From the NCBI GenBank assembly GCA_945920215.1, contig CAMEJM010000010.1, positions 1 to 60,901 on the forward strand: a stretch of 60,901 bases of DNA, read 5' to 3'. The DNA comes from an uncultured bacterium. Lineage in GTDB: Bacteria > Bacillota > Clostridia > Oscillospirales > CAG-272. Shown piece after piece: positions 1 to 60,901 of this stretch. The translations under genes were made by a program, and so were the position numbers. The notes beneath the pieces are model-generated. The model was not told the origin of the DNA. It saw nothing but the letters and a program-made list of their open reading frames with translations, and ran no database searches. Each line of letters starts with the position of its first letter. Within the stretch, counting starts at the first letter, position 1.

Positions 1-248
1 CCCAAGACATCGGAAGAAAATACGAGGTACGGAACACAATAACGATGGCGGTCACGGGATAAGTGTCGGGACAATATGAAATACCAAACTCAAAACGGCA
101 AGTCTCCTCTATGAATCTCCGTCAAGGAGGCAGAGAAAAAACACCTACGGAGAACGGAAAACGAAGTGAGTAGTTCGTCCATTCCGTTTCAATGCATTCA
201 AAAAGCAGGCAAAACAAAAAGCCCGGTACGAATACCGAGCTTTCTATA
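1..248. other. Left edge, no gene recognised
   Basis: I see no convincing coding region here. A nested inverted repeat lies at 154-187 (ACGGAA with TTCCGT outside, ACGAA with TTCGT inside). The hairpin at 221-240 is listed separately as a terminator. The segment is less GC-rich than the core genes that follow. Confidence 0.4.
218..240 (-). terminator. Intrinsic terminator, minus strand
   Basis: Read on the minus strand, GCTCGGTA and TACCGGGC pair around a TTCG loop with one T-G wobble, followed by TTTTTGTTTT. It lies just past the stop codon of the small ORF at 249-443. This is the best evidence that a real minus-strand transcript ends here. Confidence 0.7.
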
Positions 249-443
249 CTATTCAAATGATTGGTTTCCCGTTTTTTCTCTGCCGACATTGATGGAGACG
301 ATCCCCTGTGCTACGATCTGGGCTCCCGAAAGGAAAAAAACATAAGGTTTCTTGTTAGCCGCATCCCGTGGCGATAATGTCATAGGTGATGCATCACTTG
401 TATATATACAAGCACACGTCCCGCAGACACTATCCAAGGTCAA
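249..443 (-). CDS. Small hypothetical ORF (64 aa)
   Basis: Not recognised. The frame opens with a TTG and has no clear ribosome-binding site; the same frame is open only seven codons further upstream before a stop. The product has a Cys pair (CGTCAC) near the start and no clear membrane segment. The only support is the rho-independent terminator directly after its stop codon. It could be a real small gene, the 3' remnant of a larger one, or a chance frame in front of a terminator that serves something else. Confidence 0.3.
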   Translation of the reverse strand: MTLDSVCGTCACIYTSDASPMTLSPRDAANKKPYVFFLSGAQIVAQGIVSINVGREKTGNQSFE

Positions 444-544
444 TCCAATAAAAGCAAAGGTGTTTCAAATGTTTGAGAACAAGAGGTTTTCTTCCACGGC
501 TCATCGGATGGCTTTGATAGCTAAGTGACAATGATTCAATAAAA

Positions 545-578
545 TAACGGAGAGCAGCTGTTGTCAGATACTCTCCGT
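545..578 (-). terminator. Terminator of the tRNA operon
   Basis: ACGGAGAG (547-554) pairs perfectly with CTCTCCGT (571-578). On the minus strand it is followed by a short T-rich stretch (TATTTTATT). It lies about 60 bases downstream of tRNA-Glu, the last gene of the two-tRNA operon. Confidence 0.6.
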
Positions 579-640
579 ATTTCTTTGTGTTTTCTCATTT
601 CCTTTGCTTATATACACAGAGTGTTCGAGAAAACACTGTT

Positions 641-715
641 TGGTGACCCGTACGGGAATCGAACCCATGTCTACGCCGTGAAAGGGCGTTGTCTTAGCCG
701 CTTGACCAACGGGCC
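641..715 (-). tRNA. tRNA-Glu (anticodon TTC)
   Basis: The reverse complement folds as a complete cloverleaf. The acceptor GGCCCGT pairs with ACGGGTC, the T loop begins GGTTCGATTCC, and the anticodon loop CTTTCAC gives TTC. The 3' CCA is encoded. It directly abuts tRNA-Met, with no spacer, so the two are cut from one transcript. Confidence 0.95.
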
Positions 716-792
716 TGGTAGCGGAAGTCGGATTTGAACCAACGACCTGCCGGGTATGAACCGGATGCTCTAGCCAACTGAGCTATTCCGCC
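716..792 (-). tRNA. tRNA-Met (anticodon CAT), elongator type
   Basis: The reverse complement gives acceptor GGCGGAA paired with TTCCGCT, D arm GCTC/GAGC, anticodon loop TTCATAC, T arm GTTGG/CCGAC and an encoded CCA. The G1-U72 pair, instead of the unpaired C1-A72 of initiator tRNA, points to elongator Met. A CAT anticodon modified to read Ile cannot be fully excluded by eye. First gene of the operon. Confidence 0.9.
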
Positions 793-818
793 ATATGCAC
801 CCAATTGAGCGCTCCGCT

Positions 819-848
819 ATTATATCATGACGCCGATAAGCTTGTCAA
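819..848 (-). promoter_or_regulatory. Promoter of the tRNA-Met/tRNA-Glu operon
   Basis: On the minus strand a perfect -35 TTGACA (843-848) is followed 18 bases later by a perfect -10 TATAAT (819-824). The -10 ends 26 bases upstream of tRNA-Met. Confidence 0.8.
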
Positions 849-1019
849 GGTTTTTTATAAAATTTCTTCGGGGACGGTGCATTTCTACCTTGCACGGAAA
901 ATGTGCCGTCGGTCAGGCGATATGCGCACATATTGCACGAATCCCGCATTTTATTTACTGCGGTTTTATAGCAAATGTTCATCCTTTGCGCAAAAAGCAT
1001 AAAATGTCGTACAGGGCGC

Positions 1020-1048
1020 TTGATTTTTTGCCCGTCATCTGCTATGAT
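1020..1048 (+). promoter_or_regulatory. serC promoter
   Basis: TTGATT (1020-1025), 17-base spacer, TATGAT (1043-1048). Transcription would start near 1055, giving a leader of about 48 bases before serC. Confidence 0.7.
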
Positions 1049-1102
1049 TGTTTGTAATATCGTTTTAGAAAGGAATGGCTCACAGCCGACCCTATCTGTA
1101 TT

Positions 1103-2191
1103 ATGGAAAGAGTTTATAACTTCGCCGCCGGTCCTTCGACCCTCCCGCTTGATGTCCTGAAAAAAGTGCAGGAAAACCTGCTTTGCTACGGTGAAAGCGG
1201 TATGTCCGTGATGGAGATGTCCCATCGCTCCGCCGACTACTCCGCTATCCGCGACGGTGCCGAAAAAGCATTGCGCGAGTTGATGAATATCCCCGACAAT
1301 TACAAAGTGCTTTTCATGCACGGCGGTGCAACCGGACAGTTTGCCGCCGTTCCGCTGAATCTTCTGAACGGCTCCGGCAAGGCGGATTACGTCCTGTCCG
1401 GCGTGTTCTCCAAGAAAGCGAGCGTGGAAGCGCAGAAGTACGGCGACATTGCCATCGCGGCTTCCTCTGCCGGTGCAAATTTCTCTTTCATTCCCGCCAC
1501 CACGCGCGAATCCTTCCGTCCTGACGCGGATTACGTGCATATCTGCTTCAACAACACCATTTACGGCACCCGGTTCCCCTATATCCCCGATACCGGCGAC
1601 ATTCCGCTGGTGGCAGATATGTCCTCCTGCATCGCCTCCGAACCTGTTGACGTCTCCAAATTCGGCGTCATTTACGCAGGCGCGCAGAAGAACATGGGTA
1701 TCGCCGGTATGGCAATCGTCATTGTACGTGAGGATCTGATCGGCAAAGCGCGTGAAAACACCCCTGCGATTCTCGACTACCGTCTTGCGGCAGAGAATGA
1801 CTCCATGTACAACACGCCTCCCTGCTGGAGCATCTACATAACCAAGTTGGTGTGCGACTGGCTGCTGGAAAACGGCGGTCTGGAAGCTGCCAAAGCGCGC
1901 AATGAGGAAAAGGCGGCGCTTCTGTACGATTATCTCGATCACCAGGACTTCTATGTTGCCCCTGTGGACGCACCCTCCCGTTCTATGATGAACGTGGTTT
2001 TCCGCACCGGCGACGCAGAGTTGGATAAGCTCTTTGTCTCCGAGGCTGCCCAAGCGGGTCTGAAGAGCCTGAAAGGACACAAGGCGGTCGGCGGTCTTCG
2101 CGCTTCCATCTACAACGCCATGCCCAAAGAGGGCGTTGAGAAGCTCCTTGCTTTCATGAAGCAGTTCGCTCAGAATCACTCCCAGCAATAA
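1103..2191 (+). CDS. serC: Phosphoserine aminotransferase SerC
   Basis: PLP-dependent class V aminotransferase (362 aa, normal length) that makes O-phosphoserine from 3-phosphohydroxypyruvate and glutamate in cytoplasmic serine synthesis; the family also acts in pyridoxal phosphate synthesis. Visible marks are the start NFAAGPSTLP, the phosphate-site loop GGATGQF at residues 74-80, and the Schiff-base lysine K196 in AQKNMG. serA and serB are not adjacent. It is a single gene between its own promoter and a strong terminator. Oddly, the only Shine-Dalgarno-like sequence (GAAAGGA, 1068-1074) lies 28 bases from the start and directly abuts a 14-codon leader frame (1075-1119) that overlaps the serC start. 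Confidence 0.95.
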   Translation: MERVYNFAAGPSTLPLDVLKKVQENLLCYGESGMSVMEMSHRSADYSAIRDGAEKALRELMNIPDNYKVLFMHGGATGQFAAVPLNLLNGSGKADYVLSGVFSKKASVEAQKYGDIAIAASSAGANFSFIPATTRESFRPDADYVHICFNNTIYGTRFPYIPDTGDIPLVADMSSCIASEPVDVSKFGVIYAGAQKNMGIAGMAIVIVREDLIGKARENTPAILDYRLAAENDSMYNTPPCWSIYITKLVCDWLLENGGLEAAKARNEEKAALLYDYLDHQDFYVAPVDAPSRSMMNVVFRTGDAELDKLFVSEAAQAGLKSLKGHKAVGGLRASIYNAMPKEGVEKLLAFMKQFAQNHSQQ

Positions 2192-2205
2192 GTTGTACCT
2201 TTCCC

Positions 2206-2238
2206 GCGGAGACGGTTGTTCCGTCTCCGCCTTTTTTG
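2206..2238 (+). terminator. serC terminator
   Basis: GCGGAGACGG and CCGTCTCCGC form a perfect 10-bp stem with a TTGTT loop, followed by CTTTTTT. Confidence 0.9.
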
Positions 2239-2413
2239 ATATTGCACCATCCGCCCCGCATGATCACCTGCCCTTGCCTATCCTTCAAGCAGCGCAAAAT
2301 TCTCTGTTTTGTATTAACTTTTTTGAGGGTTATCGTGCTATTTTACCCTTTCTTTCCCGGTTTGTTTTTAGTATAATTAAAAGGTAAACAACTTGACCCA
2401 TAAAGGAGCAACC

Positions 2414-4573
2414 ATGGACATTATCAAAACCCTGGCGCAGGAACTGAAGATCACCCCGGAGCAGGTTGAGAAAACCGTCGCTCTGATAGACGAGGGCAAC
2501 ACCATTCCCTTTATTGCCCGTTACCGCAAGGAGGTCACCGGCAGTCTGGATGACACCACGCTGCGCACCCTCGACGACCGGCTGACTTACCTGCGCAATA
2601 TGGATAAACGCCGCGAGGAAATCTCCGTGCTGATTGAAGCGCAGGAAAAGCTTACCCCCGAAATCTCGTTGGCGCTTGCCAATGCCAAAACCCTGGTAGA
2701 ATTGGAAGACATCTATCGCCCCTTCCGCCCGAAGCGCTCCACACGCGCCTCCGTGGCGCGCGACAAGGGGCTTGCCCCGCTGGCAGAACTGATCATGGAA
2801 CAGCGCGACGCGTATGACCCGCCCGTCGAGGTTGCCGCAGAAGCCTTTATCAACGAAGAAAAAGGCGTCGCAACCGCGGAAGAGGCGCTCGCCGGCGCAC
2901 AGGACATCATCGCCGAGGACATTGCCAACGACGCCGAGCACCGTAAGGCGCTGCGCGTCATGCTGATGCGGGAGGGCGCGCTGACTGCGGTACAGGCAAA
3001 AGAGGGGGACTCGGTCTACACCGACTACTATGACTTCTCCGAGCCGATCCCGCGCCTGAAAGGTCACCGCATCCTCGCACTGAACCGCGGGGAAGCCGAG
3101 GGGTTCCTGAAGGTATCCGTGGTACTGCCGGAAGAACAGGCGACGGCATTGCTCAACGCGCGCGTCATCAAAAACAGCACCTCCCCCGTCGCCGCCCGCC
3201 TCGCCTTGGTGGTAACCGACGCGTATGAGCGCCTTCTGTTCCCCTCCCTGGAACGCGAGATCCGCAACGAGCTTTTCGACAATGCGTGCGAGGGCGCGCT
3301 GACCGTCTTTTCGGAGAATCTGCGCAACCTGCTGATGGTCGCGCCCATCAAAGGGAAAACCGTATTGGGGTACGACCCCGGCTTCCGCACCGGCTGCAAA
3401 CTGGCAGTGGTGGACAAGACCGGCAAGGTGCTGAAGACCGCCGTCATCTATCCCACGCTCCCCCGCCAGGAAACCGAAAAAAGCCGCAAGACCGTGCTTG
3501 ATCTGATAGCGCGCTACAAAGTAGACGTCATCGCCATCGGCAACGGCACCGCCTCCCGTGAGAGCGAAGCCTTTATCGCGGATACCCTCAAATACGTCAC
3601 CGACCGCGACGTGCGCTATACCATCGTCAGCGAAGCCGGCGCCTCCGTCTATTCCGCGTCCAAACAAGGCGCCGAGGAGTTCCCGGACTTTGACGTGACC
3701 GAGCGCAGCGCCGTTTCAATTGCCCGCCGGCTCCAGGACCCGCTGGCAGAGCTGGTAAAAATCGACCCCAAGGCAATCGGGGTCGGGCAATACCAGCACG
3801 ACATGAAGCAGGCACGCCTGAGCGAAGCGCTCGGGGGCGTGGTGGAAAGCTGCGTGAACAGCGTGGGAGTGGACGTCAACACCGCTTCCTACTCCCTGCT
3901 CTCCTATATCGCGGGGATCAACGCCACCGCGGCAAAGAACATTGTCGCCTACCGTGAGGAAAACGGCGAGTTCAAAACCCGCGCCCAAATTCTGAAAGTC
4001 CCGAAAATCGGCGCCAAGGCATATGAACAGTGCGCTGGCTTTCTGCGTATTCCGGACGCAAAGGAAATTCTCGACAACACCGGCGTTCACCCCGAATCCT
4101 ACCCTATTGCGAAAGCCCTGCTGGCGCGCTTCAAGTATACCGAGGAGGACGTGCGCGCAGGCGAGCTGACTCTGCTCAAATATGAAGTGGAGCGCGTCGG
4201 GCTTGACAAGCTGGCGGCAGAACTCGGCTGCGGCGCACCTACTCTCTCCGATATTCTGGAGGAGTTGCAAAAACCCGGCAGAGACATCCGCGACGAAGCG
4301 CCCGCTCCCTGTCTGCGCACCGACGTGCTGGATATCAAGGATCTGAAACCCGATATGCTGGTCACGGGAACCGTGCGCAACGTCGTGGACTTCGGCGCCT
4401 TTGTCGACATCGGCGTGCATCACGACGGACTCTTACATATCTCCGAAATGTCCGATAAATTCATCCGTCACCCCTCGGAAGCGGTAAAGATCGGCGACGT
4501 CATCGAATGCCGCGTCAAGAGTGTGGATTTGCAGAAGAACCGCATTGCGCTCACCCGTAAAGGCATGAACTGA
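2414..4573 (+). CDS. tex: Tex family S1 RNA-binding protein
   Basis: Tex/YhgF-type protein (719 aa), a conserved cytoplasmic nucleic-acid-binding factor linked to transcription and RNA metabolism. Domain order: helical Tex_N (about 1-190), YqgF/RuvX-like RNase H fold from about residue 317 (LGYDPGFRTGCKLAVV), helix-hairpin-helix region (about 500-570), and a C-terminal S1 domain (about 640-712, VDFGAFVDIGVHHDGLLHIS). I chose the ATG at 2414 because AAAGGAG sits six bases ahead; the frame is open further upstream without a ribosome-binding site. A TATAAT at 2372-2377 is a plausible -10 but has no good -35. Confidence 0.95.
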   Translation: MDIIKTLAQELKITPEQVEKTVALIDEGNTIPFIARYRKEVTGSLDDTTLRTLDDRLTYLRNMDKRREEISVLIEAQEKLTPEISLALANAKTLVELEDIYRPFRPKRSTRASVARDKGLAPLAELIMEQRDAYDPPVEVAAEAFINEEKGVATAEEALAGAQDIIAEDIANDAEHRKALRVMLMREGALTAVQAKEGDSVYTDYYDFSEPIPRLKGHRILALNRGEAEGFLKVSVVLPEEQATALLNARVIKNSTSPVAARLALVVTDAYERLLFPSLEREIRNELFDNACEGALTVFSENLRNLLMVAPIKGKTVLGYDPGFRTGCKLAVVDKTGKVLKTAVIYPTLPRQETEKSRKTVLDLIARYKVDVIAIGNGTASRESEAFIADTLKYVTDRDVRYTIVSEAGASVYSASKQGAEEFPDFDVTERSAVSIARRLQDPLAELVKIDPKAIGVGQYQHDMKQARLSEALGGVVESCVNSVGVDVNTASYSLLSYIAGINATAAKNIVAYREENGEFKTRAQILKVPKIGAKAYEQCAGFLRIPDAKEILDNTGVHPESYPIAKALLARFKYTEEDVRAGELTLLKYEVERVGLDKLAAELGCGAPTLSDILEELQKPGRDIRDEAPAPCLRTDVLDIKDLKPDMLVTGTVRNVVDFGAFVDIGVHHDGLLHISEMSDKFIRHPSEAVKIGDVIECRVKSVDLQKNRIALTRKGMN

Positions 4574-4590
4574 TTCCCCGCAGAAAGCAA

Positions 4591-4613
4591 GGGGCGCCGC
4601 GGCGCCCCTCTCT
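4591..4613 (+). terminator. Probable tex terminator
   Basis: GGGGCGCC/GGCGCCCC stem (4591-4608) just after the tex stop codon. The following tract is TCTCTCT rather than pure T, so it is a weak intrinsic terminator by sequence. Confidence 0.5.
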
Positions 4614-4831
4614 CTGTATGGCATTTCTTTTCCGATTTTGTCAAAGCCCTTTCAAAATTCTAATTTATTAGAGTTTTTGTATTTGAAAATTGGTATCTCG
4701 AAAGAGACAAACCGGATTTTATGTTAATATTGCACAATTCCGTGCGATAAAGTTTGTTTGTCGGAGGGATAGCCAGAGAAACAGAAATCTGTTATACTTG
4801 TTTCAGAAATTATACATACAGGAGGAATCCC

Positions 4832-5968
4832 ATGTCCAGCCTTTCCCTCAAACACATTTATAAGAAATATCCCGGCGGCGTTACCGCCGTTTCGGACTTC
4901 TGCCTTGATGTCAAGGACAAGGAGTTCATTATTTTCGTCGGTCCTTCCGGCTGCGGTAAGTCCACGACCCTGCGTATGATCGCAGGTCTGGAGGAGATCT
5001 CCGAGGGCGAGCTTTATATCGGCGACCGCCTGGTCAACGATGTCGCCCCCAAGGATCGCGACATTGCGATGGTGTTCCAGAACTACGCTCTGTACCCGCA
5101 CATGACCGTGTACGACAACATGGCGTTCGGTCTGAAGCTGCGCAAGGTTCCGAAAGATGAGATCAAGCGCCGCGTGGAAGAAGCCGCACAAATCCTCGAC
5201 ATCGCGCACCTGCTCGAAAGAAAGCCGAAGGCTCTGTCCGGCGGTCAGAAGCAGCGCGTTGCGCTGGGGCGCGCCATCGTCCGTAACCCACAGGTCTTCC
5301 TGCTTGACGAGCCTCTGTCCAACCTGGACGCGAAGTTGCGCGCAAGCATGAGAACCGAGCTGACCAAGCTGCACTCCAAGGTCGGCACCACTTTCGTTTA
5401 CGTGACCCACGACCAGGTCGAGGCAATGACCATGGCGACCCGTATCGTGGTCATGAAGGACGGCTTCATTCAGCAGGTGGATACTCCTCAGAACCTGTAT
5501 GACCTGCCCGTCAACAAGTTTGTGGCAGGCTTTATCGGTACGCCTCAGATGAACTTCATCGACTGTGTGCTTGAAAAGAAAGGGGACGACCTGTTCCTGA
5601 ACTTTGCCGACAACACCCTGAAGCTGCCCGAGGACAAGGCGAACAACCCTGCTCTGAAGGAGTACATCGGTCAGACCGTGATTCTCGGCATCCGCCCCGA
5701 AAACATCTCCGACAACGAAGAAACCGTTGCGAAGTGCCCCGATACCTCCATCGAATGCACGGTGGACGTCACCGAGCTGATGGGCGCCGAGATTTATCTG
5801 TATCTTGCATTCAATGGCAAGGAAGACGTGATCGAGGAGGGTAAGAACGTCATTGCCCGCGTCTCCGCACGCTCCAGCTCCCGCACCGGTGACAAGATCA
5901 AGGTGGCGTTCGATATGACCCGCTCGCATATCTTTGATAAAGACACCGAGAAGTGCATCTGCCACTGA
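4832..5968 (+). CDS. Sugar ABC transporter ATPase, MsmX/UgpC type
   Basis: ATP-binding subunit (378 aa) of the carbohydrate-uptake CUT1 class. Residues 37-45 are Walker A (GPSGCGKST); then come the LSGGQKQR signature (about 135), Walker B VFLLDEP, the D-loop SNLDAKLR, the H-loop VTHDQ, and a C-terminal TOBE-type regulatory region (about 240-370). AGGAGG lies seven bases ahead of the ATG. No permease or sugar-binding gene adjoins it. In Bacillus and Streptococcus, MsmX-like ATPases are shared by several sugar importers, and I infer the same here. A small inverted repeat (ACAGA/TCTGT, 4781-4792) lies upstream next to a TATACT -10-like hexamer. Confidence 0.9.
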   Translation: MSSLSLKHIYKKYPGGVTAVSDFCLDVKDKEFIIFVGPSGCGKSTTLRMIAGLEEISEGELYIGDRLVNDVAPKDRDIAMVFQNYALYPHMTVYDNMAFGLKLRKVPKDEIKRRVEEAAQILDIAHLLERKPKALSGGQKQRVALGRAIVRNPQVFLLDEPLSNLDAKLRASMRTELTKLHSKVGTTFVYVTHDQVEAMTMATRIVVMKDGFIQQVDTPQNLYDLPVNKFVAGFIGTPQMNFIDCVLEKKGDDLFLNFADNTLKLPEDKANNPALKEYIGQTVILGIRPENISDNEETVAKCPDTSIECTVDVTELMGAEIYLYLAFNGKEDVIEEGKNVIARVSARSSSRTGDKIKVAFDMTRSHIFDKDTEKCICH

Positions 5969-5983
5969 TACAAGCATCCTCCG

Positions 5984-6013
5984 GGGAAACGGAATTCCGT
6001 TTCCCTTTTTTAT
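5984..6013 (+). terminator. Terminator of the MsmX-like gene
   Basis: GGGAAACGG/CCGTTTCCC stem around AATT, followed by TTTTTTATTT. Confidence 0.9.
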
Positions 6014-6081
6014 TTCTCAAGCGGACAGCCGCAAGCGATTTGCGTTCTTCTGTTCACCGCTTTTACATTTCGCGCCGCCTC

Positions 6082-6110
6082 TTGTGAAGAACGGAAAAAT
6101 GTGCTACAAT
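6082..6110 (+). promoter_or_regulatory. Promoter of the MutS-like gene
   Basis: TTGTGA (6082-6087), 17-base spacer, TACAAT (6105-6110), with an extended -10 TG at 6102-6103. Confidence 0.75.
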
Positions 6111-6159
6111 AAAAAACAAGAATGTCCCGGCAGCGGGGCGCAAGAGAAAGGACAACGCT

Positions 6160-7776
6160 TTGGAAAGCAAGTTCATCAGCCTGATATATCCCGACGAGGA
6201 GAGCCGTACATACCATCTTGACCCGTCGCATCTGCCCCGCATCTCGGCGCAGGTGTGCGAGCAACTGGGGCTGACGGCGCTTCTCCCGCTCAAGAGCAGC
6301 TCGGTCTGTGAGTTTTTCACCTCCGACCCCGCCGTCATCACCTACCGCCAGCAAACGCTGGAGGACCTGCGGCGCCTGCCTGCCCTTGCCGACGTGCTGT
6401 CGCGCACGGTTCCCATCCTCTGCGACATTACGGAGTTGCGCCGTCTTGACCGGGACCGCGGCGTCAGCACCGGGGACTCCTATCTGTACTCCATTGCCGA
6501 AATCGAACTCTACGTCAACTGTATCGACACGCTGTCGGCAGGCTTGACCCCCTTGGCGGCGGACTTGCGCTCGCCGGCGTTTCAAGCGCTGCTTGCCGTG
6601 ATACGGGAACTGACCGAAAGCGACTACTACCGCGACCTCAACGACCGCCTGAAAGAACTGTCCCGCCATGTCCGCGAGGTACGGAGCGTGACCATCGGCG
6701 TCAATCTCGACGCATCCTTCCGCCCGACCGACGCAGGCGTGATATCCCTGAACGCGGACTCCTTTAAGAGCGGCAAGCTGCTGGATAAAATTCTACGCCT
6801 GAGTTTCAAAAACGACGCCATGACCTGTATTGCCCCGCTGACCCCCATGAGCGGAGGACGGGAATCCGACAACCGCCGCGACGCCCTGATCAGCGCTTTC
6901 AAGGGTGCCATCGAGGACGTATTCCGTTCTTCGGTGCGGTCTTGGCGCAGCATCGTAGGCGCCTATGTGCTTGAAAACACGGAATTCCTCTTGCGCCTGC
7001 TCCCCGAAATCGAATTTATCAGCGCGGCGGCAAAGCTTGAAAACCGACTTGCCGAGGCTGGCAATCCGCTTTGCCTGCCCACCCTGCGCCCCACGGTGGA
7101 GAAAGCCTTTTCGGCAACAGGTCTGTACAACCCCGACGTGGCGCTCCGCATCGACGAGCAAGTCGTGAAAAACGACTTTGCCTTTGATGAAAACGCGCGT
7201 ATTTACGTGCTGACGGGACCCAACCGCGGCGGCAAATCGGTGATTACCTGCGCCGTTGGTCTTACGCAAGCCATGGCGCAGCTCGGCTTGTGCGTGCCCG
7301 CCGAAGCCTGCGCCCTATCCCCCGCAGACGGCATTTTCACCCACTTCCCCGAGGGGGCGGAGGACACCATCGACAAAGGTCGCCTCGGTGAAGAATGCGC
7401 CCGCCTGCGCGAAATTTTCGAGGAAGTAACAGGCGACAGCATGATCCTTCTGGACGAGTCCCTGTCCTCCACAGGCGCGTATGAAGCCTCCTATATTGCC
7501 GCGGAAATACTCACCGGCTTCGCGGTAGTCGGCTGCCGCGGCGTCTTTTCCACCCACCTGCACGATCTTGCCGCCGCCGTGCCGGAAATCAATCGCCGCG
7601 CCGCCGCGGAGGGTGGGGTGCCGATCGACACGCTGGTCGCCGGCATTGAGGAAGGAAAGCGCTCCTTTCTGATTGTCCGCGCAAAGCCGGACGGCAAGTC
7701 TTACGCCCGCGACATTGCGGACAAATACGGGCTGTCGCTTGAGAACATCCGAAAAAGATTGGAGGGGCGCTCTTAA
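6160..7776 (+). CDS. Short MutS-family ATPase
   Basis: MutS-related protein (538 aa) with a helical lever region and a C-terminal MutS ATPase. Walker A GPNRGGKS is at residues 353-360, followed by the family-typical AQLGLCVPA, Walker B LLDESLSS, and THLHDLA. It is much shorter than housekeeping MutS (about 850 aa) and has no N-terminal mismatch-recognition domain, so it should not be called mutS or mutS2; no Smr nuclease domain is present either. Translation starts at TTG, seven bases after AGAAAGGA. It stands alone behind its own promoter. Its cellular role is not known to me; DNA structure recognition is inferred from the family. Confidence 0.85.
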   Translation: MESKFISLIYPDEESRTYHLDPSHLPRISAQVCEQLGLTALLPLKSSSVCEFFTSDPAVITYRQQTLEDLRRLPALADVLSRTVPILCDITELRRLDRDRGVSTGDSYLYSIAEIELYVNCIDTLSAGLTPLAADLRSPAFQALLAVIRELTESDYYRDLNDRLKELSRHVREVRSVTIGVNLDASFRPTDAGVISLNADSFKSGKLLDKILRLSFKNDAMTCIAPLTPMSGGRESDNRRDALISAFKGAIEDVFRSSVRSWRSIVGAYVLENTEFLLRLLPEIEFISAAAKLENRLAEAGNPLCLPTLRPTVEKAFSATGLYNPDVALRIDEQVVKNDFAFDENARIYVLTGPNRGGKSVITCAVGLTQAMAQLGLCVPAEACALSPADGIFTHFPEGAEDTIDKGRLGEECARLREIFEEVTGDSMILLDESLSSTGAYEASYIAAEILTGFAVVGCRGVFSTHLHDLAAAVPEINRRAAAEGGVPIDTLVAGIEEGKRSFLIVRAKPDGKSYARDIADKYGLSLENIRKRLEGRS

Positions 7777-7945
7777 CCGCCACGGCGTCCATCAAACCCC
7801 TCTCTCCCGCGGCGGTCGATTCCCGTCATTCCCTTGGACCACCCGGGCGGCGCGGGTCAGTCAACCATGCGGCACCGCCCGCATAGTATGATAGAGCGGA
7901 ACGGGATATCTCCGCGACTTTTTAAACGAAATGCGCTCACCCCCC

Positions 7946-7974
7946 TTGATTTTTTGATCGGAACCCATTATAAT
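7946..7974 (+). promoter_or_regulatory. Promoter of the large lipoprotein gene
   Basis: TTGATT (7946-7951), 17-base spacer, perfect TATAAT (7969-7974), 66 bases before the ATG. The 170 bases upstream, after the MutS-like gene, show no gene and no clear terminator. Confidence 0.8.
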
Positions 7975-8040
7975 AAACCGAAATGACCGCATCACCAAAC
8001 GGCAATAAATACCATATAACAAACAATCGGGAGGTTTTCT

Positions 8041-10117
8041 ATGAAAAGAACACTACTTATTTCTCTTCTTTGTCTTTTGCTTGCATGCATGCTGGTTTTC
8101 ACCACCGCCTGCGGCACCGACGGGGAGGAAGCGACCCCCGAACGCCCCGGCGGACAACGGGCAAACCACCCCCGCTCCGGGCGGAGATGAGAACACAGAG
8201 GCGCAAAGCCCCATCGTACGGCTCAACGGTAGCGACCCCTTTGAGCAAGTCACGCTGAACACACAAACAAACACCGTGGAACTCAGTCGTTACGGGAGCG
8301 ACAGTGTCAACCGCATGACCGGTACATACAGAATCGTCAACGGCTATTATGTGGTACGGTACCGTCAGATGACAACTGTCTCCTATGACGGGAGCACGGT
8401 AACAACCACCGAGGTTGATTACAGCAATCTTTCCCGCGGATATGTCACCATAAATGTTGTCGTGTGCAAGGGCGGCGTTGAGGTCTACAGTTCGACCGAA
8501 TCCGCATCGGTGTGCGAAATCGACGGTCTACTCTATGAGATAAACAGTTATGGTGCCTATTATCCCACAAGTTACGAGACCTATTGTGGAAAAACCGCCG
8601 ACGGTCAGTTGGATATCGAAAATGGGCTCATGGATGTCGACCAAATCTCCCATGCGCTGGTTTATGAATTAAACGAGACGCCCGTTGCGGCAGACCTGTC
8701 CATTTCCTATGATTTTGGTAACGATTCATGCAATGCCGTGCCGACCGCATTGCCGGTGACCGAAAGCGAGGGGAGCTTCACCCTTCGTTACGAAATCGGT
8801 CCCTTTACGGTGCAGATTCCCTACTATGTCACTGACCCTTCCGCAGAGACCCCCTATGACGCGGTCTGCCGGTACAGCAACATCAGTTTTGCTGAGACCG
8901 CACTCGTCGGTACCGAAGGAACCGATACATTCTATTCCTATCGTACCACCTCCGTTCGGGGTGAAGTCGCCAATGTCCCGGTGACCTTTGCAGACGCGGG
9001 CATTGACACCTCGGTGAAGGGGCAGACCGACGGTACCGTTACCATCGGCGGGCAGACCGTGCCCTACTCCCTCTACATTTACGAGGCGCAGGAGGTGTCC
9101 GGGATATCCCTGTCTGATGAGCTCGTTGTTGCGGTCGGCGGTACCCTTGATGTAACGGATCTTTACGCCGAAGTGGACTACTATGACAATACCGCCTCCC
9201 TGAACATCCCCCTCACCGCCGAGATGTTTACGCTCGATACCTCGACCCCGGGCTACAAGACCGTTGTCTTTGATTTGGGTGAAAATCTGACATATACGAG
9301 CAACTGCCTTGTCTATGCGGACACCGATGTAAAGAGTTACAATACTTCCCTGTGTCGGAAATATATCTTAAAGGGAACCACCCCGACGGAAAATTATACC
9401 GCAAATGTACAATACCTCAATGGAAGCAGCGAAAGCGATCTGACCGTTACCCCGGAGATGATTTCGCTTGACACCTCTGCGGGCGGCGTTGCCGTTGCCA
9501 CCGTCACCCTTACGTCCGGCGCGAAAATCTACGCACCCGTTTACATCTACGAGCACGGCGAAGTCGAATGCCTCTCTTTCTATACAAGTGACAGTATTGC
9601 ACTCGGAGAGGATCTCAAATATGAGATGGAGATTGAGTTTTTCTCCGGCTCTGAATACTATCTGACCCAAGAGGACGCGGCGCAGTATGTGACCGGCAAC
9701 GTTGATACCGAGCACTGTGGGGAATATACCCTCACCGCAACCTACGGCGGCAAGGTGGTCACGCGTCGCATCACCGTGAACAATTATCAAAAAGACATTG
9801 TGACCGTCACCGCCGACGACTATGCGGTGCCCGATGCTTCCCGCTATGCCAAGTTGCTCGAAATCACGGTAACGGAAGACTCCACCCTCGAGGTCTTCTC
9901 CTCCGCCTCCTTTGACACCTACGGATATCTGTTTGACAGTGAAATGAACCTGTTGACATCTGATGATGACGGCGGTTCGAACAGCAACTTCAAGTTCACC
10001 TACACCCTGTCCGCGGGCACCTACTATATCGGCGTGGCGCCCTACAGTTCTTCAAACCTGAATCGCGAAATCCCGGTGTACTGGGTCCTGACCCCCGTGT
10101 CGGCATCCACCGACTGA
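8041..10117 (+). CDS. Large secreted lipoprotein with Ig-like domains, apparent frameshift
   Basis: Start at the ATG at 8041, six bases after GGGAGG. The first 24 codons encode a lipoprotein signal (hydrophobic core, FTTAC, Gly next). That frame stops after 49 codons; the rest is in the +1 frame from about 8140 to 10117. Dropping one C from the C5 run at 8135-8139 joins the frames, giving a Thr/Pro-rich linker (EEATPNAPADNGQTTPAPGG) and a protein of about 691 aa. The body is beta-rich, with Ig-like repeats (for example around 9100-9300) and a C-terminal pre-peptidase-like domain (SAGTYYIGVAPYSS). Probable cell-surface protein of unknown ligand. The shift may be an assembly error, a recent mutation or a slippage switch. 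Monocistronic. Confidence 0.75.
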
Positions 10118-10138
10118 TTCTCCCATTCATCAAAACCC

Positions 10139-10168
10139 GGAAGCATGGTTCGCCATGCTTCCTTTTTT
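10139..10168 (+). terminator. Terminator of the large lipoprotein gene
   Basis: Perfect 10-bp stem GGAAGCATGG/CCATGCTTCC closed by a TTCG tetraloop, then TTTTTT. Confidence 0.95.
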
Positions 10169-10209
10169 GCGGATTTCGTTCCTTTTGCGCCGGTTTTCTT
10201 CCCATTCCC

Positions 10210-10238
10210 TTGCACCGGGGAACGGAATATGTTACAAT
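10210..10238 (+). promoter_or_regulatory. pcrA promoter
   Basis: TTGCAC (10210-10215), 17-base spacer, TACAAT (10233-10238); the ATG follows 30 bases later. Confidence 0.75.
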
Positions 10239-10268
10239 GGATGGGAAACATCCAAACGAGGAACATAC

Positions 10269-12725
10269 ATGGAACCATCACGCAAAGAAACATATCTTGC
10301 CGCCAAGCGGCATCTGTTTGATATTGTATACGGAACCCGTCTGAACAAGCCGCAATGCCAAGCGGTATTTACCACGCAGGGGCCTCTTTTGGTGCTTGCG
10401 GGCGCCGGCAGCGGCAAAACCACCGTTCTGGTCAAACGCATTTCCTTTATGATCCGATACGGGAACGCCTATTTTGACGATACTGTCCCCCCGGACATGA
10501 CCACCGACGACGCGGAAGCGCTGGAAACTGCCGCGCGGGAGATGGCGCCCGCGGATATTGAGGAGCGGGTGTTACCCTCTTTCATATGCCGCCCCTGCCC
10601 GCCTTGGTCCATTCTTGCCATCACCTTTACCAACAAGGCGGCAAATGAAATCAAGGAGAGGCTGGCAACCGAGCTGGGGGACGAGAGTATTTCGAGCGAA
10701 ATCACCGCCGGGACCTTCCACTCGGTGTGCGTGCGCTTCCTGCGCCAATGGGGGGAAAAGGTGGGCTACCGCCCCGCCTTCACGATTTACGATACCGATG
10801 ACAAAAAGCGCCTTGTCGTCGACATCATGAAAGAACTGAATATCAGCGACAAGGTGCTACCCGTCAAAACGGTGTGCAACGTCATCTCCCAGGCAAAGGA
10901 CCATCTCATCTCCCCGGAGAAGTTTGCGCAGTCCCCGGATTACGCGGTCCGCACGAATCCGCGCAACAGGGACATCCTGCGGGTGTATGAGGCGTATCAA
11001 AAGCGTATGCTGGAATACAACGCCATGGACTTTGACGACATCATTATGAAAACGGTGGAGCTGTTAGAGAATCACCCGGACGCACTCGATTACTATACCC
11101 GCAAATACCGCTACGTCTGTGTCGACGAGTATCAGGACACCAACCCCGCGCAGTTCCGCCTGACCGAGCTGCTCGCCTCCGGCAGCCGCAACATCATGGT
11201 GGTGGGGGACGACGACCAGTCTATCTACCGTTTTCGCGGCGCGACCGTCGAAAATATCCTCTCCTTTGACAAGGTGTACGAGGACTGCAAGGTCATCAAG
11301 CTGGAGCAGAATTACCGTTCAACCAAGCATATTCTCGCGGCGGCGAACGCCGTGATTGCCCACAACCAAGAGCGCCACCCCAAAAAGCTGTGGTGCGACG
11401 CCCCCGAGGGGGATCTGATCCACCTGCACCGCGCGAGCGATCAGAATGAGGAAGCGCGTTACATCATCGAGGTCATCACCAACCTGAAAATCGACAACCA
11501 CCGCCGTTACCGTGATTTCGCGGTGCTGTACCGTCTCAACGAAATGGCTCGCGCGCTCGAATCCGCCTTTGCAAAAAGCGGGATTCCGTACCGGATTCTC
11601 GGCGGTCAGCGCTTCTATGACCGCAAGGAAATCCGGGATATGGTGGCATACCTGTACATCATTATGAACCCCTCCGACGATCAACGCCTCAAGCGTATCA
11701 TCAATGAGCCGAAGCGCGGCATCGGCGACGCGACGATAGACGCGGTGGAACAAATTGCCCGTTCCGAAAACACCTCCATGTTCAACGTCATGGCACGCGC
11801 CAACCAATACGTGGCGCTCTCCCGCGCCGCCGCGAAGCTCATCGAATTCACCGGCATGATCTCGGCTCTCTCGCGGGAAGAAAAAAGTCCGAGCGCCATG
11901 ATCTCCGCCGTATTTGAGAGGACGGGGTACCGCGAAATGCTGGAGCGCGGCGGCGAGGTGGAGAAGCCCCGTATTGACGCGGTGGAGGAGTTCGTCTCCG
12001 CCGCAAAGGAATATGAGGGGCGCGCGGAGGAACCCAACCTTGCGGGCTTTATGGAAGAAGTCGCGCTGGTGTCCGACGTGGACAAATACGACGCCGACGC
12101 GGACGCCGTGGTGCTGATGACCATTCACTCCGCAAAGGGACTCGAATTCCCTGTTGTATTTCTGCCGGGCATGGAAGAAAACGTGTTCCCGAGCGCGCAG
12201 GCAAATGAGTCTCCGTCGGAGATGAACGAAGAAAGACGTCTTGCCTATGTGGCGATTACCCGCGCCAAGGAAGCGCTGTATATTTCCTACACCGCCGAGC
12301 GTATGCTGTACGGCAGAACCTCCTGTAACGCGCTCTCCCGCTTCGTCCAGCGGGAAATGCCCGAGGAGTTGTTGCAGAAGGATACTTACATCCGCAGTTT
12401 TGCGCCCCCGAAAGCAGGCGGGTGGAGGAACGGAAACGGGTATGCGCCCCGCGCCGCCTCCCCGCAAAACGCAGCCAAAACAAGCCGGGTCTACAACGCC
12501 TCTTCGGAGTTGAACCGCAAGGTGGAGCCTGTCAAACCGCGTACCGCTTCGTCCTTCGGCTTGGAGCGTTATCCCGCCGGCACCCGCGTGGAGCACCCGA
12601 CCTTCGGGCAAGGCACCGTTCTGGAAGTCCGCGATATGGGCGGCGACTATCTCTACCGCGTGCGCTTCGATACCGTGGGAGAAAAGAAGCTGATGGCAAC
12701 CTTCGCCCATCTCAAAAAACTCTGA
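10269..12725 (+). CDS. pcrA: UvrD/PcrA-type DNA helicase
   Basis: Superfamily 1A 3'-5' DNA helicase (818 aa) used in DNA repair and in clearing replication and transcription conflicts. Motifs in order: Q motif LNKPQCQAVF, Walker A GAGSGKTT (residues 45-52), Ia AITFTNKAA, motif II VDEYQDTN, motif III GDDDQSIYRFRGA, motif IV EQNYRST, motif V TIHSAKGLEF, and motif VI YVAITRAKEALY. The C-terminal segment (RYPAGTRVEHPTFGQGTVLE) is the Tudor-like end typical of PcrA. Compared with other PcrA proteins there is an inserted acidic stretch at about residues 70-105 between motifs I and Ia. The ATG at 10269 follows GAGGA at normal spacing. Confidence 0.93.
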   Translation: MEPSRKETYLAAKRHLFDIVYGTRLNKPQCQAVFTTQGPLLVLAGAGSGKTTVLVKRISFMIRYGNAYFDDTVPPDMTTDDAEALETAAREMAPADIEERVLPSFICRPCPPWSILAITFTNKAANEIKERLATELGDESISSEITAGTFHSVCVRFLRQWGEKVGYRPAFTIYDTDDKKRLVVDIMKELNISDKVLPVKTVCNVISQAKDHLISPEKFAQSPDYAVRTNPRNRDILRVYEAYQKRMLEYNAMDFDDIIMKTVELLENHPDALDYYTRKYRYVCVDEYQDTNPAQFRLTELLASGSRNIMVVGDDDQSIYRFRGATVENILSFDKVYEDCKVIKLEQNYRSTKHILAAANAVIAHNQERHPKKLWCDAPEGDLIHLHRASDQNEEARYIIEVITNLKIDNHRRYRDFAVLYRLNEMARALESAFAKSGIPYRILGGQRFYDRKEIRDMVAYLYIIMNPSDDQRLKRIINEPKRGIGDATIDAVEQIARSENTSMFNVMARANQYVALSRAAAKLIEFTGMISALSREEKSPSAMISAVFERTGYREMLERGGEVEKPRIDAVEEFVSAAKEYEGRAEEPNLAGFMEEVALVSDVDKYDADADAVVLMTIHSAKGLEFPVVFLPGMEENVFPSAQANESPSEMNEERRLAYVAITRAKEALYISYTAERMLYGRTSCNALSRFVQREMPEELLQKDTYIRSFAPPKAGGWRNGNGYAPRAASPQNAAKTSRVYNASSELNRKVEPVKPRTASSFGLERYPAGTRVEHPTFGQGTVLEVRDMGGDYLYRVRFDTVGEKKLMATFAHLKKL

Positions 12726-12745
12726 GAAAACCGAATACGGCATTG

Positions 12746-12779
12746 CGGCGCCGCTTTTCAGCGGCGCCGTTTTCCTTTT
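12746..12779 (+). terminator. pcrA terminator
   Basis: CGGCGCCGCT/AGCGGCGCCG stem with TTTC loop followed by TTTTCCTTTT. About 160 bases of spacer with nothing recognisable follow before the convergent folC stop. Confidence 0.85.
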
Positions 12780-12939
12780 GGGAAGCCGACAGTGAAACAA
12801 GGAGAAAATGCGAAAAGCGACACTTCCGTGTCGCTTTTGGAAGAGTTGTGGCAAACATCTGTACGATGGATTTCGGGAAAGAAACTCCGCTGAAAAAGGG
12901 AGCGCTTTTGTAAAATACGCCATCTTCGGCGCCGCGGCG

Positions 12940-14193
12940 TCAAAGAGAACGCAATTCCCGCGGCAGATCCGCATACAGGTACAGGGAGCCGCAGATCACC
13001 GTCGGCAAACCGATTTCATCGGCGCGGGCAATCGCCGCGGCGAGCGTTTCCGCACACTCTCCGTCAACGCCCGCGTCCTGCGCACGCCGTTGCAACTCCT
13101 GCGCCGTCATGGCGCGGGGATTGTCCTGCACCGTGGTGAAGATGAAGCGGGTGGGGCGCGCCGCAAGCATGGCGAGCGACTGCCCGATTTCCTTGTCCCG
13201 CATACAGGCAAAAATGCAGGTGCGCGGCGTATCTCCGAGATACCGGTCCAGAGAGCGCGTCAGGGCGGCAACGCCGTTGGGGTTATGCCCGCCGTCATAG
13301 AGAAGCAGAGGCTTCTCCCGTAGAATTTCCATGCGCCCGGGGTGCTTGGCGTAGGTCACGCCGCACTGTGCGTCGAAGATATCCACTCCGAGCAGCTTGG
13401 CACAGGTCAGCGCCACACAGGCGTTTTCAATCTGATGGATTCCCGCAAGACCCGAGCGGATATCCCCGTACCCCGGAAAGAAGAACACCTCCTGCATTCC
13501 GTATCGCTTCCGCGGCGGAGGCGGGGCGACAAAGGTCACGGTGTTGCCCTGTTTTTCGGCTTCCTCCCGGATGACCGCCTCTACCTCCGGCGCCTGCGGG
13601 GCGCTGACCACGGTATGGGTCAGACAATCCTTTTTGAAAATGCCGCATTTGGTGCGGGCGATCTCGACGGGCGTTTTTCCGAGGTATGCCGTGTGGTCAA
13701 GGTCAATGTGGGTCAGAACGCTCATCACGCAGCTGTCAATGGCGTTTGTCGCGTCGTAAGCACCCCCCATGCCGACCTCAAGCACTACATAGTCGCATAA
13801 GCAGTCGGCAAAATATGCGAGGGCGGCAGCCGTCCAGATTTCAAATTGACTGGGGGCTTCTCCGCACGCCTCTGCGGTGCGGGCGCTGATCTCCTCCATG
13901 CGGGATAGCAGCGTATGCAAGGGCGCGTCGTCAATAGGCGCCCCGTCAACCGTGATCCGTTCGTTGACCCGCACCAGATTCGGGGAGGTGTAACGCCCGA
14001 CGCGGTATCCCGCGTGGCGCAGAATACTGTCAAGGAATACGGCGACCGAGCCTTTTCCGTTGGTGCCGCCGATATGGATACAGCGCAATTTTTTTTCGGG
14101 GTTGCCGAGACGGGCGAGCATATCGCGGATGCGTGCAAGCCCCAAGCGCGGTTGTGCCTGAAAGCTGTTCGCATAGGCATGAAAATCAGGCAT
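12940..14193 (-). CDS. folC: Folylpolyglutamate/dihydrofolate synthase FolC
   Basis: Mur-ligase-fold enzyme (417 aa) that adds glutamates to folates so that they stay in the cell; some members also make dihydrofolate. Visible features are the P-loop GGTNGKGS (residues 42-49), TSPNLVRVNERI, the central-domain SVLTHIDLDH, and the C-terminal DGGHNPNGV. Its start overlaps the folT stop by 8 bases, so it is translationally coupled to the folate transporter and shares its riboswitch. Uptake followed by glutamate trapping is a coherent salvage unit. No other folate synthesis gene is near. Confidence 0.93.
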   Translation of the reverse strand: MPDFHAYANSFQAQPRLGLARIRDMLARLGNPEKKLRCIHIGGTNGKGSVAVFLDSILRHAGYRVGRYTSPNLVRVNERITVDGAPIDDAPLHTLLSRMEEISARTAEACGEAPSQFEIWTAAALAYFADCLCDYVVLEVGMGGAYDATNAIDSCVMSVLTHIDLDHTAYLGKTPVEIARTKCGIFKKDCLTHTVVSAPQAPEVEAVIREEAEKQGNTVTFVAPPPPRKRYGMQEVFFFPGYGDIRSGLAGIHQIENACVALTCAKLLGVDIFDAQCGVTYAKHPGRMEILREKPLLLYDGGHNPNGVAALTRSLDRYLGDTPRTCIFACMRDKEIGQSLAMLAARPTRFIFTTVQDNPRAMTAQELQRRAQDAGVDGECAETLAAAIARADEIGLPTVICGSLYLYADLPRELRSL

Positions 14194-14890
14194 TGATCTT
14201 ATCCCCCTCGCGCTTGAGCAGCGCCGTCAGGCGGGTATCGACCAGCAGCATGGTGACCACGCGCAGCACAAAGGTACACGCCGCGTTGACGGCGCGGGTG
14301 GGCAGTACCACCGACCACGGGTTGCCGAACTGGAAGTGAAAAATGAGCGCCATCATGCCGAAGCTGAGCAGCACCGAAATCAGCGCGAATGTAATCAGAA
14401 TACGGACTACGCCGATCTTCTTTCTCCCGTGGAAGCCGAATCCCATCAGAGCGCCGATCAGAATCTTGTTGAGCGTGATGAAAATATTGAACTGCCCCGG
14501 GAAGAAAATAGAGCCGCCGATGAAGTCCGCCATGCCGTAGCAGACGGCGGACCACCCCCAGCCGAACATGATCCCCACGACGGCGATGGGCAGAAAGCCA
14601 AGTTCCATGCGTACAAGACCGGGGGGAGAAAACCCGAGCAGATTGCAGAGTATCACGGAAAGCGCAATCATCATCCCGCATACGCACACCTTGCGCAGGG
14701 TGGCGCGCATTTTCCTTTTGACGGCGGTTTTTCTGTCTGTCTCCGAGAGAGCGGCGTCCGGCATGGTATCCTCCGCGGCGTCTTCTCCCGGAAGGCAGGT
14801 CTGTTCGCCCTCCGTGACCGCCCCGAACGCCTCCTGTGAGGAGAGCTGTTCCTTGGCGTTCTGTGTTCCGAAATCGTTTTTTTCTTGCAT
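14186..14890 (-). CDS. folT: Folate ECF transporter S component FolT
   Basis: Membrane substrate-binding subunit (234 aa) of an energy-coupling-factor folate importer. It has about six membrane helices after residue 75 and the family stretch FGWGWSAVCYGMADFIGG followed by FFPGQFNIF. The first 65 residues are a hydrophilic, acidic extension longer than usual for FolT. The ATG at 14890 lies 13 bases after GGAGGT; the frame stays open far upstream only as a shadow of the QQQN repeat. A THF riboswitch in the leader and overlap with folC fix the substrate assignment. The shared EcfA/EcfT module is not in this window. Confidence 0.9.
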   Translation of the reverse strand: MQEKNDFGTQNAKEQLSSQEAFGAVTEGEQTCLPGEDAAEDTMPDAALSETDRKTAVKRKMRATLRKVCVCGMMIALSVILCNLLGFSPPGLVRMELGFLPIAVVGIMFGWGWSAVCYGMADFIGGSIFFPGQFNIFITLNKILIGALMGFGFHGRKKIGVVRILITFALISVLLSFGMMALIFHFQFGNPWSVVLPTRAVNAACTFVLRVVTMLLVDTRLTALLKREGDKINA

Positions 14891-14902
14891 AAAAATAAAA
14901 AC

Positions 14903-14938
14903 ACCTCCTTGCAACAAAAATCTCGCTTTGTTTACAAG
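14903..14938 (-). promoter_or_regulatory. Hairpin bordering the folT ribosome-binding site
   Basis: On the minus strand CTTGTAAACAAA can pair imperfectly with TTTTTGTTGCAAG; the last bases of the stem are the first bases of AAGGAGGTG, the folT Shine-Dalgarno. This offers a way for the upstream riboswitch to control translation. The pairing was found by eye. Confidence 0.4.
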
Positions 14939-14961
14939 AGGGTGCCAAAAGCGCCATGTAA

Positions 14962-15077
14962 GCCAGCGGGATGCGGAACATATACCGCGGCGCTCGCGCG
15001 CTCTTCGTCCGACAGGCAACTCCCCGTCCCGTCGGCACTGCGACCCGAAAGGTCTCGCATATGTCCTACTCTGTTTC
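14962..15077 (-). ncRNA. THF (tetrahydrofolate) riboswitch
   Basis: The minus strand shows the family elements in order: GAGTAG near the 5' end, ATATGCG pairing later with CGCGGTATAT, a variable hairpin with TTTCGG, GTGCCGAC pairing with GTCGGACGAAG, an internal GGGA segment, and a closing TTCCGCATCC. It begins within a few bases of the predicted transcription start and precedes folT, the classic target. Structure assigned by pattern, not by a covariance model. Confidence 0.75.
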
Positions 15078-15086
15078 GGTAACAAT

Positions 15087-15115
15087 ACTGTATCACAACC
15101 GCTTCCGGGTGTCAA
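15087..15115 (-). promoter_or_regulatory. folT-folC promoter
   Basis: On the minus strand TTGACA (15110-15115), 17-base spacer, TACAGT (15087-15092), just upstream of the riboswitch. Confidence 0.8.
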
Positions 15116-15166
15116 GTCTTTTCGCGGAATCGCCCCGCCGTTATGCCCGCCGAAGCGCCGCAAAAA

Positions 15167-15195
15167 GCAAAAAGGTGCCGCGCACGGCGGCACCT
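15167..15195 (-). terminator. Terminator of the QQQN repeat gene
   Basis: On the minus strand AGGTGCCG/CGGCACCT stem with a seven-base loop followed by TTTTT. It separates the repeat gene from the folT promoter. Confidence 0.8.
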
Positions 15196-15230
15196 CCCCG
15201 TACCGGTTAGGTACTCGGCACGCGCAGTTT

Positions 15231-15395
15231 TCAGAAATCGCGGTTCTGCTGTTTCTTGTTCTGCTGCTGATTCTGCTGCTGATTCTGCTGCTGATTCTGC
15301 TGCTGGTTCTGCTGCTGATTCTGCTGCTGGTTCTGCTGCTGATTCTGCTGCTGATTCTGCTGCTGATTCTGCTGCTGGTTTTTGTTCTGAGACAT
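15231..15395 (-). CDS. Small Gln/Asn-rich tandem repeat protein
   Basis: A 54-residue protein: MSQNKN, ten perfect copies of QQQN, then KKQQNRDF. A GGAGG Shine-Dalgarno lies seven bases before the ATG and an intrinsic terminator follows, so I regard it as a true gene. It has no hydrophobic segment and must be disordered. Every Gln codon in the repeat is CAG and Asn varies AAT/AAC, making a 12-bp DNA repeat that can change number by slippage. Gln/Asn-rich small proteins include gamma-type spore proteins of some Bacillota, but the usual gamma-type sequence marks are absent. Function unknown. Confidence 0.65.
   Translation of the reverse strand: MSQNKNQQQNQQQNQQQNQQQNQQQNQQQNQQQNQQQNQQQNQQQNKKQQNRDF
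15258..15377. repeat. 12-bp tandem repeat, ten units
   Basis: Ten head-to-tail 12-bp units (plus strand ATT/GTT followed by CTGCTGCTG) encoding QQQN on the minus strand. Units differ only in the third base of the Asn codon. Confidence 0.95.
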
Positions 15396-15575
15396 TTTTT
15401 CAATCCTCCGTTCTGACTTAGTGCCGGCGTATGCGGCGAAGCGCAGGCGCCCACACCTTTCATGATACCCCCGCGCGCCGAAAAAAATACCTTTCGGCGA
15501 TTGTATGTTTTTCTCTTTGCTTTTTTGTTTGTTTTTGGCAAATGCGCAGAATTTCCCGTTATTTCCCTGCTGTTC

Positions 15576-15604
15576 TTGCATTTTGTCCGTGCGGGTGGTA
15601 AAAT
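15576..15604 (+). promoter_or_regulatory. coaW promoter
   Basis: TTGCAT (15576-15581), 17-base spacer, TAAAAT (15599-15604), 29 bases before the ATG. Confidence 0.75.
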
Positions 15605-15633
15605 AAAGCCACAGAATTTTACGGAGGTATCTC

Positions 15634-16473
15634 ATGTCTGTCACAATCGGAATTGACATCGGCGGTTCCACTACAAAAATCGTCGGCTTTCGTCACACGC
15701 AAAACGCGAGTGAGCTTGTGAACCCTCTGTTTGTCCGCGCAACCGACCCGCTGACTTCGCTTTACGGGGCGTTCGGCAAATTCACCGACATCAACGCCAT
15801 GGAGCTCTCCGACATCGACCGCATTATGGTCACCGGCGTCGGCGCCAGTTATATGCAGCGCTCCATCTACAATCTTCCCTGCACCCGGGTGGATGAATTC
15901 CGCTCCATCGGGCTCGGCGGACTGTATCTTTCGCACCTGAAAGAAGCCATTGTGGTCAGCATGGGCACCGGTACGGCGCTCGTCTATGCCAAGGAGGGCT
16001 GCCCCGCGCGCTATCTCGGCGGCACCGGTGTGGGCGGCGGTACTTTGGTCGGGCTTTCCAAACTGCTTCTCAAAATGGATTCCATCGAGCATATTCAGGC
16101 GCTGTGCGCGGAGGGCAACCTCGCGAATATCGACCTGCGTATCAGCGACATCATGCAGCGCGGCGGTATGCCGGCGGACATGACCGCGGCAAATTTCGGC
16201 AACGTTTCGGATATCGCCACAAAGGGCGACATTGCGCTCGGACTTACCAATATGATTTTCGAGACCATCGGTATGGTCTCCATTTTCGCGGCGCGCAATT
16301 ACAGTATCAAAGACATCGTCCTGATCGGCAACCTTTCGTCCTATCCGTATGCGCGCGAGATTTTCACCAAGCTGTCCGAGATGTTCGACGTCCGTTTCAT
16401 GATTCCCGAAAATTCTCAGTACGGCACCGTGATCGGCGCCGCGCTGTGCGAAGCCGGAGATACCGCAGAATGA
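15634..16473 (+). CDS. coaW: Type II pantothenate kinase
   Basis: Fumble-family (type II) pantothenate kinase, 279 aa, catalysing the first step of coenzyme A synthesis. It has the ASKHA phosphate motif GIDIGGSTTKI (residues 6-16), the second phosphate loop SMGTGTA and the glycine turn GGTGVGGGT. An ACGGAGGT ribosome site precedes the ATG. The stop overlaps the start of the CBS-domain gene (ATGA), so the two are translationally coupled; whether the CBS protein senses adenine nucleotides or CoA status is speculation. Confidence 0.9.
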   Translation: MSVTIGIDIGGSTTKIVGFRHTQNASELVNPLFVRATDPLTSLYGAFGKFTDINAMELSDIDRIMVTGVGASYMQRSIYNLPCTRVDEFRSIGLGGLYLSHLKEAIVVSMGTGTALVYAKEGCPARYLGGTGVGGGTLVGLSKLLLKMDSIEHIQALCAEGNLANIDLRISDIMQRGGMPADMTAANFGNVSDIATKGDIALGLTNMIFETIGMVSIFAARNYSIKDIVLIGNLSSYPYAREIFTKLSEMFDVRFMIPENSQYGTVIGAALCEAGDTAE

Positions 16474-16883
16474 ATATCCTTCGTTTCCTGACCCCGAAAA
16501 GCGACGTGGCGTATATCGAAAGCGACTGCACGGTTCGCCAGGGACTTGAAAAAATGCGTTACCACGGCTATTCCGCCATTCCGGTCATCGACCCCGACGG
16601 TCAATACCGCGGCACGGTGCGGGAGGGAGACTTCCTGCGGCAGATTCTCGCGCTCGACTGTCCCTCTCTGGAAGCGCTTGAGGAGATTCCGCTGACCGAC
16701 ATTCTGCAGAAGTCCAATCCCGCGGTCAAGAACTCCGCTTCCATGCGGGAGCTGCTCATGCGCGTGCTGGACAACAATTTCGTCCCGGTCACGGACGACC
16801 GCGGCTGCTTCATCGGCATTGTGCGGCGAAAGGAGATCATCGAGTATTTCACAAAGGAATACCTCGGCGACAACCGCGATTAA
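16470..16883 (+). CDS. CBS-domain pair protein
   Basis: Cytoplasmic 137-residue protein composed only of two CBS motifs (about residues 8-62 with YSAIPVIDPDGQYRGTVREGD, and 78-132 with FVPVTDDRGCFIGIVRRKEI). Stand-alone CBS pairs bind adenosine nucleotides and often act as regulators, but the partner is unknown. ATGA overlap with coaW indicates co-translation. No DNA-binding or enzyme domain is attached. Confidence 0.85.
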   Translation: MNILRFLTPKSDVAYIESDCTVRQGLEKMRYHGYSAIPVIDPDGQYRGTVREGDFLRQILALDCPSLEALEEIPLTDILQKSNPAVKNSASMRELLMRVLDNNFVPVTDDRGCFIGIVRRKEIIEYFTKEYLGDNRD

Positions 16884-16959
16884 ACAAGACGGCGCGGCGC
16901 TCCGACGGCGCTCCTACATATTATTTTAGAAGAAAATTCATATTTTTTCCGCAAAGTAC

Positions 16960-16987
16960 TTGCAAAAAGCAAAATATGTGTTATACT
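16960..16987 (+). promoter_or_regulatory. Promoter of the rimP-nusA-infB operon
   Basis: TTGCAA (16960-16965), 16-base spacer, TATACT (16982-16987) with an extended TG at 16979-16980. Confidence 0.75.
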
Positions 16988-17008
16988 ATTGAACAGAATA
17001 CGGTAGAG

Positions 17009-17040
17009 TTAAGAGTGGGCTTCGGTTCACTCTTAATTTT
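17009..17040 (+). promoter_or_regulatory. Terminator-like attenuator hairpin in the rimP leader
   Basis: TTAAGAGTGGGC and GTTCACTCTTAA form a 12-bp stem with a TTCG loop and a following TTTT, located between promoter and rimP. As an intrinsic terminator placed ahead of the operon it suggests attenuation. Leader termination controlled by NusA is known for the homologous B. subtilis operon; applying this here is inference. Confidence 0.7.
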
Positions 17041-17063
17041 GCGATTTGGAAAAGGAGGCTCGC

Positions 17064-17522
17064 ATGGCAAAAGGAATTGCCGCCGCGGTGCGGGAACTGA
17101 TTGCCCCCACGGTGGAAGAACTCGGTTACCGGCTGTGGGACGTGGAGTATACCAAGGAGGGCGCCGACTGGCATCTGTGCGTGACGATCGATTCGGACAG
17201 CGGCATTGACATCAGCGACTGCGAGCGGGTTCACCGCGCCATTGACCCCCTGCTGGACGAAGCCGACCCTATCGAGGCTTCCTATTGCCTGGACGTTTCC
17301 TCGCCCGGCATCGAAAGAGAGCTGCGCACCGACGAGCATATTCTCGCCTGCCTCGGGCAGCGCTGCGAAGCGCGCCTGTTCAAAGCGGCGGGGGGCAAAA
17401 AGGTCTGGCGCGGCACGCTCCTCTCCTATGCCGACGGCACCGTCGCACTCGAAACCGAGGAGGGGACGCTCTCCCTTGCACGGACGGATATTTCCAAACT
17501 CCGCACCGTCTATTTTGACTGA
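17064..17522 (+). CDS. rimP: Ribosome maturation factor RimP
   Basis: Small-subunit assembly factor (152 aa). The N-terminal alpha/beta domain carries LGYRLWDVEY and the family motif LDVSSPGIEREL, and the C-terminal SH3-like domain follows from about residue 90 (CEARLFK...WRGTL). AAGGAGG precedes the ATG by five bases. First gene of the classic rimP-nusA-ylxR-ylxQ-infB operon, which links transcription elongation, ribosome assembly and initiation. Confidence 0.95.
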   Translation: MAKGIAAAVRELIAPTVEELGYRLWDVEYTKEGADWHLCVTIDSDSGIDISDCERVHRAIDPLLDEADPIEASYCLDVSSPGIERELRTDEHILACLGQRCEARLFKAAGGKKVWRGTLLSYADGTVALETEEGTLSLARTDISKLRTVYFD

Positions 17523-17565
17523 TACACATACGCATTTGCGCAAACGAAAAGAAAGGACTCTGACA

Positions 17566-18591
17566 ATGAACGCCAAATTGTTCGAAGCTCTTGCCGACCT
17601 GGAAGCGGCAAAGGGAATCCCCGTGGACTACATGCTTGAAAAAATCGAGGGCGCGCTGATCAAATCCATTGAGCGCGAAATCGGCCCCACCGCAAAAGTG
17701 CGCGTGGTGCTCGACCCCGTCAAGCGCGACATGAAGGTTTATCAGCAGCGCGAAGTGGTGGAGGAGGTCAACGACCCCGATTGCGAAATCTCTCTTGAGG
17801 ACGCAAAGACCATTTCCAAGCGCAACAAAATCGGTTCGGTTGTGGAAACCAAGCTGGCGCCCGATTCCTTCCGCCGCCTGTCCGCCACCGCCGGCAAGCA
17901 GATCATCATTCAGGCGATCCGCGAAGCAGAGCGCAACAATATGGCGCGCGCCTACGAGAACAAGCGTGAAAAACTGATTACCGCCACCGTCTTCAAGGTC
18001 GACGACCTCAGCGGAGACCTGACTCTGGAAACGGCGGACGGCATGGTGCGCCTGCCCCGCAACCTCCAGCTTCCCACCGACGCTTTCGCTGTCGGCGACA
18101 GAATCAAGGTGTATGTCTCCGAAGTCAGAAGCGTGGATACCCGCGGACCCATTGTAGACCTTTCCCGCGTACATCCCGGCTTTGTCAGATGCCTCTTTGA
18201 AGCCGAAATTCCCGAAATTGCCGACGGCACCGTCGTGATCGCCGGTATCGCGCGCGAAGCCGGCAGCCGTACCAAGATCGCCGTCTATTCCGCGGACGAG
18301 AACGTCGACCCGATCGGCGCCTGCATCGGTAACCGCGGGATGCGTATCAACAATATTCTCTCCGAGCTCGGCAACGAGAAAATCGATATCATCCGTTACC
18401 ACGAAGACCCCGCGGAATACATCCGCGAAGCGCTTTCTCCCGCAGAGGTGCTGGGCGTGGTCATCGACGGGGAGCGCTCCGCGCGCGTCACCGTGGCGCC
18501 CAACCAGCTCTCCCTTGCAATCGGTAAAGAGGGGCAGAACGCAAAGCTCGCCGCCCGCCTGACCGGTTACAAGATCGACATAAAGGCGTAA
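17566..18591 (+). CDS. nusA: Transcription factor NusA
   Basis: Transcription elongation and termination factor (341 aa). It has an N-terminal RNA-polymerase-binding domain (about 1-125), an S1 domain (about 135-200), and two KH domains; KH1 includes IGACIGNRGMRI and KH2 ends LAIGKEGQNAKLAARLTGYKI. This is the compact form without the C-terminal acidic repeats of enteric NusA, normal for Bacillota. The ATG at 17566 follows GAAAGGA; a longer upstream frame is a shadow of rimP. It may act on the leader hairpin at 17009-17040. Confidence 0.95.
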   Translation: MNAKLFEALADLEAAKGIPVDYMLEKIEGALIKSIEREIGPTAKVRVVLDPVKRDMKVYQQREVVEEVNDPDCEISLEDAKTISKRNKIGSVVETKLAPDSFRRLSATAGKQIIIQAIREAERNNMARAYENKREKLITATVFKVDDLSGDLTLETADGMVRLPRNLQLPTDAFAVGDRIKVYVSEVRSVDTRGPIVDLSRVHPGFVRCLFEAEIPEIADGTVVIAGIAREAGSRTKIAVYSADENVDPIGACIGNRGMRINNILSELGNEKIDIIRYHEDPAEYIREALSPAEVLGVVIDGERSARVTVAPNQLSLAIGKEGQNAKLAARLTGYKIDIKA

Positions 18592-18595
18592 CGCA

Positions 18596-18883
18596 ATGCC
18601 GACCAAACAGACACTGCCGCAGAAAAAAATCCCCGAGCGCCGCTGCATCGGCTGTGGGGAGCGGTTTCCGAAAACTGAGCTGATTCGCATCGTGCGCGCC
18701 CCCGACGGCACCATTTCGCTCGACCGCACCGGCAAAAAATCCGGGCGGGGAGCCTATCTGTGCCACAGCGTTGAGTGTCTGAAACGCGCAAGAAAGGCAA
18801 ATCGGCTTTCCCAGAATCTCGACTGCGAGATTCCGGAGGAAATTTATCTGAAAATGGAAGCAGAGCTTGCAAGCAATGTGTGA
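18596..18883 (+). CDS. ylxR: YlxR family RNA-binding protein (RnpM)
   Basis: DUF448 protein (95 aa) with the family signatures RRCIGCGERFPKTELIRIVR and GRGAYLCHS. B. subtilis YlxR has been reported as an RNase P modulator (RnpM). It starts four bases after the nusA stop and its end overlaps the ylxQ start, as expected in this operon. Confidence 0.92.
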   Translation: MPTKQTLPQKKIPERRCIGCGERFPKTELIRIVRAPDGTISLDRTGKKSGRGAYLCHSVECLKRARKANRLSQNLDCEIPEEIYLKMEAELASNV

Positions 18884-19208
18884 GCCTGCCTACAAAACAG
18901 TCAGCGAGCGTTTCTTCGGAATGCTGGGGCTGGCGAGACGGGCTGGAAAAACGGTGCTCGGCACCGATATGATCTGTGAAAGGATGCGGGCAAAGAGCAA
19001 GCCCGTCCTTGTCCTTGCCTCCCGTGAAGCCTCCGACGCGACGCGCGCACGGCTGATGCACAAGTGTGATTTTTACAGCATTCCATACTGTGTCGTGGAT
19101 GTATCCACCGAGAAACTCGGCAATATCTGCGGATGCAGCGGTCTTGCCGCCGCGGTTGCGGTGACGGACGCCGGATTTGCCGAACAACTCCTCATGGAGT
19201 GTAAGTAA
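18876..19208 (+). CDS. ylxQ: YlxQ, L7Ae-family ribosomal-like protein
   Basis: Small L7Ae/L30e/Gadd45-fold RNA-binding protein (110 aa), with [19 protein letters not shown] near the start and the conserved [12 protein letters not shown] strand. L7Ae members bind kink-turn RNA. I chose the ATG at 18876, which overlaps the ylxR stop; a TTG three codons upstream is an alternative. Confidence 0.9.
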
Positions 19209-19263
19209 GAAGAAAGGATTCCCCGGTGCGGGGGGCGACCCGGACGGGTCGGGTGACAACTTC

Positions 19264-22056
<2,793 letters not shown>

Positions 22057-22080
22057 TTTTCTTTCTCAATTGTCCGTTTG

Positions 22081-22115
22081 AGAAGCGCAGACCGCGGTCT
22101 GCGCTTCTTTCTTTT
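22081..22115 (+). terminator. Terminator of the rimP-infB operon
   Basis: Perfect 13-bp stem AGAAGCGCAGACC/GGTCTGCGCTTCT, followed by TTCTTTT. Confidence 0.9.
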
Positions 22116-22403
22116 GTCGCCGCGGCAGCATTGAGCGCGTACGCGCGGAAAATAGCCGAAAACCGAGAAAAACAGAATGCACGCCCTATGATTTTTGCGG
22201 ATATTCCATCTCAAAAGATCAAAGCGGAGCCTGAAAAACAAGGCTTTTCATTGATTTTGAAGTCCCAAGCTTGAAAAAATCGCCGCCTGTTCTGCCGCCA
22301 CGCGAAAGAGCTGTTTGGCATCGGCACCATACGAAAATAGTCGGTGTGAACGGCAGAAATCGCCCGATACGGGCGCCGGATGCGGAAAACGTGCATTTCC
22401 CTC
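22116..22403. other. Spacer without recognised gene
   Basis: Between the infB terminator and the next promoter I see no gene with a ribosome-binding site. A minor hairpin (AGCCT/AGGCT followed by TTTC, about 22228-22250) is the only structure noted. Confidence 0.5.
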
Positions 22404-22432
22404 TTGCAAAAATGCGCGCGATACGTTAAAAT
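22404..22432 (+). promoter_or_regulatory. Promoter of the DUF6062-AAA gene pair
   Basis: TTGCAA (22404-22409), 17-base spacer, TAAAAT (22427-22432). Confidence 0.7.
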
Positions 22433-22523
22433 AGTTATAACTAATCATATACTTTCGCGCGGGCATATGCCGCGCGCAAACATACCCGTACGTATGCGCA
22501 CCGGCGCATGGAAAAGGAGCCGC

Positions 22524-23249
22524 ATGGAGCAGATTTACACCATTCCCGTCAACGAAGCGTTTGACGCCGCTATGAATACCCCCGGAAGCGGCTGCCCTAT
22601 TTGCGCGCTTTACCGGAAACTGGAGGTCGCCGAGCTTGACATCATTCTCGGCGCTTCCATGATGGAGCCGGATATCCGCATCCGCACCAACCGCGAGGGG
22701 TTTTGCGAACAGCACTTCGTCCGCATGGCGGCAAAGCAGAACCGCCTGAGTCTGGCGCTCATGCTGGAGTCTCATCTGGACAGCGTGAAAGAACTGATGC
22801 AGGACCCGCCGCTCTCCGCCCCCGGCGACAAACCATCCAAACGGATCGCAGCGCTGGAGGGCTCCTGCTATCTGTGCAACCGCATCGAAGCCTCCCTTTC
22901 GCGCATGATCGATACCGTTACTTTGCTCTGGCAGACCGACGAGGAATTCCGCCGCAAGCTGGATGCGCAGCCGCGCTTCTGCCTCCCCCACTTCCGCCGT
23001 CTGACCGAAGCGGGCAGACAGCGCCTCCCCAAAAAGATCTTTCCCGCTTATTACCGCGCGGTCAAGAGCGTGACCGAAAAATATCTCGACAAGCTCCGCG
23101 GGGACGTCAGCTGGTTCTGTAAAAAATTCGATTACCGCTATGACGCCGAGCCCTGGTATGACTCCAAGGACAGCATTGAACGCGCCGTGGCTTTTCTCTC
23201 GGCGAAAGACATCACTCTGCCAAGGAAGGAAAAAAGAAATGAGAATTGA
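22524..23249 (+). CDS. DUF6062 family Cys-rich protein
   Basis: Cytoplasmic protein (241 aa) of a family I know only as DUF6062 in Clostridia; the start YTIPVNEAFD and GASMMEPDIRIRTNREGFC match my memory of it. It has two CxxC-like pairs (CPICALY near residue 25, CYLC near 113) and two FC(x)2H motifs (GFCEQHF near 59, FCLPHF near 153), suggesting two metal sites of type CxxC...CxxH, which is inference. AAAAGGAG precedes the ATG. The stop overlaps the next gene by 11 bases, so the pair is translationally coupled. Function unknown. Confidence 0.75.
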   Translation: MEQIYTIPVNEAFDAAMNTPGSGCPICALYRKLEVAELDIILGASMMEPDIRIRTNREGFCEQHFVRMAAKQNRLSLALMLESHLDSVKELMQDPPLSAPGDKPSKRIAALEGSCYLCNRIEASLSRMIDTVTLLWQTDEEFRRKLDAQPRFCLPHFRRLTEAGRQRLPKKIFPAYYRAVKSVTEKYLDKLRGDVSWFCKKFDYRYDAEPWYDSKDSIERAVAFLSAKDITLPRKEKRNEN

Positions 23250-25551
23250 ACAGGTGACCGTCCGCAGCTTCGGACTGTTGCGCAACTATCAGGAAACCTT
23301 TTCGGACGGAGTCAACATCATTGAGGGCGCCAACGAAACCGGGAAATCTACCTTGGCGGCATTCATCCGCTATATGCTGTACGGCTTCGGTGAGGAAACC
23401 GGGGTCCTCTCGGAAAGAGAGCGGCGCATCAACTGGGTGACCGGCACGGCGGACGGCTCCATGACCGTCACGGTGGGGGAGACCCGCTACCGCATCGACC
23501 GAAAAACCGAACGAGTCGGGTCGGGACAGGCGATTGCCTATACCGATACCTGCGAGATGACCGACGTCGACACGGGCAAGCCCGTACTGCTTCAGACTTC
23601 GCCCGGCGAATATCTGCTCGGCGTGGGAAAGAGCCTCTATGAATCCACCGCCTTTTTGGGGCAGCTCTCCGACACGGCGGAGAACGCCGCCGACATGAAG
23701 CAGTCGATTGAAAACCTGCTTTTCTCCGGCGATGAAAAAGTCAACACCGGCAGAGCCATCACGGCGCTGACCGAAACCAGAGACGCCCTGCTCTCCCCCG
23801 ATCGTTCCTCCGGCCGTCTGGTGGAAATCCGCAGCCGCGCCGCAAGCCTTGCCGGACGGCTTTCCGCCGCCGTGAAGGATCAGCACAATTTGATTCTCAA
23901 GAAGCAGGAGCTGGACGAAAACATCAGCCGCCGCGACGAAGCGGAGCGGCTCCGCGACAATTTGCAGGAGCTGCGGGTCTGCTACCGCAACCATCAGATT
24001 CTGACCTCCTTTGAGCAGCTGCACTCCATGCGCCGGCAATCCGCCGATATTGAAGCGGAAGCGCAGGAGTACCGCAACGCCAATTCTTTCGGCACCTTCT
24101 TCCCCGATGAAACCTATGCCGCCGACCTCTCGGTCAAGCGCCGTCTCTGGGCGGACGCGCGCGAGAAATACGAGCGTGCGGACGAGGAGCTGCGGGAGCT
24201 GGAAAACAAGCAGCTGTTTACCCGCGACGTGCAGAAAAACCTGCAGCGCGCCGAAAAGCACGGCGGAGAAACGCAGGTACTCGCCCGCCACGCCGCGCTG
24301 CACGCCCGTTATCGCCTGTTTCTGTCCGTCTCTCTTGTATGTATAATGCTGTTCGCGGTGCTTGCCGCGGTCGGCGCGGTTCATTTCTTCCACGCCGATT
24401 CCTACGGCGCCCTGTTCGGCGTATGGGCGGCAGGATGTTCTGTCCTCTTCATCGGCGGCGTGGTCATGACCATTCTCTCCATCGGGCGCCGGGAGACCGA
24501 ACGTGCCTACTGCCTTGACTACGGCGCCAAGAACGGAAAAGAACTCCGCTACCGCATGAAAATGGTCTCCGACTGCCGCGAAAGCTCCGCTGCCCATGTC
24601 GAGGCGTTGCGCGCTGCGCGCGAGCATGCCGATACGACCCGCGCCGCTTATTTCACCGCGCGCAGCGTACTGGACGACGCCCTCGGACAGTGGGGCAAGG
24701 TGCTTCCCACCGCCGCCGAGCAGACCAACGAATTTCTCGACGTGTTCACCGGCTCGGTGCGGGACACCATCGATACCTACCGTTCCATGAAAGAACGCAA
24801 GGCGGCGCTGGATTCCGCCGCCGAGGTGCTTGCTGCCTCCCTTGCCGCGTTCCGTGAGGACGACATCCGCGCGCTGGTCCCCGACAGCCGCCGCGCGGCG
24901 CTTGCCGAAACCACCCCGGAGCAGATTGACGAGGGGATTCAATACTATGACGGGCAGTACCGCTTCTTCTGCGATACCGTCAACCGTCTGACCGAAGAAA
25001 TGCAGGCTCTGCGGCAGTCTGCCGAAAATCCCGCGGAGGTCAGCGAGCAGCTGTCCGCCGCCGAAAACGAGCTGGGAGAGTTGCGCGACCGCTACAATGC
25101 GGTGGAGACCGCGCTGACCACCCTGACCGGCGCGGATATCCGACTGCGCGCCGAACTGTCGCCCCGCCTCGCGCATTACGCGCGCGAGCTGATGGACGTC
25201 ATGACCGAGGGCAAGTACAACGCGATGGGCGTCACCGACGACCTGACGCTGGAGTTCAGAAGCGACGGTGAGAACCGCAGCGTTGAAAACCTGTCGGGCG
25301 GCACCCGCGACATTGCCTACATCACCCTCCGTCTGGCGCTGATACGGCTGCTCTACCGCGAGACGCCGCCCCTGTGCTTTGACGAGAGTTTCGCCCATCA
25401 GGATAACGACCGCTGTTACTCCATGCTGAAAGTCTTTCTTGCGCTGTCCGAGCGCAACGGCACACAGTCTTTCCTCTTTACCTGCCGCAGCCGTGAGTAC
25501 ACCGTCGCAAAAGAAATCGGCGGCAATTGCCACCTGATCAGAATGATTTGA
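23239..25551 (+). CDS. YhaN/SbcC-like AAA ATPase with membrane hairpin
   Basis: SMC/Rad50-like ATPase of 770 aa: Walker A GANETGKST (near residue 35), long coiled coils, then C-terminal signature VENLSGGTRDIAYITLRL and Walker B PLCFDES. Midway (residues 360-415) two hydrophobic segments form a predicted membrane hairpin where Rad50 has its zinc hook. This layout matches YhaN-type proteins. Such ATPases normally pair with a YhaO/SbcD-like nuclease, but none adjoins; the coupled upstream partner is the DUF6062 protein. I infer a membrane-anchored role on DNA ends or chromosome, without direct evidence. The ATG at 23239 lies inside the upstream gene, after GGAAGGA. Confidence 0.8.
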   Translation: MRIEQVTVRSFGLLRNYQETFSDGVNIIEGANETGKSTLAAFIRYMLYGFGEETGVLSERERRINWVTGTADGSMTVTVGETRYRIDRKTERVGSGQAIAYTDTCEMTDVDTGKPVLLQTSPGEYLLGVGKSLYESTAFLGQLSDTAENAADMKQSIENLLFSGDEKVNTGRAITALTETRDALLSPDRSSGRLVEIRSRAASLAGRLSAAVKDQHNLILKKQELDENISRRDEAERLRDNLQELRVCYRNHQILTSFEQLHSMRRQSADIEAEAQEYRNANSFGTFFPDETYAADLSVKRRLWADAREKYERADEELRELENKQLFTRDVQKNLQRAEKHGGETQVLARHAALHARYRLFLSVSLVCIMLFAVLAAVGAVHFFHADSYGALFGVWAAGCSVLFIGGVVMTILSIGRRETERAYCLDYGAKNGKELRYRMKMVSDCRESSAAHVEALRAAREHADTTRAAYFTARSVLDDALGQWGKVLPTAAEQTNEFLDVFTGSVRDTIDTYRSMKERKAALDSAAEVLAASLAAFREDDIRALVPDSRRAALAETTPEQIDEGIQYYDGQYRFFCDTVNRLTEEMQALRQSAENPAEVSEQLSAAENELGELRDRYNAVETALTTLTGADIRLRAELSPRLAHYARELMDVMTEGKYNAMGVTDDLTLEFRSDGENRSVENLSGGTRDIAYITLRLALIRLLYRETPPLCFDESFAHQDNDRCYSMLKVFLALSERNGTQSFLFTCRSREYTVAKEIGGNCHLIRMI

Positions 25552-25567
25552 AAATGAAGGAGCTGAC

Positions 25568-26506
25568 ATGACACCGAAAATTCTCACTGTCGGCGCCGCA
25601 TACATGGATATGGTCATGCGGATGCCTCATTTCCCTGGCGCCGGAGAAACGCTCTGCGTGGAGGACGGCGGCGCGGCGTACCTGCCCGACGGGCGCGGCG
25701 GCAACTGCGCCGTGGCGCTTGCCAAACTCGGCGCGCGCGCGGTGCTGTGCTGCCGCGTGGGAGAAGATATTCACGGGCAGCGTCTGCACGCCATGTACCG
25801 GGAGTTCGGGATCGATACCTCCTCGATCGTGGCGGATCCCCGCACCCCCACGGGTCTGAGCCTTGTGATGAGCGACGACGGCAAGCTGCCGCGCACCGTG
25901 ACCTACCCAGGCGCCAACGCCAACCTCACGCGTGATAATCTCACCGCGGCTTTCGCCACCGCGCCGGACGCGGTGTGCCTGCAAATGGATCTGCCCGAGG
26001 AAACCCTGCTGGACGCCGCGCGCCGCGCGGCGGAGCGCCACATTCCCATCTTTCTGGACGCGGCGCCCGGGAACAAGGATTTCCCGTACAACCGCCTGCC
26101 GGAGGTGGAGGTATTCTCCCCCAACGAACAGGAAACCGAACTGCTGACGGGCATCCGCCCGAGCGGCAGCGACAACTGCCTGAAAGCCATGCTGGAACTG
26201 GCGAAAATCGTAAAAGCGCGCTATTACGTCACCAAGATGGCTGACCGCGGGGCGTTTATCTTTGACGGGATCCACTTCAATCTCATCAGCTCCTACATTG
26301 TCAAGGTCGTTGACGGCGCGGGCGCCGGGGACGCCTTTGCGGCGGGGCTGGCGCTGGAATATATGCGCACGCGCGGTGACATCACCGCCGCCTGCAAATT
26401 CGGCAATACCGTCGGCGCCATCACCGTGATGCGCCCCGGCACCGTCACCGCTCTGCCCACCGCGCAGGAGGTGCAGAACTTCATTGCACGCAACGGCACA
26501 AGATGA
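25568..26506 (+). CDS. PfkB-family carbohydrate kinase (ribokinase-like)
   Basis: Sugar kinase (312 aa) with N-terminal GGRGGNCAVALAKLGARA (PfkB signature 1 region) and C-terminal DGAGAGDAFAAGLAL, containing the catalytic base Asp and anion hole. Closest in layout to ribokinase, but no rbs genes lie near, so the substrate is open. GAAGGAG precedes the ATG by six bases; it starts 17 bases after the AAA ATPase and its stop overlaps miaA (ATGA), so it is part of a run of tightly linked genes. Confidence 0.88.
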   Translation: MTPKILTVGAAYMDMVMRMPHFPGAGETLCVEDGGAAYLPDGRGGNCAVALAKLGARAVLCCRVGEDIHGQRLHAMYREFGIDTSSIVADPRTPTGLSLVMSDDGKLPRTVTYPGANANLTRDNLTAAFATAPDAVCLQMDLPEETLLDAARRAAERHIPIFLDAAPGNKDFPYNRLPEVEVFSPNEQETELLTGIRPSGSDNCLKAMLELAKIVKARYYVTKMADRGAFIFDGIHFNLISSYIVKVVDGAGAGDAFAAGLALEYMRTRGDITAACKFGNTVGAITVMRPGTVTALPTAQEVQNFIARNGTR

Positions 26507-27474
26507 AAGCCGTTGCCGTCGTAGGTCCCACCGCGGGTGGAAAAACCGCCCTATCCCTCTCGCTTGCCGCTGCAATCGGAGGGGAGATTCTGTGCTGTGA
26601 CTCCATGCAGGTATACCGCCGCATGGACATCGGCACCGCCAAACCGACCGCCGCGGAGCGTGCGGTTTGCCCCCACCACCTCTTTGACATTGCCGACCCC
26701 GCAAAGCCGTTCAGCGCCGCCGAATACGCCGCCTGCGCCATGCAGACCCTGCGAGAGGTGACCGCGCGCGGCGCGGTGCCTGTTTTCTGCGGCGGCACGG
26801 GGCTGTATCTGGACGCCGTGCGCACCCTGCGCCACATGGGCGGCGCGCCGCAGGGGGACCCCGCGCTGCGGGAGCGGCTGACAGCCGAGGCGCAGACCCC
26901 GGCGGGGCGGGAAGCCCTGTTCGCCCGCTTGCAGGCGGTCGACCCGGACGCGGCGGCGGCAACCCATCCCAACAACGTACGCCGTGTGGTGCGCGCGCTC
27001 GAAATCTACGAATTGACGGGGCGGACAAAAACCTCGTTTGACCAAGCCGCCGCTACCCTGAACCCGGCGCTTGATCTGTTGATTTTCGGCATTGCCTATA
27101 CCGACCGCAGCCTGCTGTACGCGCGCATTGACGCGCGCGTGGAACAAATGCTCGCCGCAGGGCTTCTCGAAGAAACCCGCGCGCTTGCCGCTGCCGGGCT
27201 CTTCACCGCGAACGGCACCGCCGCACAGGCGATCGGCTATAAAGAACTGCTTGCCGCTTTGGACGGCACCGCCACGGTGGACGAAGCGACCGAGCGCCTC
27301 AAAACCGCCACCCGCCGCTACGCCAAGCGCCAGATGACCTATTTCCGCGCCATGCCGGGCGTTCACTGGATTTCCGCAGACAGGGACGGCGCCCTCCGCG
27401 CGCCGCAGGAACTGACCGAGGAAATCCTGCCGTCCGTGCGCGCTTTCCTCGACGGGGCGCACACCGCAGGATAA
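26503..27474 (+). CDS. miaA: tRNA dimethylallyltransferase MiaA
   Basis: Transfers a dimethylallyl group to A37 of tRNAs reading UNN codons (323 aa). P-loop GPTAGGKT (residues 8-15), DSMQVYRRMDIGTAKP (33-48), HHLFD, GGTGLYLDA and the C-terminal QAIGYKE, RRYAKRQMTYFR. Start overlaps the pfkB stop. Length is normal. No mutL or hfq neighbour here. Confidence 0.95.
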   Translation: MKAVAVVGPTAGGKTALSLSLAAAIGGEILCCDSMQVYRRMDIGTAKPTAAERAVCPHHLFDIADPAKPFSAAEYAACAMQTLREVTARGAVPVFCGGTGLYLDAVRTLRHMGGAPQGDPALRERLTAEAQTPAGREALFARLQAVDPDAAAATHPNNVRRVVRALEIYELTGRTKTSFDQAAATLNPALDLLIFGIAYTDRSLLYARIDARVEQMLAAGLLEETRALAAAGLFTANGTAAQAIGYKELLAALDGTATVDEATERLKTATRRYAKRQMTYFRAMPGVHWISADRDGALRAPQELTEEILPSVRAFLDGAHTAG

Positions 27475-27547
27475 GCCGTTTTTCTTTGCACCCCACATTC
27501 CCTTATGTTTTTTTACAACACCAAAATAAATTAAACGGAGAGTAACC

Positions 27548-28828
27548 ATGAAAGCAACCGAACTCAAAGCAAAAATCGCCGCAGGCGCCCTGAGCGCATA
27601 CGCGCATCTGTACGCCGACGTCAAAGCGCAGACCGAACGGTACCTCGCCGCCATCGACGCATTTTGCGAGCTGTACGGCGCAGACCGCGACATCCGCCTC
27701 TTTTCCGTCCCCGGCAGAAGCGAACTGAGCGGCAACCACACCGACCACAACCACGGCTGTGTGCTGGCAGGCGCCATTGACCGGGACATCATCGCCGTGG
27801 CGGCGAAGACCGACGACGGCACCGTCAGAATCAAATCCGAGGGATACCCCGAGGACGTAGTGAAACTCTCCGACATTGAAACACCCTCCAACTTCAAACA
27901 GTTCTCCTCTACCGCCTTGCTCGCGGGCATCTGCAACGCTTTCCGGCAGGGCGGCTACGCCGTCGGCGGTTACTGCGCCTACACCACCACGCAGGTGCTG
28001 AAAGGCTCCGGGATCTCCTCCTCCGCCGCATTTGAAGTGCAGTGCGGGAATATCATGAATTACCTGTACAACGACGGGAAAGTCAACAACGAAGAAATCG
28101 CAAAAATGGCGCAGTATGCCGAGAACGCCTATTTCGGCAAGCCCTGCGGGCTGATGGATCAGATGGCTTGCGCCGTCGGCGGTTTCCTCTCCATTGATTT
28201 TGAAGACCCGAAGAACCCCGTCATCACCCCCATTCCTTTCTCCCTGTCCGACGCGGGCTACAAGCTCTGCATCGTCAATACCGGCGGCAACCATGCCGAC
28301 CTCAATGAGGATTACGCCTCCGTCCCCGCCGAAATGAAAGCCGTCGCGGCGTTCTTCGGCAAAGAGGTTTTGCGCGGCATTCACGAAAGCGACATCATTT
28401 CCTCCGCCCCCCTGCTCCGGGAAGCGGTCGGGGATCGCGCCATTCTGCGCGCCCTGCATTTCCTGCGTGAGAACAAGCGCGTGGAGGCGCAGGCAAAGGC
28501 GCTGAAAGAGGGAGATTTCGACAAATTTCTTTCGCTGGTTCTTCGCTCGGGCGATTCCTCTTTCAAATATCTGCAAAACGTCTTTACGGTCAAAAACGTG
28601 CGGGAGCAGGGGCTGTCCCTGGCGCTCGCCGTCACCGAGGGGCTGCTGGACGGAAAGGGCTGCGCATGGCGCGTCCACGGCGGCGGCTTTGCCGGCACCA
28701 TTCAGGCGTTTGTACGCAACGAATATGCGGAAGAATACCGCACGGTCATGGACAGCGTGTTCGGCGAAGGCGCGGTGATGATGCTCTCGGTCAGACCCGC
28801 CGGCGCCACCGAAATCACGATCGCCTGA
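27548..28828 (+). CDS. galK: Galactokinase
   Basis: GHMP-family sugar kinase (426 aa). Galactokinase signature PGRSELSGNHTDHNHG (about residue 57), GHMP ATP motif GSGISSSAAFE (about 154-164), and C-terminal MHGGG-type WRVHGGGFAGTIQ. It phosphorylates galactose in the Leloir pathway; galT and galE are absent from the window. The second position of the usual GRxNLIGEHTDY signature reads SELSGNHTDH, a somewhat divergent form seen in Clostridia, so a related substrate is possible. ACGGAGAG precedes the ATG. No clear promoter in the 70-base gap. Confidence 0.87.
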   Translation: MKATELKAKIAAGALSAYAHLYADVKAQTERYLAAIDAFCELYGADRDIRLFSVPGRSELSGNHTDHNHGCVLAGAIDRDIIAVAAKTDDGTVRIKSEGYPEDVVKLSDIETPSNFKQFSSTALLAGICNAFRQGGYAVGGYCAYTTTQVLKGSGISSSAAFEVQCGNIMNYLYNDGKVNNEEIAKMAQYAENAYFGKPCGLMDQMACAVGGFLSIDFEDPKNPVITPIPFSLSDAGYKLCIVNTGGNHADLNEDYASVPAEMKAVAAFFGKEVLRGIHESDIISSAPLLREAVGDRAILRALHFLRENKRVEAQAKALKEGDFDKFLSLVLRSGDSSFKYLQNVFTVKNVREQGLSLALAVTEGLLDGKGCAWRVHGGGFAGTIQAFVRNEYAEEYRTVMDSVFGEGAVMMLSVRPAGATEITIA

Positions 28829-28885
28829 TTTTCCGACACCTGCGCATACGTTTCAAATACAGAATTTCCAAAAGGAGTCACATAT

Positions 28886-29998
28886 ATGGCAACCAAGAAA
28901 GCAAGCGCCAAAGCGGAAGCCAAGGCAGCCGCCCCCGCCGATAAGAAAGCGGCGCTGGAAAGCGTTATCACAAGAATCGAACGGGACTGCGGCAAAGGCT
29001 CGATCATGCGCCTGGGCGAAAATACCCATATGGAGGTCAGTGCCATTTCCACCGGTTCCATCGGCTTGGATATCGCGCTCGGCATCGGGGGCGTGCCGCG
29101 CGGCAGAATCGTGGAAATATACGGTCCGGAATCCTCCGGTAAAACGACGGTCGCCCTGCACGTTGTGGCAGAGGTGCAGAAGACCGGCGGCGAAGCCGCG
29201 TTCATTGACGCGGAACACGCGCTCGACCCCGTTTACGCCAAGAATCTCGGCGTAAACATCAACGAATTGCTCGTCTCCCAGCCGGACAGCGGCGAGCAGG
29301 CTCTTGAAATCGCCGAGAAGCTCGTCAACTCCGGCGCCGTGGACGTCATCGTCATCGACTCCGTGGCGGCTCTTGTCCCCAAGACCGAAATCGAGGGCGA
29401 CATGGGGCAGTCCTTTGTGGGCGTGCAGGCACGTCTGATGAGCCAGGCGCTGCGCAAGCTTTCCGGCGCTATCTCCAAGTCCAACTGCGTGCTGATCTTC
29501 ATCAACCAGCTGCGTGAAAAGGTGGGGATCTCTTACGGGAACCCCGAAGTCACCCCCGGCGGCAGAGCCCTCAAGTTCTACGCCTCCGTGCGTATTGAGG
29601 TGCGCAAGGGCGAAGCCCTGAAGAAAGGCGACCAGGTGTACGGCAACCGCGTCAAATGCAAGGTGGTCAAGAACAAGGTGGCGCCTCCTTTCCGCACCGC
29701 CGAATTTGAAATTCTCTACGGCAAGGGCATCTCCAAAACCAATGAAATCTTTGACGCCGCCGTCGCATACGGTATTATTGAAAAAAGCGGCTCGTTCTTC
29801 TCCTATGAGGGCAACCGCCTCGGTCAGGGCAAGGACAACGCCCGCGCTTTCATCGAGAGCGACCAGGCGCTGAGCGCAAAGATTGAAGAACAGGTACGCG
29901 CCGCCCTTGCCGGCGGTGAAAAGCAGGAAGACTTCACTCTGGAGGGTGAGGATGATGAATTCGACATCCGCGACTTCTCCGTCGATGTGGAGGAGTGA
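28886..29998 (+). CDS. recA: Recombinase RecA
   Basis: DNA strand-exchange protein and LexA coprotease (370 aa). Walker [10 protein letters not shown] near residue 80, Walker [13 protein letters not shown], and the L2/MAW region with INQLREKVG and PGGRALKF. The N terminus has a short Ala/Lys-rich extension (about 22 residues) before the conserved core, and the C terminus is acidic as usual. AAAAGGAG precedes the ATG. It overlaps recX at its 3' end. I found no convincing LexA operator in the 57-base upstream gap. Confidence 0.98.
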
Positions 29999-30590
29999 CC
30001 CGCCGGCGGCGACTCTCACTGCCGTCCGCTGCGGGCGGCAGGCAGGAACTGTCTCTCTGACCCTTGCGCCGAACGGCGGTGAAAACCCTCTCTCCTATAT
30101 TCTCTCCTCGGCGGATTATACCGCTCTCGGCTCCCCGAAAGCAGGAGACGCGCTGAGCGAAGCGGTCTGCGAGCAGATCCGTCAGCTTGCCGGTCGGCGG
30201 GAAGCAATTCTGTACGCCCTGCGCATTCTCGAATGCGGAGACTCCAACCGCCGCACCCTGACCCGGAAGCTCATAAAGCGCGGCTGTACCCCCGCGCACG
30301 CCGCCGCCGCGGTGGAGGAGATGGAAAAGCGCGGTTTTCTCCGTGAAGAAGAATCCGCCGCGCGCAAAGCCGTGCAATGCGCCCAAAAGGGCTGGAGCCG
30401 CAAGCACACCTATGCGTCTCTTCTTTCCCACGGCTATTCCGGAACGGTAGCGGCGCGCGCCATTGCCGCGGGAGAGGAAAGCGGCGAGATCGATTTTGCC
30501 GAGAATCGCCGCACCTTTATTTTGGAGAAACGGCAAAAAGGCATGACCCCGGAGCAGATCCGCGCCGCCCTGTGGCGCGCCGGCTTCTGA
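29952..30590 (+). CDS. recX: Regulatory protein RecX
   Basis: RecA modulator (about 212 aa). The RecX core is clear from [27 protein letters not shown] through the repeated three-helix units ([25 protein letters not shown], ending [10 protein letters not shown]); I cite only short parts of this region as evidence. Start choice: GGAGGG at 29941 precedes the ATG at 29952, which overlaps the recA end by 47 bases; an ATG at 29985 is the alternative and would give 201 aa. Overlap with recA couples their synthesis, as in many bacteria. Confidence 0.85.
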
Positions 30591-30747
30591 CATCCCGGTT
30601 TGCTTTTCCCGTCTCCGCGCAGCCCCGTATTTCGGGCGCCGCGCCGTAAAAAAGCATCTTTCCCTCTCTTTGGAACGGGGCGTTTTGCACACCCGTAACC
30701 GAATCGATTATCCATTTGAAATATACAATACATTCAGGAGAACTTGC

Positions 30748-32847
30748 ATGGAAACTACGAACAGCATCCCGGAGCGCTTCGGCTGTCGCGTCTTTCATGA
30801 CGACGTGATGAAAGCGCGTCTTCCGAAATCCGTCTACGAATCCATCATGCGCACCATTGCCACCGGACGGGAGATCGACCCCACGATTGCCGACGTTGTC
30901 GCCTCGGCGATGAAGGACTGGGCGATCGAGCAGGGCGCAACCCACTTCACCCACTGGTTTCAGCCGCTGACCGGCGTGACGGCGGAAAAGCACGACGCCT
31001 TTATCTCCCCCGTTTCGCGCAGCCGCGTGATCATGGAGTTTTCCGGCAAGGAACTCATCAAGGGAGAACCCGACGCCTCGTCCTTCCCTTCGGGCGGTCT
31101 GCGCGCCACCTTTGAGGCGCGCGGCTACACCGCGTGGGATCCCGCTTCCTTCGCCTTTGTCAAGGACGGCTCTCTCTACATACCCACCGCTTTCTGCTCC
31201 TATACGGGGGAAGCGCTGGACACCAAGACGCCTCTCATCCGTTCTATGGACGCGCTCTCCCGCCACGCCGTGCGGGTCCTGCGCCTGTTCGGCGATAAAA
31301 CCACCGACCGCGTCAACACCACCGTCGGCGCGGAGCAGGAGTATTTCCTGATCGATAAGAAAGACTACGACGCCCGCCGTGATCTGCTGTTCACCGGCAG
31401 AACCCTGTTCGGCGCCCCCGCCCCCAAGGGGCAGCAGCTCGACGACCATTATTTCGGTCCCCTCAAGACCCGCGTCAGCCGCTTCATGGCGGAACTGGAC
31501 CGCGAGCTGTGGGATCTCGGCATCCTCGCCAAGACCAAGCACAACGAGGTGGCGCCGTCCCAGCATGAGCTGGCGCCCATTTACGCCACCGTCAATCTGG
31601 CAATCGACCAGAACCTGCTGACCATGGAAACCATGAAACGCGTGGCAGAGCGCCACGGCATGGTATGCCTGCTGCACGAGAAGCCTTTCGCGGGCGTCAA
31701 CGGCTCCGGGAAGCACAACAACTGGTCCATTTCCACCGACAGCGGCAAAAACCTGCTCAAACCGGGCAAAACGCCCGCCGAAAATACGCAGTTCCTCCTG
31801 TTCCTTGCCGCAGTGGTAAAGGCGGTGGACGACTATCAGGATCTGCTCCGCCTCTCGGTCGCCTCCGCAAGCAACGACCACCGTCTCGGCGCCAACGAAG
31901 CCCCTCCCGCCATTGTCTCCATGTTTATCGGGGACGACCTGAAGGGAGTGGTAGACTCGATCGTGGCGGGAGAGGAGCACCACGCCTCCGCGCGCTCGGT
32001 CATGAACCTGCATATTCCGTCTATCCCCACGTTTGCCAAGGACACCACCGACCGCAACCGCACCTCTCCTTTCGCCTTTACCGGCAATAAGTTTGAGTTC
32101 CGCATGGTCGGCTCGTCTCAGAACGTGGCAATGCCCAACATTGTCCTCAACACCGCCGTGGCGGAAAGCCTGCGGCAGTTTGCGGATGAGCTTGAAGGCA
32201 AGGAAAACTTCGAGGTCGCCGTGCGGGAGCTGATCCGCCGCACCTTCACCGAGCACAAGCGCATCATTTTCAACGGCAACGGCTATTCTCCCGAATGGGA
32301 AGCGGAAGCAGCGCGCCGCGGGCTTCTGAATCTCCGTACCGCCGTGGAGGCATTCCCCTGCCTGACCGCGGAAAAGAACGTCCGCCTGTTCACGGAACAC
32401 GGCGTGATGAGCCGCGCCGAACTGACCTCCCGCCGGGAAATTCTCTTCGAGAACTATGAGAAAATCCTCAATATCGAAGCCTGCACCATGATCGATATGG
32501 CGATGAAAGACTATATCCCCGCCGTCAACCGTTACATCGCCGAGGTCGCCGAGGTCATCAATGCCAAGAGCGCTGTGCCGGGCACCTCTCACCGCATGGA
32601 GGACGCCGTAATTTCCCGCCTGAGTTCCCTTTGCGAGCAGGCGTTCGACCTGACCGAAAACCTCAAGGCGGAGGCGGCGGGCGCCGCGTCCGAAGCGGAT
32701 ATTGAAAAGAGCGCGGTCGCCTTTAAGGACAGGGTCATCCCCGTTATGGAAGAGCTGCGCCGCGCAGTGGACGCCATGGAGGAATACACCGCCGCCGCAT
32801 ACTGGCCTGTCCCCACCTACGGGCAGCTCACTTTCAGCGTGCAGTAA
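30748..32847 (+). CDS. glnN: Type III glutamine synthetase
   Basis: Glutamine synthetase of the large GSIII class (699 aa), which forms glutamine from glutamate, ammonia and ATP. Class features: length near 700, [30 protein letters not shown], the catalytic-core [20 protein letters not shown], and [15 protein letters not shown]. The ATG at 30748 follows CAGGAGA. It is a single gene with its own start region; a TTGCAC box (30684) is followed by no good -10. A perfect GC hairpin (32880-32903) follows it without a T tract. Confidence 0.95.
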
Positions 32848-32879
32848 CTCCGCGCAATGCCCCCGACGGACCGTCCCGG

Positions 32880-32903
32880 TTCCGCCGGGCGGAGCCGGCG
32901 GAA
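32880..32903 (+). other. GC-rich hairpin after glnN
   Basis: TTCCGCCGG/CCGGCGGAA stem with a six-base loop. No T tract follows, so it may stabilise the mRNA end or terminate only weakly. Confidence 0.4.
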
Positions 32904-32933
32904 AGGTTCCTCGCGCGTGCGTGCTATTTAAGG

Positions 32934-32962
32934 TTGACATTTGTATTTTTGTATGATAAAAT
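32934..32962 (+). promoter_or_regulatory. Promoter of the repeat-tailed membrane protein
   Basis: Perfect TTGACA (32934-32939), 17-base spacer, TAAAAT (32957-32962). Confidence 0.85.
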
Positions 32963-33019
32963 ACAGTATCAGGTATAAAAACATTTGAATTCCGCATTGA
33001 GAATCGAAAGGGGTTTAGT

Positions 33020-34213
33020 ATGTTTGCAAAATTGATTGAATCGGCGCCGATCATCGGCAATTTGCTCGATTTTGGCACCCTGGCAGCACTGGCGCTGATT
33101 TTTCTCTGCGTCGCCATCCTGCTTCCCAAAAGCGCGGTGCTTCGCAAAATTGAGCATATATTGATCATGCTCGGCTCCGTCTCTGTGATCGCTGCGTCCT
33201 ACGTCACGGTCAAGATGAGCGGAAAAGGCACTTTCGTGTTGGAAAACTGCTTTGCAAGCTATGTCCTGTTGGCGTTTGCCGTTGTGCTGCTGTGGGGACT
33301 GTTCTTCCGCGGGGCATATCTGACGCAGACCCTGTACGGGCTCTTCTCGTGCATCGGCATTCCGTTCGGTCTGTGGGGAATGCTGGTTCCCACATGGATG
33401 AAAGCCGACACATTCGTGGAATTTATCCATACGCCCTCCGACATCATCCGCTTCCTCATTTACGCCGGGCTGTTCTTCATTCCGATCTGGCTGATTGGCA
33501 GCGGCACTTACCGCCTGCGGCTCGGTTCTGTCTGGAATCTGATTGTCGGTATGTGTATATTCGGTGTGGTCGGTCAGTTTGTTGTGGAAGCAAAGATCGC
33601 TTCTTCTTCCGCCGCGCTGAAGCTTATCAGCATCTTTGACGAAAACGGTCTGAACCTTGAAAACGTCAAGTACTTCGGAATTATCAGCGGTATCGCCATC
33701 GTGGTCATTCTGATTGCCGGACTCATCTCCACATTGGTCAGACACGAGAAAGTCGCGGCATCCGAGACTGCCTCGGCAATGGTGCTCCGCGTGGTAGGAA
33801 ACATTCTGTCCGCGGCTGTCTGCCTGGCTTCCATTCTCCTTTTGCCGTATCTGATGAACGCCACCACAAAGGAAACTCTGATCGGACTGCCCAAAGCGGT
33901 GATTTTCCTTGCGCCTGTTGCAGTTGTGGTAATCATCTCCCTGATCACCGCTTTCCTGGCTGAACGCAATGAAATCAAGGTCGCGGTCGCCGCATATGAA
34001 GCGGCATACCCCGCACCTGTTGAGGAAGCGGTCGAAGCAACCGAAGAAGCTCCCGCCGAGGAAGCGGTTGAAGCAACCGAAGAGGCTCCCGCCGAGGATG
34101 CGGTCGAAGCAACCGAAGAAGCTCCCGCTGAGGAAACAGTTGTAGCAGCCGAAGAAGCTCCCGCCGAGGAAGCAGCGGAAGAACCTCGCACCGAGGAAAC
34201 GAACAACGCTTAA
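33020..34213 (+). CDS. Multi-pass membrane protein with acidic repeat tail
   Basis: Unrecognised membrane protein (397 aa) with about nine hydrophobic segments over residues 10-320, then a cytoplasmic-looking tail made of four 12-residue repeats of the type EEAVEATEEAPA and an acidic end. GAAAGGGG lies ahead of the ATG and a strong promoter and terminator bracket it. The tail is strongly negative and disordered, possibly a binding or spacing element. No enzyme or transporter motif is visible. Paralogues with different repeat numbers would be expected if the tail length is adjustable. Confidence 0.8.
   Translation: MFAKLIESAPIIGNLLDFGTLAALALIFLCVAILLPKSAVLRKIEHILIMLGSVSVIAASYVTVKMSGKGTFVLENCFASYVLLAFAVVLLWGLFFRGAYLTQTLYGLFSCIGIPFGLWGMLVPTWMKADTFVEFIHTPSDIIRFLIYAGLFFIPIWLIGSGTYRLRLGSVWNLIVGMCIFGVVGQFVVEAKIASSSAALKLISIFDENGLNLENVKYFGIISGIAIVVILIAGLISTLVRHEKVAASETASAMVLRVVGNILSAAVCLASILLLPYLMNATTKETLIGLPKAVIFLAPVAVVVIISLITAFLAERNEIKVAVAAYEAAYPAPVEEAVEATEEAPAEEAVEATEEAPAEDAVEATEEAPAEETVVAAEEAPAEEAAEEPRTEETNNA
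34022..34165 (+). repeat. 36-bp tandem coding repeat, four units
   Basis: Units at 34022-34057, 34058-34093, 34094-34129 and 34130-34165, each encoding a variant of EEAVEATEEAPA; a degenerate fifth unit follows. Units 1-3 are nearly identical, unit 4 diverged. Confidence 0.9.
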
Positions 34214-34265
34214 GTCTCCCGTGAAACGCGCTGTGCAGGTAAGATGATTTCCTGCACGGATTTGA

Positions 34266-34300
34266 AAGCCGACGGCTCTCCTGCCGTCGGCTTCTTTTCT
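34266..34300 (+). terminator. Terminator of the repeat-tailed membrane protein
   Basis: AAGCCGACGG/CCGTCGGCTT stem with an eight-base loop followed by CTTTTCTT. Confidence 0.85.
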
Positions 34301-34345
34301 TGCCCGTCCCCTCCTGCATTGCGTTTCGCCGCCGGTGCTTCTCCA

Positions 34346-34374
34346 TTGACTTTTTACTGTGTCTGTGTTACCAT
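34346..34374 (+). promoter_or_regulatory. Promoter of the ABC exporter pair
   Basis: TTGACT (34346-34351), 17-base spacer, TACCAT (34369-34374) with extended TG at 34366-34367. Confidence 0.7.
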
Positions 34375-34413
34375 ATCTGTAAACGAAATACATTTGAAAC
34401 GAGGCTTTGCAAA

Positions 34414-35127
34414 ATGCTGAAAATCGAACATTACACCAAACGCTTCGGCGATAAGGTAGCGGTCCACGACCTCAACCTGCACATTGCCCCCGGTGAAATC
34501 TACGGCTTCATCGGACACAACGGCGCCGGTAAGACCACCACGCTGAAAGCCTGCGCGGGGATCCTTGCCCCCGATGAGGGCGAGATCTACATCAACGGCA
34601 TTTCGCTGCGGCAGGACCCCATGACCTGCAAGAAAATGATTGCCTATCTGCCCGACAACCCCGAGTTGTATCCTTATCTGACGGGTATCAAATATCTGAA
34701 TTTCATCGCCGACGTGTTCGGTATTCCCGCCGATACGCGGGAAGCCTCTATCCATGACCTTGCGGCAAGGTTTGAATTGACCTCGGCGCTTGCGCAACCC
34801 ATTTCCACATACTCTCACGGCATGAAGCAGCGGCTGGCACTGATCAGTGCCTGGATCCATGCCCCCAAGCTGATCATGATGGACGAGCCTTTCGTGGGGC
34901 TTGACCCCACCGCGGCGCACCTTGTCAAAGAGATGATGCGGGAGCACTGCGACAAGGGCGGCGCCATCTTCTTCTCCACCCACGTGCTCGACGTGGCGGA
35001 GAAACTCTGCGACAAAATCGCCATTATCCGCGCGGGAGAGCTGCTGCGTGCCGGCAAGACGGAGGACGTCAAGGGAGACGAGTCCTTGGAGGACGCATTC
35101 CTTGACCTTGTGGAAAAGGCGGACTGA
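34414..35127 (+). CDS. ABC transporter ATPase (ABC-2 exporter class)
   Basis: ATP-binding subunit (237 aa): Walker A GHNGAGKTTT (near residue 36), Q-loop region YLPDNPELYPYLTG, signature YSHGMKQRL, Walker B KLIMMDEPFVGLDP, and H-loop STHVLD. The YSHGMKQ signature is typical of the CcmA/YhaQ-like exporter class. Two bases separate it from the permease gene, so the two form one transporter. The substrate is unknown. Confidence 0.9.
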   Translation: MLKIEHYTKRFGDKVAVHDLNLHIAPGEIYGFIGHNGAGKTTTLKACAGILAPDEGEIYINGISLRQDPMTCKKMIAYLPDNPELYPYLTGIKYLNFIADVFGIPADTREASIHDLAARFELTSALAQPISTYSHGMKQRLALISAWIHAPKLIMMDEPFVGLDPTAAHLVKEMMREHCDKGGAIFFSTHVLDVAEKLCDKIAIIRAGELLRAGKTEDVKGDESLEDAFLDLVEKAD

Positions 35128-35129
35128 CC

Positions 35130-36746
35130 ATGCTGAAAACACTTCTGAAACTGAATTTCTACGCTTTCTTTGCCTCTTTCGGCGGAAAGCGCGACAAGAA
35201 CGGCACCGTCAAAAAGCGCTCCTCCGCGAGCATCACCCTCTACTGCCTGCTGTTGGTATTCTGCGCCGTCACCTTTATGAGCCTGTTCGCAGGTATGTTC
35301 TTTACTTTGGGCAGCGCCTTTGCCGGAAGCGAGTACAGCTGGCTGTATTTCTCCCTCATGGCAATCATGGTGTTCCTCATCGACTTCATCATGACCATCT
35401 TCACCGCAAAGAGCCAGCTCTTTGAAGCAAAGGACAATGAAACCCTGCTTGCGCTTCCCATCCGCCCGCGGGACATTCTGATCTCCCGTATGATGCTCAT
35501 TCTTCTGACCGATTATCTGTTTGAGATCATCATTGCCCTGCCGGCGATCTGCGTATGGTTCTTCCTCGGATCGGTTTCGCCGCTCGGCGTCGTCTGCTTC
35601 CTTGTGATGCTGGTGTTCATGCCTCTCTTGGCGCTGTCCTGCGCCTGCTTTGTCGCCTGGCTGCTCTCTCTGGTCAGCTCGCGTATGAAAAACAGCGCCT
35701 ATCTCAACACGGTTCTGTCGCTTGTCCTCTTTGCTCTCTATATGCTGTTCGTCATGCGTATGGAGAACTATGTGCAGGCCATTGTCGCAAACGGCGCCCC
35801 CATTGCCTCCGCCGTCAAAAAATACTTCTACCCGTTTTATTGCTTCGGCGATGCGGCGGCAAACGGAAATCTGCTGTCCTGCCTGCTGTACATTCTGTGC
35901 ATGATCCTGCCCTTTGCCCTGGTCTGCTTCATCCTGGCACGTTCCTTTATCTCACTGGTCACGCGCCAGCGCGGCGGAAAACAGGCGGTATACCGCGAGA
36001 AAAAGCTTAAGGCGAAGAGCCTCTCCGCCACCCTGCTCGCAAGAGAATTTGCTCACCTCGGCTCCAGCTCCGTCTATATGCTCAACGCCGGCATTTCTCT
36101 GATGTTCCTGCTTGCGATTGCGGTTGCGGTTTTCTTCATCCCGGTGAATCAGTTTGCCGGACTTCTGGAGATGTCCTCCGATACTATGGCAAACCTCTTC
36201 CCCTCCATTGCCATCGGGGCGATTATATTCCTCTCCTCAATGACCATGTTCACCGCCTCCTCGGTTTCGCTGGAGGGGCAAAGCATCACTCTGATGCAGT
36301 CCCTGCCCGTCAGCGGGCGCAAGGTGCTGCTGGCAAAGCTGTATATGCACCTTCTGATCGTCCTGCCCGTTACCTTAATCGCCTCTGTTTGCTGCGCCAT
36401 CGCGCTGCCCTGCACCCCCCTGATGGGCGTGCTGCTGATTGCGGTACCGGCACTGTTCAATATCTTCATGGCGCTGTTCGGGCTTTGTATCAACCTTGCC
36501 ATGCCGCGCTTTGACTGGACCAATGAGGCGGTCATCGTCAAGCAGTCCGGCGCCGTCACGGTCACCATGCTCGGCGGGATGCTCGCGGCAATTCTTCTCA
36601 CTGTGATAGCTGTCATCCTCTCGGTGTTCCTGCTGCCCGTCCCCGCCGCCGTCGCTCTTGTCACCCTTCCCGTTCTGGCAGCAGACATTGCGCTGTGGTG
36701 CTATCTGAATCGGAACGGAGACCGCGTTTTCGCAGAACTCGGCTAA
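35130..36746 (+). CDS. ABC-2 type permease
   Basis: Large membrane subunit (538 aa) with about twelve hydrophobic segments in two halves, joined by a charged cytoplasmic linker near residue 290 (REKKLKAKSLSATLLAREF). It has the KDNETLLALPIRPRDILISRM element seen in this family of exporters, repeated in degenerate form as EGQSITLMQSLPVSGRKVLLAK in the second half. Partner of the preceding ATPase. Possible roles are peptide, antibiotic or lipid export; nothing in the sequence decides. Confidence 0.85.
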   Translation: MLKTLLKLNFYAFFASFGGKRDKNGTVKKRSSASITLYCLLLVFCAVTFMSLFAGMFFTLGSAFAGSEYSWLYFSLMAIMVFLIDFIMTIFTAKSQLFEAKDNETLLALPIRPRDILISRMMLILLTDYLFEIIIALPAICVWFFLGSVSPLGVVCFLVMLVFMPLLALSCACFVAWLLSLVSSRMKNSAYLNTVLSLVLFALYMLFVMRMENYVQAIVANGAPIASAVKKYFYPFYCFGDAAANGNLLSCLLYILCMILPFALVCFILARSFISLVTRQRGGKQAVYREKKLKAKSLSATLLAREFAHLGSSSVYMLNAGISLMFLLAIAVAVFFIPVNQFAGLLEMSSDTMANLFPSIAIGAIIFLSSMTMFTASSVSLEGQSITLMQSLPVSGRKVLLAKLYMHLLIVLPVTLIASVCCAIALPCTPLMGVLLIAVPALFNIFMALFGLCINLAMPRFDWTNEAVIVKQSGAVTVTMLGGMLAAILLTVIAVILSVFLLPVPAAVALVTLPVLAADIALWCYLNRNGDRVFAELG

Positions 36747-36796
36747 AGCACAAAGCGCGCCCAAAGCATTCTTGATACCCTTTGGTTTTTCAGCAG

Positions 36797-36830
36797 CAAG
36801 GGCAGACCGCCGCGGCGGTCTGCCCTTGTT
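36797..36830 (+). terminator. Terminator of the ABC exporter operon
   Basis: Perfect 15-bp stem CAAGGGCAGACCGCC/GGCGGTCTGCCCTTG followed by TTCTCGTTTG. It lies between convergent genes; the minus-strand side lacks a T run. A second small stem CCAAAG/CTTTGG with TTTTT lies at 36761-36790. Confidence 0.7.
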
Positions 36831-36886
36831 CTCGTTTGTGCGGCATCGCAGGCGCCGCCTTTTTCTTTTTGCGTTATCTCGTTACG

Positions 36887-38098
36887 TTACAGGTTCAGCT
36901 TCATATCGCCGTCCTTGACCCAGCCGAGGCGACGGAAAAGCATATCAAAGCCCACGGAAAGCGCGGCGGGCAATACAACGCAGAGCAGTACCACGCCCAC
37001 CCAAAGAAGCGCGTTCTTTTCAGTGGCGGAGGTCACGATACCGAAAGGTCCCACCAAACCGCAAGTCCCCATTCCGGCGGCAACGCCCACACAGCGCAGC
37101 TTGAACACGGTGGTGGAAAGCGCCCCGCACACAGCGCCCGCAAGCGTGGGCGCAATCCAGATGCGCGGGTTGCGGCAGATGTTGCCCATTTGCAGCATGG
37201 AAGTGCCAAGCCCCTGTGCCACAAGACCGCCCGCGCCGTTCTCACGGAAGGATGCGGCGGCAAAGCCCACCATCTGCGCGCAGCAGCCCACGGCGGCGGC
37301 GCCGGCAGCGAGATACAGGCTGTCGGGAGTGGAGGAAGCGGCTATCAGATCCGCGCTAAAAATCACGGAGCAGATAGCTGCGGAAGAAATCGGGAGGGTC
37401 AGGATAATTCCCACCGCCGCCGCGACCACGGCACCCATGATCAGAGGGGCAAATTCGGTGGCAATCCCGATGAAATTGCCCGTCCAGTACATCAGATACG
37501 CAATCGCGGGGCAAATCAGGCGCGCGGCGCCGTACCCTACGAGAAGCGTGACAAGCGGAGTGACCAGAATATCCACCTTGGTTTCCTTGGAAACCGCTTT
37601 GCCGCATTCTGCCGCGATGATCGCCACGAAAAACACGCCCGCGGGACCGGCGGCAAAATGGCTGCCGTTGACGGCGGCGCCCATGGCGTTGGAGAGCGCG
37701 CCGACAACCGTACAGGAGAAAATGACAAGCGGCGGCGCTTTCAGCGTATAGGCGATCGCCGCGCCGATTGCCATGCCCGTTGCCGCTTTGGCATACGTTG
37801 CGATCTGATTTAAGAAATTCCCGGTCGGATCACTCTGAAAAATCAGCTTGCCGACCTCGGAGAGAATGGTTCCCATCAGGAGCGTGGCAAACAGCGCCAG
37901 CGCCATGGAGCCCATCGCGTCGATGAAATACCGCTTGGCGGAAATCTCAATGTTCTTCCGCTTTAAGAATCTGAAAAAAGCGTTTTGTTCGGGGGGTGTC
38001 TCCGGCTTTTGTGCCGATTCTGCCTGCTGCGCGGCGGCGGTGCTGTCCTGCACGGCTTCCGCCGGTGCCTCCGGCTGTTGCGTCTTTGGCTCGTCCAT
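36887..38098 (-). CDS. PTS EIIC-type membrane protein (PTS_EIIC_2 family)
   Basis: Membrane protein (403 aa) with a disordered Ala/Gln/Pro/Glu-rich N-terminal tail (about 45 residues) and about ten membrane segments including SAKRYFIDAMGSMALALFAT and GTSMLQMGNI. It fits the PTS_EIIC_2 family, which resembles sugar-specific EIIC subunits. No EIIA or EIIB gene is adjacent, so phosphotransferase coupling is unproven and it may act as a stand-alone transporter. GGGAGGG lies eight bases ahead of the chosen ATG; an upstream ATG is poorly placed. Confidence 0.8.
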   Translation of the reverse strand: MDEPKTQQPEAPAEAVQDSTAAAQQAESAQKPETPPEQNAFFRFLKRKNIEISAKRYFIDAMGSMALALFATLLMGTILSEVGKLIFQSDPTGNFLNQIATYAKAATGMAIGAAIAYTLKAPPLVIFSCTVVGALSNAMGAAVNGSHFAAGPAGVFFVAIIAAECGKAVSKETKVDILVTPLVTLLVGYGAARLICPAIAYLMYWTGNFIGIATEFAPLIMGAVVAAAVGIILTLPISSAAICSVIFSADLIAASSTPDSLYLAAGAAAVGCCAQMVGFAAASFRENGAGGLVAQGLGTSMLQMGNICRNPRIWIAPTLAGAVCGALSTTVFKLRCVGVAAGMGTCGLVGPFGIVTSATEKNALLWVGVVLLCVVLPAALSVGFDMLFRRLGWVKDGDMKLNL

Positions 38099-38288
38099 GC
38101 AAAAATCCCTCCCTGTCGTCATGACTGCAAATATCTGTGAAATTTATTATCATTTTAATTGGCGGCGCGCTTTGTGTCAATAGAGAAAAACACCGATTGT
38201 CCCGCCGCCCGCCGTCGTCTTTTCGTCACAGGTCACAGCCATTGACAATCTTTTCACACTTTGCGGCTTCGCCTTGACTCCGCCCACA

Positions 38289-38322
38289 CGAAAAGTTCCC
38301 CCACGCCGCACGGCGGGGGAAC
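38289..38322 (-). terminator. Probable nnrD terminator
   Basis: On the minus strand GTTCCCCC/GGGGGAAC with an inner GCCG/CGGC stem, followed by TTTTC, about 90 bases past the nnrD stop. Confidence 0.65.
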
Positions 38323-38412
38323 GCAACGGAGACTGTTTCCGAGACGGTTTGTACTTTCAGCGCCCGACGGGCAGGGGGCTTTCCTCTCCCCGCCCTGCAG
38401 ACCTATCTTTCC

Positions 38413-39303
38413 TCACAGGTCTGCCGCCCGAATCCGTTTGATGGCGGCGGGAATGGCCCGCACGGTGTCTGAGGCAACCATGGCAATATCGGTGTTCTCC
38501 GCTTCTGCAATCTCTCCGGCAAGTCCGGCAAGATACGCGGCGCAGGCGGCTGTCTTTGCCGTCGGCGGCAGATAGCCGAGCATACCGGTCAGTATCCCCG
38601 TCAGCACGTCGCCGCTGCCCGCGGTTGCCATTCCCGCACCGCCGCGGCGCACGGTATAGATTTCCGTTCCGTCCGTGACATGGGTATCGGCGCCTTTGAG
38701 CAGAACCACGCAGCGGTGCCTCCGGGCAAATTCCGCGGCGACTTGCGCCGGATTTTCCAGAACGGCGGATACCGCAAGCCCCGACAGACGGCTGAATTCC
38801 TTGGGGTGCGGTGTGAGAATCACGGAACAGGCAGTGTGGTTCAGGAGACACGTCTCGCGGGAGAGGGCGTTCAGCCCCCCCGCGTCAATGACAACGGGCA
38901 GCGTCTTTTCGGTCAGCACATAGCGAAGTATCTCAAGATAAACCGGATTCTCCTCCCAGCCCATGCCGATACCGAGCGCGCGCACGCCGTCAAGCGCGCG
39001 GTCGATCGCTCCCTTATCGCACAAGGCGGAGCCGCCTTCGTCGGGCAGCGCGCAGAGCGTACTCTCCAAAAGATACGGCGCAACGGCGCCCGCAAGTTCG
39101 GCGGGGACCGCCAAACGGACCACCCCGCACCCCGCCCGCAGGCTCGCGGCGGAGAGGTTGGCGAGCTTGGCGGCGCCGCTGTAAGCGAGAGAACCGCCCA
39201 GCAGGGTCACATATCCGAAGCTGCCTTTGTGGCAGTCGCGCGGGCGGGGACGAAACGCCTCTTGCAGCTCCGAAAGAGACAGCTCCTTTTCTTCGGGTTT
39301 CAT
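38413..39303 (-). CDS. nnrD: ADP-dependent NAD(P)H-hydrate dehydratase
   Basis: Metabolite-repair enzyme (296 aa) that dehydrates S-NAD(P)HX using ADP. It has the ribokinase-like YjeF C-terminal fold with KGSFGYVTLLGGS, DAGGLNAL, LTPHPKEFSRL, VLLKGADTHV and the catalytic AGSGDVLTG. The epimerase half (NnrE) found fused in many bacteria is absent. GGGGAGGA precedes the ATG. Single gene with its own promoter and terminator. Confidence 0.92.
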   Translation of the reverse strand: MKPEEKELSLSELQEAFRPRPRDCHKGSFGYVTLLGGSLAYSGAAKLANLSAASLRAGCGVVRLAVPAELAGAVAPYLLESTLCALPDEGGSALCDKGAIDRALDGVRALGIGMGWEENPVYLEILRYVLTEKTLPVVIDAGGLNALSRETCLLNHTACSVILTPHPKEFSRLSGLAVSAVLENPAQVAAEFARRHRCVVLLKGADTHVTDGTEIYTVRRGGAGMATAGSGDVLTGILTGMLGYLPPTAKTAACAAYLAGLAGEIAEAENTDIAMVASDTVRAIPAAIKRIRAADL

Positions 39304-39342
39304 ATTCCGTTCCTCCCCTTGACACAGGTTTTATCCGCATTC

Positions 39343-39371
39343 ATTGTAGCACGTTTTCGCTTCCCTCGCAA
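39343..39371 (-). promoter_or_regulatory. nnrD promoter
   Basis: On the minus strand TTGCGA (39366-39371), 17-base spacer, TACAAT (39343-39348). Confidence 0.7.
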
Positions 39372-39422
39372 GTAGGCGGCGCGCACCCGCGAAAGAGGGG
39401 AGATTCGGTCGCACGGCGGGGT

Positions 39423-39451
39423 TTGACTTTTTGCCCGCAAACTGCTATCAT
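39423..39451 (+). promoter_or_regulatory. Promoter of the first small lipoprotein
   Basis: TTGACT (39423-39428), 17-base spacer, TATCAT (39446-39451). Confidence 0.7.
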
Positions 39452-39519
39452 CTGTGTTAGTACCGGCAGGCGGCACTCCCTCCGCCCGCCCGGATTCCAA
39501 GCCAATATAGAGGAAACTC

Positions 39520-39870
39520 ATGAAACGATTTGTGTTCCGCATTGCCGCCGCCCTGCTGCTGCTCTCCCTGACTCTTTCCCTGCTCTGCTCCTGCGCCGGG
39601 CTCTCCGGCAAATATGAGCTGCGCGCGGGCGATACCGCCGCTCTGACCCTCTGTTTCCGTCAAAACGGGAAACTGCGCATTTACCGCGGCAGAAAGGAGC
39701 ACGGTGACAAACCCGTTTCGGTACTCTTCTATCAAATCAAGGACGGTCTGTTTTACTCATGGGAAGAGGACGGAGGGGAGCAGAACGCCGTGGGCAGTCC
39801 CTTTTCCGAAGGAGAAGACGAAAGCGGTGCCTATGTTCAGATAGGAGAGGATCGGTATTACAAGGCGTGA
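39520..39870 (+). CDS. Small lipoprotein, paralogue 1
   Basis: A 116-residue protein with a lipoprotein signal (hydrophobic core, LLCSC, Cys near residue 25) and a short beta-rich domain: SGKYELRAGDTAAL, FRQNGKLRIYRGRKE, FYQIKDGLFYSWEEDGG, and the end GAYVQIGEDRYYKA. It aligns end to end by eye with the next gene, so the pair arose by duplication. The layout (KYE, F...NGK, FYKI.D..Y.W, YIEIG..KYYK) suggests a single small barrel. Function unknown, location the outer face of the membrane. Confidence 0.75.
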   Translation: MKRFVFRIAAALLLLSLTLSLLCSCAGLSGKYELRAGDTAALTLCFRQNGKLRIYRGRKEHGDKPVSVLFYQIKDGLFYSWEEDGGEQNAVGSPFSEGEDESGAYVQIGEDRYYKA

Positions 39871-39966
39871 CAGTCGCCTACGGCACCCGCCTGTCGCTTG
39901 CGTGCAATGACGCCGGATTGCGCGGCGCGCCTGCCCTACGTTCCTTTCCGCCTTGCCCGTATGCCC

Positions 39967-39991
39967 TCCGAAATCCTTTCGGAATTTATTT
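39967..39991 (+). terminator. Weak terminator after lipoprotein 1
   Basis: TCCGAAA/TTTCGGA stem with TCC loop followed by ATTTATTT. Confidence 0.5.
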
Positions 39992-39999
39992 GACTGTTG

Positions 40000-40028
40000 T
40001 TGACATTTCTTATGGCGGTGACTATAAT
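40000..40028 (+). promoter_or_regulatory. Consensus promoter of lipoprotein 2
   Basis: TTGACA (40000-40005), 17-base spacer, TATAAT (40023-40028): a perfect sigma-A promoter, suggesting high expression of this copy. Confidence 0.9.
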
Positions 40029-40069
40029 AATTATGGTGATTAACCAAATTACAAAAGGAGAAAGACAAA

Positions 40070-40408
40070 ATGAAAAACGCACTGAAGATCGTAGCCGTTG
40101 TTTTGGTGGTCGCAACCTTAGCTGTCATGCTGGTATCCTGCTCCAAGATGTCCGGTACATACGAATCTGCGCTCGGCTCCAATACCCTCGTGTTCAAAAT
40201 GAACGGTAAGGTGGAAATCTATGCCGGCGAGAAAGAAAAGGACGAAGAACCTATCGAAACCCTGTTCTACAAGATTAAAGACGACAAGTATTATACTTGG
40301 AGCGACAAGGAAAAAGAGGATGAAGCTGAAGGCGTTTCTTTCAAAAAGGGAGAGGACGCCAACGGCTCTTACATCGAAATCGGCGTTTTGAAATACTACA
40401 AAAAGTAA
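40070..40408 (+). CDS. Small lipoprotein, paralogue 2
   Basis: A 112-residue lipoprotein (signal ending MLVSC, Cys near residue 24) paralogous to the gene just upstream. It shares SGTYE/SGKYE, NGKVEIY/NGKLRIY, TLFYKIKDDKYYTW/VLFYQIKDGLFYSW and the GSYIEIG...YYK end. The middle is Lys/Glu-rich (KEKDEE, KEKEDEAEG). AAAAGGAG precedes the ATG, and the promoter is a perfect consensus, unlike that of its sister. No known function; a membrane-anchored cell-envelope protein. Confidence 0.78.
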   Translation: MKNALKIVAVVLVVATLAVMLVSCSKMSGTYESALGSNTLVFKMNGKVEIYAGEKEKDEEPIETLFYKIKDDKYYTWSDKEKEDEAEGVSFKKGEDANGSYIEIGVLKYYKK

Positions 40409-40418
40409 GTTTTTCAAA

Positions 40419-40447
40419 CAAAAAGACACCCTCGCGGGTGCCTTTTT
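40419..40447. terminator. Bidirectional terminator between lipoprotein 2 and mscL
   Basis: CACCC/GGGTG stem around TCGC, extended by A-rich and T-rich flanks so that a T run follows on both strands. It serves the convergent mscL gene as well. Confidence 0.85.
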
Positions 40448-40492
40448 GTTTTTGTGCGGGTTTTGTAAAGGAAAGAAGCGCGCCCCTGTCCC

Positions 40493-41101
40493 TTACTGTT
40501 TCATACCGGCGGCAATCTTCTCAAGCAGCTCGGTCTGCTTCTGCACATTGAGGTAGAACTGCTTTTCCGTCTCGGCTTTCTCTTGTGCGGCTTTCGCCTC
40601 GGCTTCCGCTTTTTCTGCGGCTGCCTTTGCTTCCGCCTCGGCTTTTGCCTTTTCCTCTGCGGCTTTGGCTTCCGCTTCACGCTTTGCGGCGGCGTTCTTT
40701 TCCTCATGGATCACATGTTCCATGCGCGTATGCAGCTTGGTGATCACACGCAGAATGGTGAACAGAACCAAGGCAATCAGCAGGAAATTGATAATCGCGT
40801 TGATGAACGCACCCCAGTCGATGTAAATGGATTGCGTCAGGTCGGGGGTGCCGTCCGGAGCATTGACGCGGGAGAGAAAGGTATACACCTCGCTCAGGGA
40901 ATCCTTGCCCAATATGCCGGCGAGGATCCAGTTGATGATGGGCTTGAGGATATTGTTGCTCAGCGCGGTAATGATTGCAGTGAACGCGCCGCCGACAATC
41001 ACGCCGACCGCCATGTCGAGGATGTTGCCACGAGTGATAAATGCCTTGAAGTCAGACCAAAAGGTATTCTTTTTCTTTTCCTTGTTTTTATTATCTGCCA
41101 T
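40493..41101 (-). CDS. mscL: Large-conductance mechanosensitive channel MscL, long tail
   Basis: Pore-forming channel that opens under membrane tension. The first 135 residues are typical MscL: amphipathic N terminus, FKAFITRGNILDMAVGVIVGGAF (TM1), a periplasmic loop, then WGAFINAIINFLLIALVLF (TM2). Unlike the usual 130-150 aa channel, it continues for about 65 residues as an Ala/Glu/Lys coiled coil (KREAEAKAAEEKAKAEAEAK type) ending in a hydrophobic TELLEKIAAGM. GGAGGT precedes the ATG. The tail would extend the pentameric C-terminal bundle. Confidence 0.93.
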   Translation of the reverse strand: MADNKNKEKKKNTFWSDFKAFITRGNILDMAVGVIVGGAFTAIITALSNNILKPIINWILAGILGKDSLSEVYTFLSRVNAPDGTPDLTQSIYIDWGAFINAIINFLLIALVLFTILRVITKLHTRMEHVIHEEKNAAAKREAEAKAAEEKAKAEAEAKAAAEKAEAEAKAAQEKAETEKQFYLNVQKQTELLEKIAAGMKQ

Positions 41102-41140
41102 AAAAACCTCCGTGTTTGCCGCTTTGCGGCATCTGTCTCT

Positions 41141-41169
41141 ATTGTAGTATTCCGATACCCGCCTGTCAA
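41141..41169 (-). promoter_or_regulatory. mscL promoter
   Basis: On the minus strand TTGACA (41164-41169), 17-base spacer, TACAAT (41141-41146). Confidence 0.85.
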
Positions 41170-41262
41170 GCCCGCAGTTGCTCCCTTTCGCTTCAAAATT
41201 GCGCTTTTTCGACCGTTTTCGGGAAGCGCCTCAAAAAAATTTGAGAAAATTTGAAAAAGGCA

Positions 41263-41291
41263 TTGGCAAACCGGAAATCGTATGTTATGAT
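41263..41291 (+). promoter_or_regulatory. Promoter of the amino-acid ABC transporter operon
   Basis: TTGGCA (41263-41268), 17-base spacer, TATGAT (41286-41291). Confidence 0.75.
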
Positions 41292-41365
41292 AGTGTCGCT
41301 TTATTGAGGAAACTTTAGCAAGTTAAAGTGTTAAAACATAAAATGATACATAAGGAGTACCCGTC

Positions 41366-42211
41366 ATGAAAAGAATTCTCACCATTGCCCTCTGTGCGCT
41401 TCTGATTTGCGCCACCGCTCTCACCCTTGCCTCCTGCGGTCAGAAGACCAAATTCGGAAAGAAATACGTAGCCGCAGATTCCATGGTCGACGTGCTGTTG
41501 CAGCTCAACGCCAACACCATTGACGTCGGCGTCATGGACAGCATCATGGCTTCCTACTACATGAGCCAGGACAGCACCTATGCAAACAACCTGATGATCG
41601 TCCCGAATCTGACCCTTGCCGAAGAACAGTACGGCATTGCCGCACGCAAGAACAGCGGTCTGATCAAGAAAATCAACGAACAGCTGATCGCCCTGACCAA
41701 GGACGGCACCGTCAAAGCGATTGCAGACAAATACGGTCTGGCAAACGACGTCTGCATTGACGTAAACGCAACCGTCGCTCCTCTCACGGAAGCCGAGCAG
41801 GTTGACTGGAATTACATTGTCGGTCAAGGCAAGGTCATCATCGGTTACACCGACTTCAAGCCGATTGCTTACACCGAAAACGGCATTCTGACCGGCTTTG
41901 ACATTGAACTGGCGCGCAAGGTCTGCGAGAAACTGGGGCTGGAAGCTGACTTCCAGATCATCGAGTGGTCTCAGAAAGAAGCAATGCTGTCCGCAAAGAC
42001 GATCGACTGCATCTGGAATGCCCTGACCATCACCGACGAGCGCAAAGCCGCCATGGAGATCTCCATGCCTTACATGAACAACAAGCAGGTTGCCGTCATC
42101 CGCAAGGCTGACAAGGACCTCTACACCACCACCGACAGCATGAGCGCTGCCATCATCGGTGCGGAAGCCGGCTCCGCGGGCGAAGAATGCGTCATTGACA
42201 CAGCGGAATAA
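41366..42211 (+). CDS. Amino-acid ABC transporter binding lipoprotein, segments permuted
   Basis: Lipoprotein (281 aa; signal ending LASC, Cys24) of the polar amino-acid binding family, but with its parts in swapped order. Residues 30-128 (GKKYVAADSMVDVLLQL to ADKYGL) match what is normally the C-terminal part, and 134-277 (VDWNYIVGQGKVIIGYTDF through GFDIELARKVCEKLGL to GAEAGSAGEECV) match what is normally the N-terminal part. All pieces of one binding protein appear present once. AAGGAG precedes the ATG; nine bases separate it from the permease gene. A natural circular permutation would still fold if the normal termini can be bridged by residues 125-140. A scrambled assembly is the main alternative. 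Confidence 0.8.
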   Translation: MKRILTIALCALLICATALTLASCGQKTKFGKKYVAADSMVDVLLQLNANTIDVGVMDSIMASYYMSQDSTYANNLMIVPNLTLAEEQYGIAARKNSGLIKKINEQLIALTKDGTVKAIADKYGLANDVCIDVNATVAPLTEAEQVDWNYIVGQGKVIIGYTDFKPIAYTENGILTGFDIELARKVCEKLGLEADFQIIEWSQKEAMLSAKTIDCIWNALTITDERKAAMEISMPYMNNKQVAVIRKADKDLYTTTDSMSAAIIGAEAGSAGEECVIDTAE

Positions 42212-42220
42212 TCGAGAGTC

Positions 42221-42877
42221 ATGAGCTTCGCTTCTGCAACTTTACAGCTGCTGGAGGGCTTTGGGTACACCCTTGCCCTCTTCTGCATTACTCTTGTGCT
42301 TTCCCTGCCGCTCGGGCTTCTCGTCTCGTTCGGCTCCATGTCACGCTTTAAGCCCCTGTCCTATCTGACACGGGGCTTTGTGTGGGTGATCCGGGGCACG
42401 CCTCTGATGCTCCAGATCATCGTTTTCAGCTTTGGTCCCGGTCTGTGGCTGGGGATCCCGATCCGCACCACGTTCGCCAAACTGATGTGCGTATGCGTGG
42501 CGTTCATCATCAATTACGCCTGCTATTTCTCGGAAATCTACCGCGGCGGTATCCAGTCCGTCCCGCAAGGGCAGCAGGAAGCGGGGCTTGTCCTCGGTAT
42601 GACGCGCCGTGAGATTTTCTCGCACGTCGTTCTCCTGCAGGTCATCAAGCGCGTGGTCGCCCCCATGTCCAATGAAATCATCACGCTTGTCAAGGATACC
42701 TCTCTTGCCAGCGTGGTCATCTCCGTGGACATTATCTTTGTGGCGAAACAGCTTGTCAACCGCTACGTTATTCTGTGGCCGCTGTTCTATGCCGGACTGT
42801 TCTACCTGCTTTTCAACGGGCTTCTGACCGTTCTGCTCGGCAAGCTGGAGAAGAAGCTCGGATATTTCAAGGTTTAA
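42221..42877 (+). CDS. Amino-acid ABC transporter permease
   Basis: Inner-membrane subunit (218 aa) of the His/Glu/Gln/Arg uptake class, with about five membrane helices. The start ATLQLLEGFGYTLALFCIT and VWVIRGTPLMLQI are family hallmarks; the EAA loop that touches the ATPase reads QEAGLVLGMTRREIFSHVVLLQ in part. It lies between the binding protein and ATPase genes in a three-gene importer operon. No ribosome-binding site is strong (CGAGAG), suggesting coupled translation. Confidence 0.92.
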   Translation: MSFASATLQLLEGFGYTLALFCITLVLSLPLGLLVSFGSMSRFKPLSYLTRGFVWVIRGTPLMLQIIVFSFGPGLWLGIPIRTTFAKLMCVCVAFIINYACYFSEIYRGGIQSVPQGQQEAGLVLGMTRREIFSHVVLLQVIKRVVAPMSNEIITLVKDTSLASVVISVDIIFVAKQLVNRYVILWPLFYAGLFYLLFNGLLTVLLGKLEKKLGYFKV

Positions 42878-42890
42878 GGAGGCAGCAGAC

Positions 42891-43691
42891 ATGGCATTTC
42901 TGGAAATCAAGGGCTTCCGCAAGAGCTTCGGCGAAACCTGCGTGCTCAACGACATCAGTCTGACGCTCGAGCGCGGCGAGGTGCTTGCCATCATCGGCTC
43001 CTCCGGGAGCGGAAAAACCACCCTGCTCCGCTGCATGAACTTCCTTGAAACACCCGACGAGGGGGTCATGACCCTGAACGGGCAGACCCTGCTGGACTGC
43101 TCCGACGGGCGCGCGGTATCCGAGGCGGAATACCGTGAAAAGCGCCTGCACTTCGGGCTTGTTTTTCAGGCGTTTCACCTGTTCCCGCAGTATACCGTAC
43201 AGCGCAATATCACCCTTGCGCCCTCCCTGCGCGCCAAAGAGGATTACAAGAAGAAGCTGATCGACAAGAGCGCCTACGTGCAGCGCCTTGCGGATATTGA
43301 AGCCCACGCCGCTTCCCTGATTGCCCGCGTGGGTCTGACCGGCAAGGAAAACGCCTACCCGTGCGAGCTGTCCGGCGGGCAGTGTCAGCGGGTTGCCATC
43401 GCGCGCGCGCTGGCGCAGAACCCGGATATTCTCTGCTTTGACGAACCCACCTCCGCCCTCGACCCGGAGCTGACAAACGAGGTGCTCAAGGTCATTCGCG
43501 GTCTGAAATCCACCGATTCCACCATGATCGTCGTCACCCACGAAATGGAATTTGCCCGCAACGTCGCGGACAAGGTGATCTATATGGCGAACGGGATTAT
43601 TGAGGAGGCGGGCACGCCGGAAGAGGTGTTCGGCAACCCCAAGAGCCCGCTGACAAAGGCTTTTTTAACGCAGGCGTTTGAGAAAATCTGA
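42891..43691 (+). CDS. Amino-acid ABC transporter ATPase (GlnQ class)
   Basis: ATPase subunit (266 aa) with Walker A GSSGSGKTT (near residue 34), VFQAFHLFPQYT Q-loop region, signature LSGGQCQRVAIARAL, Walker B ILCFDEPTSALDPEL and the H-loop VTHEMEFAR. This ordering is that of GlnQ/GltL polar amino-acid importers. AAGGAGG precedes the ATG. An insertion around residues 75-95 (SDGRAVSEAEYREKRLHFG) is common in clostridial members. Last gene of the operon. Confidence 0.93.
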   Translation: MAFLEIKGFRKSFGETCVLNDISLTLERGEVLAIIGSSGSGKTTLLRCMNFLETPDEGVMTLNGQTLLDCSDGRAVSEAEYREKRLHFGLVFQAFHLFPQYTVQRNITLAPSLRAKEDYKKKLIDKSAYVQRLADIEAHAASLIARVGLTGKENAYPCELSGGQCQRVAIARALAQNPDILCFDEPTSALDPELTNEVLKVIRGLKSTDSTMIVVTHEMEFARNVADKVIYMANGIIEEAGTPEEVFGNPKSPLTKAFLTQAFEKI

Positions 43692-43751
43692 TGTCCCGCC
43701 CGCGTATTTCCGCGGAAATGATCCCACAGTCAACCGTGAGTATTCCATCAA

Positions 43752-43792
43752 AAAACGGAAGAAGCGTTTTTGCTTTCTTCCGTTTTCTTTTT
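43752..43792 (+). terminator. Terminator of the amino-acid ABC operon
   Basis: AAAACGGAAGAA pairs with TTCTTCCGTTTT, extended inward by GC/GC with one bulge; CTTTTTA follows. Confidence 0.85.
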
Positions 43793-43886
43793 ATCGTTTG
43801 CTCGGTCCGTGCCTCTCCTATTGACGGCGAGGAGCCGTATTCGCACGGCGCCGCAGCTTTCCGGTGGGGGGCGGAGCAGAGCGGGC

Positions 43887-44420
43887 TCACAGCGGCAGCG
43901 GCTCGCCCGGGTGGTCGTGCAGGAAGCGGGCGATAGACGTGTTCTTATACAGTCCCTCTCCCGTCACCTCGCGCAGAACCCGAATCTCCGGCGGGAGCCC
44001 AAAGGCTTCGTCCTCACTCTGCAACTCCACCTCCAGAACGGCGGTATCCTGCCAGAACGGGTACACGTCGATTTCAAGCGTATGCCCCGCGTAAGGAATG
44101 CGGTAGCGGCACTTGTGGACGGTCTCGCTGTCCGGGCGCGCCTCCGAGAGGGCGGCTTGGTATTCCGTCTCGGTCAGCTCCCGCTCCTGCTCGGTGCAGG
44201 TCATGGCGGTGCGGCGGGTCTTGACCGTCATGGTATAGGTCACGTTGCCGCCGCACTCGGTCCGCCGCACGCGGCGGCTTCCCTCTCCCGCGTGGGTCAG
44301 ATACGTCTGCGCGATCTCCCACTTCGTTGCCCCCGCCCCTCCGAGATACGCGCCGGAGGGCATGGCAATCAGAAATTTGCGTTCAATTTCGAGCGGCACG
44401 GAGTCCGTCACGGGGCTCAC
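43887..44420 (-). CDS. CYTH domain protein
   Basis: CYTH-superfamily protein (177 aa) with the defining ExExK motif as LEIERKFLI near the N terminus, basic strands RRVRRTECGG and YTMTVKTRR, and acidic ELQSEDEAF near the end. The family binds triphosphate groups in a tunnel with metal ions; bacterial members are mostly inorganic triphosphatases or adenylate cyclases. The GTG start overlaps the rhamnosidase stop by 4 bases, so it is made from the same mRNA. Why a triphosphatase sits with a rhamnosidase is unclear. Confidence 0.85.
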   Translation of the reverse strand: MSPVTDSVPLEIERKFLIAMPSGAYLGGAGATKWEIAQTYLTHAGEGSRRVRRTECGGNVTYTMTVKTRRTAMTCTEQERELTETEYQAALSEARPDSETVHKCRYRIPYAGHTLEIDVYPFWQDTAVLEVELQSEDEAFGLPPEIRVLREVTGEGLYKNTSIARFLHDHPGEPLPL

Positions 44421-46936
44421 CTGATTTCGTATCTGCCGGCGGGCAGTTCAAATTCCGCTGTATAGTCGTATTTGCAGCCGCATAGCTCGCCAATACGGTA
44501 TGTCACGCCGTTGACCGTCACCGTCTCGCGCTCCGGCGCCGGGGCGCGGTTTTGCAACAGCGGGAAGCGCACCGTGGCGGTCATGCCCTCCGGCACCGCG
44601 CAGTGCCAGACATACTCGCCGTTTTCGTATTCCCATGCGCTTTCCAGTCTGCCGTGGATGCTCTCGTAATAAGCGCTCACGCGCAGAATCGGCATTTGCC
44701 CGGCGGGCAGCTCCTCCCCTGTGCGCAGGTCGGGGTGCGGCGCCAAAATCGCGTGCGCGAAGCCGGGGATCTCCTCATCCGGCACAATTCCCGCCGCCCC
44801 GGAGTAAAGCCACTCCAGCACCGCGCCGTAAGCGTAATGGTTAAAGGAATTCATGCTGACGTCCCCGAAGCCGCGCTCCCGCGTATAGGAATTCCAGCGC
44901 TCCCATACCGTGGTCGCCCCCTGTCTGACAGAATACAGCCAAGAGGGGTCGCGGGTCTGAAGCAACAGCGAATAAACGAGGTCGTCCCGTCCGATCTGCG
45001 AAAGGGTCTGCGCCAGGATCCCCGTGCCGATAAAGCCGGTGGAAAGGGTGTAGTCGTTCTCTTTGATTTTCTCGCACAGCGCCTTTGCCGCAAGGTCATA
45101 CGCCTCCCCCTCCAGGAGGTGGCAGTAGAGCGCCAGCAGATAGCCGGTTTGTGTTTGGACAGTCAGGGTATCGCCGTCCATGTAGCGTCTGCGGAAGCTG
45201 TCGCGGAGTTTCTCAAACAGGGCGTGATAATGCCCTGCGCGCTTGTCGAAGCGGTCGCCTGCGTGGTCGGAGAGAATCCGGCTGTACTTCTCCATCAGAT
45301 AGGCGTCATAGGCGTAATAGCACACTGCGATGTAGCGCTTATCCGTCACCTCGTAGCACAGCCAGTCGCCGTAGGCGACCCGCCCGCCGTCCTCGCCGTA
45401 CTGCGCGAGGTACTCCATATAGGCTTCCATGGAATCGTAATGCTCCCGCATCACCTCGGTATCGCCGTACATACGCCACAGGCGGTCGGGAATGATCACC
45501 GCGGCGTCTCCCCACCCGGCATTGCCGGAGAAGCCGTTGTCCAGCACATGGGGAATGACGTCGGCATACGCGCCGCCGAGCAGCTTCTGCGAATCCCGCG
45601 CGTCCTGCAGCCATTTGCGCATAAAGCCGCGGACATCGCACAGATACGCCGCCGCGCCGCAGAAGATATGCGTGTCGCCCGTCCAGCCGAGGCGCTCGTC
45701 ACGTTGCGGGCAGTCTGTGGGAATATGGAGATAGTTGGAGCGCCTGCCCCACTTGACATTGGAAATAAAACGGTTGACCTCCGCGTTGTCGGTAGTAATG
45801 TCGGATACCTCCGGGAGAAGCGAGGTCAACACCTGTCCCTGCACGTTCAGAATCTCTGCGGTTTCACTCACGGTCAGCTCCACATAGCGGAAGCCCCAGA
45901 ACGAGAAGAGAGGTTCAAAGCGTTCGGGCGCGCCGCCGCGCGCCACATATTCCAGAGTGGCTTTCGCACTGCGGTAGTTCTGCACGTAGAGGGTACCCGC
46001 CGCACCGTCGTTTCCGCGCGCGGCACTGCCGGAATCGTTGAGCATCTCGGCAAACAGGAAGCGGATTTCGGTCCCTTGCGGGGCGCTCACCTCCAAGAGG
46101 GGTCTTCCCACCATGTTCTGCCCCATGTCGAGGATCAGATGTTCTCCGGGGCGCAGGGTGACGCACTCACAACCCGCCCCCACCCGCTTCATGCGCGGCA
46201 CGATCGCACCGTATTCGGTGCCGTTGTCCTCGATTTTGCTCCATAGCACCGCGCTCTGCGGCAAGCGCGTCAGATCGGCGCGGAGCCGTACGGGAGGACC
46301 CAAACGCGGCTCCGCCTTGCCCTGATAGTCTTTATAAACGGCGGCGTTGCTCCATGCGTAGGGCGCATACGGCTCCCACGGATAGGCAAGGCGCGCGTCG
46401 GTGCGCTCCCCGTCGTAAATGTCGGCAAAAAGGGTGGGACCGCAGACCGCGCATTCCCACGTTTCATTTGTGGAAAGAGTTTCCGTACGGCCGTCCACGT
46501 ATGTCAGCGCCAGCTCCGCCGCAAAGCAGAGAGGACCGAGTCCGTAGGCGCCGAACGAAATATGTCCGCTCCACCACCCCGGCGCCACAACGGCAATCAG
46601 GGTGTTCTCCGCACGCAGATACGGCGTCAGATCATAGCGGTAAGTAAATACGCGACGGCGGTAATCGGTCACGCCGGGCTTCAGCTCATCATATACGGTG
46701 CCTGCCGCCCCGGGGATTCCCACGCGCTCCCCGTTGCAGTACAACTCAAAAATGCCGAGCGCCGTCGCCTCGACAAAAGCCGCCTGCGGCTTTTCGGGAC
46801 AGCGGAACACATAGCGGAAGCAGGGCAAGCCCTCCCCTGCGTCCAGTCTGTCCTCTCTTGTATGGCAGGGACCCTGCCAAGGCTGACGGTAGGGCGGAAG
46901 CCGATAGGCGGGGCAAGTGATAAAAGTTGCATTCAT
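44417..46936 (-). CDS. Alpha-L-rhamnosidase, GH78
   Basis: Cytoplasmic glycoside hydrolase (839 aa) that removes terminal L-rhamnose from glycans or plant glycosides. N-terminal beta domains (about 1-330) precede an alpha/alpha barrel beginning near residue 390 with HIPTDCPQRDERLGWTGD, which holds the catalytic acid region of GH78, and a C-terminal beta sandwich. There is no signal peptide, so substrates must be imported first. AAAGAGG precedes the ATG. It is the middle gene of an LRR lipoprotein-GH78-CYTH operon; no rhamnose catabolic genes adjoin. Confidence 0.9.
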   Translation of the reverse strand: MNATFITCPAYRLPPYRQPWQGPCHTREDRLDAGEGLPCFRYVFRCPEKPQAAFVEATALGIFELYCNGERVGIPGAAGTVYDELKPGVTDYRRRVFTYRYDLTPYLRAENTLIAVVAPGWWSGHISFGAYGLGPLCFAAELALTYVDGRTETLSTNETWECAVCGPTLFADIYDGERTDARLAYPWEPYAPYAWSNAAVYKDYQGKAEPRLGPPVRLRADLTRLPQSAVLWSKIEDNGTEYGAIVPRMKRVGAGCECVTLRPGEHLILDMGQNMVGRPLLEVSAPQGTEIRFLFAEMLNDSGSAARGNDGAAGTLYVQNYRSAKATLEYVARGGAPERFEPLFSFWGFRYVELTVSETAEILNVQGQVLTSLLPEVSDITTDNAEVNRFISNVKWGRRSNYLHIPTDCPQRDERLGWTGDTHIFCGAAAYLCDVRGFMRKWLQDARDSQKLLGGAYADVIPHVLDNGFSGNAGWGDAAVIIPDRLWRMYGDTEVMREHYDSMEAYMEYLAQYGEDGGRVAYGDWLCYEVTDKRYIAVCYYAYDAYLMEKYSRILSDHAGDRFDKRAGHYHALFEKLRDSFRRRYMDGDTLTVQTQTGYLLALYCHLLEGEAYDLAAKALCEKIKENDYTLSTGFIGTGILAQTLSQIGRDDLVYSLLLQTRDPSWLYSVRQGATTVWERWNSYTRERGFGDVSMNSFNHYAYGAVLEWLYSGAAGIVPDEEIPGFAHAILAPHPDLRTGEELPAGQMPILRVSAYYESIHGRLESAWEYENGEYVWHCAVPEGMTATVRFPLLQNRAPAPERETVTVNGVTYRIGELCGCKYDYTAEFELPAGRYEIR

Positions 46937-46987
46937 ACGTCGATCCTCTTTCCGTTGTCGCTTTCATGCGGTGGTCGAGCGGTTCCG

Positions 46988-47614
46988 TCACTGCCAGAGC
47001 CTGACGGTGCCGTTGCTGTCATAATACCAGTAATACCCGCTTTGCGTGGGTCGGCGCGCGCTGTAATAATACAGCGTGCCACCCATGGTCAGAGCCGAAT
47101 TGGAGCTGCCGACGCTGATTTTCTTCCATGTTTCGGCGGTGCCGCGCCAAAACGCATATCTGAGCGCCGTGCAGGCGTTGAAGGCTCCGTCCCCCACCTT
47201 TGTCAGGGATGAACCGAGATAGATCTGTTTGAGGGAGCTGCACCCCGCGAACGCGTACATACCGATTTCCGTTACCCCCTCCGGCAGGTTCACGGTGGTC
47301 AGGGCGGTGCAATCCTTGAACGCATAGGCGCCGATCCGGGTGATGCCCGAGGGCAATTCCACGCCTTTCAGAGTGTCTTTCCCCTGAAAGGCATATCCGG
47401 CGATTTCCGTCACCGGCGTTCCGTCCGGGGCGCTCTCCGGGATCCTGATCTGTTCGTCCTCGCAGGTGCCCGGTCCCGTCACGGCGCTGACCTCGCCCAT
47501 TCTCCTGTATTCCAAGCCCTCAGAATACGTTTCGGGGTCAGGCTTTTTCCCGCAGGATACCAGACACGCCGCAAGCAATAACGCCAAAAGGGCGGCGATA
47601 CTTCTTCGATACAT
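46988..47614 (-). CDS. BspA-type leucine-rich repeat lipoprotein
   Basis: Surface lipoprotein (208 aa; signal ending CLVSC, Cys21). Four LRR_5-type repeats follow, with the pattern ELPSGITRIGAYAFKDCTAL, NLPEGVTEIGMYAFAGCSSL and YLGSSLTKVGDGAFNACTAL, then a C-terminal WYYDSNGTVRLWQ tail. BspA-like proteins mediate binding to host or bacterial surfaces in some species; the ligand here is unknown. GCGAGGA precedes the ATG. It heads the operon with the rhamnosidase 51 bases downstream. Confidence 0.88.
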   Translation of the reverse strand: MYRRSIAALLALLLAACLVSCGKKPDPETYSEGLEYRRMGEVSAVTGPGTCEDEQIRIPESAPDGTPVTEIAGYAFQGKDTLKGVELPSGITRIGAYAFKDCTALTTVNLPEGVTEIGMYAFAGCSSLKQIYLGSSLTKVGDGAFNACTALRYAFWRGTAETWKKISVGSSNSALTMGGTLYYYSARRPTQSGYYWYYDSNGTVRLWQ

Positions 47615-47655
47615 ACCGTTTCCTCGCTTTTTCGGCTGTTCTCCGTTTTATCTGT

Positions 47656-47684
47656 ATTGTAACACAGCGCTTTTTGATTTACAA
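47656..47684 (-). promoter_or_regulatory. Promoter of the LRR-rhamnosidase-CYTH operon
   Basis: On the minus strand TTGTAA (47679-47684), 17-base spacer, TACAAT (47656-47661). Confidence 0.75.
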
Positions 47685-47768
47685 CGCCGATTCGGATATT
47701 TATCAAATATTTAATTTTTACCGTGCGCATACGTGAGAAAACGAACAAGCGAAGCAGAGAAAATACAA

Positions 47769-47791
47769 ATGCCCGCGCGCAGCGCGGGCAT
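47769..47791 (-). terminator. Terminator of the XRE regulator gene
   Basis: ATGCCCGCGC/GCGCGGGCAT stem with a three-base loop; on the minus strand it is followed by TTGTATTTTC. Confidence 0.7.
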
Positions 47792-47854
47792 ACGGATTCA
47801 TTTGCAAAAGCCGTCTTTGTGAAAGCCGATGGCGAAACGCGGCGTGCCGCGCTT

Positions 47855-48541
47855 TTACTCCCGGTTCTCCTCCTGCGGGGGTTCATCCTCCCCGTGCTTC
47901 TTTACCGGCTTGAGCTTGGGAAAACGCAGATAAACCTTTAACCCCGGCCAAAGCGCGATGATCAGTTGCCCGGGAATGCCCACCAAAAAGAACATCCACG
48001 GCGCATGAAACTCGAACGGACGAAACACGATATAGGATAGGAACAGCGACAGGATCAACGACCACATGAACAGCGACAGCAGCAGGTATTGCGCCAGACG
48101 CCAGCCCCAGACGCAGCTGAGAACGAACGCCACAAGCGCGGAAACAGCCAACGCATAAATAAACGCAAGCCAAATTCCGTTAGTGCCGGGCTTGATAATG
48201 GTACAGACGACGAACACCGCCGTGGCGATCAGCCATATCAGCATCACAGACAACAGCGTAATCACGGTGCGAATGCGCCTGCGCTCCCGCGGCGCCGGCA
48301 TTTCTTCCTTGGTGTGGCTCTCGGTCACAAGATAGTCTACCTTAACGCCGAAGAGATCGGCTATGCGGGTCAATATCAGAATGTCGGGCACGGCGTCGCC
48401 GCACTCCCATTTGGAAACCGCCTTGTCCGAATAGTTCAGCTTTGCGGCAAGATCGGATTGCGTCATGCCGGCGGCGTGCCGCAGTTCAACAAGATTGCGC
48501 CCTATAACGCCTTTAAGCTCCTCCATGGAAAGGTCTTTCAT
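47855..48541 (-). CDS. XRE-family regulator with membrane domain
   Basis: Protein of 228 aa with an N-terminal Cro/C1 helix-turn-helix (about 10-68: VELRHAAGMTQSDLAAKLNY, KAVSKWECGDAVPD) joined to four or five membrane segments (about 90-205) and a charged C-terminal tail. Membrane-tethered XRE proteins of this type are common in Clostridia, and some control neighbouring genes. GAGGAG lies ahead of the ATG. It is divergent from the hemolysin III gene, which is therefore a candidate target; that link is inference. Confidence 0.87.
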   Translation of the reverse strand: MKDLSMEELKGVIGRNLVELRHAAGMTQSDLAAKLNYSDKAVSKWECGDAVPDILILTRIADLFGVKVDYLVTESHTKEEMPAPRERRRIRTVITLLSVMLIWLIATAVFVVCTIIKPGTNGIWLAFIYALAVSALVAFVLSCVWGWRLAQYLLLSLFMWSLILSLFLSYIVFRPFEFHAPWMFFLVGIPGQLIIALWPGLKVYLRFPKLKPVKKHGEDEPPQEENRE

Positions 48542-48575
48542 GGGTATCTCCTCTCGTGAGAATGCTACTTTTTAT

Positions 48576-48604
48576 AGTTTACCATTTTTTCATTGCTCTG
48601 TCAA
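48576..48604 (-). promoter_or_regulatory. Promoter of the XRE regulator gene
   Basis: On the minus strand TTGACA (48599-48604), 17-base spacer, TAAACT (48576-48581). Confidence 0.75.
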
Positions 48605-48644
48605 TTCAAAACAGGTTTTTCCCTTGTTTTCCGCATGCTTTTAC

Positions 48645-48667
48645 AGACTCTCTTATCGGGAGAGTCT
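48645..48667. other. Inverted repeat between the XRE and hemolysin III genes
   Basis: AGACTCT (48645-48651) and AGAGTCT (48661-48667) form a perfect dyad, possibly an operator or hairpin. A TATAAT at 48771-48776 is the likely -10 for the hemolysin III gene, with no good -35. Confidence 0.4.
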
Positions 48668-48815
48668 CCGGAACGGGCGCGAGAATGTCGAAAAACGCCC
48701 GTAGAGACGCCTCTCTGTTCCCGCGCCCCCCGTTCGGCGGTATTCGGGTGCTTTCGCGGACGGCGCCGCGTATAATAGCAATCGAAGGCGCATTACCCGC
48801 CGTGAAAGGACCATC

Positions 48816-49490
48816 ATGGAACGCACACCGTTACGTTTGAGACAGCTTCCGGTTTATACCCGTGAAGAAGAATTATTCAATATGATCAGCCATATCGTGG
48901 GCGGCGGCTTCGCCGTGATCGCCACCGCGCTCTGCGTGCTGGTTGCCGCGCTGCACCGCGATCCGTTTGCCATTGTATCCGCTTCGATTTACGGTGTGGC
49001 GATGATCGTGCTTTACACAATGTCCAGCATCTATCACGGTCTGAAGCCAGACCTGCTCGGCAAACGCGTGTTTCAGGTCATTGACCATTGCTCGGTCTTT
49101 CTTCTGATCGCCGGTACCTATACGCCCTATTGTCTTGTCACCCTGCTGCAAATCAACGCCGCCCTCGGCTGGACCTACTTCGGCGTGGTATGGGGCATCA
49201 CCGCGCTTGCCATCACCCTCAACGCCATTGACCTCAAGCGCTTTGAGCTGTTCTCGAACTTCTGCAATCTGGCGCTCGGCTGGTGTATCGTCACCCGTAT
49301 CCGCACCATCTATCTGGCGCTGGGTCCCGTCGGCTTCCTGCTGCTTGTCGGCGGCGGGATCGCCTATACCGTCGGCGCTATCCTGTATATGAACGGGCGC
49401 CGCCGTCCCTTTATTCACTCGGTGTTTCACCTGTTCGTTCTGCTCGGCTCCATGCTGCAATTCTTCTCCATTCTGTTCTTCGTCCTTTGA
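48816..49490 (+). CDS. Hemolysin III family (PAQR) membrane protein
   Basis: Seven-helix membrane protein (224 aa) of the YqfA/hemolysin III family. It carries the conserved metal-site motifs: SSIYHGL, DHCSVFLLIAGTYTP and HSVFHLFVLLGS. These Ser/His/Asp positions match the PAQR hydrolase-like site that binds zinc. The cytolytic name comes from a Bacillus homologue; the normal role in Bacillota is uncertain. GAAAGGA precedes the ATG. Single gene, ended by a terminator. Confidence 0.9.
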   Translation: MERTPLRLRQLPVYTREEELFNMISHIVGGGFAVIATALCVLVAALHRDPFAIVSASIYGVAMIVLYTMSSIYHGLKPDLLGKRVFQVIDHCSVFLLIAGTYTPYCLVTLLQINAALGWTYFGVVWGITALAITLNAIDLKRFELFSNFCNLALGWCIVTRIRTIYLALGPVGFLLLVGGGIAYTVGAILYMNGRRRPFIHSVFHLFVLLGSMLQFFSILFFVL

Positions 49491-49520
49491 TGGGAAACGC
49501 GGTGTCGCAACCGCGCCAAG

Positions 49521-49555
49521 GGAGGGGCGCCCGTCGGCGCGCCTCTCTCTTTTTA
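49521..49555 (+). terminator. Terminator of the hemolysin III gene
   Basis: GAGGGGCGCC/GGCGCGCCTC stem with one mismatch, followed by TCTCTTTTTATTT. Confidence 0.75.
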
Positions 49556-49622
49556 TTTCCTTTTTTCTCTTCTTTGAGACCGTTTTGCTCCGCCGGCGAA
49601 AAAAGGAAAAAGAAAAAGTGTG

Positions 49623-49652
49623 TTGCAATCCGAGTTTGGGATGATATATAAT
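49623..49652 (+). promoter_or_regulatory. Promoter of the rrf2-cysE genes
   Basis: TTGCAA (49623-49628), 18-base spacer, perfect TATAAT (49647-49652). A perfect 16-bp palindrome TTCCCCGCGCGGGGAA follows in the leader at 49719-49734. Confidence 0.7.
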
Positions 49653-49777
49653 AGAATGAGAATCAATAGGGCAAAGCGCGTATCCCTCAGCCGCGCCGCC
49701 CGCACGAATACCAGTCTGTTCCCCGCGCGGGGAATCACTTAACCGCGCAACGGAATCCATCCGTTTCAGGAGCCGCC

Positions 49778-50188
49778 ATGATGATATCCACCAAGGGCAG
49801 ATACGCCCTGCTTGTGATGATTGACCTTGCCCAGCACGAGAACCAGGGGAACATCTCCCTCAAAGCCATCTCGGAGAGGCAGGATGTTTCCATGAAATAC
49901 CTTGAGAGCATTGTTTCCCTTCTGCGCGAGGGCGGACTGGTCGTCTCCACCCGCGGCAAGGAGGGGGGCTATCAGCTGGCGCGCCCATCCACCGAAATCA
50001 ATGTGAATGAGATCATCCGCGTCACCGAGGGCTCCCTTGCCCTGATGGCTTGCTCCAATTGCGAGGAAAACGTGTGCAACCGCGCCGATATGTGTCTGAC
50101 GCAGCCCATGTGGCAAAAACTCGAAGCGCTGATCGAGGGCTACCTCTCCCGCATTTCCATCCACGACCTTGCCATGGGCGCCGTTTGA
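49778..50188 (+). CDS. Rrf2-family regulator, IscR-like
   Basis: Winged-helix regulator (136 aa): ISTKGRYALLVMIDLAQH, a recognition helix region (SMKYLESIVSLLREGGLV), and the wing STRGKEGGYQLARP. Four cysteines, C92, C95, C100 and C106, lie in the loop where IscR binds its Fe-S cluster, so iron-sulfur sensing is likely, although CymR-type cysteine sensing is possible given cysE next door. Two adjacent ATGs; CAGGAG fits either. It precedes cysE by 26 bases and the nifS cluster lies just beyond. Confidence 0.9.
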   Translation: MMISTKGRYALLVMIDLAQHENQGNISLKAISERQDVSMKYLESIVSLLREGGLVVSTRGKEGGYQLARPSTEINVNEIIRVTEGSLALMACSNCEENVCNRADMCLTQPMWQKLEALIEGYLSRISIHDLAMGAV

Positions 50189-50214
50189 ACTTTTGAGAGA
50201 GACAGGAGTATATC

Positions 50215-51039
50215 ATGACCGTTTCCGACATTGCAAAAGAACTGGCGGCAATTGACGCCACCGCCGCCCTCCGCCCCCATAACGCGGGCGTTTCCGCCCC
50301 CGACCGCAACATGGTCATCCGCCTGATCAAGGAGTTGCAGGCGCTGCTCTTCCCGGGCTATTTCCGTACCTGCGGCACTCCCTCGGCACAAGAACGGCTG
50401 ACTATGATCCGCGAACTGCTCACGGAGCAAATCACGGCGGCGCTGAGCTTCAGCGATACCGACGATAAGGATCCCGCCGCCTGCGCGGAGGAGTTTCTCT
50501 CCCGCCTGCCCCGCATCAAATCCCTTCTGCTCAAAGACATCGACGCTCTCTATGAGGGGGACCCCGCCGCAAAATGCCGCGAGGAGGTTCTGATCTGTTA
50601 TCCCGGCTTCTACGCCATTTCCATTTACCGTATGGCGCATGAGCTGTATCTGATGAATCTGCCGCTGCTCCCCCGCATCATGACCGAATATGCCCATGAA
50701 AAAACAGGCATCGACATCCACGCCGGCGCGAAAATCGGCGAGTACTTTTTCATCGACCACGGCACGGGCATTGTCATCGGTGAAACCACGGTCATCGGCG
50801 ACCATGTCAAGCTCTATCAGGGCGTGACCCTCGGCGCGAAGAGCTTTGAGCTGGACGCGGACGGAAACCCCGTCAAGAACATCAAGCGCCACCCCAACAT
50901 CGGCAACCATGTGGTCATTTACGCCAACGCCACCATTCTCGGCGGCAACACCACGGTAGGCGACCACTGCGTCATCGGCGGCAACGTGTGGCTGACCCAT
51001 TCGGTGGAGGACGGAAAAATCGTCTATTACAAAGAATAA
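50215..51039 (+). CDS. cysE: Serine O-acetyltransferase
   Basis: Makes O-acetylserine, the carbon precursor of cysteine, from serine and acetyl-CoA (274 aa). An N-terminal helical domain (about 1-150) precedes the left-handed beta-helix of hexapeptide repeats with IDIHAGAKIGEYFFIDHGTG, VIGETTVIGDHVKLYQGVTLG and the active-site H in KRHPNIG. It is the longer EpsC-like form common in anaerobes. GACAGGAG precedes the ATG. Co-transcribed with the Rrf2 gene and probably under its control. Confidence 0.93.
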   Translation: MTVSDIAKELAAIDATAALRPHNAGVSAPDRNMVIRLIKELQALLFPGYFRTCGTPSAQERLTMIRELLTEQITAALSFSDTDDKDPAACAEEFLSRLPRIKSLLLKDIDALYEGDPAAKCREEVLICYPGFYAISIYRMAHELYLMNLPLLPRIMTEYAHEKTGIDIHAGAKIGEYFFIDHGTGIVIGETTVIGDHVKLYQGVTLGAKSFELDADGNPVKNIKRHPNIGNHVVIYANATILGGNTTVGDHCVIGGNVWLTHSVEDGKIVYYKE

Positions 51040-51079
51040 ACAGCACGGCAAAAACGCACGGAAGCAGACCCGTCCGATG

Positions 51080-51112
51080 AGCCGCCCGCCCCGCGGGCGG
51101 CTTTCTCTTTTC
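51080..51112 (+). terminator. cysE terminator
   Basis: AGCCGCCCGC/GCGGGCGGCT stem with CCC loop followed by TTCTCTTTT. Confidence 0.85.
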
Positions 51113-51217
51113 GCCCGGCGCTGTCCCTAACGCTTTCTCACGCGCGCGCCGCGTCAACTATATTATCTGTATTTATATGTTTTACATTCCTTTCACATCA
51201 TCCGTTTGTATTTCCTA

Positions 51218-51246
51218 TTGACAAAGTGGGAATTATATGCTATAAT
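51218..51246 (+). promoter_or_regulatory. Consensus promoter of nifS-nifU-mnmA
   Basis: TTGACA (51218-51223), 17-base spacer, TATAAT (51241-51246), with extended TG at 51238-51239. Strong on paper, which fits with a need for a repressor. Confidence 0.9.
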
Positions 51247-51249
51247 CCC
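51228..51249. promoter_or_regulatory. Dyad operator overlapping the nifS -10
   Basis: GGGAATTATA and TATAATCCC are inverted repeats around TGC (one unpaired A), spanning the spacer and the -10. A bound dimer would block RNA polymerase. The Rrf2 protein encoded 1.4 kb upstream is the obvious candidate; binding is inference. Confidence 0.6.
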
Positions 51250-51279
51250 CACGAAAATGATAGGAAAAAGGAGCATACC

Positions 51280-52467
51280 ATGTTGGTTTATGCGGATAAC
51301 GCCGCCACCACGCCGATGAGCGAGGCGGCACTCAACGCCACCGTTGACGCGATGAAAAACGTCTGGGGCAACCCGTCCAGCCTCCACACCGTGGGGCAGC
51401 AGGCAAAAGTCGTTTTAGAGGAAGCCCGCGCGAAAATTGCCGGACTGCTCGGCGCCTCCGAACGTGAGATATACTTCACCTCAGGCGGCAGTGAAGCCGA
51501 TAATCAGGCGCTGATCAGCGCCGCCCGCTTCGGCGCGAAGCGTGGCAAGAAGCACATCATCTCCACGAAGTTCGAGCACCACGCCATTCTTCACACACTG
51601 GACGCCCTGGCGAAAGAGGGCTTTGAAGTCACCCTGCTGGACGTTCACAAGAACGGAATCGTCACGCCTGACGACGTACGCGCCGCGCTCCGTCCCGACA
51701 CCGCGCTTGTCAGCGTTATGTACGCCAATAACGAAATCGGCACGCTTCAGCCCATCCGCGAAATCGGGGCGGTCTGCCGTGAAGCGGGCGTGCTGTTCCA
51801 CACCGACGCGGTGCAGGCGGTCGGTCATGTCCCGGTCAATGTGGCAGAGGACAACGTCGATATGCTGTCCATCTCCGCCCACAAATTCCACGGTCCGAAA
51901 GGTGTCGGCGTGCTGTATGCCAAGCGCGGCATCGTCCTCGCCAACGTCATCAACGGCGGCGCGCAGGAGCGCGGCAAGCGTGCCGGCACCGAGAATATTC
52001 CCGCCGTTGTCGGTATGGCGGCGGCGCTTGAGGAAGCGTGCGCAAACCTTGAGAAAAACGCCGCATATATCGGCGCCATGCGCGACACCTTGATTGCGGA
52101 GCTTTCCAAGATTCCGCATTCCGTGCTCAACGGCGACCGCGAAAAGCGCGTCCCCGGCACCGTGAACTTCTGCTTTGAGGGCATTGAGGGCGAATCCCTG
52201 CTTCTCATGCTGGACGACCGCGGCATTGAGGCCTCGTCCGGCTCTGCCTGCACCTCCGGCTCTCTTGACCCCAGCCATGTTCTTCTGGCGCTGGGTCTGC
52301 CGCACGAGATCGCCCACGGCTCCCTGCGCCTTTCCCTCTCGGAATACAACACCCCCGAAGAGGTGGCGCACATTGTCCGCGAGGTGCCCCGCGTGGTGGA
52401 ATATCTGCGCGGTATGTCCCCCGTCTGGGAGAACCTCGAAAAAGGGATTCAGCCCCATTTGATTTGA
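51280..52467 (+). CDS. nifS: Cysteine desulfurase NifS/IscS
   Basis: PLP enzyme (395 aa) that takes sulfur from cysteine for Fe-S clusters and tRNA thiolation. Features: YADNAATTPMSEAAL at the start, GNPSSLH, TSGGSEADNQAL, the PLP lysine in SAHKFHGPKG, and the catalytic cysteine in SSGSACTSGS. AAAAGGAG precedes the ATG at 51280. It begins a three-gene cluster with nifU and mnmA, its two sulfur acceptors or users. Confidence 0.95.
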   Translation: MLVYADNAATTPMSEAALNATVDAMKNVWGNPSSLHTVGQQAKVVLEEARAKIAGLLGASEREIYFTSGGSEADNQALISAARFGAKRGKKHIISTKFEHHAILHTLDALAKEGFEVTLLDVHKNGIVTPDDVRAALRPDTALVSVMYANNEIGTLQPIREIGAVCREAGVLFHTDAVQAVGHVPVNVAEDNVDMLSISAHKFHGPKGVGVLYAKRGIVLANVINGGAQERGKRAGTENIPAVVGMAAALEEACANLEKNAAYIGAMRDTLIAELSKIPHSVLNGDREKRVPGTVNFCFEGIEGESLLLMLDDRGIEASSGSACTSGSLDPSHVLLALGLPHEIAHGSLRLSLSEYNTPEEVAHIVREVPRVVEYLRGMSPVWENLEKGIQPHLI

Positions 52468-52490
52468 CGACAAAATATAAGGAGTAACAA

Positions 52491-52946
52491 ATGCTTTACA
52501 GTGAAAAAGTAATGGATCATTTCCGCAACCCCCGCAACGTCGGCAAAATGGACGACGCGGACGGGATCGGTGAAGTCGGCAACGCGGTTTGCGGCGATAT
52601 TATGAAAATGTATATCAAGGTAAAGGACGGCATCATTACCGACGTCAAGTTCAATACCTTCGGCTGCGGCTCCGCCATTGCCACCTCCTCCATGGCAACC
52701 GAAATGATCAAGGGTAAGTCCATCGAGGACGCCCTCACCCTCTCCAACAAAGCGGTCGTGGAAGCGCTGGACGGTCTGCCCGCGCACAAGATTCACTGCT
52801 CGGTTCTGGCGGAGGAAGCCGTCAAAGCGGCAGTCAAGGATTACTACGACAAGCACGGCATCGCATACGATCCCGAAAAATTCTGTCAGGGCGACTGCGC
52901 TTGCTGCCATGCTCACGACCATGAAGCCGAGCATGAAGACAAATAA
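52491..52946 (+). CDS. nifU: Fe-S scaffold NifU/IscU with Cys/His tail
   Basis: Scaffold on which Fe-S clusters are built (151 aa). IscU-type core: MDHFRNPRNVGKM, the first ligand in NAVCGD, the second in FGCGSAIA, and the third in KIHCSVLAEEA. After the core comes an extra tail with CQGDCACC and the run HAHDHEAEHEDK, which could bind metal. ATAAGGAG precedes the ATG. It overlaps mnmA at its 3' end. Confidence 0.93.
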   Translation: MLYSEKVMDHFRNPRNVGKMDDADGIGEVGNAVCGDIMKMYIKVKDGIITDVKFNTFGCGSAIATSSMATEMIKGKSIEDALTLSNKAVVEALDGLPAHKIHCSVLAEEAVKAAVKDYYDKHGIAYDPEKFCQGDCACCHAHDHEAEHEDK

Positions 52947-54012
52947 GGTCCTCGTGGCAATGAGCGGGGGAGTCGACAGCTCCGTCGCCGCGTTGCTGTG
53001 CCGGGAGGCGGGCTATGCGTGCGTCGGCGTCACCATGCGCCTGCGCGCGCCCGACGGCTCCGACCCCTCCTGCTGCACCACACGGGATATTGAGGACGCG
53101 CGGCGCGTTGCCTCGGCACTCGGTATCCCCCACGAGGTCTGTGACCTGGCGGCTGATTTCGACCGTGAGGTCATTTCGCATTTTGTAGCGGCATATGAAA
53201 ACGGGCTGACGCCCAACCCCTGTATTGACTGCAACCGCCGCATCAAGTTTGACGCCCTGATGCGCTATGCGGAAAAAATGGGGTGCGAGTATGTGGCGAC
53301 CGGGCATTACGCGCGTCTCGGCAAAACGCCGGAGGGTATTTACACGCTGAAGCGCGCCGCCAATCTCATGAAGGACCAGAGCTATGTGCTCTATTCGCTC
53401 ACACAGCAGCAGCTGTCGCATATTCTGTTTCCTCTCGGCGGCTTCACCTCCAAGGATCAGATCCGCGCTCTGGCGGAAGCACGCGGCCTTTCGGTTGCCG
53501 ACAAAGCGGACAGCCAGGACATCTGCTTTGTACCGGACGGCGACTACGCCGCTTTCATCGAGACATACACCGGACGTCCCTATCCGGCAGGCGACTTTGT
53601 CGATGAAGACGGAAAGGTGCTCGGCAGGCACAAGGGGCTGATCCGTTATACCGTCGGTCAGCGCCGCGGTCTGGGACTCTCCCTGCCCGCCTCCCTGTAT
53701 GTCAAGAGCAAGGATCCTGCGGCAAACACCGTCACGCTGGCGCCGGAGGAACACCTGTACAGCGCCTCTCTGATTGCGGACGACTTCTCCTGGTGTGCCG
53801 GCGAGCCGCCCGCCTCCCCTCTGCATATCACCGCCAAAACAAGATATAACGCGAAAGATACGCCCGCGGTTGCCGAGCTTCTTCCGGGAGGGCGCGTGCG
53901 GATTTGCTTCGATACGCCCGTCCGCGCGGTCACGGCGGGGCAGGCAGTCGTCCTCTATGACGGCGTTCTCGTTCTCGGCGGCGGCACGATAGTCAGTGCG
54001 GAGCCGTCCTGA
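52933..54012 (+). CDS. mnmA: tRNA-specific 2-thiouridylase MnmA
   Basis: Adds sulfur to U34 of tRNAs for Lys, Glu and Gln (about 359 aa). PP-loop ATP motif SGGVDSS, the catalytic cysteine C97 in NPCIDCNRRIKF, and its partner cysteine in DSQDICFV. The start is uncertain: in-frame ATGs at 52909, 52921 and 52933 all lie inside nifU and none has a clear Shine-Dalgarno; I took the last, which puts the core near the usual N terminus. Coupled to nifU, and fed by NifS. Confidence 0.92.
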   Translation: MKTNKVLVAMSGGVDSSVAALLCREAGYACVGVTMRLRAPDGSDPSCCTTRDIEDARRVASALGIPHEVCDLAADFDREVISHFVAAYENGLTPNPCIDCNRRIKFDALMRYAEKMGCEYVATGHYARLGKTPEGIYTLKRAANLMKDQSYVLYSLTQQQLSHILFPLGGFTSKDQIRALAEARGLSVADKADSQDICFVPDGDYAAFIETYTGRPYPAGDFVDEDGKVLGRHKGLIRYTVGQRRGLGLSLPASLYVKSKDPAANTVTLAPEEHLYSASLIADDFSWCAGEPPASPLHITAKTRYNAKDTPAVAELLPGGRVRICFDTPVRAVTAGQAVVLYDGVLVLGGGTIVSAEPS

Positions 54013-54180
54013 CCTTTCTCCGCCCCGCTTCCGCGGCGGCGCCGTTTTCGGCGCGGAGCCGTACCGTCTTGGCTCCTTGCTGTATCAAGCCCCATAAATC
54101 AGCCGCTCTTGCCGGGCGCGACGCGTCATTGTTTGCGTCCTGTCTCCGGCTGCTATTCCGACCCGAAAGAGAGATATGCC

Positions 54181-54654
54181 ATGCAAATCAGACGCGCGGA
54201 AACGAAAGATATTGATACGATTCTGCTCCTGCTCCGACAGGTGCTGGAGCTGCACGCGCAGCTCCGCCCGGATATATTCAAATCCGGCACCGAAAAATAC
54301 ACGCGGGAGGAGCTGGATAAGATTCTGTTCAGCGACGCCACCCCCGTCTTCGTCGCGGAAAACGACGAACAGAGGGTTGTGGGCTATATCTTCTGTGTTC
54401 TGCGCCGTCAGCCGTTCGGCACTACCATGCGAGATTTCAAAACGCTGTTCATCGACGATTTCTGCGTGGACAGCGCCTGCCGCGGGCAGCACGTCGGGAA
54501 AGCCTTGTTCGACTTTGCCCTGCAATATGCCAAATCGCAGGATTGTTACGACGTTACGCTTAACGTCTGGGAGGGCAACGACAACGCCCGCGCGTTCTAT
54601 GAAAAAATGGGGATGTTCCCCAAGGAAACGCAAATGGAGATCCTTGTGAAATAA
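54181..54654 (+). CDS. GNAT-family N-acetyltransferase
   Basis: Acetyltransferase fold (157 aa) with IRRAETKDIDTILLLL at the start, the acetyl-CoA loop VDSACRGQHVGKALFDFA and the C-terminal WEGNDNARAFYEKMGM. Substrate unknown. The ATG at 54181 follows AAAGAGAG. It is 168 bases after mnmA and is followed at once by a GC hairpin and the first variable-hairpin array. Confidence 0.88.
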   Translation: MQIRRAETKDIDTILLLLRQVLELHAQLRPDIFKSGTEKYTREELDKILFSDATPVFVAENDEQRVVGYIFCVLRRQPFGTTMRDFKTLFIDDFCVDSACRGQHVGKALFDFALQYAKSQDCYDVTLNVWEGNDNARAFYEKMGMFPKETQMEILVK

Positions 54655-54670
54655 TCCCCGCGACGGTTTA

Positions 54671-54702
54671 GCGGCGTAGCGATAGGGATATCGCCACGCC
54701 GC
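54671..54702. other. GC hairpin after the GNAT gene, ahead of array 1
   Basis: GCGGCGT pairs with ACGCCGC, and inside it GCGAT with ATCGC, separated by one mismatch. No T tract follows. It directly abuts the variable-hairpin array, just as the hairpin at 56633-56698 precedes array 2. Confidence 0.7.
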
Positions 54703-54945
54703 AACTATATTTGCCTTACGGCAAGTGATATGCCTGCCGGCGTGATATTTTGCTTACGCAAAGTGATATTTTCCCTGTCGGGAAAGTGAAGGCAAATATA
54801 ATAGCACTTTGACTGAAGTCAAAATATAACGCAAGCTCCTTGCATATCACTTTTAGCCGCAAGGCTAAAAATATAACTTAACGCAATAGTCTTTTGTGGT
54901 CAAAAAAGCACACTACGTTTCGCGACTGCGAAGTAAAGTGTGCTA
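54703..54945. repeat. Variable-hairpin array 1 with GTGATAT/ATATAAC linkers
   Basis: A string of short perfect palindromes, each different, joined by nearly constant 7-base linkers. Hairpins: TTGCC-TTAC-GGCAA (54711), GCC-TGCC-GGC (54732), TTTGC-TTAC-GCAAA (54749), TTTCCC-TGTC-GGGAAA (54770), TTTGAC-TGAA-GTCAAA (54808), GCAAG-CTC-CTTGC (54831), TTTTAGCC-GCAA-GGCTAAAA (54851). Linkers are GTGATAT on the left half and ATATAAC or its kin ATATCAC on the right. TATATTTGCC (54706) also pairs with GGCAAATATA (54791), closing the left half. A larger hairpin AGCACACT/AGTGTGCT (54908-54943) ends it. No protein is encoded. Confidence 0.85.
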
Positions 54946-55031
54946 TATTTTATTTATTAGTAAAATCCCTATGGAAACTGCGGTTTTTCCGTCTTGATCC
55001 CTTTCTCATCCTTATTTACCGCTTCAATTCA

Positions 55032-55061
55032 ACGCGCCGCCGCATTTTTGCGGCGGCGCGT
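55032..55061. other. GC hairpin between array 1 and the alcohol dehydrogenase
   Basis: Perfect 12-bp stem ACGCGCCGCCGC/GCGGCGGCGCGT around ATTTTT, with no T tract after it on either strand. Confidence 0.7.
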
Positions 55062-55070
55062 CATTGATTC

Positions 55071-55107
55071 AAAAAGGGGGCTGCCGCTTATTCCGAGCGG
55101 CAGCCCC
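55071..55107 (-). terminator. Terminator of the alcohol dehydrogenase gene
   Basis: On the minus strand GGGGCTGCCGCT/AGCGGCAGCCCC stem followed by CTTTTTG. Confidence 0.85.
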
Positions 55108-55137
55108 GATACGGGATTGCTTATATAGCGTTGGGGA

Positions 55138-56355
55138 TCAGAAATCCACCTCGGTGTCGTAGTAGCAGCACTTCAGCAGCTTCTCCATCTCCTCCACGGA
55201 GGGCTGGCGCGGGTTGGAGCCGGTGCAGGCGTCGCCCAGTGCGTTGACGGCGATGTCATGCACTCTTTCGAGGAAGACGTTTTCGGGAACAAAGCCCTGT
55301 TCCGTCGGATAGCTGTCGGCACCGTAGTTCTTGATGCAGTGCGGGATGTTCAGCGCGTCGTTCATGCCGCGGAGATAATCGATCAGCAGACGGATCTTTT
55401 CCTCCTGCGTGTTGCCGCCCAGTCCCATGAAGTCCGCGATAGCGGCATACCGCTTTGCGGCAGTGGGATCCTTGGAGTTGAACGCGATGACCTTCGGCAG
55501 ATACATGGCGTTTGCGGCACCGTGAATGATGTGCGCGCCGTAGTCGGCGAACGCCGCGCCGGTCTTATGCGCCATGGAGTGAACGATACCGAGCAGAGCG
55601 TTGGAGAACGCCATACCGGCAAGGCACTGTGCGTTGTGCATACTGTCGCGCTTTGCCATATCGCCGTTGTAGGAATCCACCAGGTCGTTCTGGATCATCT
55701 TGATGGCATGGAGGGCAAGCGGGTCGGTATAATCGCAGTTCGCGGTGGACACATACGCTTCAACCGCGTGGGTCATCGCGTCCATACCCGTGTGCGCCAC
55801 CAGCTTCTTCGGCATGGTCTCTGCCAGATCGGGGTCGACGATTGCCACATCCGGCGTAATCTCGAAGTCGGCGATCGGGTATTTGATGCCCTTTGCGTAA
55901 TCGGTGATAATCGAGAATGCGGTCACCTCGGTCGCAGTGCCGGAGGTGGAAGAAATCGCGCAGAAATGCGCCTTACGGCGGAGCTTGGGCAGACCGAATA
56001 CCTTGCACATATCCTCAAAGGTCGTTTCGGGATATTCGTACTTGATCCACATTGCCTTTGCCGCGTCGATCGGCGAACCGCCGCCCATCGCGATGATCCA
56101 GTCGGGCTGGAATTTCAGCATGGCGTCCGCGCCGCGCATCACGGTTTCCACGGAGGGATCGGGTTCAATCCCCTCAAACAGCTCCACTTCCATGCCCGCT
56201 TCTTTCAGGTAGGCAATTGCTCTGTCCAAAAAGCCGAACCGCTTCATGGAGCCGCCGCCCACGCAAATCATTGCACGCTTGCCTTCAAAGGTCTTGAGCG
56301 CTTCCAGCGCGCCCTTGCCGTGATACAAATCTCTGGGTAATGTAAATCTTGCCAT
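55138..56355 (-). CDS. Iron-containing alcohol dehydrogenase (group III)
   Basis: NAD(P)H-dependent Fe alcohol dehydrogenase (405 aa). GGGSPIDAAKAMW binds the cofactor, SSTSGTATEVTAFSII is conserved, and the metal ligands lie in HTGMDAMTHAVEAY and GIVHSMAHKTGAAF. Such enzymes make or use ethanol, butanol or propanediol in fermenters; the substrate is open. I chose the second ATG (56355), eight bases after AAGGAGC; the first ATG is too close to it. Upstream lies the palindrome AAATATCGATATTT (56449-56462), a possible operator. The gene is bracketed by the two variable-hairpin arrays. Confidence 0.93.
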   Translation of the reverse strand: MARFTLPRDLYHGKGALEALKTFEGKRAMICVGGGSMKRFGFLDRAIAYLKEAGMEVELFEGIEPDPSVETVMRGADAMLKFQPDWIIAMGGGSPIDAAKAMWIKYEYPETTFEDMCKVFGLPKLRRKAHFCAISSTSGTATEVTAFSIITDYAKGIKYPIADFEITPDVAIVDPDLAETMPKKLVAHTGMDAMTHAVEAYVSTANCDYTDPLALHAIKMIQNDLVDSYNGDMAKRDSMHNAQCLAGMAFSNALLGIVHSMAHKTGAAFADYGAHIIHGAANAMYLPKVIAFNSKDPTAAKRYAAIADFMGLGGNTQEEKIRLLIDYLRGMNDALNIPHCIKNYGADSYPTEQGFVPENVFLERVHDIAVNALGDACTGSNPRQPSVEEMEKLLKCCYYDTEVDF

Positions 56356-56448
56356 CTCCATCGCTCCTTATATGTTTTTGATTAGGATGTTGATTTAGGA
56401 AAAGCTTTTTTGCGCTTTCCTTTTCTATTCTATCACTAATCATTATCG

Positions 56449-56462
56449 AAATATCGATATTT
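56449..56462. promoter_or_regulatory. Palindrome upstream of the alcohol dehydrogenase
   Basis: Perfect 14-bp palindrome AAATATCGATATTT, about 95 bases before the start codon, in an AT-rich stretch that should contain the promoter. I could not settle -35 and -10 boxes. Confidence 0.4.
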
Positions 56463-56632
56463 AGGTATCTATTCTATGAAATAATTGTGAACGGTAAAGG
56501 AAAATTTTTCTTAAAAAGGCTTTATTTGTATCCAAAAAGGGTGTTTTAGCCTCCGGATATGTCGCCCAATTGAACAGAAGTATCGGCTCCAAAAGCGGTA
56601 TTCCGCCACGGCAATGCCGGAACATGAGAAAA

Positions 56633-56698
56633 GCGGGCGCCCCGTCCGGCAGGGTGTCCGCTTGTATATTCCGACGCCCTCCGAGAGGGGGCGCCCGC
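56633..56698. other. Long GC hairpin ahead of array 2
   Basis: GCGGGCGCCCC (56633-56643) pairs perfectly with GGGGCGCCCGC (56688-56698), with an inner stem AGGGTGTC/GACGCCCT (56651/56673, one wobble). No gene is visible in 56362-56895 apart from this hairpin, the palindrome at 56449 and array 2. Confidence 0.7.
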
Positions 56699-56737
56699 CG
56701 GAGGCGAGTAGAGGAGTGGCGTAAAGCAGGATGGTTT

Positions 56738-56838
56738 GCTTTGCAAGCGTGATATTTTGCTATGTAAAAGATATTTTCGCCTTACTGCGAAAGTGATATT
56801 TCGGCTGTACCGAAGTGAAATTGCTTGTTCCACAAACA
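56738..56838. repeat. Variable-hairpin array 2
   Basis: Second, shorter array of the same design as 54703-54945: GCTT-TGC-AAGC (56738), GTGATAT, a degenerate TTTGC unit, TTCGC-CTTACT-GCGAA (56775), AGTGATAT, TTCGG-CTGTA-CCGAA (56800), GTGAAAT, then TTGT-TCC-ACAA. Stems differ from those of array 1 but the linker is the same. Confidence 0.75.
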
Positions 56839-56895
56839 GTCCTATTTGGGGGGCGGGGTTTACGGAGCGAGACAGAGCCCGCCGTGGGGGGGAAT

Positions 56896-57282
56896 TTATT
56901 CCTCGGGGACGATTTCGGCGTCGAGCGCCCATTTGGCAAGGCTTTGGATTCCCTTCTTGCAACCGTCCTTGGTTGCGTAGCCGTCCTCGCAGGTGCAAAT
57001 CAACTCTCCGTTTCTCGCCAGCAGTCTGTAACGGAATTTCCCCGCCTTATCCGCATACAGCTCAAATTTGGGGCAGGTCAGAGATTCCGGTTTTTTGAGG
57101 GTCTGATCCTCAATATGCGCGTTGACGTTCTTCCGAACGCTTTCAATGCCGTTCTTGCAGGCGGAAAGAGAGGAGTACCCTGTGCCGCCGCTGACAGCAA
57201 TGGTCTCTTTGTTGGAAGCCTTCAAACGATAGTTGAAAAAGCCTTTTGCGGTTTTGTAATATACAAATTGTCCCTGTGCCAC
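56896..57282 (-). CDS. YegP-like DUF1508 protein, two repeats
   Basis: Cytoplasmic protein (128 aa) of two tandem DUF1508 units: FVYYKTAKGFFNYRLKASN with YSSLSACKNGIESV, and FELYADKAGKFRYRLLARN with YATKDGCKKGIQSL. Small proteins of this family are widespread but of unknown function. I take the GTG at 57282, eight bases after AAAGGAGA, over upstream in-frame ATGs that precede the promoter -10. Own promoter at 57314-57342. It is AT-richer than the core genes. Confidence 0.82.
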   Translation of the reverse strand: MAQGQFVYYKTAKGFFNYRLKASNKETIAVSGGTGYSSLSACKNGIESVRKNVNAHIEDQTLKKPESLTCPKFELYADKAGKFRYRLLARNGELICTCEDGYATKDGCKKGIQSLAKWALDAEIVPEE

Positions 57283-57313
57283 TGTTTCAGTCTCCTTTGC
57301 CCGTTTTTCTTTT

Positions 57314-57342
57314 ATTGTATCACCGCTTTTCTGCCTTTTCAA
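57314..57342 (-). promoter_or_regulatory. Promoter of the YegP-like gene
   Basis: On the minus strand TTGAAA (57337-57342), 17-base spacer, TACAAT (57314-57319). Confidence 0.75.
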
Positions 57343-57389
57343 TCACCAAATGATAAATTTCGCATCAGAGTCGTGGGCCAATACGCGGT

Positions 57390-58742
57390 TTATTGCATTC
57401 TCCTGTCGCCTGCCGAAAAATTCTTCCGCTTGGCGGAGAAATAAAAGGTTACGGACAGCGCGGTTGCGACAACCCAGCCGATGGGCCAGGAGATCCAGAT
57501 ACCGGTTGTGGCAAGCGCGGTGCGCGACAACAGCTCGGCAAGCAGTACCCGGAGGAACAAATCCGTAAACGTGGCAATCATGAAGGGTTTCATCAGCCCC
57601 GCGCCGCGCAGTACGCCGTCCGCTACAATCTTGGCGGATATAACAAAATAGAAGGGAGAGAGAATCCGCAAAAACGTAACGCCGATATCCATCGCCTGCC
57701 CCGTGGGACTGTCAAGGAAGAGATACACCAGCCAGCGCCCGGCGATAAAGTATGTCAGCGCCAGCGGAACACAAAGCATCCACACGAGCTTCAGCCCCGC
57801 ACGGAAGCCCTCCCCGATCCGGTCGTATTTGGCGGCGCCGAGGTTCTGCGCCGTATAGTTGGAAACGCCGTTCCCCATGGTTGTCAGAGAGGTAACCACC
57901 ATGTTGTTGAGCTTGACCGACGCGGAATAGCCCGCCATCACCGCAACGCCAAAGTTGTTGATGACGCTCTGAATGATAATATTGCCGACAGAAATAAAGC
58001 TCTGCTGTAAAATACTCGGTACCGCCACGGTCGCAAAGCGCCTGAGAAGTCTCCACGAAAACAGCTTCACGGCGCCGTCCGTCTTGATTCTTCTGAAGCG
58101 GAGCAACAGGAACAGCAGGGCAAGCACACAGCTCACTCCCTGACAGAGGAAGGTTGCCCACGCAACGCCGGCAACCCCCATATGAAAGGCGGTTACAAAC
58201 AAAATGTCCGCCGCGATGTTGGAAAGTGAGGAACATGCGAGAAAGATAAACGGCGTCCTGGAATCCCCCAGTGCCGAAAAAATACCCGTGGAAACGTTGT
58301 ACAAAAATACAAACGGCAGCCCCAGAATGTAAATATTCAGATAGAGCTTGGAATCCGCCAAGATTTCCGGGGGCGTATGTATCAGGGTCAGCAACCCGTC
58401 GCAGAATACAATGCCGCCCAGCATCAGCAGAAGGCAAATGGCGCCGCTTGCCGTCAGGGCGGTGAAAACCGCGGTCTTGAGTTCCCCGTATTTCTTGGCG
58501 CCGAAAAGCTGCGCGGCAATCACCGAGCAGCCGATGTTACAGCCGAATGCGAACGCAATGAAAATCAGGGTGATTTCGTAACTGTTGCCCACCGCGGCGA
58601 GCGCGTCATTACCGATGAATTTCCCTGCGACAAAGCTGTCCGCGATGTTGTATAACTGCTGAAACAGGATGCTGCCGAACAGCGGGAGACAGAATTGCCA
58701 CAGAACCTTTCCCGGTCTCCCGACAGTCAAATCTTTATTCAT
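57390..58742 (-). CDS. MATE family efflux transporter
   Basis: Twelve-helix cation-coupled exporter (450 aa) of the MATE/MatE class, two similar halves (each starting VLWQFCLPLFGSILFQQLYN and LLRRFATVAVPSILQQSFIS in short form). Substrates of such pumps are usually drugs or cationic compounds; nothing here narrows it down. The start codon overlaps the stop of the upstream cytidylate-kinase-like gene (ATGAATAA), so the two are co-translated. Confidence 0.9.
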   Translation of the reverse strand: MNKDLTVGRPGKVLWQFCLPLFGSILFQQLYNIADSFVAGKFIGNDALAAVGNSYEITLIFIAFAFGCNIGCSVIAAQLFGAKKYGELKTAVFTALTASGAICLLLMLGGIVFCDGLLTLIHTPPEILADSKLYLNIYILGLPFVFLYNVSTGIFSALGDSRTPFIFLACSSLSNIAADILFVTAFHMGVAGVAWATFLCQGVSCVLALLFLLLRFRRIKTDGAVKLFSWRLLRRFATVAVPSILQQSFISVGNIIIQSVINNFGVAVMAGYSASVKLNNMVVTSLTTMGNGVSNYTAQNLGAAKYDRIGEGFRAGLKLVWMLCVPLALTYFIAGRWLVYLFLDSPTGQAMDIGVTFLRILSPFYFVISAKIVADGVLRGAGLMKPFMIATFTDLFLRVLLAELLSRTALATTGIWISWPIGWVVATALSVTFYFSAKRKNFSAGDRRMQ

Positions 58743-59373
58743 CGGAGGTTTCTTTCGCCTTTCTGTCGGACAGCATCTGTTCAATCAGCGCCACGCAGCC
58801 GTCGATACCGCAGTAGCTGCTTGAGACCATCAGGTCGTAACTCTCCGGTTGGCCCCACTGCGTATCGGAATAGAAATCAAAATATTTCCTTCTCATACGG
58901 TCAATTTTCTTCATCTTCTGTTTGGCAGTCTTGAGATCAATGCCGTTGCGCGCGGCAATCCGGTTGACGCGATCTTTCTCGTCCGCGTACACGAACACCG
59001 ACAAAACGTCAAATCCCGCGCTCCGCAGGGAAGAGGAAGCGCACCGTCCGATCATGACGCAGCTTCCCCGGTGGGCAAGGTCAAGGATGATCTTTTGCTG
59101 TGCCTTATACACCCGCTGCCGCTCCGAATAGAACACGCTGGAAATGGCGGCAGTGTCTGCAAAGAAATTGCATGAAACCAGACTGCTCAGACCGATCGGT
59201 TTCTCGTCATTGTCCTCAACCGCGGAAAGTGCCAGACCGGACGACTGCGCGGTTTTTTGCAGCAGCAGCTTGTCATAACATACCACGCCGAGCTGCGCGG
59301 CGATTTTTTCGCCTATCTCACGCCCGCCGCTGCCGTACTGCCTACCGATGCAAATAATTGTCTGTTTTTCCAT
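58735..59373 (-). CDS. Cytidylate kinase-like family protein
   Basis: P-loop protein (212 aa) of the Cytidylate_kin2 family. P-loop region GRQYGSGGREIGEKIA (residues 8-23), GRCASSSLRSAG, and a lid rich in basic residues (KMKKIDRMRRKYFDFYSD). These proteins are common in Bacteroidota and Clostridia and are distinct from housekeeping Cmk; the true substrate is not established. CGGAGGAA precedes the ATG at 59373. It heads a two-gene operon with the MATE pump. Confidence 0.85.
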   Translation of the reverse strand: MEKQTIICIGRQYGSGGREIGEKIAAQLGVVCYDKLLLQKTAQSSGLALSAVEDNDEKPIGLSSLVSCNFFADTAAISSVFYSERQRVYKAQQKIILDLAHRGSCVMIGRCASSSLRSAGFDVLSVFVYADEKDRVNRIAARNGIDLKTAKQKMKKIDRMRRKYFDFYSDTQWGQPESYDLMVSSSYCGIDGCVALIEQMLSDRKAKETSDE

Positions 59374-59493
59374 CTGTTTTTTCCTCCGGAATATCACGCC
59401 GACAATCGGACTCACCGTTTGACGCATATTCTGTCAAATTTTCGTTTTTTCAGCATGATATGATACTTCTGTATCGAATATATCCATCATAAT

Positions 59494-60081
59494 TCAATCT
59501 GCCGGACATGTCAATATGACATGGCGAAATTCAATGCCGCCCTCGTAGGTGCCGGTATCCTTATGGTACCTGATGATCAGCCGCGGCTCCGCAAGGTCAA
59601 GAATACGCTCCACCACGCTCTTGATTGTCCACGGCTTGGTGGGGTATTTGTTTTTGACGGCGGCAAAGTAATATGTCATAACAATACGTCTTTTTATTGT
59701 ATTTCCATCCGCAGACGAAACATATTCATAATAATAGCTGTACTCTGCCTCATATGACCCTTGAGATAGTCTCACTACATTTGTATCGTAACTGCTGATG
59801 GTAATACCGCTACTTGCATTTTTCACAGGGTCAATATCATAATATCCAGTAAAAACGCTTTCAGCAGGAACAGTAAACAGCGGTGCTGCAGATTCATATT
59901 TTCCAGAATCTTTTGTAACAAGTTCCTGCGGAGTAGGAAAAGCGATTGTTCTATCTGCCGGAAAGTAAGCTGGGAAAATACCACTTGTGTAATCATTCTC
60001 TGACAGAAGAGAAAGACCACTACTTAACCCGGTTGATTCGTATTTTTTGCAATTTACGTGCGCGTAAGATTGTGTACTCAT
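59494..60081 (-). CDS. Hypothetical protein, phage-like
   Basis: Unrecognised protein (195 aa), AT-rich compared with most of the window. No signal peptide or membrane segment. The stretch KPWTIKSVVERILDLAEPR resembles a segment I associate with structural proteins of gut Caudovirales, followed there by several hundred more residues; here the protein ends 30 residues later. It may therefore be a truncated phage gene, but this rests on memory of a single motif. AAGGAGA precedes the ATG by six bases. Confidence 0.55.
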   Translation of the reverse strand: MSTQSYAHVNCKKYESTGLSSGLSLLSENDYTSGIFPAYFPADRTIAFPTPQELVTKDSGKYESAAPLFTVPAESVFTGYYDIDPVKNASSGITISSYDTNVVRLSQGSYEAEYSYYYEYVSSADGNTIKRRIVMTYYFAAVKNKYPTKPWTIKSVVERILDLAEPRLIIRYHKDTGTYEGGIEFRHVILTCPAD

Positions 60082-60091
60082 TTTATTCTCC

Positions 60092-60119
60092 TTGACATTT
60101 GTATTTTTTGGTTTATAAT
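60092..60119 (+). promoter_or_regulatory. Promoter of the right-end membrane genes
   Basis: TTGACA (60092-60097), 16-base spacer, TATAAT (60114-60119). It lies directly next to the divergent gene at 59494-60081. Confidence 0.8.
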
Positions 60120-60156
60120 ATTTGCATTAAAAGATAAAACGAATGGGGAAATTATA

Positions 60157-60381
60157 ATGAATTTACAAGAACTTGTTGTTGGAATTGCCCTTTGCACCAT
60201 ATTTTCCTTACTAAGTATTGCTTATTTTGTTTCCAAGCGGAAGCAAAAGAAAAATGCAATGATTATATTCTTTCTATTCTTTTTTATCATTTGTTCCGCT
60301 CTGTTAATCGTCGCTGGGGTTAGTGAAAATTTCGGTTTTGCATATCAAAAAATTGGAAATACTGAATGGGTTACAGAATAA
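60157..60381 (+). CDS. Small membrane protein (74 aa)
   Basis: Two hydrophobic segments (about residues 5-23 and 37-57) joined by a basic loop SKRKQKKN, so a membrane hairpin with the loop inside. No family recognised. The ATG at 60157 is 38 bases past the promoter -10; GGGGA lies ahead of it. Codon use is AT-rich. Probably co-transcribed with the next gene, 16 bases downstream. Confidence 0.55.
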   Translation: MNLQELVVGIALCTIFSLLSIAYFVSKRKQKKNAMIIFFLFFFIICSALLIVAGVSENFGFAYQKIGNTEWVTE

Positions 60382-60397
60382 CAAGGCTTCGGTAAAA

Positions 60398-60799
60398 ATG
60401 AAAAAGAAAGTCATTTTCATTTGCACAATATTGTGCTTTTGCATTTGCATTTCCGGGATAGTTATGTCAGTTAAGGCAACACAACCACATATTAAATTGG
60501 CAGAAGTGTATAGATGGGATTTAGAGCATTATAAATTTGAATTGGAGCACTACGAAAATTGCCTAAATGAACAAGAGGGCTACATCCGTGAGCACAGAAT
60601 CGTCACAATCTCCCTTTCTGTTGTTGCCGTCTACTTTGCGTACAGCATTGTAGCGGGCGCGATTGACCTTGTGAAAAGCAAAGAGGGTCGCGCAGAAGCC
60701 AAGCAACGCAAGCGCGAAGCCCGCAAGGAAAAGAAGATTGCGAAGCTGAAAGAGAAGCTGCATAACACAGAACAGAAGCTGAACGACATGGAGCAATAA
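60398..60799 (+). CDS. Membrane protein with charged coiled-coil tail
   Basis: Unrecognised protein (133 aa). An N-terminal signal-like or membrane segment (3-23), a short extracellular-looking helix, a second membrane segment (about 71-90), and a Lys/Glu/Arg-rich coiled coil at the C terminus (AKLKEKLHNTEQKLNDMEQ). The ATG at 60398 lacks a good ribosome-binding site, and a GTG at 60323 inside the upstream gene is another option. A good terminator follows. Confidence 0.6.
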   Translation: MKKKVIFICTILCFCICISGIVMSVKATQPHIKLAEVYRWDLEHYKFELEHYENCLNEQEGYIREHRIVTISLSVVAVYFAYSIVAGAIDLVKSKEGRAEAKQRKREARKEKKIAKLKEKLHNTEQKLNDMEQ

Positions 60800-60800
60800 G

Positions 60801-60840
60801 AAAAAGACGGTAGCCGTGTGAAGTGGCTATCGTCTTTTAT
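60801..60840 (+). terminator. Terminator of the right-end membrane genes
   Basis: AAAGACGGTAGCC pairs with GGCTATCGTCTTT (one G-T) around a nine-base loop, followed by TATTCAATT. Confidence 0.8.
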
Positions 60841-60901
60841 TCAATTGTGTGTATTTGTAAATGATGTGAGACCAAAAAAGATGAGAAAAAAGTTATGTTA
60901 G

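Follow-up and report, generated by a model that had tools for sequence, protein, structure and literature searches.

REP and BIME sequences are dispersed polar palindromes found between genes, and group IIC introns prefer terminator hairpins. Two further systems that are already in print are Gut-1 and the intervening sequences (IVSs) of 23S rRNA. Gut-1 is filed in Rfam as a small RNA (RF01706; type Gene; sRNA), and its consensus joins three hairpins by the 7-nt linker GUGAAAU. Weinberg et al. 2010 (PMC2864571) list it as restricted to the human gut and as known from environmental sequences alone. IVSs that carry an S23/IVP ORF are structured inserts in hairpin loops of 23S rRNA, and the encoded protein belongs to the PF05635 family (23S_rRNA_IVP) (PMC4990558, PMC11270868); the role of this protein and the purpose of IVSs are posed as an open question in PMC4990558. 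PF05635 genes have also been reported in cas loci (PMC3936711), and a PF05635 homologue is reported in PMC10053308, namely Avd, the accessory protein of DGRs, whose partners are a reverse transcriptase and an RNA template.

The array described here is located in a window of 60,901 nt, the whole stretch of DNA that was analysed, which is contig 10 of a 1.59-Mb genome that is 98% complete. A sequence-only reading of this DNA had claimed at least seven adjacent palindromes separated by a constant 7-base linker that flips orientation midway. The palindromes were borne out: seven small hairpins were located, and six of them (H1, H2, H3, H5, H6, and H7) are each trailed by exactly 7 nt. On the forward strand, on which all features of the element are given, H1 (TTGCC-TTAC-GGCAA, 54711–54724), H2 (GCC-TGCC-GGC, 54732–54741), and H3 (TTTGC-TTAC-GCAAA, 54749–54762) are each followed by GTGATAT (54725–54731, 54742–54748, and 54763–54769, respectively), and H4 (TTTCCC-TGTC-GGGAAA, 54770–54785) reads TTCTCTC..GAGAGAA in other copies. 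In the right half the linkers are in reverse orientation, with ATATAAC (54824–54830) after H5 (TTTGAC-TGAA-GTCAAA, 54808–54823), ATATCAC, the reverse of GTGATAT (54844–54850), after H6 (GCAAG-CTC-CTTGC, 54831–54843), and a linker-like ATATAAC (54871–54877), the last of the array, after H7 (TTTTAGCC-GCAA-GGCTAAAA, 54851–54870). The flip was therefore seen where it had been described. The linker takes these three forms and is missing between H4 and H5, where a 22-nt junction (54786–54807) lies midway.

The array is part of a larger unit. Alignment of the copies within the same genome placed the ends of a 309-nt element at 54670 and 54978, the sense strand (+) being set by PF05635-bearing relatives; the unit thus extends past the originally proposed 54671–54945. 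From left to right, the unit consists of a left hairpin (54671–54702; 14-nt arms that are 93% complementary, with 4 nt between them), AACTATAT, the array, a right-end hairpin (AGCACACT..AGTGTGCT, with TTCGC/GCGAA as its inner part, 54907–54944), and the right end AATCCCTATGGAAAC (54964–54978), which is common to 18 copies with small changes. In several copies the slot of the right-end hairpin holds a hairpin of other sequence, for example AGCTCAC..GTGAGCT in copy L095. An outer stem had also been proposed to close the left half, and its arms are present (54706–54717 pairing with 54789–54800), but it shares bases with H1, to which it is an alternative, is nearly invariant among the copies, and has no covariation support. 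No ORF of at least 60 amino acids overlaps 54670–54978, and a PF05635 ORF is absent from the window copy, which is located between the ends of two convergent ORFs, a GNAT-like ORF (54654) and a dehydrogenase-like ORF (55138), both named by eye. An Rfam search of the window gave no rRNA match. Because the window copy thus lacks both the rRNA location and the ORF, it was not classed as an rRNA IVS. The same search also gave a match to the THF riboswitch aptamer at 14962–15075 on the minus strand (55.7 bits).

The sequence-only reading could not match the array to a named element. That statement fails, as the left half (54702–54774) matches the Gut-1 covariance model with 54.3 bits, above the gathering score of 50, and GTGATAT here stands in the place of GUGAAAU in the consensus. 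The array is a dispersed repeat in its own genome, which contains 46 Gut-1 matches at E ≤ 0.001; at E ≤ 10 there are 69 matches, 14 of them over the cut-off, and 9 of 14 control genomes also give matches, none over the cut-off. The left half has 24 copies at E ≤ 5.1e-19, and five copies including that of the window are near full-length with at least 84% identity. For L095, L096, and L098 the unit is 96–98% identical and the 300-nt flanks align at only 31–44%; these sites were therefore taken as unrelated. The pattern AAGTGATATTT occurs 33 times in this genome, whereas no other genus member among 29 has more than four occurrences (range per genome, 0–4; reversed control, 0–3), and it was accordingly read as a local burst. 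No empty site was found among the 29 other genus genomes sampled, the best match at the neighboring gene being 77%, and insertion was therefore inferred from the flanks.

A number of further sequences in this genome and elsewhere resemble the element. A second, shorter array with GTGATAT-type linkers is located at 56740–56835 of the window (Gut-1 match of 31.5 bits, below the cut-off) and adjoins a G+C-rich GAGGGGGCGCCCGCCGG..GAGGAGTGG stretch, with similar stretches seen by eye beside the arrays L113, L018, and L019. The top Gut-1 matches of the genome (72–73 bits) belong to arrays with ATTTCAC/GTGAAAT linkers and repeated similar blocks at L001:1240-1680 (G000:C19) and G000:C21:18-435, the C19 stretch being the one that was read. 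On an unchanged stem, the left hairpin has one of two loops, AATCCCT (L101, L103, L106, L107, and L110) and AGGGATT (L095, L096, and L098), as if the hairpin had been inverted. Parts of the element (20–48%) are 76–83% identical to phage records from human faeces (MT835718.1 39663-39818, MT835476.1, and MT835522.1), a pattern scan of viral contigs gave 0 matches, and there were no plasmid matches.

If Gut-1 is what Rfam takes it to be, the array would be a trans-acting small RNA. The match over the cut-off agrees with this, as does the table of Weinberg et al. 2010 (PMC2864571), which marks Gut-1 with Y in its first column and n for cis-regulatory and counts it with the candidate noncoding RNAs. 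We nevertheless regard this reading as highly unlikely. The 46 matches in one 1.59-Mb genome fit a repeat, as do near-identical copies in unrelated places, their terminator-like flanks, and their position upstream of PF05635 genes, and the two promoter-like sites that were found are both on the minus strand, compared to 1.1 expected. Unlike the entry in Rfam, Gut-1 is here part of dispersed elements; in addition, of 20 loci chosen for their linkers, 10 have a Gut-1 match over the cut-off that lies upstream of, and on the same strand as, a PF05635 gene. The evidence here speaks for a mobile element.

In many copies, the left and right flanks form the opposite arms of a stem that resembles an intrinsic terminator, as in AAAAAGTGACCCC-[unit]-GGGGTCACTTTTT, AAAAAGACAGTC-[unit]-GACTGTCTTTTT, and AAAGAGGAGCCG-[unit]-CGGCTCCTCTTT. 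Of 25 printed copies, 18 were used in a test of exact complementarity, the right end not being settable in L101, L103, L105, L109, L110, L112, and L113. Own flanks were complementary over 9.4 bp compared to 5.96 bp across copies (0 of 100000 permutations), and at least 7 bp were found in 14 of the 18 copies compared to 84 of 306 cross pairs, the value for L108 coming from off the usual position. When positions were fixed, G-U was allowed, and Watson-Crick pairs were counted, the 17 copies that remained without L114 gave 10.1 pairs compared to 5.2 (0 of 100000 permutations), and 14 of these 17 reached at least seven Watson-Crick pairs as opposed to 51 of 272 cross pairs (largest, 12). Insertion within a structured hairpin was thus found for the family of this genome (14/17). 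The target stem of the window copy is weak: its 5-bp stem, formed by GACGG (54662–54666, 3 nt off the left end) and CCGTC (54989–54993, 10 nt off the right end), is the second shortest of the 17, although its arms are spaced from the ends like the longer arms elsewhere; L091 (4) and L114 have no clear stem. At the Gut-1 loci of relatives the target signal is weak as well (996 of 50000 permutations for 24 of the 26 loci), although individual loci such as L051 (16 bp) are strong cases.

A classical MITE of an unrecognised parent transposase would likewise be short, ORF-less, and dispersed, and in several copies the ends are related, ATAGGGATT being present at the left and inverted at the right. 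The transposase search behind this alternative covered Y1_Tnp, plus RVT_1 for retroelements. Inspection by eye of the flanks of 18 copies revealed no target duplication, however, the copies are located within hairpin stems, and the gene that recurs as a neighbor is of the PF05635 family. We consider a MITE an unlikely origin.

The array could also be a domesticated host element, kept for its function as a bidirectional terminator or a 3′-end protector between convergent genes. The window copy does lie between convergent ORF ends, and in 15 of 16 copies (L091 and L114 left out) folding predicts that the two terminator arms find each other over the insert, but shuffled inserts allow this pairing about equally (mean of 0.82 compared to 0.87), and the burst of AAGTGATATTT in this one genome is local. 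We consider this explanation improbable. Since shuffled inserts behave almost alike, we make no claim that the structure serves to save the terminator; the proposal that the insert keeps the terminator closable is unsupported at equilibrium. A terminator scan of 54500–55200 gave four sites compared to 0.8 expected (55107–55077, 54622–54608, and 54845–54829 on the minus strand and 54729–54744 on the plus strand), and neither the right-end hairpin nor the target stem of the window copy was among them.

The pairing of the hairpins is under selection, as judged from double changes among the copies and from linkers that are kept while stems turn over in the wider family. Over 32 pairs of the left part, 98.8% of cells pair in 21 copies of this genome (19 distinct), compared to 37–60% for slid control structures; of the 23 copies considered, L111 (a deletion) and L112 (another left end) were left out. 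Double changes were observed at 10 of the 32 pairs (47 such cells) and 0 of 500 shuffles reached the observed values, these counts coming from related copies in which the events are not independent. The double changes fall in the left hairpin (7 of its 13 counted pairs) and in H4 (3 pairs). RNA folding gave z = −7.3 for the plus strand and −8.7 for the minus strand, with 0 of 100 dinucleotide shuffles as good in either case, and AAGTGATAT occurs four times in the window as compared to 0.21 expected. Simple counts in the window alone are weak, with one run of three or more hairpins compared to 0.3 per shuffle. The earlier suggestion of selection for structure rather than sequence is backed by the covariation and by linkers that outlast stems. 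The stems had been called unrelated; this is true between hairpins and less so between copies, because H2 and H3 scarcely vary among the copies of the family of the window element.

The relatives that do carry an ORF link these arrays to PF05635. Both of the PF05635 genes in the genome adjoin Gut-1 matches. In one case, on contig 14, a copy of the Gut-1 core (L112, the same as L132; relative at G000:C14:24369-24677) is followed by the PF05635 ORF, and the array has the same Gut-1 core and linker as that of the window. To the left of this core, as judged by eye, the 5′ arm of the preceding hairpin lies inside the apparent 3′ end of the upstream ORF, and one arm of that hairpin may be an inverted copy of the target sequence. 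Within the genus, 67 of the 80 PF05635 matches from 30 genomes were considered (four duplicates left out), using on each side only loci with at least 250 bp. Runs of three or more hairpins were present upstream of 30 of 60 genes and downstream of 4 of 61, and in 1 of 44 distant control windows; the mean number of hairpins was 6.0 upstream (350 bp), 2.5 downstream, and 2.4 in the controls. A scan of titled genomes, nearly all of them Clostridia-type MAGs, found at least 584 loci, and the best 80 of these gave a similar picture, with such runs at 26 of 75 loci upstream, 4 of 77 downstream, and 2 of 122 controls, and means of 4.9, 2.3, and 1.8 hairpins, respectively.

Of 291 genomes that represent the class, 47 contain Gut-1 (33 over the cut-off) and 87 contain PF05635: 39 genomes have both, 8 have Gut-1 only, 48 have PF05635 only, and 196 have neither (Fisher p = 1.2e-16, the genomes not being independent). 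As only 3 of the 26 Gut-1 loci of relatives have a PF05635 ORF within 1.5 kb, most arrays are without the gene.

Other features of the PF05635 loci were also counted. Terminator scans were not significant, whether near the genus genes (6/54 upstream, 8/58 downstream, 0/24 control) or in the named locus set (8/72 upstream, 12/72 downstream, 4/75 control). A tRNA on the same strand lies 208–302 nt upstream of the PF05635 gene at 14 of 60 scanned loci, with no control counted and L180–L189 left out; four of these are tRNA-Cys and may be orthologues. An inverted repeat of at least 15 bp, of the kind known from rRNA IVSs, closes around the PF05635 ORF at 4 of 48 loci compared to 1 of 384 cross pairs. 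The PF05635 genes of L121 and L122 have no hairpin array; their flanks carry TGCAAAATGC-type repeats instead, with 18 and 25 bp of pairing between the two sides of the ORF, which is nearer to the IVS plan.

The same linker is often found with PF05635 genes that are related to each other, the linkers including GTGATAT, GCGATAT, GTGAAAT, TGAAT, GTGAAGT/CTTCA, CATCAT, GTTATGA, ATTTCAA, GCTAAAT, TATGTAAT, and ATGATATA. The wider family generalises the picture seen in the window, with unrelated stems, a constant linker, and a flip midway; 18 of the 67 genus loci yielded fewer than two linkers. For the 93 elements that each have two or more linkers, the Mantel correlation with protein identity was 0.50 for linkers and 0.26 for stems (0 of 3000 permutations each). 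Linker similarity is 0.60 at 70–80% protein identity compared to 0.12–0.13 below 50%, and the corresponding values for stems are 0.30 and 0.18–0.19. Linkers are no more alike within a genome (0.197) than between genomes (0.191), which argues for descent of the elements and not for a habit of the host. The linker correlation would also arise without any binding if array and gene had descended together as a single unit. Among four-base loops, the T type (UNCG or anti-GNRA) outnumbers the G type by 38 to 4 in forward units, and the reverse units have 2 and 13, respectively; 60 of 102 loops in forward units and 42 of 57 in reverse units belong to neither class. Loop class thus tracks linker orientation, and the reverse half therefore looks as if built of inverted units. 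As a guide to the choice between RNA and single-stranded DNA the tetraloop classes were discarded, as they do not tell the two apart.

Polar palindromes would also be expected if the array were a repeat of the REP/BIME type that depends for its movement on a RAYT (Y1 HUH) transposase acting on hairpins of single-stranded DNA, and hairpin targets suit such chemistry. The genome has a single RAYT-like Y1 transposase gene (L060:1456-2232; match at G000:C5:32098-32343), whose protein matches NCBIfam NF047646 (E = 6.8e-16; 58.5 bits, below the cut-off of 80) and PDB 4er8 (E = 2.2e-5). Relatives of this protein are found in only 5 of 30 genus genomes, distant RAYTs having been sought in the own genome only, and in 3 of the 23 Gut-1 genomes common to both searches. 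None is present in G004 or G005 (93 and 95% complete), despite 41 and 12 Gut-1 matches, and no hairpin array was seen by eye beside the RAYT-like gene. RAYT was therefore rejected as the general driver, and movement of the array itself by a RAYT appears quite unlikely. The likeness to REP/BIME or MITE sequences that had been suggested for the array accordingly extends to the traits of a mobile repeat, near-identical copies dispersed between genes, and not to a tie with a REP transposase; unlike in REP/BIME, the linkers change with another protein family. A reverse transcriptase was likewise rejected as a general partner. RVT_1 matches occur in 5 of the 30 genus genomes but not in the own genome, which sets these elements apart from DGRs with Avd. 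This absence, and an Rfam search of the window that gave no intron match, also distinguish them from group IIC introns, with which they share the preference for terminator hairpins.

The explanation that we favor, with a probability of roughly 60%, is that the window array belongs, as a member without an ORF, to a mobile IVS-like family, composed of hairpins and a PF05635 protein, that targets hairpin loops. The elements would be made of polar units, each a hairpin with a family-specific linker, set in two inverted halves. The AlphaFold2 model of the PF05635 protein has four helices (mean pLDDT of 91.9). Its sequence has a match in PDB entry 2rld (E = 8.6e-28) and a weak one in 2gsc (XCC0516; E = 0.0063), entries with five chains each. 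We infer that this predicted four-helix bundle binds the repeated linkers as displayed by the hairpins, for which five binding sites per protein ring would be an attractive putative match to the solved five-chain relatives. The protein may then mobilise its own element and, in trans, ORF-less arrays into exposed hairpin loops, by analogy with the 23S rRNA IVSs that replace rRNA tetraloops. Several observations count against this explanation. PF05635 is missing from 8 of the 47 genomes of the class in which Gut-1 was found, and five of the eight are at least 90% complete; G005, G020, G021, and G043, each with a GTGATAT-type PF05635 locus, have only 0–1 occurrences of AAGTGATATTT. The absence of an empty site, the 5-bp target stem of the window copy, the weak target signal in relatives, the terminator scans near PF05635 genes, and the loci with fewer than two linkers, all given above, likewise speak against it.

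Compared to the rRNA IVSs, which share the insertion into a hairpin loop, the structured insert, and, in ORF-bearing relatives, the PF05635 protein, the elements described here are located in terminator-like stems outside rRNA, are present in many copies, and are built as rows of short hairpins between which the linker stays constant; no ORF is present in the window copy. We place these hairpin-array elements outside rRNA among the IVS-like insertion elements. Among the open-access literature searched, mostly as titles and the openings of abstracts, no work was found that connects PF05635 with Gut-1 and hairpin arrays, and none that describes such insertion into terminator loops.

These results link the PF05635 family to multicopy hairpin elements outside rRNA, provide many of its subfamilies with a candidate recognition sequence in the form of the linker, and re-read an Rfam small RNA. 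Intrinsic terminators are suggested as an insertion niche of little cost to the host. More tentatively, PF05635 proteins could possibly be the specificity factors of widespread transposase-less elements, in which a pentameric ring of four-helix bundles would read the repeated linker presented by the hairpin row and drive copies with or without the gene into hairpin loops, be these of intrinsic terminators or rRNA tetraloops, and of which Gut-1 would be the 5′ module.
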